Of a DNA stretch of 64,000 nucleotides, positions 1 to 64,000 are shown piece after piece. The stretch spans positions 124,001-188,000 of the forward strand of contig JAHJRQ010000012.1 of assembly GCA_018830485.1 (NCBI GenBank), read 5' to 3'. The notes below the pieces were generated by a model. It was not told the origin of the DNA. It saw only the letters and a program-made list of their open reading frames with translations, and searched no databases. This DNA comes from Pseudomonadota bacterium. Lineage in GTDB: Bacteria > Desulfobacterota > Desulfobulbia > Desulfobulbales > Desulfurivibrionaceae. Both the position numbers and the translations under genes were made by a program. The number at the start of each line of letters is the position of its first letter. The first letter of the stretch is position 1.

Positions 1-578
1 AGCAATCCCTGTTGAGAATACCCGGCGATGAGATTGGTGGAGCCGCCGGTGTTCTCGCCGAAAACCACGGCGCAGCAGGAGGTGATGATGTCCGGCTTGA
101 TCCCTGCGATGTACAGGGTTTGCAGGGTGACATCAAGGACAAGCAGAGGCAAAAGCAGGAGCAGGGCCAGGTATTTGATCCGCACCAGGGGGTAGTGTTC
201 CGAGCGGATGTCCAATTGGTGGAGAAGAATCCAGAAGCCGTAGAAGAAGACGCCGAAGAGCTTGACCAGCAGCGCTGGCATGCCGAAGGGATTTGCCAGC
301 AGGGCGCCGGTGGCGCACATGGCCCCGACGATGACCTGACAGAACTCATCTGCTGCCAGCACGAAGAGGATCAGGGTGACGATCTGAAAGCCCAGGCCGT
401 AGGCGACCAGGGTGGAAGAGAGCCAGATCTCGTTTTCCAGCCTTATCTGTTGGTTGCTGTCGCTGCCCGGCTCCCAGAAACGCAGAACCCGCACCGCAGT
501 TTTCCCGGCCACCGCGCCGAGCAGCAGCACCACCAGGCCGCAGAGGGTGAGAGCCAGGCTCCAGGGATTAAGGAACAT
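1..578 (-). CDS. Polytopic membrane protein of a NosL/ABC cluster (C-terminus outside window)
   Basis: I do not recognise a named family. The frame starts with ATG at 578 and stays open to the window edge, giving 192 visible residues; the C-terminus is missing. It overlaps the end of the upstream ABC ATPase gene by 11 bases, so it is the last visible gene of that leftward operon. About five hydrophobic segments are seen (near residues 7-25, 57-76, 80-98, 102-119 and 134-152). Cysteines lie in or near membrane segments as a C-x7-C pair (80, 88) and an adjacent pair (168-169), which suggests metal binding or redox chemistry in the membrane. That role is inference from the cysteines and from the NosL and TlpA-like neighbours. 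Confidence 0.75.
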   Translation of the reverse strand, partial: MFLNPWSLALTLCGLVVLLLGAVAGKTAVRVLRFWEPGSDSNQQIRLENEIWLSSTLVAYGLGFQIVTLILFVLAADEFCQVIVGAMCATGALLANPFGMPALLVKLFGVFFYGFWILLHQLDIRSEHYPLVRIKYLALLLLLPLLVLDVTLQTLYIAGIKPDIITSCCAVVFGENTGGSTNLIAGYSQQGL

Positions 579-1245
579 GGATTCTGCCGTCCAGGATGGT
601 GACGGTCCGGTCGATGGCCGGATGTTCGAAGACCAGAGGGTCGTGGGAGGCGATGACAATGGTCTTGCCCGCCGCCTTGAGCTGTTGCATGATCGCCATG
701 AACTCCCGGCTCAGGTTTGTGTCGAGATGGGCCGTGGGCTCGTCGGCCAGGATGATTGGCTGGTTGTTGATCAGCGCCCTGGCAATGGCCACCCGCTGCA
801 GCTCGCCGCCGGAGATCTGTCCGGCCGGGAACTGAGCCCGGTGGCTGATACCGAAGCGCTCCAGCAGCTCGTGCGCCCGGAGCTTGCGCTCCTTGGGCGT
901 TACGCCCAGCGGCAGCAGGGGCAGGGCGATGTTCTCCAGCACCGTGAGTTCGGGCAGGATGTTAAAGCGCTGGAAGATAAAGCCGATGGTCTCACGCCGG
1001 TGCAGGGTGAGGAACCGGTCCGGCAGCCGGGCCAGTTGCCGCTCGGCAATGACGGCCCTGCCGCTGGTGGGCGGGAAGATACAGCCGATGATGGCGAGCA
1101 ACGTGCTCTTGCCCGAGCCGCTCGGCCCCTTGAGGCAGACCATGCTCCCCTGCTCCACCGTAAGATCGATGCCGGAGAGCGCCCGAACTTCGTTGGCCCT
1201 GCCCTGGTTGTAGACCTTGCTCACTTGGGAAAGTTCGATCAGCAT
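568..1245 (-). CDS. ABC transporter ATP-binding protein, LolD/MacB type
   Basis: This 225-residue protein is a complete ABC ATPase of the family that drives FtsX-type permeases. It shows a Walker A motif GPSGSGKST (residues 40-48), a Q-loop glutamine near 92, the signature ISGGE near 144-148 and Walker B ending in LADEP near 170. It starts 4 bases after the stop of the FtsX-type permease at 1250-2452, its likely partner, with a GGGAGG ribosome site inside the permease end. LolD and MacB relatives act in lipoprotein release or envelope export. Substrate here is unknown; the NosL and TlpA-like neighbours make envelope metal or cofactor handling a reasonable guess. Confidence 0.9.
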   Translation of the reverse strand: MLIELSQVSKVYNQGRANEVRALSGIDLTVEQGSMVCLKGPSGSGKSTLLAIIGCIFPPTSGRAVIAERQLARLPDRFLTLHRRETIGFIFQRFNILPELTVLENIALPLLPLGVTPKERKLRAHELLERFGISHRAQFPAGQISGGELQRVAIARALINNQPIILADEPTAHLDTNLSREFMAIMQQLKAAGKTIVIASHDPLVFEHPAIDRTVTILDGRIHVP

Positions 1246-1249
1246 CAGA

Positions 1250-2452
1250 TCAGCCTCCCAGCGCCGAATCGGCGGGAACCGTGGCGCTGCGCCAGGCCGG
1301 GATCACCGTGGCCGCCAGATAGGGAATCACGGTGAAGGCGAGGATCAGCAGGATATCCCCCGCTGCGAGCCTGGGGAGGAGATGCAGATCCGGCCTCAGC
1401 ACGGACCAGCCCATGAGCACCGGCCTGAAGAGGGCGGCGTCAAAGTAGACCACATGGATGTAGGCTGCGGTCATTCCCACAATGCAGGCCAGGCCGGAAA
1501 CGATCACCGACTCCCGGGAACGGACCGCCAGGATGTCGCTGGTTTCCCAGCCCAGGACTTTCAGGATAGCGATCTCCCGCCGCTCTTCCGGGGAAAGGCC
1601 GGAGGCCTTGTCCCAGGCCAGGATGACAAAGGCTGCCAGGGCAGCAAGCAGACAGATGGAGCCAAAGCCGCTGCGCCAGCCGAACACCACCTGGTAGGTC
1701 TTCTGGATCTGAGACCGGGTCAGCACCCGCACCGAAGGCAGGGCCTCGGAGATTTTTTTGGCAATGGTCTCGATCTCCTTGGGGTTGGCCACATAGACGC
1801 AGAGATCCGTGACCAGCCCGGCGGGAATCCCGAAAAGATCACGGGCATCGGCCACATTCATGACAATGAGATCGTTGGTCAGGATATCGGTGTCGGGCGA
1901 GAATTCGCCGCTGATCTCAAAGGGCTTTAAGGAAAGATCGGGCCTGAACAGGGAGAAGGTGGTGCGTCCGGCAAGGTCCATGGTCTTTTTAATGGATTGC
2001 CCGACCACCACCCTGCCCTGCGCTTCGTCCGCAGGCCCCGGCATGACACCCTTGGCCAGGGTGGCGCCGAGACGACCGCCTTCCGGCATCTCGTTCACCT
2101 CCAGCCCCATGACCGTGTAATTGGCCAAGCGGACCTCGTCAAAATAATAGCCCCAGATCCGGGGTACCACCCGTCGGATGCCGAAGATGCCCGCCAATTG
2201 TTCGCCATAAGCCAGGGGGATGGACTCCTGGCGGCCGGCCGACATCTTTTGCAGGGTGATCTCCGGGGTATGGGCCAGCACCTGCTTCGCCTTGTCCGAG
2301 AGAGCCTGGGTCACCATCTGGAAGGAGGCGAGCAGGAAGATGACCGCCGCAAAGACCAGCAGGACGCTGAGGCTTTTCATCCGGTGCCGCCACAGGGAAG
2401 AGAGGGCAAAATCGAGGATGCTGAGCTGTTTTTCGAGGTTGTGTCGGGCCAT
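1250..2452 (-). CDS. ABC transporter permease, FtsX/MacB family
   Basis: A 400-residue inner-membrane permease with the FtsX-family layout. One N-terminal membrane helix (about residues 25-47) is followed by a large periplasmic domain of about 200 residues and then a cluster of three C-terminal helices. A conserved cytoplasmic loop (REIAILKVLGWE, near residue 290) matches the coupling loop of MacB and LolC-type permeases. It starts 5 bases after the small anchored protein and is followed directly by its ATPase. It probably works mechanically on a periplasmic or lipid-anchored substrate rather than as a classic channel. The substrate cannot be read from sequence. Confidence 0.88.
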   Translation of the reverse strand: MARHNLEKQLSILDFALSSLWRHRMKSLSVLLVFAAVIFLLASFQMVTQALSDKAKQVLAHTPEITLQKMSAGRQESIPLAYGEQLAGIFGIRRVVPRIWGYYFDEVRLANYTVMGLEVNEMPEGGRLGATLAKGVMPGPADEAQGRVVVGQSIKKTMDLAGRTTFSLFRPDLSLKPFEISGEFSPDTDILTNDLIVMNVADARDLFGIPAGLVTDLCVYVANPKEIETIAKKISEALPSVRVLTRSQIQKTYQVVFGWRSGFGSICLLAALAAFVILAWDKASGLSPEERREIAILKVLGWETSDILAVRSRESVIVSGLACIVGMTAAYIHVVYFDAALFRPVLMGWSVLRPDLHLLPRLAAGDILLILAFTVIPYLAATVIPAWRSATVPADSALGG

Positions 2453-2457
2453 GGCGG

Positions 2458-2739
2458 TCAGCGGGAAGGCGGCAGCCAGAAGGCGCCGGTGGGAAAATGT
2501 TCGATGGCTCCGGGATGATCCATGAAGGGAACCACGGGGTCGCTCACTGCGGGATGCCGGGTGTAGCGGGCCTCTGTGGCCACTGCCAGATCGGTGAGAC
2601 CCAGTCCGCGGGTGACCACTTCCAGTCGGGCCAGGGTTGCATACTCAGCCATGCGCCTGCTCAGGCCATCAAAAAGGAGCGCTCCGTCAAGGGCCAGCAG
2701 CAGACAAAGAAACATGGCGAAACGAAGAGCGGGCCGCAT
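2458..2739 (-). CDS. Small membrane-anchored His-rich protein of the NosL operon
   Basis: A 93-residue protein, starting 4 bases after the nosL-type stop codon and ending 5 bases before the permease start, so translational coupling is likely. A longer upstream open frame exists but overlaps the NosL gene, so the ATG at 2739 is preferred. It has one N-terminal hydrophobic helix (about residues 6-24) and a short soluble part rich in His and Pro near its C-terminus (motifs TRHP, FMDHPG and EHFPTG). The placed histidines suggest metal contact in the periplasm. I recognise no named domain; conservation with NosL-linked genes in related bacteria is my impression, not a search result. Confidence 0.7.
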   Translation of the reverse strand: MRPALRFAMFLCLLLALDGALLFDGLSRRMAEYATLARLEVVTRGLGLTDLAVATEARYTRHPAVSDPVVPFMDHPGAIEHFPTGAFWLPPSR

Positions 2740-2743
2740 CGGT

Positions 2744-3259
2744 TCAACGCATCTTTTGGCCCTGGCGCATGGACTGCACCAGCGGTTCGGTGATTTCGTC
2801 AAAACGGAGAACCTTGGTCCCTTTATGATCCGTGCGAAAATTTTCCGCCGCCGCAACGGAGCCAAAGGCGATGAATTCATGCCCCATGGGCCCGTACACA
2901 TCACTGCCGACAACGTACCAGGCGGCACGGCCGTCAATCCAGGCAAGGGTATAATAGTCTTTTACCCAGATATCCCGCACTGTCTGCCCCGGCATGCCGA
3001 AAGATGCTGGGTTGAGAGTAAAGGCCAGCAAATCTTTTACGCCATCGAAATATTTAACGGTCCCGCTGGTCAGACGAACCTGCGTTATCCAATCCGGAAA
3101 TTTTGTCACGAACATTCCGCAGACCGGGCAGCGTTCCTTGGGGGAAATATCCTTTTCAGGTTGGGCCAGAAGAGGGGTTGCCATAAAGATACAGAAAACG
3201 AAGCATGCAAAAAATGCACTTTTCCTTACAAGGCAATTCTTAAGAACCAATTTTGACAT
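2744..3259 (-). CDS. nosL: NosL family copper-binding accessory protein
   Basis: A 171-residue exported protein of the NosL family. A signal peptide covers about residues 1-32, followed by the family motif CPVCGMF at 44-50, whose Cys and Met are the expected Cu(I) ligands. A conserved YFDGVKD stretch follows. In denitrifiers NosL delivers copper to nitrous oxide reductase, itself a beta-propeller enzyme. No nosZ, nosD, nosF or nosY lies in this window, so the client is probably another envelope protein; the beta-propeller gene at 4966 is the obvious candidate. An AGAGG ribosome site lies about 10 bases upstream. Family is sure; client is inference. Confidence 0.9.
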   Translation of the reverse strand: MSKLVLKNCLVRKSAFFACFVFCIFMATPLLAQPEKDISPKERCPVCGMFVTKFPDWITQVRLTSGTVKYFDGVKDLLAFTLNPASFGMPGQTVRDIWVKDYYTLAWIDGRAAWYVVGSDVYGPMGHEFIAFGSVAAAENFRTDHKGTKVLRFDEITEPLVQSMRQGQKMR

Positions 3260-3278
3260 TCTTGTTCAACCTCTTGTT

Positions 3279-3809
3279 TTACTGCTGTTTATCTGTGTTT
3301 TTATCGAGGTGTTCGCCCAGCAAATTTTTCAACTCGGCCTCACTGACTCCCCCGAGAATGGCGGCAAGAATCTTGTGATCCGGACTGATAATGATGGTTT
3401 GCGGTTCTAACTTGATATTGTACCGCGCTGAAATCATGCCGTCCTTGTCGAGAAGCACGGGAAAAACGATGCCCAGATCGTCCACAAACCGATGCACCGT
3501 TGCCTCGTCCGAATGGCGATTGACGTAAACAACCCGCAACCCGGCATCCTTGTACTTATCAAAGTACTGGTTGAAAATCGGAGTGTCGGCCCGGCAAAAT
3601 TTGCAATCCGTAGACCAAAAACGCAAAACGACCGGTTTGCCTGTATATCCTGCAAGAGAAACCGATTGACCGTTCAGATCGGTTCCGGAAAATGCCGGGG
3701 CCGGGTCGCCGATTTTTAGTTTTTTGGTCGCCCGCTCACCGTCGGAACAGGCGGCAAGGGCAAGAAAGACTCCGCAGAGTAGAAATAACGTGAGGATGTT
3801 TTTTAACAT
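3279..3809 (-). CDS. TlpA/ResA-like thioredoxin-fold lipoprotein
   Basis: A 176-residue periplasmic thioredoxin-fold protein. The ATG at 3809 gives a clean lipoprotein signal: a hydrophobic stretch and lipobox LAAC with the lipidated Cys at residue 21. The redox motif is CKFC (residues 69-72) after the strand VLRFWSTD, typical of TlpA and ResA proteins that reduce cysteines of apocytochrome c or copper-site proteins. It lies 19 bases upstream of nosL in the same direction. A role in keeping the CxxCH of the nearby propeller cytochrome, or NosL cysteines, reduced would fit; that link is inference. A TTG start at 3824 would add five residues. Confidence 0.88.
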   Translation of the reverse strand: MLKNILTLFLLCGVFLALAACSDGERATKKLKIGDPAPAFSGTDLNGQSVSLAGYTGKPVVLRFWSTDCKFCRADTPIFNQYFDKYKDAGLRVVYVNRHSDEATVHRFVDDLGIVFPVLLDKDGMISARYNIKLEPQTIIISPDHKILAAILGGVSEAELKNLLGEHLDKNTDKQQ

Positions 3810-3836
3810 AAAAGGCTCTTGCAACAGTGTGTTTGT

Positions 3837-3912
3837 GGTTCGACAGGCTCATCACGAGCGGAAAAAGGTCAATGCTCTCAGTATGACTTCCGTTCGCCCT
3901 GTCGAAGGGATT
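3837..3912. repeat. Imperfect inverted repeat of the TTCGACAGG family
   Basis: The arms read GTTCGACAGGCTCA on the left and, on the opposite strand, CCTTCGACAGGGCGAACGG on the right, separated by about 30 bases. A relative with the same core words lies at 62645-62724. It sits between the ABC ATPase gene (ends 3962) and the TlpA-like gene (starts 3809) on the minus strand, so it would be inside their shared transcript. A run of eight T follows on the plus strand, but no plus-strand gene ends here. Confidence 0.6.
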
Positions 3913-3961
3913 TTTTTTGTGAATACATCAATTCCGATTCACTCCGGAAAGGCAAAAAATC

Positions 3962-4651
3962 TCAGCCGGCCTGTGGAGTGAGAACTGCCTGGCGCATGGA
4001 GAAAACCCTGGCGCCCTTTTGGGTAGCGGCAAGGTCGCTGTTGTGGGTCACCACCACAAAGGTTGTGCCCTGTTCATTATATCGTCTAAACAGTGCAAGG
4101 ATATCCTTTTCTGTTTCTTCGTCCAGATCCCCTGTGGGCTCATCGGCCAGGATGATGTCCGGGCAGTTGATAAAGGAGCGGGCAATGGCAACCCTGCGCT
4201 GCTGGCCGCCGGAAAGCTGCGAGGGAAAGGCATTGGCCTTGTCCGCCAGGCCGACCTGGGCGAGGATATCCAGGGCCAACACACGGCTTCCCGCGGGATT
4301 CTGACAAAAACTCAAGGGGAGCAGGATATTTTCCATGACCGAGAGGGTGGGAATCAGGCTGGCGAACTGGAAGATGAAACCGATCTTGCTGTTGCGCATG
4401 GTGGACAGGGCCTGGTCGGATTGCCGCCAGTTTTCCACCCCATCAATAAAAACCTGCCCGCTGTCCGGGGAGGTCAGCCCGCCGATCAGACTCAAGAGCG
4501 TTGTTTTTCCGGAACCGGAATGTCCCAGAATAACAAGAAAATCCCCCTTGTTTACAGGAAGATTTACGGTGTTGACGGCGTGGACCATGGTGGCCTCCAC
4601 CGGGTAGGCCTTGGTGAGCTCCTTGCATTCGATGATCACGTATTTCCCCAT
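3962..4651 (-). CDS. ABC transporter ATP-binding protein, LolD/MacB type (second copy)
   Basis: A second ABC ATPase of the same type as 568-1245, 229 residues from ATG 4651. Walker A is GHSGSGKTT (residues 43-51), the signature is LSGGQQRR, and Walker B ends in LADEP. In-frame upstream starts at 4675 (ATG) and 4726 (TTG) would add unrelated N-terminal sequence and none has a good ribosome site, so the exact start is uncertain. It is the first gene of the leftward unit and reads away from the propeller gene. The window holds two ATPases and two FtsX-type permeases; this one may pair with the permease at 6248-7441 across the divergent promoter. Confidence 0.88.
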   Translation of the reverse strand: MGKYVIIECKELTKAYPVEATMVHAVNTVNLPVNKGDFLVILGHSGSGKTTLLSLIGGLTSPDSGQVFIDGVENWRQSDQALSTMRNSKIGFIFQFASLIPTLSVMENILLPLSFCQNPAGSRVLALDILAQVGLADKANAFPSQLSGGQQRRVAIARSFINCPDIILADEPTGDLDEETEKDILALFRRYNEQGTTFVVVTHNSDLAATQKGARVFSMRQAVLTPQAG

Positions 4652-4763
4652 TGTTTCGATGCGGTAGCAGGTCATGGGCCAGGGGGCTGAAAAGAGAAGA
4701 ACAGCCCCGGGCACGATCTGCTGCAAAATTATTTGCCTCTGCGTAAAAATGAGGTTGCCAATA

Positions 4764-4778
4764 TACCACTGAGTGGTA
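4764..4778. promoter_or_regulatory. 15-bp palindrome, candidate operator
   Basis: A perfect 7-base inverted repeat around one central base (TACCACT-G-AGTGGTA). It lies between the divergent ATPase and propeller genes, so a dimeric repressor or activator bound here could control both directions. No regulator gene lies next to it in the window. Confidence 0.5.
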
Positions 4779-4796
4779 ATATCGTAAACATGAATG

Positions 4797-4826
4797 CGGC
4801 ATTTTGTCGCATGGCAATTTGTCGCA
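4797..4826. promoter_or_regulatory. Tandem pair of 15-base direct repeats in divergent promoter region
   Basis: Two adjacent 15-base units (CGGCATTTTGTCGCA and TGGCAATTTGTCGCA) share 13 of 15 bases, both ending in TTTGTCGCA. Head-to-tail sites spaced by 1.5 helical turns are consistent with binding of a response regulator or similar factor. The role is inferred from placement only. Confidence 0.4.
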
Positions 4827-4896
4827 CCTGAGAATTCCGCCTTGAGCGAGAGCAGCGAGCCGATCGCCTCCGCCCAAGGTGATTAGTAAGTGAACA

Positions 4897-4946
4897 GACA
4901 GTCATTAACTGTCGGATGCCGGCACGCCCCATGACCTTGCCGGCAT
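4897..4946. promoter_or_regulatory. Two inverted repeats in the leader of the propeller gene
   Basis: The first is a perfect 6-base repeat (GACAGT and ACTGTC, 4897-4913, 5-base centre). The second has 9-base arms (ATGCCGGCA at 4916-4924 and TGCCGGCAT at 4938-4946, 13-base loop) and ends 19 bases before the start codon. The second could be a leader RNA hairpin. A good ribosome site (AACGAGGAG) follows, so translation or mRNA stability may be tuned here. Confidence 0.45.
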
Positions 4947-4965
4947 TTATAACGAGGAGAAAATC

Positions 4966-6141
4966 ATGCAATTTACCAAGTCTACCTGGCGCACATCCCT
5001 GATCACCGGCACCGTCGTCGCCCTTGGCATTGCCGGCGCCACCGCGGCAATGGCCTCTGGCAACTATTCCGGCACCGCGTATATTGCCGGCATGGGCGGT
5101 CATTTCGCCAAGGCTGTGTTCAAGATCGACCCCAAGGCCGAGACCCCCATCACCCTGGACGAACTGGATATGATCGAGATCGGCAGCGGCGCGACCCACC
5201 CCACCCATGACGCCCGCATCGACTATAAGGACCGCGACACCATGTTCTGGTCCACCTACAAGCCGGATGCCGCAGCCAACAACTCCTACCATTACGGCAA
5301 GACCGACCTCAAGACCGGCCAGGTAGTAACGGACAAAACCTTCCCGGTTCCGGCCAAGGTCATGAACACCAAGGCCGGCTACTGCGCCTCCGCCCAGACC
5401 AAGAACTTTTTCATGCCCATCTCCATGAACAAACCCGGCTACATCAGCGTCATCGACAAGAAGACCATGGAGATGAAGCACAACATCTTTCTTGAAGGCA
5501 CCGAGGCCGACATCAAGGGCGGGGTTAAATACACCCACGGCATCAACTCCCCGGACATGAAAGAAATCCTGATCACCCTCAACGAATCCAATGTTGCTCC
5601 GGACAACAAGGAGCTGGGCGACGGCATCGGCAAGATGCACATGTTCGTTCTTGACGCCAAGGCGCTTGAGCAGGGCAAGGTTAAGGTGCTGCGCAAGGGC
5701 GTGGCCGACGGCAATGCCAAGAAAACCATCAGCTTCCGTCAGTACTACTCACCGGACGGCAAGTACATCGCCAACGCCACCGGCGACATCCTCTTCCTGA
5801 TCGACGCCAAGACCCTGAAAACCCTGGCCTCCGTGACCATGGCTCCGCTGGAAGAGACCCACGACGCCATCTTCACGCCGGACAGCAAGTACGTCATGAT
5901 CACCACCCGCACCAAGGCCATCCTGCCCGGCTGCAAGGATCCGGCCAAGCCTGCTGACGGCGAGTGGCGCATGGACGGCCAGTTGCGTCTCTTCGACGTA
6001 GCCGCCAAAAAGATGGTCGGCAAGGCAACCTCCGCTTGCCTCAAATGCCATGACGAGCAGCTCGGCACCGGCGAAGACGCTCCCCACGCCGTTCTCTGCG
6101 GCCTGGACGTGAACTGGGCCAAGGTAGCGAAGAAGAAATAA
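4966..6141 (+). CDS. Periplasmic beta-propeller protein with one C-terminal heme c motif
   Basis: A 391-residue exported protein. The signal peptide runs to about residue 30 (AMA before SG). The body shows repeated strand patterns typical of YVTN/cytochrome-d1-like propellers (for example YSPDGKYIAN and FTPDSKYVMI). A single CLKCH heme-attachment motif lies at residues 358-362. Histidines are spread over the blades (46, 78, 81, 109, 191, 225, 299), a pattern that could place several imidazoles in the central channel, as in nitrous oxide reductase. It has a strong AACGAGGAG ribosome site and its own terminator, which suggests high expression. Substrate and metal content are unknown; NosL and TlpA-like genes nearby suggest a maturation pathway. 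Confidence 0.72.
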   Translation: MQFTKSTWRTSLITGTVVALGIAGATAAMASGNYSGTAYIAGMGGHFAKAVFKIDPKAETPITLDELDMIEIGSGATHPTHDARIDYKDRDTMFWSTYKPDAAANNSYHYGKTDLKTGQVVTDKTFPVPAKVMNTKAGYCASAQTKNFFMPISMNKPGYISVIDKKTMEMKHNIFLEGTEADIKGGVKYTHGINSPDMKEILITLNESNVAPDNKELGDGIGKMHMFVLDAKALEQGKVKVLRKGVADGNAKKTISFRQYYSPDGKYIANATGDILFLIDAKTLKTLASVTMAPLEETHDAIFTPDSKYVMITTRTKAILPGCKDPAKPADGEWRMDGQLRLFDVAAKKMVGKATSACLKCHDEQLGTGEDAPHAVLCGLDVNWAKVAKKK

Positions 6142-6170
6142 GTTTTATTCAGCAGCGTTATGTTCTATAC

Positions 6171-6207
6171 AAAAACCGGGGGGCCGCAGCCCTCCGGTTT
6201 TTGTGTT
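6171..6207 (+). terminator. Intrinsic terminator after the propeller gene
   Basis: A 14-base stem with one G-U pair (AAAAACCGGGGGGC against GCCCTCCGGTTTTT) and a 4-base loop, ending in a T-rich run. It lies 30 bases after the stop codon, so the permease downstream would get reduced read-through transcription. Confidence 0.85.
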
Positions 6208-6247
6208 TTCTGAACCCACCCCCTTTTCTCAACAGACCAGAAACCCT

Positions 6248-7441
6248 ATGACACCGCGCAACGCCCACACCATCATCGCCATTGCCTGGAAAAGCGTCAC
6301 CCGGAAATTGTTCCGCAACCTTATCCTCATGCTGGCGGTTGGTCTGCTCGTCGCCCTGCTGACCTTTGCCCTGCTCTTTAACAAGGCGGTGGAAGACGAT
6401 ATCGAGGAGGCAAGCAAGCGGCTCGGCGCGGACATCGTCATAGTTCCCTCCGAGGCCAAGGGCAACGCCGAGGAATTCATCCTGGAAAGCAGGATCAAGA
6501 GCTTTTACATGGATAAGTTCGTGTTCGACGACATCAGCGAGCTGCCAGACATCAAGCAGGCGACCTACCATATCTACCTCAACACCCTGAGTTCCGGATG
6601 CTGCAGCATCGACGAAGGGCAGGTCATCGTCTTCGACCAGGACAAGGATTTCGTCGTCGCCCCCTGGCTGGAGACCGGGCCCAAACGTCTGGAACCGGGC
6701 GAGATCTACGTGGGAAGCTATGTGTACGAGTATCTCGGCCTGATCAACACAGCCAGCCTTTTTGGCAAGGGCGTCAAGGTGGTCGGCCATCTCCGGCAGA
6801 CTCGCACCGGCCTTGACCACGGTGTGTTCATGCGCCTCGATGACCTGAATAAGATCTCCCCCGAGGCAACGGGCGGCTATCAGGCCGGTAAAATCTCCAT
6901 CATCTTCATCAAGGTGAAAGACGGGGTACCGACGGACAAGGTGGTGGCGGATATCCGCACCCTCAACCCCACGGTGGGGGTGATGACCAGAGGCGAAATC
7001 GGCGCCGACGTTCGGAACACCCTGGGGGACATCCTCCGGGTGTTTTCCATAACCATCCTCATCTCCTCGCTGCTCGCCCTGCTCCTGGCCTGGTCGACCT
7101 TCACCGTGCTTGCCAACGAGCGGCGGCGCGAAGTCGGGATTCTTCGAGCCATCGGCGCCCATCAGAGCCACATCATGAAGATCTTCCTGGCCGAGGCGTT
7201 GCTGATCAGCACCATGGGCGGCGCGGCCGGAGTGGTCATCGGCCATTCCCTGATCCATTATCTGGCCAAGGATTTTACCCTGCTCCGCACGCTGGGCACG
7301 GTTTCGACCATAACCACGGGCAACATCACCATCGGGCTCATCGCCATGGCAGGCGGCATCGCCATCTGCCTGCTCGGCGCGGCCATCCCCATCCTGCGCC
7401 TGGCCCGGATGGAACCGCTCCTTGCGATCAAGGAAGCATGA
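6248..7441 (+). CDS. ABC transporter permease, FtsX/MacB family (second copy)
   Basis: A 397-residue permease from ATG 6248; the further upstream in-frame ATG at 6203 lies in the terminator tail and is disfavoured. One N-terminal helix (about 24-44), a periplasmic domain and three C-terminal helices follow the FtsX plan, with the coupling loop RREVGILRAIGAH near residue 295. The periplasmic domain has an unusual adjacent cysteine pair (SSGCCSID). No ATPase follows; the ATPase at 3962-4651, reading the other way from the same control region, is the likely partner. It is separated from the propeller gene by a terminator. Confidence 0.87.
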   Translation: MTPRNAHTIIAIAWKSVTRKLFRNLILMLAVGLLVALLTFALLFNKAVEDDIEEASKRLGADIVIVPSEAKGNAEEFILESRIKSFYMDKFVFDDISELPDIKQATYHIYLNTLSSGCCSIDEGQVIVFDQDKDFVVAPWLETGPKRLEPGEIYVGSYVYEYLGLINTASLFGKGVKVVGHLRQTRTGLDHGVFMRLDDLNKISPEATGGYQAGKISIIFIKVKDGVPTDKVVADIRTLNPTVGVMTRGEIGADVRNTLGDILRVFSITILISSLLALLLAWSTFTVLANERRREVGILRAIGAHQSHIMKIFLAEALLISTMGGAAGVVIGHSLIHYLAKDFTLLRTLGTVSTITTGNITIGLIAMAGGIAICLLGAAIPILRLARMEPLLAIKEA

Positions 7442-7507
7442 GGCGCTAAGGGCTGACCGCGTAAGGGTTGCCAAAAAATTCTTGACTTTACCCTGATATC
7501 CGCTAAG

Positions 7508-7682
7508 TTGACGCTCATATCTCAGGCGCTCTGGAAAGAGCTTAAAAGGGAACCCGGTGTAAATCCGGGACGGGCCCGCCGCTGTAACCGGGGACGAGTT
7601 TCGCAATAACGCCACTGTTTTTTGAACGGGAAGGCGCGAAACAAGGACGAACCGGAAGTCAGAAGACCTGCCAGGGATAGTA
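7508..7682 (+). ncRNA. Cobalamin (AdoCbl-type) riboswitch
   Basis: The stretch holds the conserved blocks of a cobalamin riboswitch in order: an AAAAGGGAA-type segment near 7544, GCCGCTGTAACC near 7578, the core box GCCACTG at 7611-7617, and CCGGAAGTCAGAAGACCTGCC-like sequence at 7652-7672. It precedes a btuB-type receptor and a corrinoid uptake operon, as expected. A TTGACT box at 7482 is a possible -35 element for its promoter. High cobalamin should switch the operon off through the terminator that follows. Confidence 0.95.
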
Positions 7683-7743
7683 TATGTATCGCACACCTCT
7701 CGTGGACAGGGAGTTGTTGCGCTGGTCCAGTGGATATTTCGGG

Positions 7744-7788
7744 AAATCCCCTGATCGATACTTATCGGTCCGGGGATTTTTTTTATCC
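7744..7788 (+). terminator. Riboswitch expression platform: intrinsic terminator
   Basis: A long stem begins with AAATCCCC (7744-7751) and closes with GGGGATTT, with an inner GATCGATA/TATCGGTC stem, followed by a run of eight T. It lies between the cobalamin aptamer and the receptor start, so control is probably by transcription termination rather than by masking the ribosome site. Confidence 0.85.
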
Positions 7789-7848
7789 GCTTTCCTTTCA
7801 TGGATGCCCCCCGGATCAAAAAAAATTTTGGTTGGAGGGATGCAAACA

Positions 7849-9879
7849 ATGAACAAGAAGATGTATGCGGCGTTGCTGGCCTTGACTGTTGCCTGGCCGG
7901 TTCACGGACGCAGCGCCGAGCCGGTGGCCACCATGGATGAGGTGGTGGTGACGGCGACCAAGACAGCGGAAAACGTCCATGATGTGCCGAATGCCGTGAT
8001 CCTGAAAGACGGTGGGGATATCGAGGACGCGCCGGCCAGGAGTCTCGGCGAGTTGCTGGCCAACGAGCCGGGGCTTGACTGGCGCACCAGGGGCGACTAC
8101 GGCGGGGCCACAGAAGAGCTCCACATTCGGGGCATGGGCGGCGACGCCACCCAGGTTTTCCTGAACGGCATCAACATCAATTCTCCGTCCTTGGGCACTG
8201 CCGACTTGGGCCTGCTGCCCATGGGCAGCATCGAACGGGTTGAGGTGGTCAAGGGGCCTGGTTCCCTGCTGTACGGCACCGGCGCCATGGCCGGTACGGT
8301 GAACATCCTCACCAAGAACCCCGAGCCGGACAAACTGGATATGAAGCTGGGAAGCGGCTTTGGCAGCGAAGGCAATTACGAGCTTTCCGCGGAGCAGGGC
8401 ATGTATGTTGCCGACGGCCTGGGCTACTATCTCACCGCTTCCCGCCGGGAAAGCGACGGCTTCCGCGACAACAGCGACCTCCGCCATAACGACGCCTCCC
8501 TCAAGCTGGTCCACGACAAGAACAAGCTGCTCTCCGCCAGCCTGTATGGCGCCTGGATCGACCGGGAATACGGGGTGCCGGGGGTGAAGCCGCCCGACAC
8601 CACCCAGGAACATGTTGTCAACGGAACCCGGATGTACAACGCTGATGCCGCAAGCCTGGTGAACGAGGGCAGTGACCAAAACTTTTACTCAGCCCTGGAA
8701 TTGAAAAGCCAGCCGCTTTCCTGGCTGACCCTTGCCCTGCGGGGCGATGCGGTGAACATGGAAAATTATTTTTACCAGCGCTACAACGCAACCGGCGCCG
8801 GTCAGGAAACCTGGGTCACCAACGAGATTCTGGGGTTGGAGGGTACGGCGGAGATGCGGTTGCCAAAAGGGATTACCCTGCTGCTAGGCAGTCAGTACCG
8901 CAATTACGATTACACCAACGAGGTGGGTGGCCTGGATGCCTATGGGGTGGCGCTACCCGCCGCCACCACCGAGGCAGAGCATGATGTCTTCACCCAAGGC
9001 AACTACGGCGAGGCACAATGGCAGGCGAACCAGTACCTGAAGCTGCTTGCGGGGCTGCGCTATGAGGAGCACTCCATGTTCGGCAACGAAACCCTGCCCC
9101 GTTTCGGCGTCATGGTGACCCCCCAGGAAACGACCAGCATCAAGTTCGGTCACGGCAAGCACTTCAAGGCGCCCACCATGAACGACCTCTACTGGCCGGA
9201 AAGCGCGTATGTGCGGGGGAACCCCGATCTGAAACCCGAAACCGGCTGGCACAGCGACCTCACGGTGGAACAATCCTTTTTGAAAAAGAAACTGACCGTT
9301 TCGGCAACCTATTTTAAGTGGAACATCGACGACAAGATCGACTGGGCCCAAAATCCGGCCTTCCCTGGCCCGTGGGGGGACAAATATACTCCGTCAAACA
9401 CCAACTCCTACGAGGCCACGGGCTGGGAATTGGGGGTTTCTGCCAAGCCCCTGGATTCGGTAAGGGTGAGCTTGGGCTATACCCGAACCAATGCGGAGGA
9501 AGAGCAGGCTGTCGGGATGTGGAGGCAGGCCCAATACACCCCGCGCAATCTGTTTAAGGGGCAGGCCGACTATTTTCTGCCTTCCGGGCTTACCACCAGC
9601 GTGGTGGTCCGCTATGTGGGCGATCGGCCCGCTGTCTATGCCTCGGATACAGCCACAGACCCTCAGCACACCCTGGATTCTTACATAACCACCGACCTGC
9701 GCATAAGCCGGCGGTTCCAGGAGCACTGGCTGGCAGCCATCACGTGCAACAATATCTTTGATGCCGGGTACGACACCTACACGGCCACCTTCCGCGATGA
9801 AAACCTGGGGAGCACCACCCGGCAGGGATACCCTGGCGCGGGCCGCTCGGCCTTTGCCTCTCTTTCCTACGAGTTCTAA
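7849..9879 (+). CDS. btuB: TonB-dependent outer-membrane receptor, corrinoid (BtuB-like)
   Basis: A 676-residue outer-membrane receptor that would import corrinoids. ATG 7849 is chosen because GGAGGG at 7834-7839 is 9 bases upstream; the in-frame ATG at 7840 is too close to that site. A signal peptide (about 1-24) is followed by a TonB box-like MDEVVVTATK, a plug domain with a VEVVKGPGSLLYG-type motif, and a barrel ending in an aromatic residue (SYEF). It lies behind a cobalamin riboswitch and ahead of BtuF, BtuC and BtuD genes. Substrate assignment rests on that context; the barrel itself does not show specificity. Confidence 0.9.
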   Translation: MNKKMYAALLALTVAWPVHGRSAEPVATMDEVVVTATKTAENVHDVPNAVILKDGGDIEDAPARSLGELLANEPGLDWRTRGDYGGATEELHIRGMGGDATQVFLNGININSPSLGTADLGLLPMGSIERVEVVKGPGSLLYGTGAMAGTVNILTKNPEPDKLDMKLGSGFGSEGNYELSAEQGMYVADGLGYYLTASRRESDGFRDNSDLRHNDASLKLVHDKNKLLSASLYGAWIDREYGVPGVKPPDTTQEHVVNGTRMYNADAASLVNEGSDQNFYSALELKSQPLSWLTLALRGDAVNMENYFYQRYNATGAGQETWVTNEILGLEGTAEMRLPKGITLLLGSQYRNYDYTNEVGGLDAYGVALPAATTEAEHDVFTQGNYGEAQWQANQYLKLLAGLRYEEHSMFGNETLPRFGVMVTPQETTSIKFGHGKHFKAPTMNDLYWPESAYVRGNPDLKPETGWHSDLTVEQSFLKKKLTVSATYFKWNIDDKIDWAQNPAFPGPWGDKYTPSNTNSYEATGWELGVSAKPLDSVRVSLGYTRTNAEEEQAVGMWRQAQYTPRNLFKGQADYFLPSGLTTSVVVRYVGDRPAVYASDTATDPQHTLDSYITTDLRISRRFQEHWLAAITCNNIFDAGYDTYTATFRDENLGSTTRQGYPGAGRSAFASLSYEF

Positions 9880-9887
9880 GAAGAGAT

Positions 9888-11885
9888 ATGCGGAAGAAAC
9901 CTGTTTTTAGTATTGTTGTGTTCATGCTGCTCTGGGCTGGGGCAACTGCCCCGGCCTGGGCGAACCCGCTGCGGGATGCGCAGGAAAGATTCCCTGTTGA
10001 TCATCCTCCCCAGCGGGTGGTGTCGCTGGTGCCCGCCGCCACCGAGATGCTGGTGGCCGTGGGCGCTGGCGACGCAGTTGTTGGAATTACCAGCCACGAC
10101 ACCCTGCCGGTGGACCAAGGAAAAAAAGAGATCGTGGGCGGTTTTGTTGCCCCCTCTTTGGAGAAGATCGCGGCGCTCCACCCCGATCTGATCCTGGTCT
10201 CCAGCCTGCACGGCACGTTGAAGAAACGTTTTCAAGACCAGTGCGCCGTGGTGGAACTTCCCTCGGCTCATTCGGTGGAGCAGGCTCTTGAACGGCTCCA
10301 CGATCTTGGCGCACTGCTTGGCCGGGGGCAGGAGGCGGATGGACTGGCTGCGGGTATTCGCGCCGAGTTGGCGCTGATCCGGGCCAAGGTGGAGCCCATC
10401 CCCGCTGCCAAGCGTCAGCGGGTGATGAGGCTGATGGGACAGGCACCGCTCAGGACGCCGGGGGACGACTCCTTCCAGAACGACTTCATCCGGAGCGCTG
10501 GGGGGATCCCTCCCCGTTTCGGCAGAAATGGGGAGTCTATCGAGGTGAGCCCGGCGGAGATTGTCCGGTTCAATCCGCAGGCCATCTACATGTGCGGGGA
10601 TTCCGCCGCCGAAACGGTGCTGGCCAACCCGGCCCTGCAGAAAATCGAGGCGGTCACACACAAAAGAGTCTTTTCCTTCCCCTGCGAGCTCACCTGCCGC
10701 GCCGGGGTCAACATGGGCGGCTTTGTCTCCTGGCTGGCGGCACGGGTGTACGAACAGGAGTTCTCCGATCCAGCGCACCAGGCGTATCCAGACCAAATGC
10801 TCGAGGCGCGGCCGGTTGCGCTGCCCCTTCCCTATGTCCGGCAGGCACTGATGCAGAAAAGCCGGGTCCGCGATTTCATCAACAAAACCCTGGTGGTGGA
10901 TTTCACCACGCCGCAGCGCATACTCTCCACCCTGGAGGGGATGCGGGAGGGCGTGATGAGCGTGGGCAATCATTATTATCCCCCGCCTTCCTGGGGGCTT
11001 GGCCACACCAGCGGCTTGGACGGCTTGCGCCGGACGGTGACTACCGCCCTGGCCCGGCCAGCCGCCCAGACCAGCCTGTTGTTCACCGGGGCGGACATGG
11101 ATTATCTCGTCGTGGCTAAAAAATCGTTTCGCGACCTCACCGTGTATGCCCTGGTTACCGCGGGAGTCAAGACCAACGCCATGCGCATGGCCAAGGACAG
11201 CGGCAACTTTTACGAGCCCGGCACCATCAATATCGTCTTGCTCACCAATGCCCAGTTGAGCGAACAGGCCATGAGCCGGGCGATCATCACCGCCACCGAG
11301 GCCAAGAGTGCGGCCTTGACCGACCTGGACATCCGCAGCACCTACAGCCCAAACTATGCCGCCACGGGCACCGGCACCGACAACCTTCTGGTGGTGCAGG
11401 GCGAGGGACCCGGGATCAACGGCGCGGGCGGACACACCAAAATGGGGGAACTCATTGCCGCCGCCGTGTATGACGGAGTACGCCGGGCCATCGCCGGACA
11501 GAACAGGATAACCGCCGACCGCTCCATCTTTGCCCGGCTGGAGGAGCGGCGGATCAATCTTGCCTCGCTGCTGCCCTCCGAGCCCGAGGAATGCTCCCTG
11601 GATCGCCGGCAATTGGTTGCCGCCGTGGAGGATGCGCTCATGCAGCCGGAATATGCCGGGTTCATGGCAGGTTCGCTGGCCATAAGCGATGCGGCCCAAG
11701 CAGGGCTTGCCGATCCGAGGGGACATGCATCCTGGGCCAGGGCTGTGGCTGCGCGGCTGGCTGGCCGTGCGGTTGAGCCCTGGCGCACGCGTTTTTCCGA
11801 AGGCCAGTTGCCCCCGCTGGTGGCAAAGGCCTTGGAGGCACTGGTCAACGGGGTATGCGGTAGGGAAAAAGGGAGCGCGGATTGA
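9888..11885 (+). CDS. Exported fusion: BtuF-like corrinoid-binding domain plus CbiZ amidohydrolase
   Basis: A 665-residue fusion. A signal peptide (1-25, AWA before NP) precedes a class III periplasmic binding domain (about 40-300; RVVSLVPAATEML at its start). Residues about 330-540 match the CbiZ family of adenosylcobinamide amidohydrolases (VGNHYYPP near 359, GTGTDNLLV at 494-502, GGHTKMGE at 514-521). About 120 further residues have no clear assignment. CbiZ removes the lower-ligand arm of cobinamides so that foreign corrinoids can be remodelled; known CbiZ proteins act in the cytoplasm. Here the signal peptide and the fused binding domain place the enzyme in the periplasm. It starts 9 bases after btuB and overlaps the tonB start. 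Confidence 0.88.
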   Translation: MRKKPVFSIVVFMLLWAGATAPAWANPLRDAQERFPVDHPPQRVVSLVPAATEMLVAVGAGDAVVGITSHDTLPVDQGKKEIVGGFVAPSLEKIAALHPDLILVSSLHGTLKKRFQDQCAVVELPSAHSVEQALERLHDLGALLGRGQEADGLAAGIRAELALIRAKVEPIPAAKRQRVMRLMGQAPLRTPGDDSFQNDFIRSAGGIPPRFGRNGESIEVSPAEIVRFNPQAIYMCGDSAAETVLANPALQKIEAVTHKRVFSFPCELTCRAGVNMGGFVSWLAARVYEQEFSDPAHQAYPDQMLEARPVALPLPYVRQALMQKSRVRDFINKTLVVDFTTPQRILSTLEGMREGVMSVGNHYYPPPSWGLGHTSGLDGLRRTVTTALARPAAQTSLLFTGADMDYLVVAKKSFRDLTVYALVTAGVKTNAMRMAKDSGNFYEPGTINIVLLTNAQLSEQAMSRAIITATEAKSAALTDLDIRSTYSPNYAATGTGTDNLLVVQGEGPGINGAGGHTKMGELIAAAVYDGVRRAIAGQNRITADRSIFARLEERRINLASLLPSEPEECSLDRRQLVAAVEDALMQPEYAGFMAGSLAISDAAQAGLADPRGHASWARAVAARLAGRAVEPWRTRFSEGQLPPLVAKALEALVNGVCGREKGSAD

Positions 11886-12700
11886 AGACGGATTCGACGA
11901 CACTGGAGCTGTATACTGCCGGGCAATCGGACAGGCAGATCACTGCCGGAATCCGGCCCACCCCGGTATCTCTCCCTTGGCTTGGATTCGCCGTTTTAAA
12001 CGGAGGGCCCGTGCGGGCGCTGCTGTGCTCGCTTCTGTTGCACGGGGCTCTGCTGCTTATCTCTCTGGTTGGCTGGAGTCTGTTGCCCATGGAGCAGGCA
12101 CCCCCTTCGGTGATCTCGGTGTTTACCCTGCAGCAGGAAGGCGAACCGGAAGCACCGGGTGGAACGCGTTCTGAAAATGCTCCCACGACTCAACAGATAA
12201 AAGAACCTACTACCAAGGGGATACACGACAATACAGAAGTGAGGCCTGAAATTGCTCCTTCACTCGTATCGTCCTCCCCTGCCAATCCCGAACCTGGACA
12301 CGTCATGGCATCAGAGCCACCGATGGACGCCACTGCCCAACAAGGTACTGGCTCGGGCAGTCCCGCTCCCAGCCCCACTCCTGTCGGTGGGACAGGCGAA
12401 GGCGCACCAACCGGCGAGATATTGGCCCGCCCGCTCTACACAATCAATCCGCCGCCGCCCTACCCCAGGCTGGCCCGCAAGCTTGGCCACGAAGGCGTTG
12501 TGCAGCTTGAGGCGCTGGTTTCCATTGCCGGCCGGGTGGATGATCTGCGGATTGCCGCAAGCAGCGGCCATGAATCCCTGGATGCCGCAGCCCTGGAGGC
12601 CGTGCGTTTCTGGCGGTTTTCCGCTGGCCAGCGCAACGGGCAGCCCGTAGCCATGCGGGTCCGGGTGCCGGTGCGTTTCAGCCTGCGGGCGGGGAGCTGA
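11882..12700 (+). CDS. tonB: TonB family energy transducer
   Basis: A 272-residue TonB protein from a TTG start that overlaps the previous stop (TTGA). A cytoplasmic N-terminus of about 44 residues, one membrane helix (about 45-67), a Pro/Glu-rich spacer (about 70-185) and a C-terminal TonB domain (YPRLARKLGHEG near 192, then a VRFWRFSAG strand) are in the right order. It would couple proton motive force to the BtuB-like receptor. ExbB and ExbD are not in the window, so it must share a distant pair. The overlapping start ties its level to the fusion protein. Confidence 0.9.
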   Translation: MKTDSTTLELYTAGQSDRQITAGIRPTPVSLPWLGFAVLNGGPVRALLCSLLLHGALLLISLVGWSLLPMEQAPPSVISVFTLQQEGEPEAPGGTRSENAPTTQQIKEPTTKGIHDNTEVRPEIAPSLVSSSPANPEPGHVMASEPPMDATAQQGTGSGSPAPSPTPVGGTGEGAPTGEILARPLYTINPPPPYPRLARKLGHEGVVQLEALVSIAGRVDDLRIAASSGHESLDAAALEAVRFWRFSAGQRNGQPVAMRVRVPVRFSLRAGS

Positions 12701-12705
12701 AAACA

Positions 12706-14067
12706 GTGCAAGAACCCTTAAAAAAAACCGGGCGCGGCATCGTCCTGGCCGCCCCGTCCAGCAACAGCGGCAAGACCCTACTGAGCCTGGGACTGGGCGC
12801 GGCCCTGTTACGGGACGGCCTATCGGTGCAGTATTTCAAGTGCGGCCCGGATTTCATTGATCCCACCCTGCACCGGCTGGTGAGCGGTCGGGTGTCGCGC
12901 AACCTGGATCTGCGGATGTGCGGCCCAGCTTTTGTGCGGCAGAGCTATGCCCGACACTGCGCTGCGGATTTCGTCATCGTCGAAGGGGTGATGGGGCTCT
13001 TCGACGGCGGCGAGGCCAGCACCGCATCCTTGGCCAGAACCCTTGCGCTGCCGGTGGTGCTGGTGGTGGACGCTTCGTCCTGCGCCGAGAGCATCGCGGC
13101 CCTGGTACATGGCTTTGAATCCTTTGACCCGCAACTCACCATTGCCGGAGTCATCTTCAACCGGGTTGGCAGCGAGAGCCATTACCGGCTGCTTGCCCAG
13201 GCTGTGCACGAACATTGCCGGACCGAGGTGTTGGGCGGGGTTCCCCGGCATGACGATTTTCTGGTTTCCGGCCGTCATCTCGGTCTGCACATGGACCACG
13301 ACGAACCGCTTTCCTCGGAAAGGATCAACAGGATCGCCGAGGTCATGGCCCAACATATCGATCTCGCGCTGTTGCGGGAGAAGGGCGCGGTCCTGCCCAA
13401 AGTTTCCGGGTCGGCGGAAGTACGTAAAACAGCGCCGTGCGTTCGTCTCGGCATTGCCAGGGATGCGGCTTTTTGTTTTTATTATGAGGACAACCTTGAT
13501 CTTTTACGGGCGGCCGGCGCGGAGTTGATTCCGTTCAGCCCCCTGTCCGACTCGAAGTTACCCGACGACCTGGACGGCTTGTACCTGGGCGGCGGCTACC
13601 CGGAACTCCATGCGGAGGCCCTGGCGGCCAACCATTCCCTCCGGGAGGAGATTGGCCGCCGGGCCAAGGCTGGGCTGCCGATCTATGGCGAATGCGGCGG
13701 CTTCATGTATCTGTGCGAGGCGCTGGTTACGGCGGAGGGCGCGGAATATCCCATGGCCGGGGTATTTCCGGTAAAAGCCCGGATGCAGAAACGGCTGGTG
13801 CGGCTCGGCTATTGCACGGCAACGGTTACGAAAAACACCCTGTGGCCGGAAGGTGCGAGCCTTTTCGGCCATGAGTTTCACTATTCGGAGACAGACCCCA
13901 TACCCGATTGGGTTGAGAGGATGTATCGCCTCGATGATGGCAGGCCCGAAGGTTTTTGCCTGCACAATACCCTGGCCGGGTACATGCATCTGCATCTGGG
14001 GGCCACCCCCGAGGCGGCCGCCCACCTCATCGAGTTTTGCCGCACACATGGCAGGGAGGCACAGTGA
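12706..14067 (+). CDS. cbiA: Cobyrinate a,c-diamide synthase (CbiA/CobB)
   Basis: A 453-residue glutamine-dependent amidotransferase from GTG 12706, 5 bases after the tonB stop. The N-terminal dethiobiotin-synthase-like domain has P-loop APSSNSGKT (15-23) and KCGPDFIDPT near 46. The C-terminal class I glutaminase domain holds GECGGFMYL with catalytic Cys330. It amidates the a and c side chains of cobyrinate in cobalamin synthesis. It is the only ring-modifying enzyme in this operon, so other biosynthesis genes must lie elsewhere. The stop overlaps the next start. Confidence 0.95.
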   Translation: MQEPLKKTGRGIVLAAPSSNSGKTLLSLGLGAALLRDGLSVQYFKCGPDFIDPTLHRLVSGRVSRNLDLRMCGPAFVRQSYARHCAADFVIVEGVMGLFDGGEASTASLARTLALPVVLVVDASSCAESIAALVHGFESFDPQLTIAGVIFNRVGSESHYRLLAQAVHEHCRTEVLGGVPRHDDFLVSGRHLGLHMDHDEPLSSERINRIAEVMAQHIDLALLREKGAVLPKVSGSAEVRKTAPCVRLGIARDAAFCFYYEDNLDLLRAAGAELIPFSPLSDSKLPDDLDGLYLGGGYPELHAEALAANHSLREEIGRRAKAGLPIYGECGGFMYLCEALVTAEGAEYPMAGVFPVKARMQKRLVRLGYCTATVTKNTLWPEGASLFGHEFHYSETDPIPDWVERMYRLDDGRPEGFCLHNTLAGYMHLHLGATPEAAAHLIEFCRTHGREAQ

Positions 14068-14969
14068 GACAAAGAAACACCATTTTCCCCCTCATCCTCC
14101 TTGTTGCCCTGTTTTTTCCAGGACTGAGCTCTGCGGCCACCGTGGTGGATCAGGCCGGCCGGACGGTATCTCTCCCCAATGCGCCCAAGCGCATCGTTGC
14201 CCTAGCTCCCAGCCTGGCCGAGATCGTCTTTGATCTGGGCCAGGGTGCCAGTCTGGTGGGGGTGACCCAGTTCAGCGACTTTCCGGCCGAGGCCAAGAGT
14301 CTCCCCAGGGTCGGCTCCTATGTAAGGTTGGATCTTGAACGGATCGTGGCCCTCAAGCCTGACCTCTGCCTCGGTATCCGGGACGGCAATCCCAAGCATC
14401 AGGTGGAAAAAATCGAAGCTGCCGGGATTCCGGTGTACATCATCGACCCGCGCGATATCAAGGGGATTATGGCAGCCATCCAGGGGGTGGGCGAGGTGCT
14501 CGGCGTGCCGGCACGGGCCGAAGCGCTTGTTGCCGAAATGTCCGGCCGCGTTGCGCGTGTGCGGCAGCAGGTGGCGACAACCCACTCCCGGCCGCGGGTC
14601 TTTTTCCAGCTCTACTCACCCCCCATCGTCACCGCCGGCACCAGAACCTTTATCCACGAATTGATCACCATTGCCGGCGGCGTCAATCTGGGGGCCGGGC
14701 CAGTTGACTATCCGCGCTTGAGTTGGGAAAAAGTGCTCTCCCTTGATCCGGAGGTGGTGGTGGTCACCGCCATGGGCGGCAAACAGAAACCGGAGCAACT
14801 GAAGGCGCAATGGCAGCAGTGGACGCAGCTTTCCGCAGTGCGTTCAGGCCGGGTGCATGTGGTGGACGACAACCTCTTCGACCGGCCGACTCCGCGCCTC
14901 ATTAACGGGATGGAGGCGTTGCTTCGCGTCCTCCATCCCGAGTTGTTCGGAGCCGCGCATGTTCAATGA
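14064..14969 (+). CDS. btuF: Periplasmic corrinoid-binding protein BtuF
   Basis: A 301-residue class III substrate-binding protein. GTG 14064 overlaps the cbiA stop by 4 bases and has GGGAGG upstream; earlier in-frame starts run inside cbiA. A signal peptide (about 1-23) precedes the binding domain with RIVALAPSLAEIVF near residue 42, the BtuF/FhuD-type opening. It is the second corrinoid-binding domain in the operon, besides the one fused to CbiZ, and is the more likely donor to BtuC. It overlaps the btuC start by 11 bases. Confidence 0.92.
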   Translation: MRQRNTIFPLILLVALFFPGLSSAATVVDQAGRTVSLPNAPKRIVALAPSLAEIVFDLGQGASLVGVTQFSDFPAEAKSLPRVGSYVRLDLERIVALKPDLCLGIRDGNPKHQVEKIEAAGIPVYIIDPRDIKGIMAAIQGVGEVLGVPARAEALVAEMSGRVARVRQQVATTHSRPRVFFQLYSPPIVTAGTRTFIHELITIAGGVNLGAGPVDYPRLSWEKVLSLDPEVVVVTAMGGKQKPEQLKAQWQQWTQLSAVRSGRVHVVDDNLFDRPTPRLINGMEALLRVLHPELFGAAHVQ

Positions 14970-15969
14970 CCTTCGTTTGGGCGTTCGACTCACCCTGGTG
15001 ACCATCGCGCTGGCCGGGCTGCTGGCAATAAGCTTCCTGCTCGGCATGGGCATCGGCCCATCCGGCAACGGGATTTCCGAGCTGCTGACCGCGGTTTTCG
15101 GCAGCGGCGACCCGCAATCGGTCTTCAGCGTTATTGTCTGGAAGATCCGGCTGCCCCGGGTTATCCTGGCAGCGGCGGTGGGCTCCACCCTTTCCTTGGG
15201 TGGGCTGGTGTTTCAGGCCCTGCTCCGCAATCCGCTTGCCGAGCCTTACATCCTCGGTATCTCGGGCGGTTCGGCGGTGGGGGCAATCGGCGGCATGCTC
15301 CTTGGGTTTTCTCCCTTTCCCGGCATGGCCCTGGCCGCCTTTGCGGGCAGCCTCCTGATTCTTGTCCTGGTGGTCGGCCTGATCTCCGGCAACACCTCCA
15401 TGGGCCGGGACTCCCTCCTCCTGGGCGGGGTAATGATGAATGCCTTCTGCGGGGCGATCATCATGTTTCTTATTTCCATTACCCAGACTTCGGAGGTCCA
15501 CCAGATCCTTTTCTGGCTCATGGGCGACCTTTCCATGTCCGGTCTCGACCGCTTGCCGGTGCTGCTTCTCCTCTTGCCCTGTTTCGCCGTAATTTTCGCG
15601 CTGTCGAAACCTTTGAATATGCTCCTGGCCGGGAGGGAATCCGCGGCCAGCCTGGGGATCGACGTGCGGCGGCTCACCATGCTGCTGTTGCTGGTCACCA
15701 CCTGCATGGTGAGCTTGGTGGTGTGCCAGTCCGGGTTGATCGGTTTTGTCGGTCTGGTTATTCCCCATGTCCTTCGCTTGCTTCTGGGGCCGGACCACCG
15801 GCTGCTCGTGCCGGCCTGCATCCTGGGCGGCGCTTCCTACCTGATCCTCTGCGATCTCCTGGCCCGCACCCTACCAACCTCTGGCGAGATGCCTGTAGGT
15901 ATTGTCACGGCCCTCATCGGAGCCCCGCTTTTCATCGCCCTGCTGTGGAGGTCCCGCCGATGCCAGTGA
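14959..15969 (+). CDS. btuC: Corrinoid ABC transporter permease BtuC
   Basis: A 336-residue FecCD-family permease with about nine to ten membrane helices. ATG 14959 overlaps the btuF end; longer frames start within btuF. Family sequence features include KIRLPRVILAAAVG near residue 61, GLVFQALLRNPLAEP near 80 and a C-terminal GLIGFVGLVIPHVLR segment that contacts the ATPase. It would pass corrinoid across the inner membrane as part of BtuCDF. Its end overlaps btuD by 10 bases. Confidence 0.95.
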   Translation: MFNDLRLGVRLTLVTIALAGLLAISFLLGMGIGPSGNGISELLTAVFGSGDPQSVFSVIVWKIRLPRVILAAAVGSTLSLGGLVFQALLRNPLAEPYILGISGGSAVGAIGGMLLGFSPFPGMALAAFAGSLLILVLVVGLISGNTSMGRDSLLLGGVMMNAFCGAIIMFLISITQTSEVHQILFWLMGDLSMSGLDRLPVLLLLLPCFAVIFALSKPLNMLLAGRESAASLGIDVRRLTMLLLLVTTCMVSLVVCQSGLIGFVGLVIPHVLRLLLGPDHRLLVPACILGGASYLILCDLLARTLPTSGEMPVGIVTALIGAPLFIALLWRSRRCQ

Positions 15970-16757
15970 TCTCTGTCACGGGTCTTGATCTCTGTTACGG
16001 CAAGCGGCAGGTGCTGCAGGATATTTCCATGCAGGTGCATCACGGGGAATTCTATCTCATCATCGGGCCAAACGGCAGCGGCAAAACCAGCCTGCTCAAG
16101 GCACTGGCCAATCTTCTCCCCATCGCTGACGGCCAGATCGAGATTCTCGGCAAATCATTGACCAGCTATACCAGACGGCAATTGGCGCGCAAGCTTGCCG
16201 TGGTGCCCCAGCAGATTTCCCTGGACTTCCCATTTTCCGTGGCGGAAACCGTGCTCATGGGGCGGGCCCCGCATCTTGGCCTCATGGGAATTGAGAGGGG
16301 AGCAGACCACGCCTTGGCCCGGGAGGCCATGCATTTTACCGATGTGGCCCATCTTGCCGACCGCCCTCTTGACCAGTTGAGCGGCGGCGAGAGGCAGCGG
16401 GTGATCATTGCCCGGGCGCTCTGCCAGCAGCCGGAGATCATCCTGCTCGATGAGCCGACCGCCTCCCTGGACCCGGCCCACCAGATCCAGATCATGGATC
16501 TGATGGAGCGATTCCGCGTGGAAAAAGGGACCACGGTTATCATGGTGTCCCACGACCTCAATCTGGCCTCCCTCTATGGCGATCGGCTGCTGCTGCTCCA
16601 TAACGGCAGAGTGGAAATGGTGGGTTCACCCGACGAGGTGCTCACTGCCGAGCGCCTTGGCGGTTGCTATGGCTGCGCCATGCTGGTCGAGAAAAATTCC
16701 CTGGGCCAGATGCCCCGCGTAACGCCTATTCCGCAGAAATACTCTCATATTGTGTAA
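15960..16757 (+). CDS. btuD: Corrinoid ABC transporter ATPase BtuD
   Basis: A 265-residue ATPase of the FecE/BtuD type. It carries Walker A GPNGSGKTS near residues 36-44, signature LSGGERQR, Walker B IILLDEP and a switch histidine (MVSHDLN). ATG 15960 overlaps the btuC end by 10 bases. It energises corrinoid import through BtuC. The CBS-free C-terminal 20 residues are of no clear function. A gap of 156 bases separates it from the FmdE gene. Confidence 0.94.
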   Translation: MPVISVTGLDLCYGKRQVLQDISMQVHHGEFYLIIGPNGSGKTSLLKALANLLPIADGQIEILGKSLTSYTRRQLARKLAVVPQQISLDFPFSVAETVLMGRAPHLGLMGIERGADHALAREAMHFTDVAHLADRPLDQLSGGERQRVIIARALCQQPEIILLDEPTASLDPAHQIQIMDLMERFRVEKGTTVIMVSHDLNLASLYGDRLLLLHNGRVEMVGSPDEVLTAERLGGCYGCAMLVEKNSLGQMPRVTPIPQKYSHIV

Positions 16758-16913
16758 GGCCGTGCCACGGGCAGGTTTCGCCTTGTTGTGTCCGAACCAT
16801 AGCCATTTTCCCGGCGCCGTGACTTTCTCTGGCAAAATTTCCCTCTTTCGCCTACATTCGTATGCATGGATTTGCGTCGGTCACGGCGCCGTTTTCAATA
16901 CCGGAGAAATTAC

Positions 16914-17492
16914 ATGGAAACATTCGAGCAACTTCTTGAAAAATCGACTAAAATACACGGCCACATCTGCGCAGGCCAGGTCATCGGGGTGCGCATGTCC
17001 ATGATCGGCCTGCGGGAGATCGGCATCGACGATCCAAAGGCGCAGCGCAAGGATTTCTATGTGCTGGTGGAGATAGATCGCTGCGCCACCGACGCCATCC
17101 AGACCGTCACCGGCTGTTCGTTGGGCAAGCGTTCCCTGAAATGGCTGGATTACGGGATCATGGCCGCCACCTTTGTCAATCTCAAGACCTCCAAGGCGGT
17201 GCGGATCACGGCCCTTGAGGAGTCGCGGGAGACCTCGAAAAAATACTGCCCTGAGATCGGCGACAAGTACAAGCAGCAGTTGGAAGCCTACCGGATCATG
17301 CCCGAAGCGGAGCTGTTCAAGGTGCAGGAAGTCAAAATCACCGTGCCGGAAGAGGACATGCCGGGCCGGCCCATGCGGAGAGTGCAATGCGAGCGCTGCG
17401 GGGACTGGGTGCAGGATTGCCGCGAGGTGATGCAGGACGGTAAGCCCCTCTGCAAGCCCTGCGCCTTTGGCCGTTACTACGAAATTATCTGA
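16914..17492 (+). CDS. FmdE family protein with C-terminal zinc ribbon
   Basis: A 192-residue cytoplasmic protein. The FmdE domain starts with the motif HGHICAGQ (residues 15-22), whose His and Cys bind metal in related structures, and continues to about 130. A C-terminal four-Cys ribbon (CERCG ... CKPC, about 160-185) is added. FmdE domains were named from formylmethanofuran dehydrogenase, but in bacteria stand-alone copies have no settled function and often sit beside molybdopterin or metal-uptake genes. ATG 16914 is chosen for the CCGGAG site 9 bases upstream. It is followed by the MoeA-like gene after 23 bases. Confidence 0.87.
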   Translation: METFEQLLEKSTKIHGHICAGQVIGVRMSMIGLREIGIDDPKAQRKDFYVLVEIDRCATDAIQTVTGCSLGKRSLKWLDYGIMAATFVNLKTSKAVRITALEESRETSKKYCPEIGDKYKQQLEAYRIMPEAELFKVQEVKITVPEEDMPGRPMRRVQCERCGDWVQDCREVMQDGKPLCKPCAFGRYYEII

Positions 17493-17515
17493 GCCTCGGG
17501 CTGCTGGAGCACAAT

Positions 17516-18541
17516 ATGACAAAAACAATCCCGGTTGAGCAGGCCGTCGGCATGGTCCTGCCCCACGACATCACCGAAATCCGCAGCGAAGAATTCAAGG
17601 GTCGGGCTTTTCGCAAGGGCCACATCATCCAGGCCGAGGACATCGAGCGGTTGAAGCGGCTCGGCAAGGACAACATCTATGTCCTGGAGCTTACGCCCGA
17701 GGATATCCACGAAAACGAGGCGGCCGAGTTGATGGCCGGAGCACTGGCAGGGCCTGGCGCCTCGGTGTCCGGGGAGCCGGTGGAAGGCAAGCTCAACATT
17801 GTCGCCGCCCATGACGGGCTGCTCAAGGTCGATGTGGAATCCCTGTATCGGTTCAACCTGCTGGGCGAGGTCATGTGCGCCACCCTGCACAACAATACAC
17901 CGGTCAAACAGGGCGAACAACTGGCCGGGACTCGACTCATCCCCCTGGTTTCCAAAAGAGGTGTCGTGAACACCGCGGTTGCAATCGCCGAAAAAGCTGG
18001 GGGGATTATCAGGGTAGCCCAACTGAAACAGGCCAAAGCCGGGTTGATCATCACCGGCAACGAGGTGTTCCATGGCCGGATCAAGGATGCCTTTGAACCG
18101 GTCCTGCGCAAGAAACTGGAAAAACTCGGTTCGGAGGTGGTGGCGGTCCGCTTCGCCCCGGACGATATCGAGACCATTGGTGCGGAAATCAAGGCTTGCC
18201 TGGATGCAGGCGCGGACCTCATCGTCACCAGCGGCGGCATGTCCGTGGACCCGGACGATGTGACCCGGCAGGGTATTGCCAAGGCCGGCGCCGAGGAGAT
18301 CGTTTACGGCACCCCGGTTCTGCCCGGGGCCATGTTTTTGGTGGGGTACATCGGAGCGGTGCCGGTGCTGGGGCTGCCGGCCTGCGGCATGTTCCACAAG
18401 ATCACCGTCTTTGACCTGATTCTGCCCAGGGTGCTGTGCGGCGAAAAAATCACCCGGCATGACATGGCCCGGTTGGGACACGGCGGCCTGTGCCGGCAGT
18501 GCAAGACCTGCGCCTATCCCGTTTGCGGCTTCGGCAAGTAA
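17516..18541 (+). CDS. MoeA-like molybdopterin-binding domain protein
   Basis: A 341-residue protein related to MoeA/MogA. An N-terminal region (PVEQAVGMVLPHDITEI near residues 6-22) resembles the MoeA start, and the MoCF-type binding domain covers about 175-315 (LIITGNEVFHGRIKDA near 178, TSGGMSVDPDDV near 238, and a PVLGLPACGMFH loop). It is shorter than true MoeA (about 400) and ends in a four-Cys tail (CRQCKTCAYPVC). In related bacteria this type commonly follows an fmdE gene. A role in inserting molybdenum or tungsten into pterin is possible but unproven for this subfamily. Confidence 0.82.
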   Translation: MTKTIPVEQAVGMVLPHDITEIRSEEFKGRAFRKGHIIQAEDIERLKRLGKDNIYVLELTPEDIHENEAAELMAGALAGPGASVSGEPVEGKLNIVAAHDGLLKVDVESLYRFNLLGEVMCATLHNNTPVKQGEQLAGTRLIPLVSKRGVVNTAVAIAEKAGGIIRVAQLKQAKAGLIITGNEVFHGRIKDAFEPVLRKKLEKLGSEVVAVRFAPDDIETIGAEIKACLDAGADLIVTSGGMSVDPDDVTRQGIAKAGAEEIVYGTPVLPGAMFLVGYIGAVPVLGLPACGMFHKITVFDLILPRVLCGEKITRHDMARLGHGGLCRQCKTCAYPVCGFGK

Positions 18542-18611
18542 TAGTTGAACTGTACAGCAGCACCGCATCTGCGACAATGCTGAACAGTTACAACCTCAAG
18601 TCGGAGAATTT

Positions 18612-19025
18612 TTATTCCGAAACCTTGCCGCGCATGGCTTTCACTCTGCCCCGTTTCTCTTTCCCTTCCAACCGCTTTTCCTTTGCGCTGCGGGAGGGTT
18701 TGGTGGGCCTGCGCTTGCGCTCCTGCTTGCCTGCGGCCCGGATGAGTTCCCCCAGCCGCTCCAGGGCATCGGCCCGGTTCTTTTCCAGGCTGCGGAACTG
18801 CTGCGCCTTGATGATAATCTCGCCGTCCTTAGTCAACCGCTGATCGCTCAAGGCTAAAAGCCTCTCCTTGTAAAAGTCCGGCAGGGACGAGGCGCGGATA
18901 TCAAAGCGCAGGTGCACAGCAGAGGAGACCTTGTTGACATTCTGCCCTCCGGCTCCCTGGGCGCGGATTGCGGTGATCTCGATCTCGTGTTCCGGGATAT
19001 CAACTGTCTGTGAAATTTGTACCAT
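18612..19025 (-). CDS. arfB: Alternative ribosome-rescue peptidyl-tRNA hydrolase ArfB
   Basis: A 137-residue protein of the ArfB/YaeJ type. The catalytic GGQ motif is at residues 26-28, followed by [12 protein letters not shown], and a basic tail (about 100-137, rich in Lys and Arg) that enters the empty mRNA channel. It frees ribosomes stalled on truncated mRNAs. Length and tail match the rescue factor rather than a class I release factor, which would be over 300 residues. It is convergent with the MoeA-like gene. Confidence 0.95.
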
Positions 19026-19136
19026 CTCAACTCCCCGGAATTGCTGTATACCGCCTCATCTCAGGGCGTCCTGTAGCGGGACCTGCATGTTTACCTCTCC
19101 CAATAAAGAAGATTCGTTAACACCGTCGCCTTGCTT

Positions 19137-19505
19137 TCAAGGAAGCGCGGGGGGGATTCTGTTTTTCTCCTCGGCCCGGGCGCTGCAGGCAAGACAAAAG
19201 CGCGTGGCAGGCAGCGCCTGCAACCGGGGCAAGGGAATCTGTTTGGCGCATTCTTCGCATTTTCCGTATTGCAAGGCATCCATTTTATCCAAGGCATGGT
19301 CGATTGCCACTATCTCCTCCTTTTCCCGTTCATCAAGCTGGGCATACAGCTCGGAAAGCTCTGCCTTTTGCGCCTCCTCCTCAAACTCGATATCCTTCTC
19401 GGCAAGCTCCTGCCAGCCATCATCAAGCTGCTGCAGACGGTGAAAGATATCCTGTCGCATGACCAGAAGTTTTTCCTTCAGCACATCCAGTTCCTTTGCA
19501 GACAT
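19137..19505 (-). CDS. DksA/TraR family zinc-finger protein
   Basis: A 122-residue protein with an N-terminal coiled coil (about 5-75) and a C-terminal C4 zinc finger (Cys 83, 86, 104, 107). Members bind in the secondary channel of RNA polymerase and alter transcription with or without ppGpp. The coiled-coil tip differs from the DxxDxA of E. coli DksA, so it is better called a TraR/DksA-family protein. It is monocistronic, with about 110 and 140 bases of non-coding sequence on either side. Confidence 0.88.
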   Translation of the reverse strand: MSAKELDVLKEKLLVMRQDIFHRLQQLDDGWQELAEKDIEFEEEAQKAELSELYAQLDEREKEEIVAIDHALDKMDALQYGKCEECAKQIPLPRLQALPATRFCLACSARAEEKNRIPPALP

Positions 19506-19644
19506 GGCAGCCTCCCTTCTCTGTTGTCACACACCATGGAGAATCGCTTGATTAATTATACAGCCCAGGGAGAACAATATATCAATCTTATTTTTGGCTT
19601 TCAGGCCTGAGGAATGATGCGTGAGGAGAATTGAAGGGACAGGC

Positions 19645-21108
19645 TTAGAGGCCAAGAAGGAAAAGCTCCCCCAGGATCCATTCGCCTTTTTCCTTGCGGA
19701 TATTGGCGGACTGGGTGCTGAGGATGCGAAAACCATGACGGGCTGCCGTGGCCTTGATGTAGGAAAAGGAATGGGCATAGCGCCCGGACGGACGCAACCG
19801 GTACCCCTTCCCTTCTTCCATCAGCTCGGTGGAGAAAAGAAATCTGCCGTTTTTGGCAAGCCCTGTGGCCAGGGTGGCGAAAATCCGGTCCAGTTCGCCC
19901 ACATAGATCAGGACATCCGCCGCGACAACCAGATCGAACGGCTCTTGATTCTGCTCCAGAAAGGTGACGATTTCTCCAACCGCCAGTTGATCGTATACCT
20001 TCTTGGCCGCAGCCTCCTCCACCATCTTGGCGGAAAGGTCCACGCCCACCCGGTGATCGCTGATCTCCTGAAAAATCTGCCCGACCAGACCGGTGCCGCA
20101 GCCCAGATCCAGAAGCCGAGCAAAATGTTTCGGGCCATCGGGAGCGGCGAGGAGCAGGCTTTTGAGTTCCCACGGGGTCCGGTATTCCAGATCAACGAGC
20201 AACCGCTCTTCAAAATGGCCGGAAAAGCTGTCGAACAGATCGGCAATATAAGAAGATGGGGCCACTGCGGTTGTTTCGCCGGTAAGGGCTGCGAGGATAT
20301 GCCGGGCCGAGGCCGTGTTATGATCCAGCTCGATGAGCTTGCGGTAGCAGGCAATGGCCTCGGGAACCTTGTCCTGATCAAGGTAGAGAACCCCCATATT
20401 GCCGTGGGCCGCGCCGTATTCCGGACGCAGGGCAACGGCGATCTCCAGGGAGGCGATGGCCTCGTCCTTGCACCCCAGTTCCTTGTAGACCAGGGCCAGG
20501 TTGTAATGCACCTCCGCGTCCTCGGGGGCAATTTCCATGGCGCAGAGATAGGACTGCATGGCCTCATCCAACCGGCCCGCCCTTTTGCAGGCCAGGCCGA
20601 GGTTGAAATGGATATCACCATCCTGGGGATTGAGCTGCGCAGCCTGATAATAGGCGTGAATCGCCTCGCTCATGTTGCCTTGCGCAAGATGGGCAGTGCC
20701 CAGATTATAGGCCGCCTGCCAATGCGTGTCGTCCAGGGCGAGAACCTTGTCAAAATGCTCGATTGCCATCCGGTGCTGCCCCAGGGAATAACAGGTTATG
20801 CCGAGTTCATAGGCGATTGTCGCCTCATGCGGCAGCAATCCATGGGCCTGACCAAACCAGTGGACGGCCTCTTCCAGCTCTCCCATGGTGCGATGGAGCA
20901 GAGCCAGATAGAAGCAACCATCCACATGTTCCGGACACAGGGAAATGGTCTGGCGGTACAGGGACTTTGCCCGGTCTACCTCTCCCTGCCGGTGCAGGTC
21001 CAAGGCCCGGTGAAAAAAATCGTCCGCATTGCTGGGGCAGGGCCGGCCATTTTCGGCCCCCTGCCCGTCTGTCTGCACAGGGCGTGAGTCTGTGGTCATC
21101 GGCATCAA
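19645..21108 (-). CDS. TPR-repeat SAM-dependent methyltransferase
   Basis: A 487-residue protein with about seven tetratricopeptide repeats (residues about 27-285; many units show the A..LG..Y pattern) followed by a class I methyltransferase domain (about 300-480) with SAM motif LLDLGCGTG near 344. The repeats would choose a protein partner. Similar TPR-methyltransferases are predicted in many bacteria, usually without a known substrate. A second ATG at 21099 is possible. The gene stands alone on this strand. Confidence 0.85.
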   Translation of the reverse strand: MMPMTTDSRPVQTDGQGAENGRPCPSNADDFFHRALDLHRQGEVDRAKSLYRQTISLCPEHVDGCFYLALLHRTMGELEEAVHWFGQAHGLLPHEATIAYELGITCYSLGQHRMAIEHFDKVLALDDTHWQAAYNLGTAHLAQGNMSEAIHAYYQAAQLNPQDGDIHFNLGLACKRAGRLDEAMQSYLCAMEIAPEDAEVHYNLALVYKELGCKDEAIASLEIAVALRPEYGAAHGNMGVLYLDQDKVPEAIACYRKLIELDHNTASARHILAALTGETTAVAPSSYIADLFDSFSGHFEERLLVDLEYRTPWELKSLLLAAPDGPKHFARLLDLGCGTGLVGQIFQEISDHRVGVDLSAKMVEEAAAKKVYDQLAVGEIVTFLEQNQEPFDLVVAADVLIYVGELDRIFATLATGLAKNGRFLFSTELMEEGKGYRLRPSGRYAHSFSYIKATAARHGFRILSTQSANIRKEKGEWILGELFLLGL

Positions 21109-21281
21109 AAAGATGAATTTTAATGATGTACTGCTGTCCGGTTCGAATTATGATGAATCACGGCCTGGGATTACGGAACACGATCCGGATTATCCAGGCA
21201 ATCGGCGGGAAAAAATACCATGCAACGCCCTGCAGGTCAAGCCTGGTATCCCCAAACGCACAATACTCAGGGAACCTGCGC

Positions 21282-22490
21282 ATGAACACAATGCCGATAC
21301 CAGATGAACAGATGACCATCTGGATGCGGGATATCCGCCGCCATCTTCACCGGCATCCCGAGCTTGCCTTTGCCGAGTTCGCCACGGCGCGCTGTATTGC
21401 CGAGCAACTGGAAAAATTAGGCATCCCCTGCCGGGAACAGGTGAATCGTACCGGCATCGTTGCCAGCCTGGGAAGCAGTACGCCAAATACCCCCTGCGTT
21501 GCCCTGCGGGCGGACATGGACGCTCTTCCCATCGCCGAGCAGACCGGCCTGCCTTTTGCTTCGGAAACACCAGGGGTGATGCATGCCTGCGGCCACGACG
21601 GCCATGTGGCCATGCTGCTCGGGGCGGCAGCGCTATTGAAGAAAAAAGAGGCAGAACTGCCGGGCCGGGTGGTTCTCATCTTCCAGCCTGCCGAGGAAGG
21701 TGACGGGGGCGCGCAGGGCATGATCAACGAGGGCGCCATCGACGGCGTATCCATGATCTTTGCCGGGCATATCGACCGTTTGTATGGACTGAATGAAATC
21801 GTCGTGCAGCCCGGGGTGATCTCCGCCTTTACCGATGAGTTCAGCATAGCGATCCGCGGCCCGGGCGGGCATGGCGCCAAGCCCCAGGAAACCTCCGACT
21901 GCATCGTGGCAGCAGGCCAGCTCATCACCAGCCTCCAGAGTATCGTTGCCCGCGAAACCCATCCCTGCTCCCCTGCCGTCATCACCGTGGGGACCATCCA
22001 CGGAGGCACAGCAGCCAACGTGATCGCCTCGGAGGTGGTGCTCGCCGGCACCCTTCGGACCACCAACCCGGAAACCCGCGTGGCCTGCCGAGACAGCCTG
22101 AAACGCATGACCCTTGCCATGGAGCAGCTCCACCGGGTGACAACCTCCTTTACCTTTGTGGATGGCTATCCGCCGGTGATCAACGACCCGGCCGCCGCCA
22201 GCATCGCCCTGGAGGTAGCCGCCGGAATCGTGGGCCGGGACAAGGTCAAGGACCAAACCCTGCCCAGCCTGGGGGGGGAGGATTTCTCCTTCTTTCTGCA
22301 AAGGATTCCCGGCTGCCTGGTGCGTTTTGGCGCAAAACACGCCAGGCAGCACGATGCTCCGGCCCACAGCCCCCGCTTCGATTTTGACGAGGCGGTCCTG
22401 GCCACGGGTGCCCAGTTTCTCGCGCAAGCCGCGGTCAGCGCCCTGGCCCACCTGAGTAGGCTGCAGGGAGCAGGGCAGAACCAAGGATAA
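21282..22490 (+). CDS. M20 family amidohydrolase (N-acyl amino acid/hippurate type)
   Basis: A 402-residue metal-dependent amidohydrolase. The M20D pattern is clear: HRHPELAF near residue 19, metal ligands in ACGHDGHVAML near 100, the dimer domain segment GPGGHGAKPQ near 192 and GGEDFSFFL near 330. Such enzymes hydrolyse N-acyl amino acids, hippurate or indole-acetyl conjugates; substrate cannot be chosen here. ATG 21282 is preferred over a far upstream frame because AGGG lies 9 bases before it and homology starts just after. Confidence 0.9.
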   Translation: MNTMPIPDEQMTIWMRDIRRHLHRHPELAFAEFATARCIAEQLEKLGIPCREQVNRTGIVASLGSSTPNTPCVALRADMDALPIAEQTGLPFASETPGVMHACGHDGHVAMLLGAAALLKKKEAELPGRVVLIFQPAEEGDGGAQGMINEGAIDGVSMIFAGHIDRLYGLNEIVVQPGVISAFTDEFSIAIRGPGGHGAKPQETSDCIVAAGQLITSLQSIVARETHPCSPAVITVGTIHGGTAANVIASEVVLAGTLRTTNPETRVACRDSLKRMTLAMEQLHRVTTSFTFVDGYPPVINDPAAASIALEVAAGIVGRDKVKDQTLPSLGGEDFSFFLQRIPGCLVRFGAKHARQHDAPAHSPRFDFDEAVLATGAQFLAQAAVSALAHLSRLQGAGQNQG

Positions 22491-22590
22491 CCGGCGCAAA
22501 CAATCAACTTTGCCGGGAATTCCTCATCAATCCGTGGTATACAACGCTCTGCTGCTGATCTCCCCCCAACCATCTTTATCCAAAAGACAC

Positions 22591-23169
22591 ATGGAAAACG
22601 AAGAAAACGATATCTTTTATAACGTCATCAACCGGTTTGTCGGATTTTACAGCCGTGACGCCGCCAGGGAAACACGCAACGATACCGACTGCGAGTATCC
22701 TTTCGTGGCCATGGACACCAGACAGATCTTTGCCCAGCTCCGCTTTGCCGGCGGTTTCCTCGGACTCGACCGGGAAGAGCCGCCTCCACCCATGCCCCGC
22801 TTTCTGGATGTGGGTTGCGGGATCGGCAACGTGCTGCTCATTGCCGAACAGTTCGGTTTTGAGGTCTACGGTATTGAAAAGGATGAATATTCCTTCCCGA
22901 TTGCAGCCAAGCTCATCGGCGAGGATCGTGTTGCCCAGGCGGATATCTGGGCCTATGCGGGATACAACGAGTACGAGGTGATCTACTACTACCGGCCATT
23001 TTCCGGGCGCGCCCAACAGCTCCGTTTTGAAAAGCTCATCGAAGACTCCATGAAGACCGGGGCCCTCCTCATCGCCAACCACAAAAACAGCGATGCCATC
23101 GATGGGGATCGCCGCTTCGAAAGGCTCAGCCCCTCGTTGCCGATCTGGAAAAAAATCCGAGCCGCGTAA
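22591..23169 (+). CDS. Class I SAM-dependent methyltransferase-like protein
   Basis: A 192-residue protein from ATG 22591. It has a SAM-binding motif FLDVGCGIGN (near residue 71) and an acidic residue at the end of strand 2 (YGIEKDEYS), the usual ribose contact. The rest matches the class I fold weakly, and the segment after strand 4 (IYYYRPF) resembles the stretch found in small methyltransferase-like proteins with polar-residue active sites. Substrate unknown. It is convergent with the diguanylate cyclase gene, 6 bases apart. Confidence 0.75.
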   Translation: MENEENDIFYNVINRFVGFYSRDAARETRNDTDCEYPFVAMDTRQIFAQLRFAGGFLGLDREEPPPPMPRFLDVGCGIGNVLLIAEQFGFEVYGIEKDEYSFPIAAKLIGEDRVAQADIWAYAGYNEYEVIYYYRPFSGRAQQLRFEKLIEDSMKTGALLIANHKNSDAIDGDRRFERLSPSLPIWKKIRAA

Positions 23170-23175
23170 CGGATA

Positions 23176-24087
23176 TCAGCCAGACAGCACCTTGTTGCGC
23201 CCGCCGTTCTTGGCAAGATACAGCGCTTCATCAGCCCTTCTCAGTACGGCCTCGATGCCGGCATCGTCCTGCCGGAGGCTGGTGAGGCCGATACTGACCG
23301 TAAAACGAACGACATGGTCGTCCGCATACACCTTGAGATCGGCGATGGCCCGGCGAATCCGTTCCGCCACGATCAGCGCCCCTGCCCTGTCGGTTTCTGG
23401 CAGGATAATGGAAAATTCCTCCCCGCCTACCCGGCCCAACATGTCACTTTCCCGAAGAACCTCCTGACACATGACGGTAAAGGCCTTGATCACTTCGTCG
23501 CCGACCGCGTGGCCATGGGTATCGTTTATTTTCTTGAAATGATCGATGTCCATCTGGATTGCAGAAAAGACATGGGAGTAGCGTTGCGAACGCAAAAATT
23601 CCTTGGTGGCGAAATCCATGAAATAGCGGCGGTTATATACCCCGGTCAGCGGATCTGTGGTGGCCAGCCGTTCCAGCTCGCGGTTCTGGCCGAGGATCCT
23701 TTGCCGATAGGCATCAAGCTGCTCCACCATCCAGTTGAAGGAGTAGGAGAACTCGCCTAAAAATTCCACCCGCTGGGAAAAATCCCCCTTGGCAATCTGC
23801 CCTGTCTGCCAGGTCAAATGACGGAGGGTCGCCTGCAGGTTTTTGAGGTGATGGCAGGCCGGGAGTTTGGCAACGATCTGCACATCCATGTCGCCGATGG
23901 AGAGAAGGTGGGCGGCATTTGTCAAGGCGGAGAGGGCCTCGGAGAGGGAGTTGACAAACTGGCCCACCTGCCGGATCTCATCCTCCTTGTGCCCTGTCAA
24001 ATCGAGGAGACCAGGTTGTTCATTATGCAGCAGGGCATGGAGATGAGCGCTGATCCTGTCCAGCCGTTCGATATCATTGTGCTCCAT
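23176..24087 (-). CDS. Diguanylate cyclase (GGEEF domain)
   Basis: A 303-residue cytoplasmic protein without membrane helices. The N-terminal half (about 1-135) is an unassigned helical region with a HAMP-like segment near 75-125. The cyclase domain (about 140-300) has the active motif GGEEF at 221-225 and the RxxD inhibitory site RESD at 212-215, five residues before it, so product feedback is expected. It makes c-di-GMP from GTP. It starts 26 bases after the V4R gene, so the sensor may control it. Confidence 0.94.
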   Translation of the reverse strand: MEHNDIERLDRISAHLHALLHNEQPGLLDLTGHKEDEIRQVGQFVNSLSEALSALTNAAHLLSIGDMDVQIVAKLPACHHLKNLQATLRHLTWQTGQIAKGDFSQRVEFLGEFSYSFNWMVEQLDAYRQRILGQNRELERLATTDPLTGVYNRRYFMDFATKEFLRSQRYSHVFSAIQMDIDHFKKINDTHGHAVGDEVIKAFTVMCQEVLRESDMLGRVGGEEFSIILPETDRAGALIVAERIRRAIADLKVYADDHVVRFTVSIGLTSLRQDDAGIEAVLRRADEALYLAKNGGRNKVLSG

Positions 24088-24113
24088 GGGGATATCCTGC
24101 GTAATTTTTCAGA

Positions 24114-24644
24114 TCAGGCATCAGCAAGCACGACCTCGAAGCGGCAGACCCTATCGCCGGTACACCAGCAATCCGTCTCCCTTGCCGTGAACTGCTTGCC
24201 GAAGTGGGCGGAAAAGAGCCCGGCGATAAAGCCTTCATCAAAGGTGCAGACCAATTCATCGCTCATGGGCAGACCGGAGCAATCAAGGTCTTCGGCCACG
24301 GTGAGCACAAACCGGTGCGTGCGCATGTCGGAACTCTCAACCCGCAGAATACCGATGGCAAGCTTTCTCAATGTTTCCTGGAGCTCGGCAATGAACCGGT
24401 CAAAATCCCGGGTGTTACTGAGCAGATGTTCATGGATCGCCTTTCCCGCACTCAGGCCAGCGTCATAAAAAATACGGTTGGCCGTTGCCACATCGGTGTG
24501 GGAGATGATCGCATCGCGCAGGGTGAACTGCATCAGCCGGTAGACAGCGACCGCGGTTTGCGGGCCAAGATTGGGACGTCCCCATTCGATATCGCCGAGA
24601 TGTGACCAGTCAAACTGTGGAGCCGTTCGCTCTTCCTTGAACAT
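24114..24644 (-). CDS. V4R-domain sensor protein
   Basis: A 176-residue protein from ATG 24644. The C-terminal half matches the V4R (4-vinyl reductase) domain, ending in the typical Cys cluster DCWCTGDRVCRFEV, where cysteines bind zinc or a cofactor in relatives. V4R domains bind small hydrophobic molecules in regulators such as DmpR. There is no DNA-binding or enzymatic domain, so it is likely a stand-alone ligand sensor working with the diguanylate cyclase 26 bases downstream. An upstream ATG at 24695 gives a less typical N-terminus. Confidence 0.8.
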   Translation of the reverse strand: MFKEERTAPQFDWSHLGDIEWGRPNLGPQTAVAVYRLMQFTLRDAIISHTDVATANRIFYDAGLSAGKAIHEHLLSNTRDFDRFIAELQETLRKLAIGILRVESSDMRTHRFVLTVAEDLDCSGLPMSDELVCTFDEGFIAGLFSAHFGKQFTARETDCWCTGDRVCRFEVVLADA

Positions 24645-24774
24645 CGTCGTGCCTCTTTTGCCTTGGATAGCCGCCAAAACCTGGACGTGGAGCATGCAAT
24701 AATGCTAGCATATCATCTCGGCAAAAGGCAATGGGCCAATGGCGGAAGGCAAAGGAAGAATCCGTGGAGGAGAG

Positions 24775-24984
24775 TCAGAAATACGAGGCGTTGGGGAAGA
24801 GATCCTCTGGCACGCACCCCTGGCCATGCTGTTTGGCATAGGCATATCTGGCGCAATCGCGGAAATCGGCATGACAGTATTTCCCCCGGATATTGGCGGA
24901 AAATTGCGGCACACTCGCCATGATCGTGACAAAGAAGTCGCAGGAGTCTGAAAATTCGCAATCTGTTTTCGTTTCAGGGGGCAT
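24775..24984 (-). CDS. Small Cys-rich protein (CARY/VPEDLFP type)
   Basis: A 69-residue protein. Cysteines occur as CEFSDSC near residues 7-13 and as YC near 32, with DCARY near 37 and a closing VPEDLFPN. I know this pattern as a recurrent small hypothetical protein in Desulfobacterota, but that is memory, not a search. Four to five cysteines suggest a metal or Fe-S site. The ATG at 24984 is used; a GTG two codons upstream has a better spaced GGAG site and may be the true start. The longer upstream frame lacks support. It shares an upstream 23-base promoter element with the gene at 47081-47299. Confidence 0.65.
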   Translation of the reverse strand: MPPETKTDCEFSDSCDFFVTIMASVPQFSANIRGKYCHADFRDCARYAYAKQHGQGCVPEDLFPNASYF

Positions 24985-25312
24985 TGCCACGGTGATCTCC
25001 AGAGCCGGCCGATTGATTCGTTGCACTATAATAGCCCAAGGATTGACGGGAGCACAATACGGAAAAAATACGGAGGCACGGCCGGTTCCTGCTTGGGAAT
25101 CATCGTACCCTACTGTGGGCAAGAGCAGGCAGATACGCGGACAGGATAGCCGCAATCTTAAGCCAGCAGGGGAAGATTGCGGTTGTCATCGAACAGGATG
25201 TTGAAAAAAGAGTATTCCAACACCCTGCTCATGATGGAAGTGGAGAAGAAACGATTGCCCGACTGGGATCGTGTATTGTTCAGATTGAAGATGCCGCAGC
25301 CCGACAGGGTCT
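24985..25312. other. Intergenic region with promoter of the small Cys-rich gene
   Basis: No supported gene is seen. The right part (25100-25312) lies behind the stop codon of the glucosaminidase gene. A short plus-strand frame across 25130-25382 has no good start and mostly overlaps that gene, so I do not call it. The left part holds a likely sigma70 promoter on the minus strand (TTGTGC, 18-base spacer, TATTAT). Confidence 0.55.
25051..25073 (-). promoter_or_regulatory. 23-base element shared with 47373-47395
   Basis: Read on the minus strand it contains two CCGTATT words spaced 11 bases apart and ends in TTGTGCT. The same 23 bases occur unchanged upstream of the other small Cys-rich gene. 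Here it lies 67 bases before the start codon and overlaps a -35-like TTGTGC, as expected for an activator site next to RNA polymerase. Confidence 0.6.
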
Positions 25313-26398
25313 TCAGCGAGGATATTCCAGGCTTGCCAGCCGTACCCTGCCCACCCCGCCGCCCTTGCCGGCAAGAATGCACTGATCGTATACCTGCAGG
25401 TCGTTGCTTTTGATAAGCAGGGTCAAATCGGCAATGTACTCGGTTCCCCTGTTGGAATACAGGTGCAACCCATTGGCCAGGGCAAGGGAATCCATGGTTT
25501 CTTCCCTGATCTGCCGCAATTCCTTGTATGCGGGAACCCGGTTGAGCATCAGGATATAGGAACGAACGGAATCGAGCAGGGAAGCATACGCCACGCCGGA
25601 ATAAGGCTTGCCATCTTCGCGGCCGTCAGCCAGATGATCGGGATTATTCCAGGCCAAGACACCGAACAGGTTGTTTCTCTCAAGGGAAAACCGGGAGCCT
25701 CCCCACGAGGATTCGAGGGCGCCCTGGGCCATGATCAGGCTCACCGGGATCGGACTGATACGGCGGCGCAGATCGGCTACCTCATAGGCCCGGTATTTGC
25801 GGCAGAGGTTCCGAAGAAAAAAAACCTCATTCTGGCTCAACCCCACAAGCCGGGTATACTCTTCCGCATGCATATCGAAATCCAAGCGTTTGGGCAGGGA
25901 GGGGAATTTTGCCAGAATCTTCTCCAGATCGGCACGCTCTTCCTCAACCTCGGACAGGGCAATCATTGCCGCAGGAAGGAGAACATGCAAAAACGCCTTT
26001 TTCTGGGTGGCCGCATCAAGGGTTGGCATGTCCCCTGGGAATTTGCTGACTATAACGGCGGGAATCTCGGAAAATGGCTCCACTTCCCACAAGTTATTGG
26101 CCTTGAGCTGAGTCAGCAGATCCTGGGCGGAATGGACTTCGATGGTGGGAACGGACAGAAACCGCTGGGGAAAGCGGATAAACACCGAGGAAGGCTGGAT
26201 CAGGAGGGCGACAAGAAGAAAAAGCATGACCAGGGTCAACCCGGAAACCATCCGCACCATCCCGGAATCCACGGGCTTCTTGCCGAAATACATCGGGTTT
26301 TCATCGTGTTTCGCTGCAACTACTTTCTTTTTTACAACCACAACATTGTCCTGCTCTGGGGTTACGTCCGGGGGACGGTTTAATGCAAGGCAGCCCAT
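25313..26398 (-). CDS. Bax-like glucosaminidase domain protein, membrane-anchored
   Basis: A 361-residue protein from ATG 26398, which has GGAGG 5 bases upstream; in-frame starts at 26500 and 26560 would add up to 54 residues. A cytoplasmic N-terminus of about 45 residues precedes one membrane helix (VSGLTLVMLFLLVALLIQ), then a periplasmic region. The Bax/FlgJ-type N-acetylglucosaminidase domain lies in the last 170 residues, with the catalytic Glu in ALESSWGGSRF and the RNNLFG motif. It should cut peptidoglycan glycan strands. E. coli Bax is about 270 residues; the long N-terminus and anchor are extra. Confidence 0.85.
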   Translation of the reverse strand: MGCLALNRPPDVTPEQDNVVVVKKKVVAAKHDENPMYFGKKPVDSGMVRMVSGLTLVMLFLLVALLIQPSSVFIRFPQRFLSVPTIEVHSAQDLLTQLKANNLWEVEPFSEIPAVIVSKFPGDMPTLDAATQKKAFLHVLLPAAMIALSEVEEERADLEKILAKFPSLPKRLDFDMHAEEYTRLVGLSQNEVFFLRNLCRKYRAYEVADLRRRISPIPVSLIMAQGALESSWGGSRFSLERNNLFGVLAWNNPDHLADGREDGKPYSGVAYASLLDSVRSYILMLNRVPAYKELRQIREETMDSLALANGLHLYSNRGTEYIADLTLLIKSNDLQVYDQCILAGKGGGVGRVRLASLEYPR

Positions 26399-26566
26399 AC
26401 AGTCCTCCACCTGTGCAAACAGATAACAAGAGAGCAAACGCTCTTCCCTGACCTTTGCCGTTGTTCCCCCTCTTCCTGTCCCGAAGAGGTAGGCGAACAT
26501 ACCAGACGCATCCTGCAAAGGCAAGCAAAACATCACGACCGCAGACCACGCAGGCGCCACAACCTA

Positions 26567-26585
26567 CTTTCTATAGTATAGAAAG
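26567..26585. promoter_or_regulatory. 19-bp palindrome upstream of the glucosaminidase gene
   Basis: Perfect 9-base arms around one base (CTTTCTATA-G-TATAGAAAG) in a short AT-rich patch. It lies about 170 bases upstream of the chosen start, so it could be an operator. A second small repeat (TGCTA-TTG-TAGCA) is at 26608-26620. Confidence 0.45.
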
Positions 26586-26887
26586 AAAATAAAAACACAA
26601 CAAATAGTGCTATTGTAGCATTTAAAACAATACCTAACCACCGAGGATTACCCAACGATTTCCAGTGGTTTTAGCCCCGGATTTTTTTTATGCCGGACAA
26701 AAAAAAGGCTCACACGTTCCTTTTTCTTCTTCGGCAAATATTTGGGTTCAAAGAGTGGCAACATCTTGAAAAACAAGGAAAAGATAGGAAAAGAGGATCT
26801 TTGTTGAGCACGAACCGGCGTTTGCCAGCACCACCGGCGGTGCGGCAGGCCTCGAAAATCCCGAGACAGCCCCCCCGTACAGCGAAG
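26586..26887. other. Intergenic region between parC end and glucosaminidase promoter
   Basis: No gene with a credible start and composition is seen. The first 60 bases are AT-rich and include the TGCTA/TAGCA repeat. The remainder trails the parC stop codon at 26888. No clear terminator hairpin was found for parC. Confidence 0.5.
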
Positions 26888-28951
26888 TTATTCCGCCTCG
26901 GTCTCCGGGGCGTTGCTTTCCGCCTGCCCTGGCCCTGAAACCTCTGTCGGCTGACTGGTCGTCTGGGGCTCCCCCTCCTTGGCCGGAAAAAGGGTCGGTT
27001 GCACCTCCGGCACTCCTGCAGGCTCTTTTTCGGCGGGCAGTTCGGCGATCCGCCGCACCGGCCGGTCGGAAACCCGTTTGCCAAGGGCGGACGCCCCCTT
27101 GATCAGCACCTCGTTGAAACTGCAATCAACAAAATTATGGCGTGCCCGCTTGGACGGGGCGAGATGCACCCGCACCCTGCCCCCGTCGCCGGTGCTCAAA
27201 AAGAGGATGGCGGAATTCTTGTGCTCAGGGAAGAGGCGGTATTCCTTTTCCAGGATGAACTTCGGGCTGTTAAACCGCTTGATATAGCAGAGATTCTGGC
27301 TGCCCTCGCGGTAGAGGATGTTGAAAACCTTTTTTTCCTCGACCTTGCCGCACCAGAGCACATCATGGCCGACAAAGAGCTTGTCGATCACGTTGATCAC
27401 CTTGTACATGCCGTTTTGAAAAATGAGCAGCAGCTTGTCGTATTCGGAACATGGGAAACAATCCTCAGGTCTCGCCTTGACCTGATGGCCCAGAAAGCCG
27501 GTTTCCCGGTCATAGCCCATGGTCAGGTTGGAGAGCGCCACCTTGCGCACTTCAACCTCGCCGAAGGTGGCGATCTCGGTGCGGCGCGGGTAGAGATGAC
27601 CGTAGCGGTTCAGCAGATCGTCCAGATAGGTGATGGTGTACCCGATCATATCCAGCAGGTAATTCTCCACCGCCTTGATGTTGTCCCGGACCTCCTTGAT
27701 GTCCTTCTTCTTCTTATCCAGGTCGTAGCGGGAGATGCGCTTGATACGGATTTCCAGCAGCCGCTCGATGTCCTCGGTGGTCACTTCCCGGACCAGCTTG
27801 TCCCTATACGGCAGCAGCGCCTCACCAATGGTCTCGACCACGGCCTTGTAGGTTTTGCACTCCTCGATCTCTTTATAGAGCCGCTCTTCGATGAAGATCT
27901 GCTCCAGCAGGTGGGCATGAAGCTTTTCCTTGAGCCTCCCATGCTCAATGCTCAGCTCTTTTTTGAGATCACGGACCAGCTTTTCGGTGTTGTGGCGCAG
28001 CACCTCGCTCACCGTGAGCACGGCCGGATTGTTATTCACGATCACGGTGAGGTTGGGGCTGATCGGCACCTCGCAGTCGGTGAAGGCGTAGAGGGCCTTG
28101 ATGGTGTCCGCCGCGTAGATGCCGCGCACCAGCTTGATCTCTATCTCCACCTCTTCTGCGGTGTAATCGTTGATGCTTAAAATCTTGAGCTTGTTGGCCC
28201 GGGCCGCCTTTTCCACGCTCTCGATCAGCGACTGGGTGGTGGTGCCGTAGGGGATATCCTTGATGGTGATGGTTTTCTCGTTCTTCTCCTCGATGCGAGC
28301 CCGGCAACGGATACGACCGTTACCGTCCTCATAGCCCGAAACATCGATGGCCCCGCCGAGAAGAAAATCCGGATACAAGGTAAACGGCTCGTCCCGCAGG
28401 ATATTCTTCTGGGCTTCCAGCAGCTCGCAGAAATTATGGGGCATGATCTTGGTGGCCATGCCCACGGCGATGCCTTCGGCCCCCTGCATCAGCAGAAGGG
28501 GAATCTTGGCCGGCAGGGCAACGGGCTCCTGCATCCGGCCGTCGTAGGAGTCGGTGAATTCGGTGAGATCCTTGTTGAAGAGGGTTTCCCGGGCCAGGGG
28601 GGAGAGGCGGCACTCGATGTACCGGGCCGCGGAGGCCTGATCGCCGGTGAAGATGTTGCCGAAGTTGCCCTGCCGGTCGATGAGATAGCCCTTGTTGGCC
28701 AGGTTGACCAGGGCGGAAAAGATCGAGGCGTCGCCGTGGGGGTGGAGCTTCATGCAGTCGCCCACCACATTGGCCACCTTATGGAATCGGCCGTCGTCCA
28801 TATTGAACAGGGTCTGAAGAATACGGCGCTGCACGGGTTTCAGGCCGTCGGCCACATCGGGGATGGCCCGCTCCCGGATGACGTAGGAGGTGTAGTCGAG
28901 AAAATTGGTGTCAAAGAGCTTGTGCAGCTCGCCGTAATGGGAGGTTTCCAT
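26888..28951 (-). CDS. parC: DNA topoisomerase IV subunit A (ParC-type)
   Basis: A 687-residue type IIA topoisomerase A subunit. The breakage-reunion domain has the usual GLKPVQRRIL (36-45), KLHPHGDASI near 68-77 and the active-site tyrosine Tyr111 in AARYIECRL. The GyrA-box typical of gyrase is not visible, and the C-terminal domain is short, ending in a Pro/Glu-rich low-complexity tail of about 45 residues; these favour ParC over GyrA. It starts 2 bases after parE and forms the A2B2 enzyme that separates replicated chromosomes. Confidence 0.93.
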   Translation of the reverse strand: METSHYGELHKLFDTNFLDYTSYVIRERAIPDVADGLKPVQRRILQTLFNMDDGRFHKVANVVGDCMKLHPHGDASIFSALVNLANKGYLIDRQGNFGNIFTGDQASAARYIECRLSPLARETLFNKDLTEFTDSYDGRMQEPVALPAKIPLLLMQGAEGIAVGMATKIMPHNFCELLEAQKNILRDEPFTLYPDFLLGGAIDVSGYEDGNGRIRCRARIEEKNEKTITIKDIPYGTTTQSLIESVEKAARANKLKILSINDYTAEEVEIEIKLVRGIYAADTIKALYAFTDCEVPISPNLTVIVNNNPAVLTVSEVLRHNTEKLVRDLKKELSIEHGRLKEKLHAHLLEQIFIEERLYKEIEECKTYKAVVETIGEALLPYRDKLVREVTTEDIERLLEIRIKRISRYDLDKKKKDIKEVRDNIKAVENYLLDMIGYTITYLDDLLNRYGHLYPRRTEIATFGEVEVRKVALSNLTMGYDRETGFLGHQVKARPEDCFPCSEYDKLLLIFQNGMYKVINVIDKLFVGHDVLWCGKVEEKKVFNILYREGSQNLCYIKRFNSPKFILEKEYRLFPEHKNSAILFLSTGDGGRVRVHLAPSKRARHNFVDCSFNEVLIKGASALGKRVSDRPVRRIAELPAEKEPAGVPEVQPTLFPAKEGEPQTTSQPTEVSGPGQAESNAPETEAE

Positions 28952-28953
28952 GA

Positions 28954-30792
28954 TTACACGACCACCAGATGATCCATGATGTATTCTTTGCGCTCGGGCG
29001 TATTCTTACCCATGTAAAAGGAGAGCAGCCTGGGCACCTCGCTCAGGGTGTCGATATTCACCTGCTGGAGCCGCATGTCCGGGCCGATAAACTGCTTGAA
29101 CTCCTTGGGGGAGATCTCACCCAACCCCTTGAAGCGGGTGATTTCCACCGCTTTTTTCCCCCTGCCGCCCAGCTTCTTTTCCGCCGCCTCCCGCTCCTTG
29201 TCCGAATAGCAGTAGATGGTTTCTTCCTTGTTGCGCACCCGGAAGATGGGGGTCTCCAGGATATAGACATGCCCCCGCTTGACCAGGGCCTCGAAGAATT
29301 GCAAAAAATAGGTGAGCAGCAGGTTTCTGATGTGCAGCCCATCCACATCGGCATCCGTAGCGAGAATAACCTTGTCGTAGCGCAGGGTTTCCACCGAATC
29401 CTCGATGTCCAGGGTGCGCATCATGTTGTACATCTCGTCGTTCTTGTAGAGCAGGGTCAGGGGCTGGCCGTAGACGTTCATCGGCTTGCCCTTGAGGGAA
29501 AAAACCGCCTGGGTCATGGGGTCGCGGGAGGAAACGATGGAGCCGGAGGCGGATTGGCCCTCGGTGAGAAAAAGCATGTTCTCGCGCTCCGGGCTGGAGG
29601 GCTTTTCCGGGGTCGGATGGTATTTGCAGTCCTTGAGCTGGGGGATCTTGAGCGCCACCTTCTTGGCCTTGGCCTTGGCCTCCTTGCGCACATGCTGGAG
29701 CTCCTTCCTGATCTTGGCGCTCTGCTGGATCTTGTCGATGATGATCTCGGCCAGCTCGGTGTTCTTGTAGAAGAAATCGCAGACAAAGTCCTTGACCTTG
29801 CTGACGATATCCCCCCGAACATCGGTGTTGCCCAGCTTGTTCTTGGTCTGCGACTCGAAGATCGGGTCCTTCACCTTGACCGCAATGGCCCCCACCACCC
29901 CTTCCCGCACATCCTCGCCGGAAAACTTTTTGCCGGAAAAGTCGTTGACTCCTTTCAATATCCCCTCGCGAAAGGCGGAGAGATGGGTGCCGCCCTCGTT
30001 GGTGTAGGTGCCGTTGACAAAGGAGAAATGGGTCTCGCCATACCCCTCGGTATGGGAAAAAGCGAATTCCAGGGTGGAATCCTTGAAATGAATCGGGGCG
30101 TAAAGCTGGGTTTCGGCGATCTCCTTGTCCAGCAGGTCCAAAAGCCCGTTGGCCGAATGGAAGCACTCGCCCTCATAGTAAATCTTGAGCCCGGCGTTGA
30201 GGTAGGCATAGCGCCAGAACCGCTTGCGCACGAAATCCCGCATGTAGTAATACCCTTCAAAGGCATTGGGGTCCGGATGAAAGGTGACCAGGGTACCGTT
30301 TTTTTCGCTGGTGTCGCCCTGCTCTTCCCCGACCAGCTCCCCATGCGCAAAGGTGGCCCTGGCAAACTTGCCGTCGCGGAAGGAGGTCACCTCGAAACGG
30401 TCGGACAGGGCGTTGACCGCCTTGGTGCCCACCCCGTTGAGGCCCACGGAAAATTGAAACACATCGGTGTTGTACTTGGCCCCGGTGTTGATCACGCTGA
30501 CGCACTCAACCAGTTTGCCCAGGGGGATGCCGCGCCCGAAATCCCGCACCTTGACCACGCCGTCGGCCCCGATATCCACGTTGATCCGCTTGCCCACCCC
30601 CATGATGAACTCGTCCACCGCATTGTCCACCACCTCTTTAAGAAGGATGTAGATGCCGTCGTCCGGATGGCTGCCATTGCCGAGCCGGCCGATATACATG
30701 CCGGGCCGCAAACGGATATGCTCCAGGGAACTGAGGGTCTTGATCTTGCTTTCGTCGTAGACGGCAGCGGAATCGGAATTGGATGCGCTCAT
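28954..30792 (-). CDS. parE: DNA topoisomerase IV subunit B (ParE-type)
   Basis: A 612-residue ATPase subunit. The GHKL fold shows LRPGMYIG near residue 31, EVVDNAVDEF near 53, DFGRGIPLG near 83 and GLNGVGTKAVNAL near 117. The TOPRIM domain has EGQSASGS near 410 and the acidic DADVDGLHI. It lacks the extra insert seen in E. coli GyrB, fitting ParE. It is upstream of parC with a 2-base gap. It uses ATP to drive strand passage. Confidence 0.94.
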   Translation of the reverse strand: MSASNSDSAAVYDESKIKTLSSLEHIRLRPGMYIGRLGNGSHPDDGIYILLKEVVDNAVDEFIMGVGKRINVDIGADGVVKVRDFGRGIPLGKLVECVSVINTGAKYNTDVFQFSVGLNGVGTKAVNALSDRFEVTSFRDGKFARATFAHGELVGEEQGDTSEKNGTLVTFHPDPNAFEGYYYMRDFVRKRFWRYAYLNAGLKIYYEGECFHSANGLLDLLDKEIAETQLYAPIHFKDSTLEFAFSHTEGYGETHFSFVNGTYTNEGGTHLSAFREGILKGVNDFSGKKFSGEDVREGVVGAIAVKVKDPIFESQTKNKLGNTDVRGDIVSKVKDFVCDFFYKNTELAEIIIDKIQQSAKIRKELQHVRKEAKAKAKKVALKIPQLKDCKYHPTPEKPSSPERENMLFLTEGQSASGSIVSSRDPMTQAVFSLKGKPMNVYGQPLTLLYKNDEMYNMMRTLDIEDSVETLRYDKVILATDADVDGLHIRNLLLTYFLQFFEALVKRGHVYILETPIFRVRNKEETIYCYSDKEREAAEKKLGGRGKKAVEITRFKGLGEISPKEFKQFIGPDMRLQQVNIDTLSEVPRLLSFYMGKNTPERKEYIMDHLVVV

Positions 30793-31104
30793 CGGGTATC
30801 TGGCTGCAAGGTTTAGGATTTAATGATCTGGTTAAGCAGGGGGAAAATTGATCCCCATTTGTATATCGCTCTTTGCCTGCCGCCGCAATGATATTTTGCC
30901 GGAAGCCTATGTCATAGGCGGTTGCAGCTGACAGGTTCTCTATGCTGCCTGCATGATGACTTAGAAGTTTTTTGGCTTCAGAAGAAAGCGATACTCCTAT
31001 TTATCGTTTAGTTTTCTGTGGCCATCAGGTATCCTCATGTTGCTTTCTGCCTATCGCCTTGTTGCCTCCTTCTGTCTAAATACAATGTTAGACCTGAAGA
31101 ACCC
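30793..31104. other. AT-rich intergenic region upstream of the lone cassette-like gene
   Basis: GC content drops sharply here compared with parE. It contains the parE promoter on the minus strand and a perfect 6-base inverted repeat (GCCTAT-GTC-ATAGGC, 30905-30919). Near its end, GTCTAA at 31074 and GTTAGAC at 31087 form another inverted pair. No protein-coding frame is supported. Confidence 0.5.
31087..31093 (+). other. Integron-like core site GTTAGAC
   Basis: The 7-base word fits the consensus GTTRRRY that ends attC and attI sites. It lies 12 bases before the start of the lone AT-rich gene, where the 5' join of a gene cassette would be. Short words occur by chance; it is reported because a matching RYYYAAC word follows the gene. 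Confidence 0.35.
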
Positions 31105-31776
31105 ATGATAATGAACACAATCGAATGTCCGATATTCTTACCTAGCCTAGGAGACCGCATTCGTATTGTTGTCCGTTATAGGAACTCTTGGAGGCCCATT
31201 TTTTGGTTCAAGCTTTCGAAAGATGGCAGCGTTTACTTGGGTCCGCGTCTTGCGGAAATATCGGAAATTAAAAGCGGCAAGGCTAGTCCGATTGGGGACA
31301 ATCAGTTTCGTGTGCAGTACTCTGAAGGTGAACGGATTGATAACCCAGAGTTACTGACTCAGGCAAAACTCTCATTTCATGGTTCAGGTATTGTAAACAC
31401 GCCCGGAGGCCGTACTTCAGGCGAGAAGATTCGCTCTCTTAATGACCAAGTATTGTTATGCGTTACGACTTTCAGACACCTGAGCCATTTCGATGTGATA
31501 GATGAAACTGAGATCAAGGGCCGTGATGTATGCTTAAATTGTCCCATTGATGAGTCCCGGCCGCTTTGGGGACAACTATGGATTGCACCAAGTACAAATG
31601 AGCACCCTGTTTTACATAATTCTGAGGCCGTAACATGGCAGATTAATGCATTTTTTCGATATCAAGGTGTTCAGGAGATTAAGAAACTTACTATCCAATT
31701 CGTGCTGGCGTACGGAGTCGAAGGATCGTGGCCTCCGTATAGCTCTGTGCTGTTTGTGGGAGAGGATATCCAGTAA
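31105..31776 (+). CDS. Hypothetical protein in an AT-rich, cassette-like segment
   Basis: I do not recognise this 223-residue protein. It has no signal peptide, no membrane helix and no clear motif; it is rich in beta-type sequence (IRIVVRYRNSW near the N-terminus, ending LTIQFVLAYG and VLFVGEDIQ). ATG 31105 follows GAAGAACC; ATG 31111 is an alternative. Base composition is clearly more AT-rich than the neighbours, which points to recent transfer. It stands alone between parE and a MazEF module, with integron-type core words close to both ends. Confidence 0.6.
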   Translation: MIMNTIECPIFLPSLGDRIRIVVRYRNSWRPIFWFKLSKDGSVYLGPRLAEISEIKSGKASPIGDNQFRVQYSEGERIDNPELLTQAKLSFHGSGIVNTPGGRTSGEKIRSLNDQVLLCVTTFRHLSHFDVIDETEIKGRDVCLNCPIDESRPLWGQLWIAPSTNEHPVLHNSEAVTWQINAFFRYQGVQEIKKLTIQFVLAYGVEGSWPPYSSVLFVGEDIQ

Positions 31777-31788
31777 ATTTGTAAGAGT

Positions 31789-31846
31789 GTCTAACAAAAC
31801 ATTGAAGACGACCTCGTACCTCGGCGGCTCAACTCAGCGTCAAACC
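31789..31846 (+). other. Possible degenerate attC site after the lone gene
   Basis: GTCTAAC at 31789-31795 fits the attC 5' core RYYYAAC and is the exact complement of the GTTAGAC at 31087. About 35 bases later GGCTCAACTCAG resembles the conserved 3' half of many attC sites, but the final core reads CGTCAAAC instead of GTTRRRY. The middle shows no strong stem that I can confirm by eye. Confidence 0.35.
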
Positions 31847-31865
31847 CCTGCTCCTCCAACAAGTA

Positions 31866-31899
31866 TTGACAACGGTATAAACTTATTACATAATATAAT
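31866..31899 (+). promoter_or_regulatory. Promoter of the MazEF-type module
   Basis: A perfect -35 TTGACA (31866-31871) is followed after 17 bases by CATAAT, with an overlapping TATAAT at 31894-31899. The AT-rich stretch is 20-50 bases before the antitoxin start and probably also carries the autorepression site. Confidence 0.6.
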
Positions 31900-31921
31900 C
31901 ACACAATGCATGAGGTAAATT

Positions 31922-32179
31922 ATGCCCGGAGTCAAGACAGCCATCTCCCTGGATGAAAAATTATTCGACAAGGTCAACAAGCTTGCGAACGAACTGCATG
32001 TTTCCCGCAGCCGGCTGTTTACCCTCGCGGTGAAGGATTATTTGAAAAAACAAGAAAATAAAACCCTGCTTGCCCAGCTCAATGATGTATATGGTGACCA
32101 CCCGGATGAGAAAGAACGAAAAATTTCTTCATCCATGAAATCCAAACACGGCAAAATCATGGAGCAAGAGCCGTGGTAA
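31922..32179 (+). CDS. Ribbon-helix-helix antitoxin, MazE-like
   Basis: An 85-residue protein. The first half is a ribbon-helix-helix DNA-binding fold (KTAISLDEKLF, then LHVSRSRLFTLAV), and the charged C-terminal half would wrap the toxin. A TGAGG ribosome site lies close to the ATG. It is followed by an overlapping MazF-like gene, so it is the antitoxin and autorepressor of the pair. Confidence 0.9.
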   Translation: MPGVKTAISLDEKLFDKVNKLANELHVSRSRLFTLAVKDYLKKQENKTLLAQLNDVYGDHPDEKERKISSSMKSKHGKIMEQEPW

Positions 32180-32526
32180 TCGAACAAGGTGAAATCTATT
32201 GGGTTGACCTTGGAGAGCCCTCCGGCTCTGAGCCAGGCTATCGTCATCCTCATATCGTTATCCAGAATAATTTGTTTAACGCGAGCAAAATCAATACGGT
32301 AGTAGTTTGCGCCCTTACCTCAAACATCAAAAGAGCCCTGGCGCCGGGGAATGTTTTACTGAATGAAGGAGAAGCTAACCTTCCCAAGAAAAGTGTCGTG
32401 AATATTTCTCAAATATACACGGTCAACAAAGGCGACTTGGCTAAAAAAATTGGCAAGGTATCGGAACGAAGATTCAGTGAAATCCATGAAGGCATAAAGC
32501 TGCTCACCGAACCGCGAGAAGTGTAA
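32173..32526 (+). CDS. mazF: MazF/PemK family endoribonuclease toxin
   Basis: A 117-residue toxin from GTG 32173, overlapping the antitoxin stop by 7 bases. The MazF core is complete: GEIYWVDLGEPSGSEPGYRHP near residues 6-26 (with the catalytic Arg), VVVCALTSN near 50 and the conserved S-Q-I-Y-T-V strand near 83. MazF enzymes cut single-stranded mRNA at short sequences. Both partners are intact, so the module is probably active. Confidence 0.93.
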   Translation: MVIEQGEIYWVDLGEPSGSEPGYRHPHIVIQNNLFNASKINTVVVCALTSNIKRALAPGNVLLNEGEANLPKKSVVNISQIYTVNKGDLAKKIGKVSERRFSEIHEGIKLLTEPREV

Positions 32527-32957
32527 CCATTTCTAAGGTGAGCGAACCATGGCATTCATCGATATTGAACGGAAACGCTGTGAGCGAGACCTTGAGAAGT
32601 TCATGGCCAGTCACCGCCCTCCGCCGCACATACGGCCCGAGCTCGACCTCGGCTATCAGGATAACCGGGCACAGAGCGTTGATATCTTAGAGATTCGCCC
32701 AGACTGGCGGAATCCAAAGGAGAAGATTGAGCATCCAGTCGCAAAGGCTACCTTTGTGCGAACGAAAAATCTGTGGCGGATATTCTGGATGCGCCAGGAT
32801 CTCAAATGGCATGGCTACGAGCCTCATCCGGAAGCCCGTAATCTTGAGGCGTTTTTAACCGTGGTGGGTCGCGACGAGCATTGCTGCTTCTTCGGATAAG
32901 CTGCCTATGGCGCATGCTCCTGTAAGGGGCGCCGAGAACGCACAGCAAAAGCCATCT
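32523..32957 (+). repeat. Direct repeat, left copy (DUF3024 unit)
   Basis: About 435 bases, from GTAACCATTT before the DUF3024 gene to GCCATC after it, are repeated at 35406-35840 in the same orientation with roughly 85-90% identity by eye. The pair flanks the RhuM remnant, zeta-type kinase, Fic remnant and AAA ATPase. Recombination between the copies could delete or duplicate that 2.45 kb. Confidence 0.75.
32549..32899 (+). CDS. DUF3024 family protein, copy 1
   Basis: A 116-residue protein of the DUF3024 family, function unknown. Family signs are PPHIRPELDLGY near 26, EIRPDWRNP near 49, VAKATFVR, WRIFWMRQDLKWHGYEP and the C-terminal DEHCCFFG. Near-identical to copy 2 at 35433 over about 435 bases. 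Compared with copy 2, bases 32653-32677 carry +1 and +2 insertions that restore frame and replace the usual RITGH segment by QDNRAQ. Its C-terminus is the canonical one. Confidence 0.85.
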   Translation: MAFIDIERKRCERDLEKFMASHRPPPHIRPELDLGYQDNRAQSVDILEIRPDWRNPKEKIEHPVAKATFVRTKNLWRIFWMRQDLKWHGYEPHPEARNLEAFLTVVGRDEHCCFFG

Positions 32958-33125
32958 TGGAAAATATCTTTACCTCCAGCGAACTGGTTGAGGATTCAGT
33001 TATTTCCATTTTGGAAACAACTGCCGCCGATGACAAAAATTACCAAACCCGCTACTATAACCTCGATGCCGAATCAACGCCGTGGGCTACCGGGTCAACA
33101 GCTATCAGGCCACCAATTTCCGCAG
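32940..33125 (+). pseudogene. Fragment of a RhuM family gene
   Basis: One frame encodes SSELVEDSVISILETTAADDKN-like sequence ending YYNLDA (about 32957-33075); the continuation [15 protein letters not shown] is in another frame (33082-33120). Joined, they match the middle of RhuM family proteins (YYNLD..I.VGYRVNS..ATQFR). Both ends of the family are missing and the frame is broken near 33070-33080. The remnant runs into the ribosome site of the zeta-type kinase gene. Confidence 0.65.
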
Positions 33126-33159
33126 CCATGCCCTATCTCAAAAAAATGGAGGCAGCCTG

Positions 33160-33732
33160 ATGCCCATCTGCAGGATCATTGCCGGTCCCAATGGCGCTGG
33201 AAAAACCACCTTTGCCCTGGAATACCTCCCCAAGGTGGCGGGTTGCACCCACTTCATCAATGCCGACCTGATCGCCGCCGGGCTGTCGCCCCTGGCCCCG
33301 GAACGGGAGTTGTTGGCCGCCAGTCGACTCTTTCTGCGGGAGATCGAGGAATGTATTGCGGCCGGTGAAGACTTCGCCTTTGAAACTACATTGGCGGGGC
33401 GGACCTATCTGCACCTGGTTGAAAAGTTGCGCAGGGACGGCTGGCGGGTTGAATTGACCTATCTGGCCCTGCCCAGCGTCGAGATGTCGAAACTGCGCGT
33501 GGCCGAAAGGGTGGCGCACGGCGGGCACAACATCCCGATGGCGGATATCGAGCGGCGCTTTCCCCGCAGCCTGCATCACCTGCTCAACGATTTCAGCTAT
33601 CAGGTCGATGTCTGTACTTGTTTCATGAACGACGGCGAGAGTCCGGTGCTGATTTTTGAGCAGCGCAACAATAACCGCGATATAGTGCATGATGATTACT
33701 ATCAGCTTCTGATTGAGGAGGCCAAAAAATGA
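33160..33732 (+). CDS. Zeta-toxin-like P-loop kinase
   Basis: A 190-residue protein of the zeta toxin/AAA_33 type. It has Walker [12 protein letters not shown] at residues 8-18, an [12 protein letters not shown] motif near 36 and ETTLAG near 68, where zeta toxins bind the substrate sugar nucleotide. ATG 33160 has a GGAGG site 7 bases upstream; longer frames run into the RhuM remnant. Relatives phosphorylate UDP-N-acetylglucosamine or act as unknown kinases. The next gene overlaps by 4 bases and is the likely antitoxin. Confidence 0.82.
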
Positions 33733-33914
33733 ACGCCAAACGTAAAAACACTCCATCCCCGGAAGGGCAGAAGCAATTGGAATCACTCCGGCAGGCAGTT
33801 GGTAAAACCCTGGAAAAAAAACGGCGTTTAGGCCAGTACGCCGTTACCTGGAAGGACGGCAAGCCGGTCGTAGCGGGTGAGGATGCGCCGGAATCACAAG
33901 AAAACGCTCACTAA
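33729..33914 (+). CDS. Small basic protein, probable partner of the zeta-type kinase
   Basis: A 61-residue protein with no known domain. The N-terminus is Lys/Arg-rich and predicted helical ([20 protein letters not shown], about 14-33), and the C-terminus is short and acidic. Its ATG overlaps the kinase stop (ATGA), so the two are translated together. Toxin-first pairs with a small second gene are known, so antitoxin is a guess from context only. Confidence 0.6.
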
Positions 33915-33925
33915 GCGGTCAGAGC

Positions 33926-33961
33926 ATGGGCACCTATCAGCCGCCCTATACCATCACCCCG
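33926..33961 (+). pseudogene. N-terminal remnant of a Fic family gene
   Basis: ATG 33926 starts MGTYQPPYTITP, which closely resembles the first residues of many Fic/DUF4172 proteins (YQPPYTIT). The homology ends at about 33961 in a G-rich repeat; no further Fic sequence, including the HPFxxGNG motif, follows. The frame stays open to 34147 but the rest looks random. Confidence 0.5.
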
Positions 33962-34013
33962 GGGGGAGTTCCGGGGGGGAGTTCCGGTGACAGGATACGG
34001 AACTCCTGCCCCC
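33962..34013. repeat. Tandem 13-mer and inverted repeat at the Fic break point
   Basis: Two head-to-tail copies of GGGGGAGTTCCGG occupy 33962-33987. The second copy also pairs with CGGAACTC at 33998-34005 (8-base arms, 11-base loop), and the outer G and C runs extend the hairpin to 34013. It marks the edge where Fic homology stops, so it may be a scar of insertion or deletion. Confidence 0.6.
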
Positions 34014-34136
34014 ATAATGGAATTTGGTTCGGAATCATCTGTGCTTTGTACAGCATCACCACTCTTTGGATATCAAAGTTCTTGCTTGGCCATCTCAAGA
34101 AGCACGATGAACTTATTGCGACCCCATCAAAAAACC

Positions 34137-34169
34137 TTGCAAATTAAACTTGACGAGTTTAATTTGCAA
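34137..34169. repeat. Perfect 14-bp inverted repeat before the AAA ATPase gene
   Basis: The left arm TTGCAAATTAAACT (34137-34150) and right arm AGTTTAATTTGCAA (34156-34169) are exact complements with a 5-base loop. The right arm ends 3 bases before the ATPase start codon, where the ribosome site should be. It could be an operator, a translational hairpin or the end of a mobile element. Confidence 0.75.
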
Positions 34170-34172
34170 TGC

Positions 34173-35402
34173 ATGTATAAAAACCGCCTTCTTTCCAAAC
34201 GACTGCTCCGCATGGTGGAGCATTTTCCGGTGATCGTACTCAGCGGCGCCCGGCAGGTTGGTAAGACCACCCTGCTTAAGCACCTGTTTCCAGCTTACGA
34301 CTATGTGGTGTTTGATCCAAGCATTGACCTGGAAGGGGCCAGGCGGGATCCGGATCTTTTTCTGCGCAATCATCCCTCCCCTTTGATTCTTGATGAAATC
34401 CAGTACGCGCCCGAACTGGTGACGGCGATCAAGCGGACCGTTGACCGCAACGGAGCCGTGGCCGGCCAGTTTGTTCTGACTGGCTCGCAGCAGTGGCAGG
34501 TGTTGCAAACTTTGTCGGAGAGCCTTGCCGGGCGGGCGGTGTTTCTTGATCTGCAGGGCTTTTCTTTGCAGGAGCTGGCAGGGGCCGAGTCCTGCTGGCT
34601 TAACCACTGGCTTGATAATCCCGATCAGTTTCTAACTATAAGCCGCGACGCTGCATATTATGAAGGAGATCTGCGCGCCTGGCTCTGGCGTGGATGCCTG
34701 CCGGGGGTGCAAGAATTGCCCCATGACCTGACCGGCGACTTCTGGGCCGGCTACCATCGCACCTATGTCGAGCGGGATGCCCGGTTGATCGGCGAAATTC
34801 AGGACTGGCATGAGTTTGGCCGTTTTGTCGGCCTGATGACGGCCCTGACCGCGCAGGAGATCAACTACAGCCAACTAGGGCGTGAAATCGGTATTGCCCC
34901 GCCTACCTCGAAGCGCTGGCTGCGCATCCTGGAAGCCACCTATCAGTGGTTTGCCCTGCCCGCTTTTTCCGGCAATCCGGTCAAGCGGGTTTCCTCTCGT
35001 CCCAAGGGACACCTTGCTGATACCGGCCTGGCCTGTTACCACGCTCGAATGTCTGCCCCGGCCATGCTCGCCTCACACCCGCTGTACGGTGCGCTTTTTG
35101 CGACCGCCATGGTGCGGGAGCTCTTAAAGCAGGCGGCATTTTCCGGTATGGCCGCATCCTGGCACCACTGGCGTTCTTCCGGAGGGGCCGAGGTGGACCT
35201 GCTCCTTGAAAAAGACGATATCCTGTATCCGTTTGAGTTCAAACTATCCAGCAATCCTGGCAAAAGGGACGGCTCAGGCATTGCCGCAATCAGGGCCGCC
35301 TATCCCAAGCGGAAGTTTGCCAAGGGCGCCATAGTCTGCGCCGTGGAGCGGCCCCTCTGGATCACGGAAGATGTCATGGCCATCCCCTGGAACCTGCTTT
35401 GA
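34173..35402 (+). CDS. AAA family ATPase with DUF4143 domain
   Basis: A 409-residue protein of the AAA_14/DUF4143 type. Walker A is GARQVGKTT (25-33), Walker B lies in LILDEIQYAP near 75, and a sensor segment FVLTGSQQW near 106 follows. The C-terminal DUF4143 half contains the conserved RDARLIGEI, LADTGLA and EVDLLLE...PFEFKLSS, the last resembling a PD-(D/E)xK nuclease core. These proteins are common, mobile and of unknown role; defence or selfish functions are suspected. No ribosome site is visible because the inverted repeat occupies it. Confidence 0.85.
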   Translation: MYKNRLLSKRLLRMVEHFPVIVLSGARQVGKTTLLKHLFPAYDYVVFDPSIDLEGARRDPDLFLRNHPSPLILDEIQYAPELVTAIKRTVDRNGAVAGQFVLTGSQQWQVLQTLSESLAGRAVFLDLQGFSLQELAGAESCWLNHWLDNPDQFLTISRDAAYYEGDLRAWLWRGCLPGVQELPHDLTGDFWAGYHRTYVERDARLIGEIQDWHEFGRFVGLMTALTAQEINYSQLGREIGIAPPTSKRWLRILEATYQWFALPAFSGNPVKRVSSRPKGHLADTGLACYHARMSAPAMLASHPLYGALFATAMVRELLKQAAFSGMAASWHHWRSSGGAEVDLLLEKDDILYPFEFKLSSNPGKRDGSGIAAIRAAYPKRKFAKGAIVCAVERPLWITEDVMAIPWNLL

Positions 35403-35405
35403 GGC

Positions 35406-35840
35406 GTAACCATTTTCAAGGTGAGGAAAACCATGGCATTTAACGATATCGAACGGAAACGTTGTGAGCGAGATCTTGAGAAATTCATGGCGAGTCATCG
35501 CCCTCCGCCGCACATCCGGCCCGAACTCGACCTCGGCTACAGGATAACCGGACACAGCGTTGAAATCTTCGAGATTCGCCCAGCCTGGCGGAATCCGAAG
35601 GAGACGATTGAGCATCCAGTCGCAAAGGCCACCTTTGTGCGAACGAAAAATCTGTGGCGGATATTCTGGATGCGACAGGATCTCAAATGGCATGGCTACG
35701 AGCCTCATCCGAAAGCCCGTAATCTTGAGGCGTTTTTAACCGTGGTGGGTCCGATGAGCATTGCTGCTTCTTCGGATAAGCTGCCTATGGCGTATACTCC
35801 TTAAGGGTCGCCGAGGATGCACCGCAAGCCATCGCGCCAT
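35406..35840 (+). repeat. Direct repeat, right copy (DUF3024 unit)
   Basis: This is the partner of 32523-32957. Homology includes non-coding bases before the start (GTAACCATTTTCAAGGTGAG) and after the stop, so the duplicated unit is larger than the gene. Confidence 0.75.
35433..35804 (+). pseudogene. DUF3024 family gene, copy 2, frameshifted near the C-terminus
   Basis: Nearly the same as copy 1 at 32549 but with the canonical middle (RITGHSVEIFEIRP). At 35750-35753 one base is missing relative to copy 1 (GGTCCGATGAG against GGTCGCGACGAG), so the last residues become PMSIAASSDKLP-like sequence and run 10 residues past the normal stop. The family end DEHCCFFG is readable in the other frame. 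Activity may be lost; the first 106 residues are intact. Confidence 0.75.
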
Positions 35841-35946
35841 GAATCCGAGCCCGCCTGACGGCGGTGAATTTGATCGACAAGGCAGTATGTGCAAATTTTG
35901 CACAAGTTCAAAAAAATTGATTCATTCGTATAAAAGTAGGAAATAC

Positions 35947-36026
35947 CGTCATTCCCGCGCAGGCGGGAATCCAAGTTGAGCGGAACATCTTGAAAAGGCT
36001 GGATTCCCGCCTGCGCGGGAATGACG
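35947..36026. repeat. Perfect 27-bp inverted repeat (GTCATTCCCGC family)
   Basis: The left arm (35947-35973) and right arm (36000-36026) are exact complements separated by 26 bases. Each arm begins with CGTCATTCCCGCGCAGGCGG and holds an inner GC-rich palindrome. This dispersed intergenic repeat type is widespread in proteobacteria and Desulfobacterota; a diverged relative is at 47479. It lies between the DUF3024 copy 2 and the M3 peptidase gene. Confidence 0.85.
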
Positions 36027-36081
36027 ACCTCTGTTTATTCAATAATGTTGTTGCATGATATCGAAAGAAGGAACGCAAACC

Positions 36082-37854
36082 ATGACCAACCCACTAAACG
36101 AACAGCTCGGCACCACCGAAATTCTCTGGCAACTGACCGATCTCTACCAGGGCGTTGATGACCCAAAGGTCGAAACCGACATCGCCTGGTGCGAGCAGGA
36201 AGCTCAAGCCATCAAGAAACAGTTCGCGACCAAGGTCGCAAGCCTTGACGCGGCCCAGCTTCTTGCCCTGATCCTACGCCTGGAAACCCTTGAAACCCTG
36301 ATGGGCAGGATTGCCACCTTTGCCTTTCTCAACTTCACCACCCAGATCCAGAACGCCCCGGCCGGCGCTTTCCTGCAAAAGATCAAGGAGGCGGGAAGCC
36401 GGATCGGCAGGGAAACTGTGTTCTTCGAGCTGGAATGGAGCAAGGTCGAGGACTCCGCAGCCAGCGCCCTGCTTGCCGATCAGGCCCTGGCCCACTACCG
36501 CCATCATCTGGAGAGCATGCGGCGTTATGCCAGACATCTTTTGTCCATGGCCGAGGAAACCCTGCTCATCGAAAAGGCGCCGGTGGGCCGCTCCTCCTGG
36601 ACCAACCTCTTTGAAAAGGTCATGGGAAATCTCAAGTTCGGGGAAAAGCAGCGCAGCGAAGAGGAGGTGCTGACCGATCTCTACAGCCCGGAGCGAGGAG
36701 TGCGATCCCAGGCAGCCGATGAACTCACCGCCGGGCTCACCAGCCAGCTCCATGTGCTGACCCACATCTTCAACACCCTGCTGGCCGAAAAGATGATCGA
36801 CGATAGGCTTCGCAAGTACGACTCATGGGTAAGCTCCATGAATCTGTACAACGAGCTGGAGGATAAGACCGTTAAAGTGCTGGTCGAGGCGGTCACTTCC
36901 CGCTATGACATGGTCCAGCGCTACTACCGGCTCAAGAAGGAGATTCTCGGGCTCGACGAGCTGTGCGACTATGACCGCTACGCCCCCCTGCCCCACCTGC
37001 CCACAACCCTGGTGCATTGGAAGACCAGCAAGGAGATGGTCCTCACCGCTTTTCATGATTTCGCCCCGGAGATGGGGGAAATCGCCGGGCTGTTCTTTGA
37101 AAAGAAATGGATTCATGCCCCGATCCTCGACGGCAAACGGGGCGGCGCCTTTGCCCACCCCTGCGTGCCCGAGGTGCACCCGTATGTGATGGTGAACTAC
37201 ACCGGCAGCCTGCGCGACATCTCCACCGTGGCCCATGAGCTGGGGCACGGGGTACACCAGTACCTGGCCGCCGCAAACGGCTATTACAACTCCTCCACCA
37301 CCCTGGTCCTGGCCGAGACCGCCTCGGTGTTTGCCGAGCTGCTCCTGTTCAACTCCCAGGTCAAGCTCCTGACCAATCCTGCGGAGCGGCGGGCCTTTAT
37401 CTGCCAGAAGCTCGAATCCATCTTTGCCACGGTCTTTCGCCAGGTTTCCATGAACCGCTTCGAGCACGCGGTGCACAACGCCCGGCGCGAAAGCGGCGAA
37501 CTCTCCCCGGAAACCCTGGCCAGCCACTGGCTCACCACCCAGCGGGCCATGTTCGCCGACTCGGTCACCCTGCGGGAGGACTACGGCATCTGGTGGTCGT
37601 ACATCCCCCATTTTTTAAGCACCCCTGGCTATGTCTATTCCTACGCCTTTGGCGAGCTGCTGGTTTTGGCCCTCTACAACCTCTACAAGGAAGACGGGGG
37701 TGCCTTTGTGCCCAAATACCTCGACCTGCTGCGCGCCGGGGGCAGCAATACTCCGGCCGAGCTGCTCAAGCCCTTTGGCGTTAATCTGGACGACCCGGCC
37801 TTCTGGCTCGGCGGGCTCACCACCATTGACGAAATGTTACAGATGGTTGAATAA
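36082..37854 (+). CDS. M3 family oligoendopeptidase (PepF-related)
   Basis: A 590-residue cytoplasmic zinc peptidase. The active site is HELGHGVHQY near residue 386, with the downstream Glu in ETASVFAE near 412. Length and the N-terminal helical part match the PepF/M3B group that degrades oligopeptides of about 7-20 residues. ATG 36082 is chosen; an ATG at 36055 adds nine residues. The stop codon overlaps the next start (TAATG), so YciH is likely co-translated. Confidence 0.92.
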   Translation: MTNPLNEQLGTTEILWQLTDLYQGVDDPKVETDIAWCEQEAQAIKKQFATKVASLDAAQLLALILRLETLETLMGRIATFAFLNFTTQIQNAPAGAFLQKIKEAGSRIGRETVFFELEWSKVEDSAASALLADQALAHYRHHLESMRRYARHLLSMAEETLLIEKAPVGRSSWTNLFEKVMGNLKFGEKQRSEEEVLTDLYSPERGVRSQAADELTAGLTSQLHVLTHIFNTLLAEKMIDDRLRKYDSWVSSMNLYNELEDKTVKVLVEAVTSRYDMVQRYYRLKKEILGLDELCDYDRYAPLPHLPTTLVHWKTSKEMVLTAFHDFAPEMGEIAGLFFEKKWIHAPILDGKRGGAFAHPCVPEVHPYVMVNYTGSLRDISTVAHELGHGVHQYLAAANGYYNSSTTLVLAETASVFAELLLFNSQVKLLTNPAERRAFICQKLESIFATVFRQVSMNRFEHAVHNARRESGELSPETLASHWLTTQRAMFADSVTLREDYGIWWSYIPHFLSTPGYVYSYAFGELLVLALYNLYKEDGGAFVPKYLDLLRAGGSNTPAELLKPFGVNLDDPAFWLGGLTTIDEMLQMVE

Positions 37855-38225
37855 TGGGAATGCGGAAGAAATCAGCCAACAGTTCCTCCCTGGTATACTC
37901 CACGGAACATGGCCGGACCTGCCCGAAGTGCGAAAAGCCCTTGTCCCAGTGCAACTGCGGCCAGAAAAAAACCCCGACAAAGGGCGACGGCATCGTCCGG
38001 GTCTCGCGGGAAACCAAGGGTCGCAAGGGCAGCGGCGTGACGCTTATCACCGGGCTGCCCATGGCCGAACCGGAGCTGGCCGCCCTTGCCAAACAGCTCA
38101 AGCAGCGGTGCGGCAGCGGCGGCACCGTGAAAAACGGGATCATCGAGGTGCAGGGCGACCACCGGGAGGTGGTGCTGGCGGAGCTGATCCGCCTTGGCTA
38201 TCAGGCAAAAAAGGCTGGCGGCTGA
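37854..38225 (+). CDS. yciH: SUI1/YciH family translation factor
   Basis: A 123-residue protein with an N-terminal Cys pair segment (CPKCEKPLSQCNC, about 23-35), then a SUI1/eIF1-like domain (about 45-120; VRVSRETKGRKGSGVTLI-type strand and GDHRE near 101). Bacterial YciH can affect start-codon choice in vitro; its role in cells is not settled. It is linked by overlapping codons both to the peptidase upstream and to the GIY-YIG gene downstream. Confidence 0.9.
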   Translation: MGMRKKSANSSSLVYSTEHGRTCPKCEKPLSQCNCGQKKTPTKGDGIVRVSRETKGRKGSGVTLITGLPMAEPELAALAKQLKQRCGSGGTVKNGIIEVQGDHREVVLAELIRLGYQAKKAGG

Positions 38226-38497
38226 TGGCGGGTTCCCAAGCCACCTGGTTTGTCTATCTGGTCCGCTGCCGGGACACCACCCTCTATTGCGGCATCGCCA
38301 AGGATCCGGACCGGAGAGTCGCGGAGCACAACTCCCCTGACAAGGGGGCGAAATACACCCGGGGCCGGCAACCGGTACGACTGGTCTACATGGAAGCGGC
38401 CGCCTCCAGGGCGCAGGCCACCCAACGGGAAGGCACGATCAAGAGAATGAGCCGGGCAGAAAAAACGGCGCTCATCAAGGGTGCAGCCGGCACATAG
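38225..38497 (+). CDS. GIY-YIG nuclease domain protein (UPF0213 type)
   Basis: A 90-residue single-domain protein. The motif pair appears as YLVRCRDTTLYCGIAKD (residues about 11-27), a variant of GIY-YIG, followed by the Arg of DRRVAEHN and the Glu-containing YMEAAASRAQATQRE. Size and sequence match UPF0213 (YhbQ/URI) proteins, some of which cut or bind single-stranded DNA. Start ATG 38225 overlaps the yciH stop (TGATG). Confidence 0.9.
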   Translation: MAGSQATWFVYLVRCRDTTLYCGIAKDPDRRVAEHNSPDKGAKYTRGRQPVRLVYMEAAASRAQATQREGTIKRMSRAEKTALIKGAAGT

Positions 38498-38538
38498 AAC
38501 CGCAGGCCAACCGCACAACCTCATATCGGGAGAGAGCC

Positions 38539-39444
38539 ATGAAAATCTTCATCGCAGGCGGCACGGGTTTTCTGGGGCAAGCCCTTATCCGAAAACTTTT
38601 GCAGGAAGGGCATGCGGTGACCGCCCTGGCCAGAAGCCCGAAAAAATTGGGCGACCTCTCCCAGCACATCCGCGTAGTTTCCGGTTCGCCGCTCGTCCCC
38701 GGCCCCTGGCAAGAAGAACTGGCCGGGCAGGACGTAATCATCAACCTCACCGGCACAAGCATCTTCACCCGCTGGACTCCGGCGGCAAAAGGGATGATTC
38801 TGCACAGCCGGATTGCCGCGACCAAAAACATTGTCGATGCCATCCCGGATCATCCCGCCTCGCCGGTCACTTTGATCAACACCAGCGCCTCGGGGTTCTA
38901 CGGCTTGTGCGGCGATGAAGAAAAATACGAAGATGGTTTGCCGGGCAGCGACTTTCTTGCCTCGGTTTGCAAGAGGTGGGAAGAGGAAGCAAACAGGGCG
39001 CAAGGCAAGGCCAGGGTGATCTCCATGCGCATCGGCATTGTCCTGGGAAAAAACGGCGGCGCCCTGACCAAGATGCTGCCCGCTTTTCGCCTCGGGGTGG
39101 CGGGGAAACTGGGGCATGGTCGCCAGTGGTTTCCCTGGATTCACCTGGACGACCTCACCAGCGCCATCCTTTTTTGCATGAAAAACAGCGGAATTGCCGG
39201 ACCGGTAAACTTGAGCGCGCCCGCCCCGGTGCGCAATTCCGAATTCACCCGAATCCTGGGCACAGTGCTGCACCGGCCAACGTTTTTGGCGGTTCCGGGC
39301 TTTGCCGTTCGTCTTGTTCTGGGGGAACTGAGTTCGGTGGTGCTTGAGGGGTGCAGGATGATGCCGGGAGTGCTGACGGCAAACGGGTTTTCATTCCGCT
39401 TTCCAACACTGCAACCAGCGCTTGAGGATATTTTGAAAAAATAG
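38539..39444 (+). CDS. TIGR01777 family SDR epimerase (YfcH-like)
   Basis: A 301-residue extended SDR protein. It has the nucleotide site GGTGFLGQAL (8-17), NLTGTSI near 70 and the family motif FPWIHLDDL near 196. TIGR01777 proteins look like sugar-nucleotide epimerases, but the substrate is unknown and the catalytic YxxxK tyrosine is weakly conserved (SGFYGLCGDE). It starts 41 bases after the GIY-YIG gene with a GGGAGAG site, so it may end this operon. Confidence 0.88.
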   Translation: MKIFIAGGTGFLGQALIRKLLQEGHAVTALARSPKKLGDLSQHIRVVSGSPLVPGPWQEELAGQDVIINLTGTSIFTRWTPAAKGMILHSRIAATKNIVDAIPDHPASPVTLINTSASGFYGLCGDEEKYEDGLPGSDFLASVCKRWEEEANRAQGKARVISMRIGIVLGKNGGALTKMLPAFRLGVAGKLGHGRQWFPWIHLDDLTSAILFCMKNSGIAGPVNLSAPAPVRNSEFTRILGTVLHRPTFLAVPGFAVRLVLGELSSVVLEGCRMMPGVLTANGFSFRFPTLQPALEDILKK

Positions 39445-39494
39445 GTTAAAGGTTGAAGGTTGAAGGTTGAAGGTTGAAGGTTGAAGGTTGAAGG
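39444..39494. repeat. Heptamer tandem repeat (GGTTGAA)
   Basis: Six perfect GGTTGAA units (39451-39492) follow one imperfect unit (GGTTAAA, 39444-39450). At 39562-39596 the plus strand shows a weaker heptad run (CACCTTT AGCCTTG CTCCTTG CACCTAG) in the opposite sense, so the two could pair as a loose hairpin between the convergent SDR and CheX genes. Confidence 0.85.
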
Positions 39495-39593
39495 AAACTT
39501 TTGACTCTTCCTTCGGCAAGGATTTTTTGGCACAGGGATAAAAAAGTTGTTGCCCCCTTTTCACCTTTAGCCTTGCTCCTTGCACCTAGCCCT

Positions 39594-40064
39594 TTATTTA
39601 CTGGCGAGATTGGCCTCCAGGACAAAGGTGCCGCAGTCTGTCTGAAACGGCAAAACGATGATCGGCACATCGGAGTGATGGTGGATCTCCACCCCCTTGC
39701 CGGTGACCATGGTCGGGGTGGCAAGGTTGAAACTCATCCCCAGCTTGCCGAACTCCGCCTTGGCGCCGCCGCAGATCATGTTGGTAATCTCACCCACCGC
39801 ATCGACAATGTCATGATCGATTTCGCTCTTGGGTGCTTCCATGAGCATGCGGGAAACAATCTGCAGGATACAGGCGGACGGAAAGCTGATGGTCATGCTG
39901 CCTTCGACACTCTCGGAGGCCATGCCGATAATGCCGGTCACATCGCCGTAGGTGGACACGCCTTCCTTGAGATACGGCTTCTGCCCGGTCAATTTGGTCT
40001 GAGCCATGGTCTCCAGAACATTTTTGGTGGCATGCACAAAAGGATTCAGATATTCAGCCTTCAT
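39594..40064 (-). CDS. cheX: CheX family chemotaxis phosphatase
   Basis: A 156-residue protein of the CheC/CheX/FliY family. The phosphatase helix motif E..(N) is seen in GEITNMICGGAKAEF (near 91-105). A single such motif and dimer-type length fit CheX. It removes phosphate from CheY-type receivers. An AGGGAAA site lies before ATG 40064. No other chemotaxis gene is nearby, but three single-domain receivers lie at 59-61 kb and could be clients. Confidence 0.85.
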   Translation of the reverse strand: MKAEYLNPFVHATKNVLETMAQTKLTGQKPYLKEGVSTYGDVTGIIGMASESVEGSMTISFPSACILQIVSRMLMEAPKSEIDHDIVDAVGEITNMICGGAKAEFGKLGMSFNLATPTMVTGKGVEIHHHSDVPIIVLPFQTDCGTFVLEANLASK

Positions 40065-40169
40065 AATTTCCCTGTCAAGTCTCGTTCAAACAGCAAAAAA
40101 AACGGAGCACCCTGTTCATTCGCAGTGAAAGCCCTGACAAAAGGGCATCTGACTCATATCCTACACCAT

Positions 40170-40191
40170 TTTTAGGCGTGAGCCTAAAAAA
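40170..40191. repeat. Short perfect inverted repeat, 9-bp arms
   Basis: TTTTTAGGC and GCCTAAAAA flank a 4-base loop (GTGA). It lies upstream of cheX and downstream of the DUF255 gene on the minus strand. No T-run follows on either strand, so it is not a standard terminator; an operator or a weak bidirectional hairpin is possible. Confidence 0.6.
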
Positions 40192-40293
40192 AAGTCAAGA
40201 AAAACAGAAGGATTTTCGCAGGGTTGCCGAACCGGAGAAAATCCCTTGCACATGGGGCTGGAGGTATTTCCTTGTCCTGCACCAACGGCAGGA

Positions 40294-42465
40294 TTACGGC
40301 GTGCATTCCATGGCATCGAGCCTTTTTGCCAATTCAGCCACATCGGAGATTGGCAGTTGGCAGTTGAAATTTTCGCAGAGATACACCGTGCTTCTATTTT
40401 CCCGGGGATCAAGATCCGCCAAAATCGGCTGGTATTGCCTGAGAAAATGATCCTCCCCCCCATCGGCCAGCAAGACGATCTTGCCGGGCAAAAAGCGTTT
40501 GCGGATCATGGCGAGCATGATCTCGGTATCGGGCCGATCGAGTTTTCCGACAACCAGGAACTGCCGAGGCTTATTCTCCTGCACATCATAGGCCACCAGC
40601 ATCTGCGGCAGGATGGAAGGATATTCATTCAACCGTCCGCCAAAAGCCTCGATGGTCGCGCCGGCCCGCTTGAGCCACTCTGCATTGCCGGTTATCCAGC
40701 CAAGCCGGAGGAGATTGAGAGCGCTCATTGAATTGCCCGTGGGCTCGGCCCCGTCATAATCACCCTTGAGGCGGACCAGCACGGAATCATCCGAGCCGGT
40801 GGTCTCGAAAAATCCGCCCCTGACCTCGTCGCCAAACAGGGCTATCTGGCATTCCGTCAAGGCCATGGCCATTTGCAGCCAAGCGACATCGAAGGATGCC
40901 TCATAAAGGTCAAGAAGACCATTGACCAGAAAGGCATAGTCGTCGAGCTGCCCGGCAAGGCCGCCCTCACCATCCCGGTAGCGCCGCAAAAGAACGCGGG
41001 AAGCCGGGTCATACAGCGTTGCCCGGATAAAGCTTGCAGCCCGTTCCGCCGCGGCAAGGTAGCGCTTTTCTCCCAGCACCTGGGCTGCCCGGGCAAGGGC
41101 GCTGATCATGTGCCCGTTCCAGGAAGTGATGATCTTGTCGTCGAGATGCGGCCTTGGCCGCTGCGCCCGCGCTGTGAACAGTTTTTCCCTGCTGCGTTCC
41201 AACAGGCGGGACAACTCCTCCTCCGGAATGCGAAAACGGCGTGAAGTCTCGGCAAGGGGATGGGCGACATGGAGGATATTTTTACCGGCGAATTCAGCAT
41301 GGGGGTCGTCAAGCGCGTTGCCCGCCTCAAGCACGCCGTAATGGAAGGAGAAGATTTCTCCATGATCCTTGCCGAGAACGGCAAGGATCTCCTCACGAGT
41401 CCAGAGATAAAACAAGCCCTCGCCATGCATCTCGGGGTTTCCATCCTGGATGCTGTCGGCATCCTCCGCCGAATAAAAGCCCCCTTCCGGGCTGGTCATG
41501 TCCCGCAGGACATAGTCAAGAATATCCTGGGCAACATTGGCGTAAAACGGATTCTGCCCCAATTGGAAGGCCTCGAGATACGCCGTCGCCAATTGGGCCT
41601 GGTCGTAGAGCATCTTTTCAAAATGGGGCACCCGCCACTGCGCATCCACCGAATACCGGTGAAAGCCGCCGCCGAGATGGTCGTACATCCCGCCCGCCGC
41701 CATCTTGCGCAGGGTGACATAGGTCATGTTCACGGCCTGGGACTCACCGGTGCGCGCGCCATGGTGCAGCAAAAAGTTGAAAACCACGGGACGGGGAAAC
41801 TTGGGCGCCCGGCCGAAGCCGCCGAATTCGGCATCGTACTCCGCGACAAGCTGCCGGAAACCCTTGGCGCAGGCGGCCGGACCGATTTTTTCCGCCCGGC
41901 CATCCTCGCCCTTGCGGCGGAGATGCTTAGTAATATTGGCCGCCGACTCCAGAACCTTCCCGTGCCGGTTGCCCCAGGCATCATGCACCGCCGCAAGAAC
42001 CTCGGCAAAGCCCGGCAGTCCGTGCCTCCCCTCGGGCGGGAAATAGGTGCCCCCATAAAAAGGGCGCAGATCGTGGGTGAGAAACACCGACATGGGCCAG
42101 CCGCCATGCCCGGTCAAAGCCTGCACCGCTGCCATATAAATCTGGTCAAGATCGGGGCGCTCCTCACGGTCCACCTTGACGCAGATGAAATCCTTGTTGA
42201 GAATCCGTGCAGTCTCGGGGTTTTCAAAGGACTCATGAGCCATGACGTGGCACCAATGGCAGGTGGAATACCCGATGGAGAGAAAAATCGGCTTATTTTC
42301 CGTGCGCGCCAAGGCAAAGGCTTCCTCCCCCCAGGGGCGCCATGCCACGGGATTGAAGGCATGCTGGAGGAGATAGGGGCTTTTTTCACTGACAAGCCGG
42401 TTGGGCTTTTTGCCCTGGGCCTGCTGCTGGTCAATGAAGGTCTGCAAGGTCATGCCGGCTGCCAT
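40294..42465 (-). CDS. DUF255 thioredoxin-domain protein (YyaL/SSP411 type)
   Basis: A 723-residue protein from ATG 42465, which has AAGGAGG 5 bases upstream; ATG 42486 is poorer. The N-terminal thioredoxin-like domain holds [15 protein letters not shown] near 26-40 and the redox motif CHWC (69-72). The rest is an alpha/alpha-toroid like N-acylglucosamine epimerases or glycoside hydrolases. The family is present from bacteria to man and its activity is unknown. Length matches the family. Confidence 0.93.
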
Positions 42466-42504
42466 TGAATCCTCCTTAGCGCACAAAAAAATCCCATGAA
42501 ACCA

Positions 42505-44598
42505 TCATTGTTCGGACATCGAACGGATGGTGAGCGCCAGGGCAAGAAACGGCGCCATGAACAGGGTCAGCACAACCATGGCGCCTTTCTGAAACTGGGG
42601 ATTTTTCACCATCCGGAGGATCTCCGGGTCGAGCACGCCCGAAAGCCCGATGGTGACAAGCGGCAGCAGCACAAAGGCAAGCCCGCTGAACACCAACTCC
42701 GCCACAACCAGTTTTTTGAAAAACATCGACAGGGTGTCCAGGGCAATTTTCAACTTCAACATGCGGTCAATCAACCCCGTCAGGAGTTCGACCTCCTTCT
42801 TGCCCGCCTGCAGCCGCTCCTTGGCCTTTGCCAGGCTTTCGCCGGCAATGCTTCTGGCTTCGACAAACTTTCTTTTGCCGGCAAAAAGGAGCGTTTTAAA
42901 ATTACTGAAAAAAGACTGGTAGGGATATTCCTGCCAGAAAGTATTGTAATCCGCCCAGGTCAAGGCAGCCGCATCCACCCGGATATTCAGCTCTTCAAGC
43001 CTTGCCTCGCGCAGACGGGGACAGACCATGCTCAAGGATTTGGCCCGGTCCGCAATATCAAGAACATCATAGACGGCGCGGCGCCGGAACTGTTCTTCCA
43101 GATTGGCCAGCACCGAGAGATGATTCTGCATCTCCTCGTCCTCTTCACCGCCGAACCAGGCCTGCAACTCTGCGAAAGCCTCCTTCGCAACGGCCAGGTT
43201 TTCCCCGGCCTCCTTGTTTTTCTGATCATAGAGTCCGGAAAGAACGTTCTCCACCATTGTGTTGGCCGGAAGCAAGGCCGGGTCCATGAGGGCGATCATG
43301 AAATACCGGCGATCCCCCGAGGCCAGCTTGCGGAGCAGTTGCATCTGCTGCTGCCCCTGACCGTCATGAATCCTTGCCTGAATGAGACTGTATTGAACCT
43401 CCGCACAATCGACATAGAGATTGGCCACCGAGCTGATCAGTTGCTCCGCTTTCCAAGGGTGGCCCGCCAGCCTGTGAAATCTGGCGGTAAGGAGGCTGAT
43501 GTAGATTTTCTCTTTCTCCGTGGCGACCGTACTGTTTGCGATTTGCAGAAAATGGGCCATGTCCCCCATCCGGCCCCGCTCCAAGGCAACGAAAGCCTGG
43601 CCAAGGGTGGCGTAGAACTGCTTGCCTCCCAGGGCCTGGCTTTCCGCCTTCAAAAAATCAAGGGCCTGCTTGTACTTGCCGACCCGCAGGCAATCGAAGC
43701 CGGAATGCAGGTTACGGCTGTCTATCTTTACCCGGTCTGTTTTTCCGATGCCGTCCCAGGAGGAAAACAGGGAAAAAGCGACATAACTTAAAAAACGAGG
43801 CTGATAGACAAGGTACATATCGAAATACGCGACATACACCTGCAAGGCCGGATCGTTGCGGATCTGGGCGCCATCGATGTTGGTGGCCAACAGTTCCGCC
43901 ATCTTTTTCTGCTCGGCCATGACCTGTTTAAACAGGGATTCGATCTTTGCAAATGACAGGTAGCCAACCCGGTCCAGGCCCCGGGTTTCCATGGTCAACT
44001 GCTTGCTGGGGCAATGGGCCGGAGCATGATTGGCCATGCCGCAATAAAAACACTCCGAACTCGCTCCCTTGGCCGCGAGGAACCGGCCGGTAAAAAGGCG
44101 TTCCCGCTTCAATTCGCCGAGATCGCCGGAAAAGCTCAACTGGGATAACCCGTCTCCGGCATCGCTGAATTGATGGGCAGGCATTTTTTTGCCGGCAAAA
44201 AGAAGATTCCATTGCAGCTTCAACGCCCGGGTCACATACAGGGTTTCCGGCTGCAACACCCCCCAGACCGAGGCAGTGGCTTCGCCAAAATCGACAGGCG
44301 GATCTTTTCTTCGGTGCAGATGCACGATAACCTGAATGGGCACCGCGCCCATTTGGGGTTGCCACTGCTGTTTTTTGAGGGACTGCAGGCTTTCGAAAAA
44401 GGTGCTCAGGGCGGCGAAGGGCTCATCATAGTAGATAAGCAGGAGATCCTCGCTGCTGTCCGGAGCTTCGATCCCCACCTGAACCAGGAGGTTGCGCAAG
44501 GCCTTGAAAAACGCGGGCCACCGGCCCGGAAGAGCCTGCTCCCCCTGATAGGACAAAGGGCGAATCGCCAGCAGGGTGGAGTGATCGATCTCTTTCAT
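42505..44598 (-). CDS. Unrecognised large protein with a CCHC zinc knuckle and C-terminal membrane helices
   Basis: I do not recognise this 697-residue protein. Residues 183-196 form an exact C-x2-C-x4-H-x4-C zinc knuckle (CFYCGMANHAPAHC). The middle (about 290-520) is helical with TPR-like spacing (for example RVGKYKQALDFL and GQAFVALERGRMGDM). Two hydrophobic helices end the protein (about 618-645 and 666-686), so it is tail-anchored in the membrane with most of it cytoplasmic. Zinc knuckles usually bind single-stranded nucleic acid. It is the gene before DUF255 on this strand, 40 bases apart. No ribosome site is obvious. Confidence 0.7.
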   Translation of the reverse strand: MKEIDHSTLLAIRPLSYQGEQALPGRWPAFFKALRNLLVQVGIEAPDSSEDLLLIYYDEPFAALSTFFESLQSLKKQQWQPQMGAVPIQVIVHLHRRKDPPVDFGEATASVWGVLQPETLYVTRALKLQWNLLFAGKKMPAHQFSDAGDGLSQLSFSGDLGELKRERLFTGRFLAAKGASSECFYCGMANHAPAHCPSKQLTMETRGLDRVGYLSFAKIESLFKQVMAEQKKMAELLATNIDGAQIRNDPALQVYVAYFDMYLVYQPRFLSYVAFSLFSSWDGIGKTDRVKIDSRNLHSGFDCLRVGKYKQALDFLKAESQALGGKQFYATLGQAFVALERGRMGDMAHFLQIANSTVATEKEKIYISLLTARFHRLAGHPWKAEQLISSVANLYVDCAEVQYSLIQARIHDGQGQQQMQLLRKLASGDRRYFMIALMDPALLPANTMVENVLSGLYDQKNKEAGENLAVAKEAFAELQAWFGGEEDEEMQNHLSVLANLEEQFRRRAVYDVLDIADRAKSLSMVCPRLREARLEELNIRVDAAALTWADYNTFWQEYPYQSFFSNFKTLLFAGKRKFVEARSIAGESLAKAKERLQAGKKEVELLTGLIDRMLKLKIALDTLSMFFKKLVVAELVFSGLAFVLLPLVTIGLSGVLDPEILRMVKNPQFQKGAMVVLTLFMAPFLALALTIRSMSEQ

Positions 44599-44822
44599 GC
44601 TATTTCTTTGCCCAAGCGCCTTGTGTTCTTTGTCCGTGAGTGCTCTGTCGCATTATGCCATTGTACGTTTTTTCCGCTGCCACCACCACCCAAGTTTTTC
44701 CCTGAACGGAAAAAAGCTGGCCGAGATCTCAAACAATGATTACTTTGCAACCTGATCAGGAAGGGAAACCGGTTCGTCCGCCAGCCCCTGTCCACTCAGC
44801 AACCCCACAGGAATACCCGCCA

Positions 44823-45479
44823 ATGGCCCTTGCCCCGGAACACCTCCGTGCCGACAACGTACAACGCTTCGATGACGCCGCCGCGGCATGGGAAGAAAAA
44901 CCCCAGCGCGTCGCCCTGGCCCGCAAGGTAGCCGAGGCCATCCGGCACGCGATTCCCTTAGCCCCTGCCATGCGGGTTCTCGAATACGGCTGCGGAACCG
45001 GCATGGTAGCCAGAACCATAAGTCCGCATGTCGCAGCCATCGTGGCCGTCGACACCTCGCCGGGGATGCTGGAAGTCCTTGGCCGAAAAGCCGCGGAAGA
45101 AGGGATCACCAACATCGAAACCCGTGTCCATGACCTGACCAGACACCCTTTACCCGTTGAAAATTTCGACCTGGTGCTGAGCAGCATGACCCTGCACCAT
45201 ATCCCGGAGATCGAGCCGCTGTTGCACCGGTTTTTCGCGGCCCTGAAACCAGGGGGCTATCTGGCTGTTGCCGATCTGGTCACGGAAGACGGCTCCTTCC
45301 ATGAAGACAACAGCGGCGTCGCCCACCACGGCATCAACCCGGATACGGTCCGGGACATCCTGGCAAGAAACGGCGGCCGGGACATCGGCATGCAAGAGAT
45401 CCACGCCATTGAAAAGCGAGGGGAAAACAGCGTAATGCGAAGGTATCCCATATTTCTTGCCTGGTGCCGGAAGGCATGA
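44823..45479 (+). CDS. Class I SAM-dependent methyltransferase (Methyltransf_11 type)
   Basis: A 218-residue methyltransferase from ATG 44823; an in-frame ATG at 44736 would add 29 residues of low-complexity Pro-rich sequence. The SAM site VLEYGCGTGMVA lies near 54, the acidic ribose contact in AVDTSPGML near 77, and LVLSSMTLHHIPE near 117 is typical of small-molecule methyltransferases of the UbiE/Tam-like group. Substrate unknown. The pirin gene follows after 34 bases, so the two are probably co-transcribed. Confidence 0.85.
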   Translation: MALAPEHLRADNVQRFDDAAAAWEEKPQRVALARKVAEAIRHAIPLAPAMRVLEYGCGTGMVARTISPHVAAIVAVDTSPGMLEVLGRKAAEEGITNIETRVHDLTRHPLPVENFDLVLSSMTLHHIPEIEPLLHRFFAALKPGGYLAVADLVTEDGSFHEDNSGVAHHGINPDTVRDILARNGGRDIGMQEIHAIEKRGENSVMRRYPIFLAWCRKA

Positions 45480-45513
45480 ACAGCAGACGCGTGGGCAAGA
45501 CACCGGGGGAAAG

Positions 45514-46260
45514 ATGATCGCAACCATTGACGGGGATGGCCGCCATTTCAATGACTTCGGCTGGCTCAAAACCTACTGGCTCTTTTCCTTTGCCGACTAC
45601 TACACGCCGGACAACATCCAGTTCGGCCCCTTGCGGGTATTCAACGATGACGTGGTGGTGCCCGGCACGGGTTTCCCCACCCATCCCCACGAGGAGATGG
45701 AGATAATCACCATTGTCCTTGACGGTGAGATCACCCACAAGGACAGCATGAACAACACCAGCGTCATCAAGGCCGGCGATGTTCAGCGCATGTCCGCGGG
45801 CACCGGACTTAGCCATGCGGAATACAACAGCGGCAAGGCGCCGGCCCATTTTTATCAGATCTGGATCTATCCGGACAAACACGGTCTGCGCCCGACCTAT
45901 GACCAGCGCAGTTTCAAAAAAGAAGAGTGGCGCAACCAACTGCTGCCCCTGGCCTCGGGCCAGCGCCACAAAAATGTGGTGCGCTTTCACAGCTCCGCCA
46001 CCATCTACCGTGGGGAGCTCGATCCCGGCCGGGCCATCAGCTACGAGACCACGGAAGACCGCCGCATTTTTCTCTATCTTACCTCGGGAAAACTGGTGGT
46101 CAACCGGACCCGGTTGCTGCCGAAATATCAGGCCAGAATAGACCTGGAAAAAAACCTTATGCTGCAGGCGGAAGAAAAATCGGATTTCATCCTCATCGAC
46201 CTGCCCACCTGCCGGGGCTGGGGCTATGACAAAAAAACCTTGCAAGGCGGACGCTTCTAA
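45514..46260 (+). CDS. Pirin family bicupin
   Basis: A 248-residue pirin-like protein. The first cupin has the metal-binding set FPTHPHEEMEIITIVLDG near 52-69 and AGTGLSHAEYN near 98, giving three His and one Glu as in YhhW-type quercetinases. The second cupin lacks clear ligands. Pirins of this type show quercetin dioxygenase activity in vitro; the real role in an anaerobe is unclear. GGGGGAAAG precedes ATG 45514, and earlier in-frame starts are not supported. Confidence 0.9.
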   Translation: MIATIDGDGRHFNDFGWLKTYWLFSFADYYTPDNIQFGPLRVFNDDVVVPGTGFPTHPHEEMEIITIVLDGEITHKDSMNNTSVIKAGDVQRMSAGTGLSHAEYNSGKAPAHFYQIWIYPDKHGLRPTYDQRSFKKEEWRNQLLPLASGQRHKNVVRFHSSATIYRGELDPGRAISYETTEDRRIFLYLTSGKLVVNRTRLLPKYQARIDLEKNLMLQAEEKSDFILIDLPTCRGWGYDKKTLQGGRF

Positions 46261-46284
46261 CTCCATCCGCAAAGGAATTCCCCC

Positions 46285-46677
46285 ATGGTACGTAAAATCA
46301 GCGGCGCCTTCACCGGCGGAGCCCTCGGCGCACTCATCGACAGCGTCAATATCTGGGTTTTAGGCCAGGTGGGGATTACGGCCTGGCTCGGCGTCGCATT
46401 GCGGCCGCAATTCACCGCCTCCTGGCTCTATCCCCGGCTGGTTTGGGGCGGAATATGGGCCATGCTGCTGATCCTGCCGTTGTGCCGGCAAAAAACAGCC
46501 CTGCGCGGCATCCTCATGAGCTTGGTCCCCACAACCATGATGCTGGTCATGGTCTTCCCGGAAATGGGCCTGGGCCTGATGGGGCTCAAGGCCGGGCTCC
46601 TGACTCCGCTTCTCGTGCTGCTCCTGAACTTCATCTACGGCATGGCGGCGTCTTTCTGGTACAAAAACTGCGCCTGA
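46285..46677 (+). CDS. Small four-helix membrane protein
   Basis: A 130-residue protein with about four hydrophobic segments (near 8-30, 50-66, 72-95 and 100-125). The N-terminal GGALGALIDSVNIW segment and even spacing suggest an antiparallel bundle. I recognise no named family; similar short integral proteins are usually annotated as hypothetical. It starts 24 bases after the pirin gene with an AAAGGAATT site, so it is likely the last gene of this operon. Confidence 0.7.
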   Translation: MVRKISGAFTGGALGALIDSVNIWVLGQVGITAWLGVALRPQFTASWLYPRLVWGGIWAMLLILPLCRQKTALRGILMSLVPTTMMLVMVFPEMGLGLMGLKAGLLTPLLVLLLNFIYGMAASFWYKNCA

Positions 46678-46768
46678 AGCTGAATATCCATGCCACTGCA
46701 AGAAATAACGCCCATGACCGGCCGGATTCCTTCCCTGTGCCGGCCCTTTCTTTTTTGACACCGAACCA

Positions 46769-46999
46769 ATGCCGACCACAGCACCAACCGACACCGCTGC
46801 CTCCGCAACAGAATGTCCACACCTTCGCCTTGCCTGCCTCTTCTGCGGAGGCGAATCGATTCTTACCGGATGCTGACACAACGCCACAGTGCTCTGCACG
46901 GTGTGCGGAATGGAATCTTCGGCGAAACTCCACCGCGAACAGATCGAACAGTGGAAGGAGAACGTCTGCCGCTGTCTGATGCAGGGAGGAACCCCGTAG
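46769..46999 (+). other. Small zinc-ribbon frame interrupted by an in-frame TGA
   Basis: From ATG 46769 to TAG 46997 the frame has 76 codons with one TGA at 46874-46876 (codon 36). Both sides look coding: CPHLRLACLFCGGES before, and CTVCGMESS, HREQIEQWKENVC and RCL after, so the four Cys of a ribbon would need read-through. The codon before the TGA is TGC. A hairpin with an 8-base stem (one mismatch) and a 3-base loop starts 8 bases after the TGA (46885-46903). It may be a selenocysteine gene, a nonsense mutant or a sequencing error. No strong ribosome site is seen. Confidence 0.45.
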
Positions 47000-47080
47000 A
47001 TTTTGGCAAACAGGAGGCTGGCTTACAGATTTTCTTGGGGACTCAACCGAGAAACGGGAAGTGAAGGCGGCGACAGACGA

Positions 47081-47299
47081 TCAAATTTTGTAGCGCCGGT
47101 AGATTTCCAAGCGCACAGGACAGTCACAGGTGTACAGGCTGCCGTATTTCCGTTGGTAGGGACAATCCTCCTCACCCTGGCCGACAAAATAAAACGTATC
47201 GCCGTCAATGGGAAAAGCCGGCCGGCAATAGCTATATGCATCCCGGCAGGCATACGCTTTTTTGCACAGAGGGGCGAGGGTCTTCTTTTTTTCGTCCAT
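47081..47299 (-). CDS. Small Cys-rich protein
   Basis: A 72-residue soluble protein with six cysteines (LCKKAYAC, SYCRP, DCPYQ, TCDCPVRLEI). ATG 47299 is preceded by GGGAGGG 8 bases upstream, better than the ATG at 47377. I recognise no family; the last 20 residues (YTCDCPVRLEIYRRYKI) look like a form seen in related bacteria, from memory. Paired cysteines suggest zinc or an Fe-S cluster. It shares the promoter-proximal 23-base element with the gene at 24775-24984. Confidence 0.68.
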   Translation of the reverse strand: MDEKKKTLAPLCKKAYACRDAYSYCRPAFPIDGDTFYFVGQGEEDCPYQRKYGSLYTCDCPVRLEIYRRYKI

Positions 47300-47372
47300 G
47301 CAACTTTCCCTCCCGCTCGGGTCTACCGCTTGGGTTGCGGATTTGCAAAACCCTATCACATGGCATCCCTCA

Positions 47373-47395
47373 AGCACAATACGGAAAAAATACGG
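47373..47395 (-). promoter_or_regulatory. 23-base element shared with 25051-25073
   Basis: Identical over 23 bases to the element before the other small Cys-rich gene. On the minus strand it has two CCGTATT words and ends in TTGTGCT, 74 bases before the start codon; 18 bases after TTGTGC is TAGGGT, a weak -10. Confidence 0.6.
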
Positions 47396-47478
47396 GAATG
47401 CCCTGCGTTCCGCACAGGAAAAAAATCACCAACAGACAAAATATAATGGACATGTAACAACTCAAAAAACGCGATATC

Positions 47479-47562
47479 CTGTCATTCCGGCGGAGGCCGG
47501 AATCCAGTTTTTTCAGGCAGTTACAATAAGGCTGAACCCCGGCCTTCGCCGGGAAGACGAGT
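47479..47562. repeat. Imperfect inverted repeat (GTCATTCCGG family)
   Basis: Left arm CTGTCATTCCGGCGGAGGCC and right arm CTTCGCCGGGAAGACGAG pair imperfectly, with about 30 bases between. Word content relates it to the perfect repeat at 35947-36026. It sits in the spacer between the response regulator end and the small Cys-rich gene. Confidence 0.65.
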
Positions 47563-47610
47563 TGTTACGAGTCCATCAAATATAGTACGGCCTTGCTGGA
47601 TACACCCTGC

Positions 47611-48222
47611 CTACTTCTTGTGGGTAGACCGGTAGGATTCCAGCTCCTGCATGGCTTTCCCGTAACAATCCGGACAATAGGAATGCGAAGCCAGAACCCC
47701 GGCTTCCCGTTGCATATACTCCTCGACGCTCAGCCACTCACCGCTGCCAGGCTCTTTCCCCTTGTCGTTTCGGATTTTCTTGCATACCGCGCAGATGGGC
47801 AAAAAGCCTTCATAGACCTTCAGGCGTCTTTTCATCTCCTGCTTTTCAAAACAATTCCGCAGGCGCAAAGCCAGATCAGCAAAGGCATAGGGCTTGAGCA
47901 GATAATCATCAGCCCCGTTTCGCAGGGCTTCAATGGCTGAAGAGATATCCCCGAAGCCCGTGAGGATAATCACCCCGATATCCGGACTCCTGGCCTTTGC
48001 CCCCTTGAGAACTTCTATCCCCGATATTCCTTCCATGCACAGGTCGGTGAGGACCAGATCGTAGTAATTTTCCTGCAAGGCGGCAAGCGCGGTTTTCCCA
48101 TCGGCGACCGCCGTGGCGCCATACCCCATTTCCTCGATATCCCGGCGCAGGGTGCAGCGGATGATCTCTTCATCATCGACCAGGAGGATGTTTTTCCGCC
48201 ATTGGCCTGTTTTTTCGCTCAT
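47611..48222 (-). CDS. Response regulator with C-terminal four-Cys ribbon
   Basis: A 203-residue protein. A receiver domain (about 10-128) has the phospho-acceptor Asp60 in DLVLTD, the acidic pair DDE at 16-18 and Lys110. The C-terminal 60 residues hold two Cys pairs (144/147 in ICAVCKK and 183/186 in YCPDCYGK), a zinc-ribbon-like module often attached to signalling proteins in this group. There is no DNA-binding domain. It overlaps the end of the histidine kinase gene by 4 bases, so it is that kinase's partner. Confidence 0.9.
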   Translation of the reverse strand: MSEKTGQWRKNILLVDDEEIIRCTLRRDIEEMGYGATAVADGKTALAALQENYYDLVLTDLCMEGISGIEVLKGAKARSPDIGVIILTGFGDISSAIEALRNGADDYLLKPYAFADLALRLRNCFEKQEMKRRLKVYEGFLPICAVCKKIRNDKGKEPGSGEWLSVEEYMQREAGVLASHSYCPDCYGKAMQELESYRSTHKK

Positions 48223-50285
48223 GCCCGCCCCTCCACCGGCAATAAAACGGTGAAGATGGAGCCGATGCCAACGGCGCTCTCAACCTCAATTGTTCCGCCA
48301 TGCCTGGTCACGATGCCGTAGCTTACCGACAGGCCAAGCCCGGTACCCTTGGCCGCAGACTTTGTCGAAAAAAACGGTTCAAAAATCCTGGGTTGATCCT
48401 CCGGGGCAATACCGTGGCCGGTGTCTTGAAACTGCACCGCGACAAACCCTCCCCTTTCCTCGGTCCGCACCGTTATTGTGCCGGTTTTACCGGGTATGGA
48501 TTCCTCTGCGTTGGTGAGAAGATTCAGAAAAACCTGCTTGATCTGATCCTCCACCGCCTGTACCCCCGGCAATGACGGAGCGAATTCCTTAAGCAGGGAA
48601 ATCCCCTTGTTCTTGAGGTTCTTCCGGCAGAGCAAAAGAATATCCTCCAGGGCGGCATGCACATCCACCCGGGTTTCTATACCGCTGGTCGGCCGGTTGA
48701 AACTTTGCAAATCCTTGGTGAGCTTGGCAATGCGCTGGCATTCACGGATGGCAAGTTCCACCATCTGAAGATTTTCTCCCTCAAGGCAGCCTTGCCGCAT
48801 CAACCCGTCCAGCACATTGCGGATACCGCAGATGGGATTATTGAATTCGTGGGCGATGGAAGCGGCAAGCTTGCCCACCGCGCCCAACTTCTCCGCATGG
48901 AGCAACTGCCGGTGAATCTTTTCCATCTCCGCCGTGCGTTGACTGACCCGCTGCTCCAACAATTCCCGCAATTCCCGTTCCTGGTACTCCTCGCTCTTCC
49001 TCTCCGTGATATCCGTGCCGATGCTGAGTTTTACCCGAAGATCGCCAACCCACTTGATAACCCGGTCATGGTGCTCATACCAGCGGCCGGTTATGCTGTT
49101 GCAATTTTCCCAGACATAGACGCCGCCGCCCCTGTCCCGCGTGACGCCATTGATGGACAGGACCTTTTCGTTGCTGCAAAAATCGCACGGCCCATCCTTG
49201 CCGCACTGCATGACTGTCCAACATATCCGCCCGGCCCCTTCCCCGAAAATCTCCCGGGCATGGCGATTCATAAAGAGTATTTCATAGCTGGTCATGTTGA
49301 CCACATAGATAATGGCGTCAAGACTGTCGAGCACGGTGAGCAGCCGGCGGTGCGCTCTGGCCAGGCTCTTTTCAACCTTGGTCCGCTCGACAATCTCTTT
49401 CTGCAACCGTTTGTTTGTTTCGGTCAGGCTGAGGGTCCGCTCCTCAACCAGCCGGGAGAGATGCTCGCCATACTCCCGCATCCGCGCCTCATCCTCCTTG
49501 CTCTTGGTAATATCGCGGACAAGGGCGAGAATCGCACCGTTTTCGTCTTCCGGAATGGAAAGAAAATGGAGCAGAAGCCGCTTGTGCCCAAGAAGAATTT
49601 CCTCATCCTCCCCGGCATGAACAGAGTGATGATCGACATTCTCAACAAGATGACGCACCGAGGAGGCATACGGCTCTTGAAAAAGATCGGGGAAATTCAC
49701 GCCCAGGATCTTTTCTTCCGGCTGCTCAAACAAATCGACGGCGCTGGCGTTTAGATAGATGATCTTCTGCTCCCGGGTAATCCGGACCACGCCTTCGGAC
49801 ATGTGATCGAGAACCAGCTCCAGATGCCGTTGCGAATGCAAGAGTTCCTTGGTGATTTCCCGCTGACAGATCCCGTCAAGCCCGAAAATCCGAGGCTCCC
49901 ACTCCCGCGTTGCCCGTTTCCCGGAGTCGGCGATGAGTTCCTGCACATGGAGGAAGATGTTCTTGACCGACCCTTTGGCAATGCAGGCGTCGGCGCCGTA
50001 GGAAAGAAAATCCGTTTCCCCTTCGCTGACAATGGCGGAAAGGATTACCACGAAAACGTCCTGAAGATGGGGCATGGCGCGAACAATGCGGCACAGCTTG
50101 TCCCCGCTGATGTTGGGCATGACCAGATCGATGAACATGATGTCCGGGGTGAAATCTTCCAGGACATCAAGGGCGGAAAGGCCATCCCGGGCAACGCGCA
50201 CCGCATGCCCCTCCTTTTCCAGAAAGTTGGAAAGGAGTTCAAGGATGAGCGGATGGTTGTCCACCACCAGAATCTTTTTGGGCAT
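48219..50285 (-). CDS. Multi-domain histidine kinase with N-terminal receiver
   Basis: A 688-residue cytoplasmic kinase. In order: receiver (1-120, Asp53), PAS (about 165-285), coiled coil, a second PAS with a Cys cluster (QCGKDGPCDFC, near 387-397), coiled coil, HisKA (His in SIAHEFNNP near 497) and HATPase with DTGHGIAPED and GTGLGLS. No membrane helix is seen. The Cys-rich PAS could sense redox state or bind Fe-S. ATG 50285 has AGGAGAAG upstream; the earlier in-frame ATG at 50411 does not. Confidence 0.92.
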   Translation of the reverse strand: MPKKILVVDNHPLILELLSNFLEKEGHAVRVARDGLSALDVLEDFTPDIMFIDLVMPNISGDKLCRIVRAMPHLQDVFVVILSAIVSEGETDFLSYGADACIAKGSVKNIFLHVQELIADSGKRATREWEPRIFGLDGICQREITKELLHSQRHLELVLDHMSEGVVRITREQKIIYLNASAVDLFEQPEEKILGVNFPDLFQEPYASSVRHLVENVDHHSVHAGEDEEILLGHKRLLLHFLSIPEDENGAILALVRDITKSKEDEARMREYGEHLSRLVEERTLSLTETNKRLQKEIVERTKVEKSLARAHRRLLTVLDSLDAIIYVVNMTSYEILFMNRHAREIFGEGAGRICWTVMQCGKDGPCDFCSNEKVLSINGVTRDRGGGVYVWENCNSITGRWYEHHDRVIKWVGDLRVKLSIGTDITERKSEEYQERELRELLEQRVSQRTAEMEKIHRQLLHAEKLGAVGKLAASIAHEFNNPICGIRNVLDGLMRQGCLEGENLQMVELAIRECQRIAKLTKDLQSFNRPTSGIETRVDVHAALEDILLLCRKNLKNKGISLLKEFAPSLPGVQAVEDQIKQVFLNLLTNAEESIPGKTGTITVRTEERGGFVAVQFQDTGHGIAPEDQPRIFEPFFSTKSAAKGTGLGLSVSYGIVTRHGGTIEVESAVGIGSIFTVLLPVEGRA

Positions 50286-50417
50286 GGGGCGCTTCTCCTG
50301 TCTGGCAAACGCCTGAGAACAGCCTTCCCTCTCAGAGAAAAAAATACCAACTGTAGTGTGATTATAGGAGCCATTGACCGGAAAAGTCAAAGAACAAAAA
50401 AACCTAACCAACCCTCG

Positions 50418-52196
50418 CTATTCCGCGGAAACAGAGGAAACCGGGGCAACCCGTTCGCTGATTCCCCTCCGGAGGACCTCCTTGTTGTACGCGGCGATGA
50501 CCTCGCGGCGCCTGAGCATCCCCACCACCCAACGGTTGTCCTCCGCCTCCACCACCGGGATCTCTTCCAGTCCCTTGGCATCAAAGAGGGCCATGGCGGT
50601 GTGCAGGTTGTCTTCCGGGGTGAGCACCACCACCTTGCGAGTGCAGATATTGCCCACCCGCGCGGAAAGCCGCAGCTCCTCGTCGTGCAAAATGCTCTTC
50701 ACATCCTGCAGCGAGACAACCCCGATCATCCGGCCGGTATCATCCACCACCGGAAAATAAAAGCTGTCCCTGGCCATGCTGAAAATGGTCAGCAACTGGT
50801 TGACGTTGGCCTGCTCGCTGATAAAATCCACATCCTCGCTGATAACCCTGCCGACCTTGATGGACTTCATCACCGAGATCTCCCTCCCCTCATGGAGATC
50901 GATGCCGTCTCGGCTGAAATCCACGGTGTCGATGGAATCCGGATTCAGGCGGGAGGCAACCACGGTGCCGATGATGCTGGAGAGCATGATGGGGATGATG
51001 ATGAGGTAGTTGCCGGTCATCTCAAAGAGCAAAAAGATGGCGGTGAGCGGCGCATGGGTGGCGGCGGCAAGAAAGGCGCCGATACCAACCGCGGCATAGG
51101 CGCCGGGATTGGCGGTATACTGGGGCAGCAGGGAATGGGCTGCGGAACCGAAAGCCCCGCCGGTAACGGCGCCGATGAAAAGCGCCGGAGCAAACACCCC
51201 GCCCGCACCGCCGGAGCCCAAGGTAAGGGCGGTTGCCGCGATCTTTAAAAAAATCAGCGCGACCATCACCCAGAACACGCCGTGCCCGGCAAGCACCTCT
51301 TCCAGATAATGGTACCCATCGCCCATGATCTGGGGAAAGCCCATGGCCAGCACGCCAAGCCCCAGGGCGCCGAGCAGGGGCTTGAGCTGCGGATGCAGGG
51401 AGAGCGCGGCAAAGCGGTCGCGGATCGTATAAAATACATGGATGTGCAATACGGCCACCAAGCCCATGACCACGCCCATCAGCGAATAGAGCGGGATCTC
51501 GACCAGGGAATTGACCATCTCATAGGCGGGAATGGGAAAAGCGGGAAAGTCGCCATAGTAGCCGCGGGAAACAACGGTGGCCATGGCCGAGGAGATCACC
51601 AGGGCGGCAAAGGAGCCGATTTCGAAGGTGCCAAGAAGGACGATCTCGGCGGCGAAAAAGACCCCGGCAATGGGGGCGTTGAACATGGCCGCCACTCCAC
51701 CGGCGCAGCCTGCAGCGATAAACACCTTCATCCGGCTGCCGGAAACCCGGAAAAACTGCCCGAACTGTGAGCCAACGGCCCCGCCCACCTGGGCAATGGG
51801 CCCCTCGACCCCGGCGGAACCGCCGGAGCCGATGGTAAGGGCGCAGGAAAGGATCTTGAGGGGAATGGTGCGAAACCGGACAATTCCGCCCTCCAGATTG
51901 ACCTGACGCAGAAATTTCGGAAACCCGTAACCGTTTATCTCGCCGGGAAACAGCAGGGAAAGGGGAATGAGCAGCACCATGCCGCACAGGGGGATCAGCG
52001 GCAGGAGGAGGAGATACAGCCCGCCTTGCGCCAGACCAAGCAGTTCGGAGCCGCCGACAAAAATCGTGTCGTGGACCAGACCGACGGTGGTGCGAAAAAG
52101 GATGTTCGCCGCCCCTGCCGTCAACCCGATACAGGCGGCAATGGCGAGAACCCGAAAACTCTCCCCCGGCAGGATTCTGCCGATTTTCGTTTTCAT
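50418..52196 (-). CDS. ClC-type chloride channel/antiporter with CBS pair
   Basis: A 592-residue protein. The membrane part (about 1-430) has the ClC filter motifs GSGGSAGVEGP (with the gating Glu in place) and GGVFAPALF. Two CBS domains follow (about 450-575), which usually sense adenine nucleotides. The gating glutamate favours H+/Cl- exchange over a simple channel. ATG 52196 overlaps the stop of the dNTPase gene by 4 bases (ATGA), so they are co-translated. Confidence 0.92.
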   Translation of the reverse strand: MKTKIGRILPGESFRVLAIAACIGLTAGAANILFRTTVGLVHDTIFVGGSELLGLAQGGLYLLLLPLIPLCGMVLLIPLSLLFPGEINGYGFPKFLRQVNLEGGIVRFRTIPLKILSCALTIGSGGSAGVEGPIAQVGGAVGSQFGQFFRVSGSRMKVFIAAGCAGGVAAMFNAPIAGVFFAAEIVLLGTFEIGSFAALVISSAMATVVSRGYYGDFPAFPIPAYEMVNSLVEIPLYSLMGVVMGLVAVLHIHVFYTIRDRFAALSLHPQLKPLLGALGLGVLAMGFPQIMGDGYHYLEEVLAGHGVFWVMVALIFLKIAATALTLGSGGAGGVFAPALFIGAVTGGAFGSAAHSLLPQYTANPGAYAAVGIGAFLAAATHAPLTAIFLLFEMTGNYLIIIPIMLSSIIGTVVASRLNPDSIDTVDFSRDGIDLHEGREISVMKSIKVGRVISEDVDFISEQANVNQLLTIFSMARDSFYFPVVDDTGRMIGVVSLQDVKSILHDEELRLSARVGNICTRKVVVLTPEDNLHTAMALFDAKGLEEIPVVEAEDNRWVVGMLRRREVIAAYNKEVLRRGISERVAPVSSVSAE

Positions 52197-53362
52197 GATT
52201 TTTCCGGGGTCTCGCAACCCAACCGCCTTGCCTGGCGGAGAAAATACTTGTCGGTCATTCCGGCGATGAAATCCCGCGCCATGGCGGCAGGCTGCCGGCC
52301 CTCGACATACTCCCGTCCCTGTTCATGCAAGAAATTCGCAACCATTTCCCCATGATGCTCCGGCCTGGAAAATTGGTCAAGGCAGGACTCGAACAAGACC
52401 TTATAACAGATGGTAATCTTGGCCAGCCCCTTCTTGATGGCCGGGTTCAGGTAGATCCGTTCGTAGTTGAACTCCTTCAGCTCCTTCAGCCCTTGGGAAA
52501 CCTCCTCGCTGAAGGCGATGGCGCCATCCTCGATGCCGCCGGCAATCAGGTCGGTCACCAACCGATAGACCATGCTGCCGTTGGTCCGGCCGAAGAGATT
52601 CTGGCAGCGCAGGGGGATATCCTCCCGGCTGATGAGCTTCAATTCGATGGCATCCTCGATATCCCGGCCGATATAGGCAATGGTGTCGGAAAACCGGACC
52701 ACGCAGCCTTCCAAGGTCATGGGAATCAGCTCATGGCGGGGGTCTTGCCCCTTGGCCGCGCCATGCCGGTCAAGGTCGGCAAAGGTCTTGCCGCGCTGGG
52801 GCGCAAGCTGGCGATTGTGGATCTCCCCATCGTGACACATGATGCCGTCCAGGGTTTGCAGGGTCAGGTTCCACCCCCTGCCCTGCCGCTCGATGCGCTC
52901 CAGAAATCGGACGCTTTGCAGATTATGCTGGAACGAGGGCAGCCCATGCCCGCGGCACAGGGCGTCCAGAACCTTTTCCCCGTCATGGCCGAAGGGCGGA
53001 TGTCCGATATCATGGCCCAGGGCGATGGCCTCGATGAGATCCTCGTTCAGCCGCAGATAGCGGCCGATGGTCCGGGCGATCTTTGAGACCAACTGCACAT
53101 GCAGGACCCGGTGGGTGATATGGTCGTTTCTGACCATGTAAAAGACCTGGGTTTTATCGATATACCGCGTATAGGCATGCGAATGCAGAATCCGGTCGCC
53201 ATCCACGGCAAAGGCTTGGCGGTGGTCCTCGGCCTGCCCGTCCTCAAGGCGCCGTCGGAGCCCATCCTTGCTCAGGCTGGCAAGCGGCGACAAATGCTCG
53301 GCCTCCAGGGCGTCCAACTGATTTTTCAAGGCAAGCAAATGCGGGGTGGCAACATGGCGCAT
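52193..53362 (-). CDS. dGTPase-like HD-domain dNTP triphosphohydrolase
   Basis: A 389-residue HD-domain enzyme. The metal site is built from HSHAYTRYIDKTQVF near 61-75 (with the family R-YxxKTQVF), ALGHDIGHPPFGHDGE near 113-128 and the late Asp in RFSDTIAYIGRDIED. These match the Dgt family, which cleaves dNTPs to nucleosides and triphosphate. It overlaps the ClC gene, an unusual partner. Its start is 250 bases from the AcuC gene, which reads the other way. Confidence 0.88.
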   Translation of the reverse strand: MRHVATPHLLALKNQLDALEAEHLSPLASLSKDGLRRRLEDGQAEDHRQAFAVDGDRILHSHAYTRYIDKTQVFYMVRNDHITHRVLHVQLVSKIARTIGRYLRLNEDLIEAIALGHDIGHPPFGHDGEKVLDALCRGHGLPSFQHNLQSVRFLERIERQGRGWNLTLQTLDGIMCHDGEIHNRQLAPQRGKTFADLDRHGAAKGQDPRHELIPMTLEGCVVRFSDTIAYIGRDIEDAIELKLISREDIPLRCQNLFGRTNGSMVYRLVTDLIAGGIEDGAIAFSEEVSQGLKELKEFNYERIYLNPAIKKGLAKITICYKVLFESCLDQFSRPEHHGEMVANFLHEQGREYVEGRQPAAMARDFIAGMTDKYFLRQARRLGCETPEKS

Positions 53363-53613
53363 GGCAGAATGATCCGATGGTGTCGTAAGTTAAAAAGATG
53401 GTGAAGTATATCCCAGCAATCCCATCCGCACAATGCCTTGTCGTATTTCTGCGGGAATCGCCCCTACAATTGCCGCCCGAGCATTTTCCCCGTGCGATTT
53501 TCAGATATTTAGGTAACAATACCTAGAAAGAAAGCATATCCGCTCACCCTCTCCCTCTCCCGCAAGGGAAGCGCAGACTCCGGGGGGGAAGGAATTTTTC
53601 TAAAGGATGCCCG

Positions 53614-54609
53614 GTGCCTCTTCCCAATCCGATAACCATTGTCACCCATCCCCTGTATCTTGCCCACGACACCGGCGGCGGAGAGCATCCGGAAGCGCCG
53701 AACCGCCTCACTGCATTGCTGGCAAAGCTGCAGGCCTCGCCGCTCAAGGACCGGCTCACCATTATCGAACCCCGCAAGGCGGAACTCCGCTGGCTGACAA
53801 CCTTTCATGCCGAACATTACCTCTTTCGCCTGGAAGAGTGCGCCCTTTCCGGCAAGACGCATATCGACCATCCGGACAACCAGCTTTGCTTTGAATCCTA
53901 CGAGGCTGCTCTGCTCTCGGCGGGAGCAGGTCTCACCGGCATCGACCTTCTCGAAGGCAAGGAAAATCTGGTGTTCTGCGCGGTGCGCCCCCCCGGGCAC
54001 CACGCGGAAAGCAACCTGGCCCTGGGTTTCTGCTTCCTGAACAACTGCGTGGTGGCCGCCCGTTACTGGCAGCAGCAGTATGGCCGCAAGCGCATTCTGA
54101 TCCTCGATTTTGACGCCCATCACGGCAACGGCATCCAAAGCGCCTTTGAGGAAGACCCTGACGTTTTTTACCTCAGCCTGCATGAGCATCCCACCTTCAG
54201 CTTTCCCGGCAGCGGCTATGCGGAAGAAGCCGGCACCGGACCAGGGCGCGGCGCCACCCTGAATATCCCCCTGCCTCCCGGGGCGGAAGACCAGATGGTG
54301 CTCAACGCGTTTGCCCGAAGGGTTGAACCGGCCCTTGCCGCCTTCGCACCGGAACGGATCATCGTGGCCGCGGGTTTTGACGGACACCGCGACGATGACA
54401 TGTCCGGCCTTGCCTATTCCACGGAACTCTACGGCCGACTCGGGGAACACCTGGCCGGTTGGGCTAAAAAATTCTGCCAGGGCAAGCTGTTGTCCATTCT
54501 CGAAGGCGGCTATCACCTGGAAAGCCTGGCCGACAGCACGGCCACCTATCTCACCGCTTTAAGCAACCACAGTATTGAGGAAGAACCATGTTCATCACCC
54601 AGCACATGA
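53614..54609 (+). CDS. AcuC-like class II/arginase-fold deacetylase
   Basis: A 331-residue zinc deacetylase of the histone deacetylase superfamily, from GTG 53614 with AAAGGA upstream. Active-site motifs are RPPGHHAE near 123-130, the zinc ligands in DFDAHHGNG near 167-175, and LEGGYH near 302. AcuC removes acetyl groups from acetyl-CoA synthetase in Bacillus and so turns it on. The next genes are AcuB-like and acetate-CoA ligase, so the same task is likely. Its end overlaps the acuB start by 22 bases. Confidence 0.9.
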   Translation: MPLPNPITIVTHPLYLAHDTGGGEHPEAPNRLTALLAKLQASPLKDRLTIIEPRKAELRWLTTFHAEHYLFRLEECALSGKTHIDHPDNQLCFESYEAALLSAGAGLTGIDLLEGKENLVFCAVRPPGHHAESNLALGFCFLNNCVVAARYWQQQYGRKRILILDFDAHHGNGIQSAFEEDPDVFYLSLHEHPTFSFPGSGYAEEAGTGPGRGATLNIPLPPGAEDQMVLNAFARRVEPALAAFAPERIIVAAGFDGHRDDDMSGLAYSTELYGRLGEHLAGWAKKFCQGKLLSILEGGYHLESLADSTATYLTALSNHSIEEEPCSSPST

Positions 54610-55253
54610 CCAGAAACCCGGTGACTATTTCCCCGGAAACCAACCTCCACGCGGTGCGGGAAATTCTCGAAAAGGGCAAATTCCGCCATCTGCCGGTGGT
54701 GGATGGCGAAAACCGGTTGGTCGGCATTGTCACCGACCGGGATCTGCGCTCCGCCTCCCCTTCCTCCGTGCTTTCCGAAGAGCGGATCAAGGCCTGTCTT
54801 TCGGAACTCGACCAGACCCCGGTCAGCGCCATCATGAGCCGCGCCTTTTTCACCCTGACCCCCATGTCCACCCTGGACGACGCCCTGATCCTCCTTGACC
54901 GGGAGAAGATCGGGGCCCTGCCCGTGGTGGATCAGGAGCAGCGGGTCATCGGCATGTTTTCCACGCGCGACCTCATGGCTGCCTATCGCCGCCTTTTCGG
55001 CCTGGGAGAACGGGGCAGCGCCATGATTGTAGTGGAACACGACGGCAAGCGCAAACCGCTTTCCCGCATCGCCAAGGTGCTTGAGGAACACAGCATCCGC
55101 TTCACCCGCCTGATCCGGACCGAACCGGAGGAGGGTGCGCCGGAACGCATCTATCTGCGGGTCAACACTTACAATATCAGCGCCGTGCACCAAGCCCTGG
55201 GCGAGGCGGGCTTTTCCGTGGTCCTGCCGAAAATCCCCGAATTTATCGGGTAG
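54588..55253 (+). CDS. AcuB-like protein: CBS pair plus ACT-like domain
   Basis: A 221-residue cytoplasmic protein with CBS1 (about 7-62), CBS2 (about 81-135) and a C-terminal ACT-like domain (about 140-215). This is the domain order of AcuB. CBS pairs bind adenine nucleotides and the ACT part may bind an amino acid, so it is a sensor of energy state. It sits between the deacetylase and the ligase genes, overlapping the first and 22 bases before the second. Confidence 0.88.
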   Translation: MFITQHMTRNPVTISPETNLHAVREILEKGKFRHLPVVDGENRLVGIVTDRDLRSASPSSVLSEERIKACLSELDQTPVSAIMSRAFFTLTPMSTLDDALILLDREKIGALPVVDQEQRVIGMFSTRDLMAAYRRLFGLGERGSAMIVVEHDGKRKPLSRIAKVLEEHSIRFTRLIRTEPEEGAPERIYLRVNTYNISAVHQALGEAGFSVVLPKIPEFIG

Positions 55254-55275
55254 TAATCCTTTACAGGAAAACATT

Positions 55276-57381
55276 ATGCTCACCCCGCTTTTCTATCCCG
55301 AATCCATCGCCGTGCTCGGCGCCTCCCGCACTCCGGGCAAGGTCGGCCACGATATTGTCGCCAACCTGCTGGCCGGCGGCTATGCCGGACGGATCATCCC
55401 GGTGAATCCGTCCGCCCCGGAAGTCCTGGCCTTGCCCTGCCTGGCCGAGATCAAAAAGACACAAGAAAAAATCGATCTCTGCATTATCGCTCTTCCCAGC
55501 GCTCTGGTTCTGGAGGCGGTGCGGGATTGCCTCGAGGCCCGGGCCGGGGCGATCGCCGTGATCAGTTCCGGCTTCAAGGAAACAGGGCCGGAAGGCGCGG
55601 AACAGCAACGCAGGATCGCCGAACTCTGCCAAAGCCACAAGGTGCCTCTGCTTGGTCCCAATTGCCTGGGGCTGATCAATACCGAGCACCGGATGAATGC
55701 TTCCTTTGCCAGCCGCATGCCGCAACCTGGGTGCATCTCGGTTATCTCGCAGTCCGGCGCCATCTGCACCGCCCTGCTGGACCTGGCCGCCGCCCGCCAT
55801 ACCGGCATCGCCAAGATGGTGAGCATGGGCAACAAGGCGGACCTCAACGAAGGTGATCTGCTGATCGCCCTGGCCGCCGACCCGCAGACCAGGGTGATCA
55901 TCGCCTATCTCGAAGACATTGCCTGCGGGGACGAGTTTGTCAAGGCGGCCACCGAGGCCTCAAGCAAGAAGCCGGTGATCATCCTGAAATCCGGCACCAC
56001 CGTAGCCGGGCAGAAGGCAGCCTCCTCCCACACCGGGGTGCTGGCCGGAGAGGAGATCGCCTATGGCGCGGCCTTCATGCGCTCGGGGGTCATCCGGGCC
56101 GACAACTTCGAGGCCCTGGCCGATTATGGCGCCCTTTTCGCCATGCAGCCGCTGCCCAAGGGCAAACGGGTGCTGATCATCACCAATGCCGGCGGCCCGG
56201 GCACCATGGCCGCCGATGCCGTGGAAAAAGCAGGGATGATCGTGGCCACCCTGGACCGCAACACCGCCTCGGCCCTGCGCCAGAAACTTCCCACTGCCGC
56301 CAGCATCGGCAATCCCATCGATGTGCTGGGCGACGCGGAACCGGCCCGCTATGTGGCCGCCCTGGAAGCGGCCCAGGAAGACGAGGCCGTGGACGCAGTA
56401 GTCATCATTCTCACCCCCCAGGCCATGACCAAACCGGCGGAAACCGCCCGGGCCATCGCCGGCTGCCACAAGGGAGACAAGCCCGTGGTCGTCGCCTTCA
56501 TGGGCGGAGCCGAGGTCATGCCGGGCAGGGAAGAGCTGGTGGCCGCGGGGCTGCCCGATTATCCCTCCCCGGAACGGGCCGTGGCCGCGCTCAAGGCCAT
56601 GGCGGAATACAGCGCCTGGCGCAAGCGCCCGCCCAGGATGGTGGCCCGCTTCCCGGTAAACCGGCGCAGGGTGGAACGCATCATCACCCGCCGCTTGCGG
56701 ACCAACCGGCTGCAGATCGGCGAGGTCAAGGCAAAGAGCATCCTGGCGGCCTACGGCTTCCAGATTCCCCAGGGGTATCTGGCCACCAATGTGGGCGAGG
56801 CCATGGAAATCGCCGAACGCATCGGCTATCCGGTGGCCATGAAGATCGTTTCCCCGGACATCATCCACAAATCCGATCTCGGCGGGGTGAGGCTCAACGT
56901 GACCAGCGGTGATGCGGTGGCGGACGCCTACGATCTCATGATGCTCCGCATTGCCCAGCGGGCGCCGGAGGCCTGGATCGAAGGGATCTATGTGGAAAAG
57001 ATGCTCTCCCGGGGCCTTGAGGTAATCATCGGTATGAACCGCGACCCCCAGTTCGGCCCCATGCTCATGTTCGGCCTGGGCGGCATCTTTGTCGAGGTAA
57101 TGAAGGACGTCACCTTTTATCTCGCGCCCATTACCAACGAAGAGGCCATCCAGATGCTGATGTCCACCCGCTCCTACGAAATCCTTAAGGGAAAACGGGG
57201 GCACAAGGGCGTGGACCTTGCGGGCATTGCCAACGGCTTGCAGCGGATCAGCCAGTTGACCACCGATTTCCCGCAGATTGCCGAACTGGACATCAACCCC
57301 TTCATCGTCGGGGAAACCGGCACCGAGCCGGTGGTGGCGGATGCGAGAATGACCTTGCAGAGCTTTGAGGTGGCGCGATGA
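55276..57381 (+). CDS. ADP-forming acetate-CoA ligase (alpha-beta fusion)
   Basis: A 701-residue fused ligase converting acyl-CoA, ADP and phosphate to acid, CoA and ATP, or the reverse. The CoA-binding and ligase domains (about 1-455) have the phosphorylated His252 in SSHTGVLAG and the second ligase motif NAGGPGTMA. The ATP-grasp beta part (about 470-700) has GYPVAMKIVSPDIIHKSDLGG. It has an ACAGGAAAA site, and ATG 55276 lies well inside a longer frame that starts in acuB. It overlaps the CoA-transferase gene by 4 bases. Confidence 0.93.
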   Translation: MLTPLFYPESIAVLGASRTPGKVGHDIVANLLAGGYAGRIIPVNPSAPEVLALPCLAEIKKTQEKIDLCIIALPSALVLEAVRDCLEARAGAIAVISSGFKETGPEGAEQQRRIAELCQSHKVPLLGPNCLGLINTEHRMNASFASRMPQPGCISVISQSGAICTALLDLAAARHTGIAKMVSMGNKADLNEGDLLIALAADPQTRVIIAYLEDIACGDEFVKAATEASSKKPVIILKSGTTVAGQKAASSHTGVLAGEEIAYGAAFMRSGVIRADNFEALADYGALFAMQPLPKGKRVLIITNAGGPGTMAADAVEKAGMIVATLDRNTASALRQKLPTAASIGNPIDVLGDAEPARYVAALEAAQEDEAVDAVVIILTPQAMTKPAETARAIAGCHKGDKPVVVAFMGGAEVMPGREELVAAGLPDYPSPERAVAALKAMAEYSAWRKRPPRMVARFPVNRRRVERIITRRLRTNRLQIGEVKAKSILAAYGFQIPQGYLATNVGEAMEIAERIGYPVAMKIVSPDIIHKSDLGGVRLNVTSGDAVADAYDLMMLRIAQRAPEAWIEGIYVEKMLSRGLEVIIGMNRDPQFGPMLMFGLGGIFVEVMKDVTFYLAPITNEEAIQMLMSTRSYEILKGKRGHKGVDLAGIANGLQRISQLTTDFPQIAELDINPFIVGETGTEPVVADARMTLQSFEVAR

Positions 57382-59249
57382 GCAACGCAAAGAATTACGA
57401 TCCCGACTGGCAGGAAAAATACAGCGACATGCTCGCCACGCCGTACCAGGCGGCAGCCAAGATCAAGCCGGGCCAGCGGGTTTTCATCGGCACGGCCTGC
57501 GCCGAGCCGGTGCTGCTGGTCAAGGCTCTTACCGAACGGGCCTGCGAGCTGGCCGACGTGGAGATCATCCAGCTCCTGACCAAGGGCGACGCCCCCTACG
57601 CCAGCCGCGGCCTGGCCGACTGCTTTTCGGTGAACAGCTTTTTCATCGGCGCCAACATCCGGGAGCACATCCAGCAGGGGCTGGGCAACTATACCCCCAC
57701 CCTGCTCTCCGACATCCCCCAGTTGTTCAACTCCGGCCAGCTCCCCATCGACGTGGCCCTCATCCAGGTAACCCCCCCGGACATGCGCGGCAAGGTGAGT
57801 CTGGGCGTCTCGGTGGACATCGTCAAAAGCGCGGCGGAAAACGCCTCCCTGGTGATCGCCCAAGTGAACCCGTTGATGCCGAAAACCCTGGGCGACAGCT
57901 TTCTCGACATCTACGACCTCGACATTCTGGTGCCGGCCGCAAGCCCCATCATCGAACGGGAATCCACGCAAGTCTCCGAAGACACCCGCCGCATCGGCGA
58001 GCATATCGCAGCCCTGATCGAAGACGAATCAACGATCGAATTCGGCATCGGCCGCATTCCCCACGCCCTGGTGGAATTTTTGCGCGACAAGAAAAACCTC
58101 GGCATCCATACGGAGATGCTCACCGACTCCATCATCGACCTGGTGGAATCGGGCGCTGTTACCGGCAGCCGAAAAACCACGGACAAGGGGCGGATCGTGG
58201 CCAGCTTCTGCATGGGCACCCAGCACCTCTACGACTACATCGACAACAACCCCCTCTTCTGCTTCAGGCCCACGGAATATGTGAACGACGCCCACATCAT
58301 CGGCAGGCAGCACAAGATGGTCTCCATCAACATGGCTCTGGAAATCGACCTCACCGGCCAGGTCTGCGCCGACTCCCTGGGTTCCCTCTTCTATTCCGGC
58401 ATCGGCGGCCAGGTGGACTTCAACCGGGGCGCAGCCCGCTCCATCGGCGGCAAGCCCATCATCGCCCTTGAATCAACGGCCAAGGACAAGACCATCTCCC
58501 GCATCGTCACCCGGTTAACCCCGGGGGCCGGGGTGGTCACCACCCGGGGCGAGGTACATTACGTGGCCACCGAATACGGCGTTGCCTACCTGCACGGCAA
58601 GAGCGTGCAGGAGCGTGCCGTTGCCCTGATCAGCATCGCCCACCCGAATTTCCGGGAACAGCTCTTCCGGGAGGCCATCGAGGCCAAATATCTCCGCCAG
58701 GATCTCGGCGAGGTGGAAGGCCGCTTCATGATCGCCTCCCAGGAGATGAACACCACCATGCTGCTCGAAGACGGCACCCAGATCAATTTCCGGCCGGTGC
58801 ACCTCACCGACGAGCCCCGGATGCGTGATATCCTCTACGCCTTATCCCAGGAAACCCTCTACTACCGCTTCATGACCCACAGCCAGCGCTTCGGCCACAA
58901 GCAGATCCAGAACTTCGTCTACATCGACCACCGCAAGGACGCCGCCATTGTCGGCACCGTGCCCGAGGCGCACGGCGAAGAGATCATCGCCGTCGGCCGC
59001 TACTACCTGGACGAGAAAACCAACCGGGCCGAGGTGGCCTTCATCGTCCGCGACGAATGGCAGAACAAGCGGATCGGCTCCTTTCTCTTCCGGCATCTGG
59101 TCACCATCGCCAAACGAAACGGCATTGGAGGTTTTTCCGCCGAGGTGCTTCGGGACAACAAACGCATGCAGGCCATCTTCCTCCATTGCGGCTTCACCGT
59201 AAAAAGCAGCCTGGAGGAAGACGTTTACAGCTTCCAGATTGATTTTTGA
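57378..59249 (+). CDS. Acetyl-CoA hydrolase/CoA-transferase fused to a GNAT acetyltransferase
   Basis: A 623-residue fusion. The first 450 residues are a class I CoA-transferase (GTACAEP near 38, a catalytic-type Glu in IIEFGIGRIP-like and FYSGIGGQVDFNRGA near 340 with the family EYGVAYLHGKS). The last about 150 residues form a GNAT domain (FRPVHLTDEPRMRDI near 475; acetyl-CoA loop RDEWQNKRIGSFLF near 575). It may both move CoA to acetate and acetylate a protein, plausibly the ligase next door. It starts in the ligase stop codon (ATGA). Confidence 0.9.
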   Translation: MSNAKNYDPDWQEKYSDMLATPYQAAAKIKPGQRVFIGTACAEPVLLVKALTERACELADVEIIQLLTKGDAPYASRGLADCFSVNSFFIGANIREHIQQGLGNYTPTLLSDIPQLFNSGQLPIDVALIQVTPPDMRGKVSLGVSVDIVKSAAENASLVIAQVNPLMPKTLGDSFLDIYDLDILVPAASPIIERESTQVSEDTRRIGEHIAALIEDESTIEFGIGRIPHALVEFLRDKKNLGIHTEMLTDSIIDLVESGAVTGSRKTTDKGRIVASFCMGTQHLYDYIDNNPLFCFRPTEYVNDAHIIGRQHKMVSINMALEIDLTGQVCADSLGSLFYSGIGGQVDFNRGAARSIGGKPIIALESTAKDKTISRIVTRLTPGAGVVTTRGEVHYVATEYGVAYLHGKSVQERAVALISIAHPNFREQLFREAIEAKYLRQDLGEVEGRFMIASQEMNTTMLLEDGTQINFRPVHLTDEPRMRDILYALSQETLYYRFMTHSQRFGHKQIQNFVYIDHRKDAAIVGTVPEAHGEEIIAVGRYYLDEKTNRAEVAFIVRDEWQNKRIGSFLFRHLVTIAKRNGIGGFSAEVLRDNKRMQAIFLHCGFTVKSSLEEDVYSFQIDF

Positions 59250-59258
59250 TCGGCTATC

Positions 59259-60098
59259 ATGTCCACGGGGGGTAAAATAGAGGCTACGGAGGGAGAGATG
59301 GTTTCCCCGCTTGCGGAAAATGATGCCCAAAAAGCCGTCAGAATCATGGTGGTGGAGGATGTGGCTTTCAATCTGGAGATCCTCGCCGCCATCCTTGCCG
59401 AGCGGGGCTGGCAGGCAGTTACCGCCACCAGCGGCGAAGCCGCGCTGGAGATCCTTGCCGCGGATTGCGATTTCCAGATCATTTTGATGGATATCGGCTT
59501 GCCCGGCATTGACGGGCTTGAGACCATGCGCCGGATCAAGGAAAAACCGGTTTGCCGGGGTATTCCGGTTATCGCCCTTACGGCGGAAAGCGCGGCCGAA
59601 CGGAAACGGTTTTTAGCCGCAGGGTTCGACGGATATGCGGAGAAAAACTTCGACCCGGAACAGCTTTTCACGGCCATTGAAACGCACCTTGCCCCTGCGG
59701 GCGACACCCGGCACACGCCGGAGCCTGCGGTCATGCCCCCCTCACCGCTTCTCGATTTGGATTTCGAGGCCCTGCTCGTCACCTACGGTGACGAAATGCT
59801 CCTTTGCCGGATAGCCAAGGCCTTCTTCGCCGACACCAACACAGAGCTCCAGCGGCTTGGCGAGGCAATGACCTCAGGAGACCGGACGGTGATACTGGCC
59901 TGCTGCCACAGCCTCAGGGGCTCAGCCGCAATCTTTACCGCAAAAAAACTGGCCAGGGTGAGCAAAGAACTGGAAGACTGTATCCGCCAGGGAAACAAAA
60001 ACGGGATTGAGTCTGCCTGGCACAAGGTTGTCGCCGCCCATGAGTCGCTGCGCGAAATCGTAACACGTCGACTCTCAATGACGTGGAATACCCAATAG
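59259..60098 (+). CDS. Response regulator with C-terminal Hpt domain
   Basis: A 279-residue protein. A receiver (about 27-148) carries the phospho-Asp in IILMDIGLPG, and a C-terminal Hpt domain (about 170-270) has the phosphorylatable His in CCHSLRGSAA. This receiver-Hpt pair can pass phosphate between partners. Start ATG 59259 follows the transferase stop by 9 bases, but ATG 59298 has a better GGAGGG site. No kinase is adjacent. Confidence 0.9.
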   Translation: MSTGGKIEATEGEMVSPLAENDAQKAVRIMVVEDVAFNLEILAAILAERGWQAVTATSGEAALEILAADCDFQIILMDIGLPGIDGLETMRRIKEKPVCRGIPVIALTAESAAERKRFLAAGFDGYAEKNFDPEQLFTAIETHLAPAGDTRHTPEPAVMPPSPLLDLDFEALLVTYGDEMLLCRIAKAFFADTNTELQRLGEAMTSGDRTVILACCHSLRGSAAIFTAKKLARVSKELEDCIRQGNKNGIESAWHKVVAAHESLREIVTRRLSMTWNTQ

Positions 60099-60174
60099 CG
60101 CTGAACAGCTACCCCTTCATTTTCAACCACGGGGACCCGTTTCCCGCCGCGAAAAAGAATCCCCGAAGGCATGC

Positions 60175-60594
60175 ATGCATCCAGGTTATTCAAGCATCCT
60201 GATTGTCGACAATGCTGAATTTATCCGCATGATTGCGCGGTTGCGCCTGGAGGGGGCCGGAGTTCCGCCAAAAAACATCCATGAAGCGGAAAACGGACAG
60301 GTTGCATACGACCTTGTGGTCGCACAGGGGATAAAGAACATCCTCTGCGATTATGAAATGGCGGTTATGGACGGCATAGAATTGGCCACCAAGCTCCTCA
60401 TCATAGAGCAGCGGCAGGATATTCGCTTTGTCCTCTTCAGCGGCACCCCCCTGGCGAAAATCACGGCAGCGCTGGCCGGAACCGGATTGAATATTCCGGT
60501 TATCCCCAAAACACGGCTCAGGGAAAACTGGAGCGCGGCAGACTTCATCAGCGCCTGGTTCCCGGAACTGACCAGCACCCTGTCACGGCAATAA
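60175..60594 (+). CDS. Single-domain response regulator (CheY-like)
   Basis: A 139-residue receiver. The phospho-Asp is residue 59 in NILCDYEM; the conserved Lys is in IPKTRL near 120. The region around the usual Thr/Ser is FSGTP. The C-terminus is short and carries no output domain. It is 76 bases after the receiver-Hpt gene and could be its phosphate partner. Confidence 0.88.
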   Translation: MHPGYSSILIVDNAEFIRMIARLRLEGAGVPPKNIHEAENGQVAYDLVVAQGIKNILCDYEMAVMDGIELATKLLIIEQRQDIRFVLFSGTPLAKITAALAGTGLNIPVIPKTRLRENWSAADFISAWFPELTSTLSRQ

Positions 60595-60704
60595 AGAAAA
60601 TGCTGCTCATTCCCAAACCTGCCGATATGTATTATAATAACAATACGCAAAATTGACCGATTCCCGCTTCCGAAGCGCAAAACCTGTATCCCTGGGGGGG
60701 TTGC

Positions 60705-61079
60705 ATGAAGATACTCATTGTTGATGATGAAATAACCGCCAGAACCATTCTCAAGAATCACCTGCTCCAGCATATGCCTGGGTGCCAGCTTTTTGAGGCG
60801 GCAAACGGCACCGAGGCAATATTCCGCTACCTCAAATACCAGCCGGATGTAGTTCTCCTCGATCTCATCATGCCGGTGGTGGATGGCGAAACCTTTCTCA
60901 CCATCATTGAAGACGCCTTCCAAAAAGGCTTTCTCAAAAAAGAGCCAAAGGTCGTCGTCATCACCAGCTTTGACGACCCAGGGAAACTGCTTGAGGTTTC
61001 CGGCCGGCCGTCGGTGGAAACGGTTATCCCCAAGCCCATCACCCAGGCCACCATCGAACGGCTGAAAACCCTGTTGTAA
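60705..61079 (+). CDS. Single-domain response regulator (CheY-like)
   Basis: A 124-residue receiver with VDDE at 6-9, Asp53 in VLLDLIMP, a switch Thr/Ser region VVITS near 90 and Lys near 111 (IPKPIT). No output domain. A GGGGGGG ribosome site is next to the ATG. A TATAAT at 60633-60638 may be its own -10 element. It is the third receiver in a row without a kinase gene. Confidence 0.9.
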   Translation: MKILIVDDEITARTILKNHLLQHMPGCQLFEAANGTEAIFRYLKYQPDVVLLDLIMPVVDGETFLTIIEDAFQKGFLKKEPKVVVITSFDDPGKLLEVSGRPSVETVIPKPITQATIERLKTLL

Positions 61080-61176
61080 CCGGATGTTTTGACCGTGTTC
61101 GACCGGGCCAGCCATTCCCTGCACCAGAAAGTGCAATTGCTCTATTTTATTCCCGCAATCTCCCCTTGATTTTTTT

Positions 61177-61207
61177 TTGATGACGACTTGCCCCGATCCA
61201 CTATAAT
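61177..61207 (+). promoter_or_regulatory. Promoter of the aldolase gene
   Basis: A perfect TATAAT (61202-61207) lies 48 bases upstream of the start codon. The best -35 match is TTGATG at 61177-61182, giving a long 19-base spacer. An AAGGAGG ribosome site follows at 61241-61247. Confidence 0.6.
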
Positions 61208-61254
61208 AGCGCCAGATCCCCAACAGACTCCCCCCACACCAAGGAGGTTCCATC

Positions 61255-62538
61255 ATGTGTGTTCCCCATACGGATTTTGAAAAGGCTCTCGCCGTCGGCA
61301 GACCGCCCAATATTGTTAAACTGTTCCCCAATTCCAAGGCCCTGATCGTCAGCGGCAAGGTCATCGACCGGGCCATGATTGCCAAAGGCAAGGCCATGAC
61401 CATCGCTGCCAACGGCCGCAACAACTTCATCATCCGCGGGGCCCTGCTTGCCGCGCAACGGGCCAACGCCGCGATCATCATCGAGATCGCCCGCTCCGAA
61501 GGCGGGGCCAAGGCCTACTGCCCGGTAAATTACTGGAACATGGCCATGCAGGTGGACCAGGCCATGAACGAGCTGGGCATCACCGTGCCGGTGGCCATCC
61601 ATGCCGATCATTACGGAATCAAGAAGGAAACGGACCTTGATTTCGCCAAGGTGGAGATCCCCACCATCTTCGAGGCGGGCATCACCTCCATTGCCATCGA
61701 CGCCTCGCATCTGCCGGACGATAAGAACCTTTTAACCAACCTGGCCCTGGCCCAGTTGGTGCCGGATTGGGCAGGGCTTGAAACCGAGATCGGGGAGATC
61801 AAGGGCGACCAGGGCCTTTCCACCCCGGCGGAAGCGCTTTTCCTTATCCAGGGGCTCAACGCCCACAACATCTTCCCCGACTGGATCGCCTTGAACAACG
61901 GCACCACCCACGGCATAGAAGAAAGCGGCCAGGGCATCCAGGTGGGTCTCACCGCCGAAGTCCATGCCAAGCTGGCCCCGTATCACATCTCCGGCGCCCA
62001 GCACGGCACCTCGGGCAACAGCTCGGAAAGGCTGCGGGAGATCGCCGCCAAGACCTCCACCACCAAGGCCAATGTGGCCACGGCCCTGCAGATGGTTTCC
62101 TGGGGCTTGCAGGTGAACGACTACGGCAACGCCATCCTTGATGCCGACGGCAACTTCATCAAGGTGAAGGATGCCGGAGTCACCGAAGCCATGTGGCGGG
62201 AGATGGTTGATTACGCCGAGGCGAACGGCTGGAAAAAGGGCAACTACAAGAGCCTCAACCTGCCCTTTGAACCGAAACTCATGGGACAGCCCAAGGCAGT
62301 CCGGGAACGGATGGTGCAGCGGGTGGAGGAGTTTGTCTACAATCTGCTGGTCAATGTCTTCAACGCCCAGGACAGCGCGCCTCTGGGAATCAAAGCCATC
62401 CTGGAGAAAGGATCATACGACATGGGACCCAAGGTTGGCCGCATTGAGGATCCGGCCGAATGGACCGGAGAAAAGATAGCCCGTCGCGCAGCCAACCTCG
62501 GCACCGACAAAGGTCCGGAAGGTGATTTCGACGATTGA
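61255..62538 (+). CDS. fba: Class II fructose-bisphosphate aldolase
   Basis: A 427-residue zinc aldolase of the long class II subgroup. The zinc and active-site motifs are AIHADHYG near 121-128, NNGTTHG near 222-228 (substrate phosphate and zinc His) and SGAQHGTSG near 244-252. It catalyses fructose 1,6-bisphosphate cleavage or formation in glycolysis and gluconeogenesis. It has its own promoter, an AAGGAGG site 7 bases from ATG and its own terminator. Confidence 0.93.
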   Translation: MCVPHTDFEKALAVGRPPNIVKLFPNSKALIVSGKVIDRAMIAKGKAMTIAANGRNNFIIRGALLAAQRANAAIIIEIARSEGGAKAYCPVNYWNMAMQVDQAMNELGITVPVAIHADHYGIKKETDLDFAKVEIPTIFEAGITSIAIDASHLPDDKNLLTNLALAQLVPDWAGLETEIGEIKGDQGLSTPAEALFLIQGLNAHNIFPDWIALNNGTTHGIEESGQGIQVGLTAEVHAKLAPYHISGAQHGTSGNSSERLREIAAKTSTTKANVATALQMVSWGLQVNDYGNAILDADGNFIKVKDAGVTEAMWREMVDYAEANGWKKGNYKSLNLPFEPKLMGQPKAVRERMVQRVEEFVYNLLVNVFNAQDSAPLGIKAILEKGSYDMGPKVGRIEDPAEWTGEKIARRAANLGTDKGPEGDFDD

Positions 62539-62574
62539 GGCCTGTCACCTACAGCGTTACCTGCATTAACCTCC

Positions 62575-62608
62575 CGCCGCTGGTCCTGTGACCGGCGGCG
62601 TTTTTTTT
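62575..62608 (+). terminator. Intrinsic terminator of the aldolase gene
   Basis: An 11-base GC-rich stem with one G-U pair (CGCCGCTGGTC and GACCGGCGGCG), a 4-base loop CTGT and eight T. It lies 37 bases after the stop codon. Confidence 0.92.
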
Positions 62609-62644
62609 GAAGCCTGGTGAAACTCTTGCAAAATGCTGTGTTAT

Positions 62645-62724
62645 GCTTCGACCGGCTCAGCATGAACGGAAAAACAATAATGATTTCAGGAAAATACCGT
62701 TCGCCCTGAGCCTGTCGAAAGGGC
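62645..62724. repeat. Imperfect inverted repeat of the TTCGACAGG family
   Basis: The left arm starts GCTTCGACCGGCTCAGCATG and the right arm is CCGTTCGCCCTGAGCCTGTC, complementary at most positions, about 27 bases apart. It is related to 3837-3912. It lies between the aldolase terminator and the end of the membrane protein gene. Confidence 0.7.
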
Positions 62725-62753
62725 TTTCCCTCTTTTTTTGCAAGAGGCTCCGG

Positions 62754-63230
62754 TTACAGAACAAATCCACCGAGCCAGAACACCGCCATGCAGAGAAAGG
62801 GCAGGACACTATAGGAAAGCAGGACATCCTTGATCGGATAGTTGAAATCAAAAACACGCAGGCTGAAGGCCGCGCCGTACAGCCAGGCGTACAGGACAAC
62901 AGAGAGGGCGCCTCCGGCCTCCAGCCAGAGATTCACCCCGGGAGTATCAAACCAGAAGAGCAGGGAGGCCAGGCTCATGGCGCAAAGAAGAAGCTGCGCC
63001 AGTCCATTCACCACCTTGGCCATTATATAGAGGATATTAAAAAAACCAATTCCGCCGAAAAGCAGCGACGCGCACACCAGGGCGAGAGCCCCGAGCAGGC
63101 CGGAAGCGAGAAACACTGTTTGATGGGCGGCAAGAAGGGCGACCAACTGGGCAAGCGCCTCGGAAGAGGTGAGCTCGGCGAGATGGAGAACCGCAACCAC
63201 GCAGCCGGAAATAAAGAAATATCGGCCCAT
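62754..63230 (-). CDS. Small polytopic membrane protein downstream of a P-II-like gene
   Basis: A 158-residue protein with about five membrane helices (near 5-20, 28-58, 62-88, 100-120 and 134-157). I recognise no named family. It starts 41 bases after the P-II-like gene on the same strand, so they are likely co-transcribed. P-II proteins commonly act on a membrane protein coded next to them, so this may be the target; that is inference. Confidence 0.7.
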   Translation of the reverse strand: MGRYFFISGCVVAVLHLAELTSSEALAQLVALLAAHQTVFLASGLLGALALVCASLLFGGIGFFNILYIMAKVVNGLAQLLLCAMSLASLLFWFDTPGVNLWLEAGGALSVVLYAWLYGAAFSLRVFDFNYPIKDVLLSYSVLPFLCMAVFWLGGFVL

Positions 63231-63271
63231 CTATGCACACACCATATGCGTTGATCCAGCCAGCCGGGGAC

Positions 63272-63589
63272 TCATTTGTCCACAAAGCCGATGGCGCGGT
63301 CAAGTTTATGGAGGAATGCGAAACCCTGCCCTTTTTTCTCAAGGCCAGCCGCCTTGACCACTGCGTCAAATACCGCGTCGGTCTGTTCATTCTTGGTGAT
63401 GATCAGAATGATTTCCTTTTCCGGCTTGATGAACATCCCGGCAAAGCCGAGTTTTTCACGGATGCCGGTACCGCGGCCATAATAGAGGGTCGCCCCTTCC
63501 GCGCCGGCTTCCATGGCCGCCTTCACCACCCGGTCTGCCTCGCCGCGCTGAACTATACAGGTTATCAGGTTCGGATTCACATTTTCCAT
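63272..63589 (-). CDS. P-II family signalling protein
   Basis: A 105-residue protein of the P-II superfamily. The fold is supported by the ITCIVQRGEADRVV start, the GATLYYGRGTG strand-loop near 32-42 and the KPEKEIILIITK segment near 55-66. The T-loop has no Tyr at the uridylylation position, and the usual GlnB signature is absent, so it is not a standard GlnB or GlnK. A GGGGGATG site precedes ATG 63589; ATG 63697 is not supported. It probably senses a nucleotide and acts on the membrane protein downstream. Confidence 0.8.
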   Translation of the reverse strand: MENVNPNLITCIVQRGEADRVVKAAMEAGAEGATLYYGRGTGIREKLGFAGMFIKPEKEIILIITKNEQTDAVFDAVVKAAGLEKKGQGFAFLHKLDRAIGFVDK

Positions 63590-63794
63590 ACATCCCCCTT
63601 CTCTGCTGAAATGCCGAAGCGGCATCCCAGAACGAAATTGACACCGGTCAATTTCCAAAATATAGTGCGGTTGTAAGATTAAGTATCGAGTGGGCACACG
63701 TTGTTGTCAAGAAATCTTGGCCTCCGCGCAAAAAAATATCCTTTCCCGGGGAGGTTGCTTCCCCTGTTTTTTCCGAGAGCTTCGCAACCCAGTC

Positions 63795-64000
63795 ATGGAA
63801 AATTTCATTCTCACGGTTTCTTTTTTGCTCATGGGCATGGGATTGCGCCGTCTTCCCAGTTTCCCCAAGGAAACCGCGCAGGTGCTCAACCTGTTTGCCA
63901 TTACCCTTTCCCTTCCCGCCCTTATCCTGCTCAAGGTCCCGCAGCTTGCTTTTTCCGGGGACATCCTTGTGCCGGTCATCATGCCCTGGGGTATGCTCGC
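63795..64000 (+). CDS. AEC family transporter, N-terminal part
   Basis: The first 68 residues are visible; the rest is beyond the window. Two hydrophobic segments are seen (FILTVSFLLMGMGLR and VLNLFAITLSLPALIL), with the LPSFPKE loop between them. The order and the LSLPALILLKVPQL stretch fit the auxin efflux carrier family, which moves malonate, malate or related acids in bacteria. It reads away from the P-II gene across about 200 bases. Confidence 0.75.
   Translation, partial: MENFILTVSFLLMGMGLRRLPSFPKETAQVLNLFAITLSLPALILLKVPQLAFSGDILVPVIMPWGML

Follow-up and report, generated by a model that had tools for sequence, protein, structure and literature searches.

CbiZ cleaves the amide adjoining the aminopropanol (PMC7733943). 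In vitro, CbiZ from R. sphaeroides cut pseudocobalamin but not cobalamin, and a link between CbiZ activity and uptake has been proposed earlier (PMC7733943). Activity has been reported on adenosylated substrates (PMC3541065, PMC7733943), and the location of cbiZ near btuFCD or corrinoid transporter genes is already known (PMC8620254, PMC4285132). CbiR and CobS share with CbiZ a role in remodeling the lower ligands of cobamides but are unrelated in sequence, and the bond cut by CbiR differs (PMC7733943). Archaeal and R. sphaeroides CbiZ enzymes, which are adenosylcobinamide amidohydrolases, have been treated as cytoplasmic, and cobamide remodeling has so far been described as intracellular. In the literature searched, we found no description of an exported or BtuF-fused CbiZ, although an earlier mention is possible.

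Here, we describe a locus within a 64,000-nucleotide stretch of DNA (the window, to which all coordinates refer unless a locus is named) that encodes a CbiZ domain preceded by a signal peptide and a BtuF-type binding domain. The protein shares with archaeal and R. sphaeroides CbiZ the Pfam domain, the residues conserved across the family, and a salvage context with CbiB; in contrast to those enzymes, its CbiZ domain is predicted to be exported and is joined to BtuF. With BtuF, it shares membership in the Peripla_BP_2 family and export but differs by relaxed docking glutamates, an extra conserved Cys triad, and an appended catalytic-type domain. CbiS, a bifunctional CbiZ-phosphatase (NF038002), likewise contains CbiZ within a multidomain protein, but in the fusion CbiZ is partnered by a binding domain that lies N-terminal to it and carries a signal peptide. 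Against the CbiS equivalog, the fusion reached only 77.3 bits (cutoff of 250), over part of the NF038002 profile, and is thus no full-length match.

We consider it probable that the fusion is a soluble periplasmic capture-and-process enzyme, which would capture corrinoids, hydrolyze their nucleotide loop, and hand the product over to BtuF/BtuCD for later rebuilding. Such an enzyme would shift a remodeling step outside the cytoplasm. If remodeling begins in the periplasm, importers could ignore the lower ligand, nucleotide-loop fragments would be kept out of the cytoplasm, and selectivity would shift from the transporter and intracellular enzymes to a secreted hydrolase. This reading is testable in cultured carriers of the fusion (Desulfogranum, Desulfoluna, and strain NaphS2).

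Architecture, predicted export, and distribution of the fusion

The fusion (positions 9888 to 11885, plus strand, as are all operon features given below) encodes 665 amino acids from an ATG start. Its start codon lies 8 bp downstream of the stop codon of the receptor gene and is immediately preceded by the purine-rich sequence AAGAAGAG. Pfam matched Peripla_BP_2 (PF01497) to residues 44 to 265 (E = 2.6e-25; 89.7 bits, cutoff 27.5) and CbiZ (PF01955) to residues 339 to 531 (E = 1.9e-52; 178.5 bits, cutoff 27), with the CbiZ match spanning profile positions 2 to 191 of 191. Together with the N-terminal sequence, these matches bear out the layout put forward in a preliminary description of the locus, namely, a signal peptide followed by a binding domain and then CbiZ. 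The combination of a Peripla_BP_2 match above cutoff and a signal peptide also places the fusion among BtuF-type proteins. A full-length structure prediction was confident overall (pLDDT 86.7, pTM 0.86), with low confidence over the signal-peptide stretch.

The predicted Sec signal peptide comprises residues 1 to 25 (positions 9888 to 9962). The N-terminus, which reads MRKKPVFSIVVFMLLWAGATAPAWA followed by NPLRDA, displays a basic n-region, a hydrophobic core, and an A-W-A cleavage motif, with cleavage predicted between AWA and NP; the assignment was made by eye and hydropathy, without a dedicated predictor. Across the whole 665 amino acids, hydropathy indicated no second segment sufficiently hydrophobic to be a membrane segment. 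A signal-like N-terminus was seen in nearly all near-full-length fusions whose start is present. The window protein and nearly all of its distant full-length homologues thus speak against the possibility that the N-terminus is not a signal peptide. Within the CbiZ core, the fusions contain a mean of 0.8 cysteines (n = 57), compared to 3.3 in archaeal CbiZ (P = 2e-4) and 5.4 in the bacterial standalone proteins (P = 7e-9), with both P values inflated by relatedness. Such a cysteine-poor core fits a protein located outside the cytoplasm. From these features we infer a periplasmic location, and action before import would follow from the topology and operon context.

It is scarcely plausible that the protein instead resides in the cytoplasm, with an uncleaved or nonfunctional leader and CbiZ in its classical place. 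The literature found does put CbiZ in intracellular salvage or remodeling after uptake, but this placement is difficult to reconcile with the clean signal peptides of distant homologues, the scarcity of cysteines noted above, and the joining of CbiZ to a domain family that functions outside the membrane. Moreover, the CobN partners discussed below likewise carry signal peptides, whereas readable standalone CbiZ proteins of the same class begin without one.

A scan of GTDB genomes returned 79 loci. The near-full-length architecture recurs in 56 homologous loci; thus, the fusion is not a chance event. With the window protein included, 57 near-full-length fusions were alignable, and identity ranged from 37 to 92% for the 51 homologues placed by the alignment tool. 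Carriers belong mainly to the Desulfobacterota, with further representatives in the Nitrospirota, Spirochaetota, and Synergistota. In the class of the host (Desulfobulbia), CbiZ was found in 65 of 258 genomes. About 41 of these 65 contain an open frame of at least 650 amino acids, a fusion-sized proxy, and five of the latter contain, in addition, another CbiZ frame, roughly 400 amino acids long. A tree built from 81 CbiZ cores placed all fusions in a single clade (support 99/93), which groups with archaeal-type CbiZ and is distant from the standalone CbiZ proteins of this class.

Binding domain and BtuC docking

The BtuF-type substrate-binding domain (residues 44 to 265; positions 10017 to 10682) has E. 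coli BtuF among its top PDB matches. E. coli BtuF docks to BtuC via Glu72 and Glu202, one glutamate per lobe. Both docking glutamates are kept in every BtuF protein, whether separate or C-terminal, that was collected from the window and from the fusion loci (37/37). In the fusions, Glu occupies the first site in 18/57 (38/57 if Asp is counted as well) and the second site in 31/57; the difference in docking Glu between fusions and separate BtuFs gave Fisher P values of 1e-12 (first site) and 1.5e-7 (second site), with kinship ignored. In the window fusion, the equivalent residues are E92, which is kept, and A223, with a glutamate at residue 224, such that the pair of conserved glutamates characteristic of a BtuCD docking partner is not present. 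Phe86 occupies the position of E. coli W66, where an aromatic residue is kept in 89% of fusions.

The relaxed glutamates lend independent support to the earlier suggestion of a capture-and-process enzyme distinct from the binding protein of the transporter. A separate BtuF is indeed encoded downstream, as had been claimed (positions 14064 to 14969, likely GTG start at 14064), but TonB and CobB intervene. It carries a signal peptide and both docking glutamates. The simplest reading would be that the N-terminal domain of the fusion captures corrinoid for the enzyme and that the other BtuF serves the transporter.

A different role for the same domain, which we regard as unlikely, is that the fusion is itself the binding protein of BtuCD, with a tethered amidase that trims corrinoids during delivery. 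Its substrate-binding domain is clearly of the BtuF type and shares an operon with BtuCD, although that operon already encodes a BtuF with both glutamates. Retention of E92 at the first docking site and a glutamate one residue past the second also speak for this role, but invariance at these sites is confined to the separate BtuFs and does not extend to the fusions. Furthermore, in the BtuF-CbiZ-BtuF triple fusions found at four loci (L026, L038, L064, and L068), it is the second, C-terminal BtuF that retains both glutamates, and at several loci CobN-like genes, not BtuCD, adjoin the fusion.

The binding domain of the presumed capture enzyme is further distinguished by a conserved Cys triad (motif FPC[DE]LTCR). 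C236 (53/57 fusions; codon at 10593-10595) lies within the domain, while C266 (53/57; 10683-10685) and C270 (55/57; 10695-10697) lie just past its end. Part of the triad is missing in a few divergent fusions, and E. coli BtuF lacks the triad over the aligned part. Possible roles are binding of metal or cobalt, disulfide formation, and dealkylation of the corrinoid.

CbiZ domain and candidate nucleophile

The CbiZ amidohydrolase domain (residues 339 to 531; positions 10902 to 11480) was delineated from Pfam, conservation, and the predicted model. Of the positions conserved to 90% or more in each of three groups (fusions, archaeal CbiZ, and bacterial CbiZ), the window protein keeps 34/34; none of these family-wide residues is missing, a loss that would have spoken against the proposed reading. 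Within the fusion, CbiZ is the most conserved region (mean column conservation of 0.71 versus 0.59 for the substrate-binding domain). Among close relatives, dN/dS was ~0.14 to 0.25 for both fusion domains and ~0.14 to 0.24 for CbiZ. The window protein does deviate at two positions conserved elsewhere in CbiZ (Gly replaced by Ala at 435 and Gln by Thr at 478), which might point to a catalytically dead domain in a protein that serves as a corrinoid scavenger or reservoir. Given the retention of every group-wide conserved position, along with the conservation and dN/dS values, we view this explanation as highly improbable.

A model of residues 300 to 665 (pLDDT 92.2) resembled the DmpA/OAT fold, with Z scores of 14.2 for NylC, 13.2 for ThnT, 12.6 for BapA, 12.3 for OAT, and 11.7 for DmpA, compared to 7.3 for the next unrelated fold. 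The CbiZ part is thus predicted to adopt the DmpA/NylC fold of the N-terminal-nucleophile amidase superfamily. CbiZ would share this fold (Z, 11.5 to 14.2) and amide hydrolysis with DmpA, NylC, BapA, ThnT, and ornithine acetyltransferase, but without significant sequence similarity to them. Profile comparison yielded no significant sequence link between CbiZ and the ArgJ and Peptidase_S58 profiles, and a PDB sequence search found no relative of the CbiZ part. For such a family, the fold assignment offers a concrete catalytic hypothesis. Amidases of the DmpA/NylC type with an N-terminal nucleophile work without ATP and without metal.

Members of the superfamily self-cleave autocatalytically ahead of a Thr or Ser nucleophile. 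The candidate nucleophile is Thr446 (codon at positions 11223 to 11225). The G445-T446 pair is invariant, and Thr446 opens a strand that follows a long loop. The hhalign tool paired the T446 region with the Peptidase_S58 site weakly (E = 0.069). As this profile link is not significant, the case for Thr446 as the probable nucleophile is built on fold and invariance.

Operon, probable host salvage pathway, and CobN-like partners

The operon is headed by a cobalamin riboswitch (RF00174; positions 7507 to 7689; 127.3 bits, gathering cutoff 31.5; E = 1.2e-31), which lies upstream of the fusion and in the direction of its transcript, as expected of a member of the cobalamin riboswitch regulon. A hairpin with a T-run, spotted by eye 3' of the riboswitch, suggests that control is probably transcriptional. 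A cobalamin riboswitch is also present in 7/8 related loci scanned, and Btu genes flank the fusion in 32/33 loci with wide flanks. In the window, the riboswitch is followed by BtuB, the fusion, TonB, CobB, the separate BtuF, BtuC, and BtuD. The BtuB-like TonB-dependent outer-membrane receptor (positions 7840 to 9879) has a likely start at 7840 in a frame open from 7684, and its top NCBIfam match is TonB-B12 (TIGR01779; 171.8 bits, under cutoff). The TonB-like energy transducer (positions 11882 to 12700) matches TonB_C (PF03544), with TIGR01352 above cutoff, and the CobB/CbiA cobyrinate a,c-diamide synthase (positions 12706 to 14067) matches NF002204 at 486.5 bits (cutoff 254). Profile matches also identified the BtuC-type permease (FecCD; positions 14959 to 15969) and the BtuD-type ATPase (positions 15960 to 16757).

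Profile searches of the host genome, which is 97.9% complete, found no match for CbiD or CbiC, and the host seems incapable of de novo B12 synthesis. Its CbiB gene adjoins a gene for a CbiP-like amidotransferase, CobU is present, and the single CbiZ match is the fusion. This gene set would fit a salvage organism in which imported corrinoids are converted to cobyric acid and rebuilt. CobB/CbiA is encoded in the uptake operon even though the genome yielded neither CbiD nor CbiC. Within the genus of the host, CbiZ matches occur in 5/5 genomes lacking CbiD versus 3/12 with CbiD (P = 0.009, kinship ignored). We rejected the notion that the fusion is restricted to genomes without de novo synthesis, since many fusion genomes of the class have CbiD. 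With many fusion-bearing genomes beyond the genus also containing CbiD, dependence on salvage is not general. In five genomes of the same genus (G194, G195, G198, G199, and G205), CbiD matches are broken into two or three segments that score lower, possibly reflecting gene decay or rearrangement in these relatives of the genomes without CbiD.

In the mechanism that we favor, BtuB and TonB would bring corrinoids through the outer membrane, and the N-terminal BtuF-type domain of the fusion would capture them. The CbiZ domain, with Thr446 as its probable nucleophile, would then hydrolyze the amide between the aminopropanol/nucleotide loop and the corrin ring to yield cobyric acid. This product would be handed to the separate BtuF and imported via BtuCD, after which CbiB and CobU, along with enzymes acting further on in the pathway, would reassemble whichever cobamide the cell prefers. 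The sequence itself documents the operon with its riboswitch, the architecture, signal peptide, and conservation of the fusion, its relaxed docking glutamates, the absence of CbiD and CbiC matches, and the presence of CbiB and CobU; from these features we infer catalysis, nucleophile, product, and hand-over. Points that count against the periplasmic explanation include the lack of a general dependence on salvage, the incomplete Cys triad of divergent fusions, and the assignment of the signal peptide by eye and hydropathy. Adenosylation is a cytoplasmic step, so extracellular corrinoids may not be adenosylated, while CbiZ has been described on adenosylated substrates. In addition, cobyric acid as the product leaves the CobB of the operon unaccounted for.

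In other genomes, a CobN-like gene lies near or is fused to BtuF-CbiZ (24/66 loci), mostly adjacent to it. CobN-like genes lie downstream of the fusion at L019, L021, L023, L024, L028, L029, L030, L036, L039, L041, L042, L044, L052, L054, L065, and L067. Most of these CobN-like neighbors have a signal peptide themselves and end in a membrane helix at the C-terminus. At two loci, in Synergistaceae and a deltaproteobacterium, the exported BtuF-CbiZ is fused to a full CobN-Mg_chel domain and ends in a C-terminal membrane helix (L058, 7998-13901; L051, 1224-7358). For the one CobN-like neighbor tested, the heme dechelatase HmuS was the best relative in the PDB. HmuS is likewise a membrane-anchored, CobN-like protein of tetrapyrrole processing tied to TonB-dependent uptake, but its substrate is heme (PMC12583661); its relatives adjoin the fusion in genomes other than that of the host. 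In Geobacter lovleyi, a cobN-exbB-exbD-tonB cluster has been linked to B12, with its role unassigned (PMC3403914). The Cys triad, the BtuF-CbiZ-BtuF and BtuF-CbiZ-CobN fusions, and the neighboring exported CobN-like protein resembling HmuS appear to be new.

These partners invite an explanation in which corrinoids are dismantled in the periplasm for their cobalt or ring, with CbiZ trimming the molecule and an exported HmuS-like CobN removing the metal. The frequency and adjacency of the CobN-like genes, their signal peptides and membrane helices, the two direct fusions, and the relationship of the tested protein to HmuS all favor it. As an account of the window locus, it is nonetheless very unlikely. 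HmuS acts on heme, and a profile search of the host genome found no CobN family member; thus, dechelation cannot explain this locus, and we do not apply that reading to it. For many Desulfobacterota, we can tentatively envision a combined route in which periplasmic BtuF-CbiZ captures and clips corrinoids with the aid of the Cys site, often followed by metal removal or exchange by an exported CobN-like protein, although we lean against it as a complete scheme. If this extracytoplasmic line were true in full, relatives of B12 would be remodeled or dismantled before passage through the inner membrane. The exported CobN-like partners in related species add to the interest of the fusion.

At one related locus (L013, 4980-5410), a tandem pair of cobalamin riboswitches precedes the receptor and fusion genes. 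The stretch after the B12 operon in the window (positions 16911 to 18541) encodes FmdE-like and MoCF (molybdopterin-binding) proteins, and close relatives retain these genes next to the operon.
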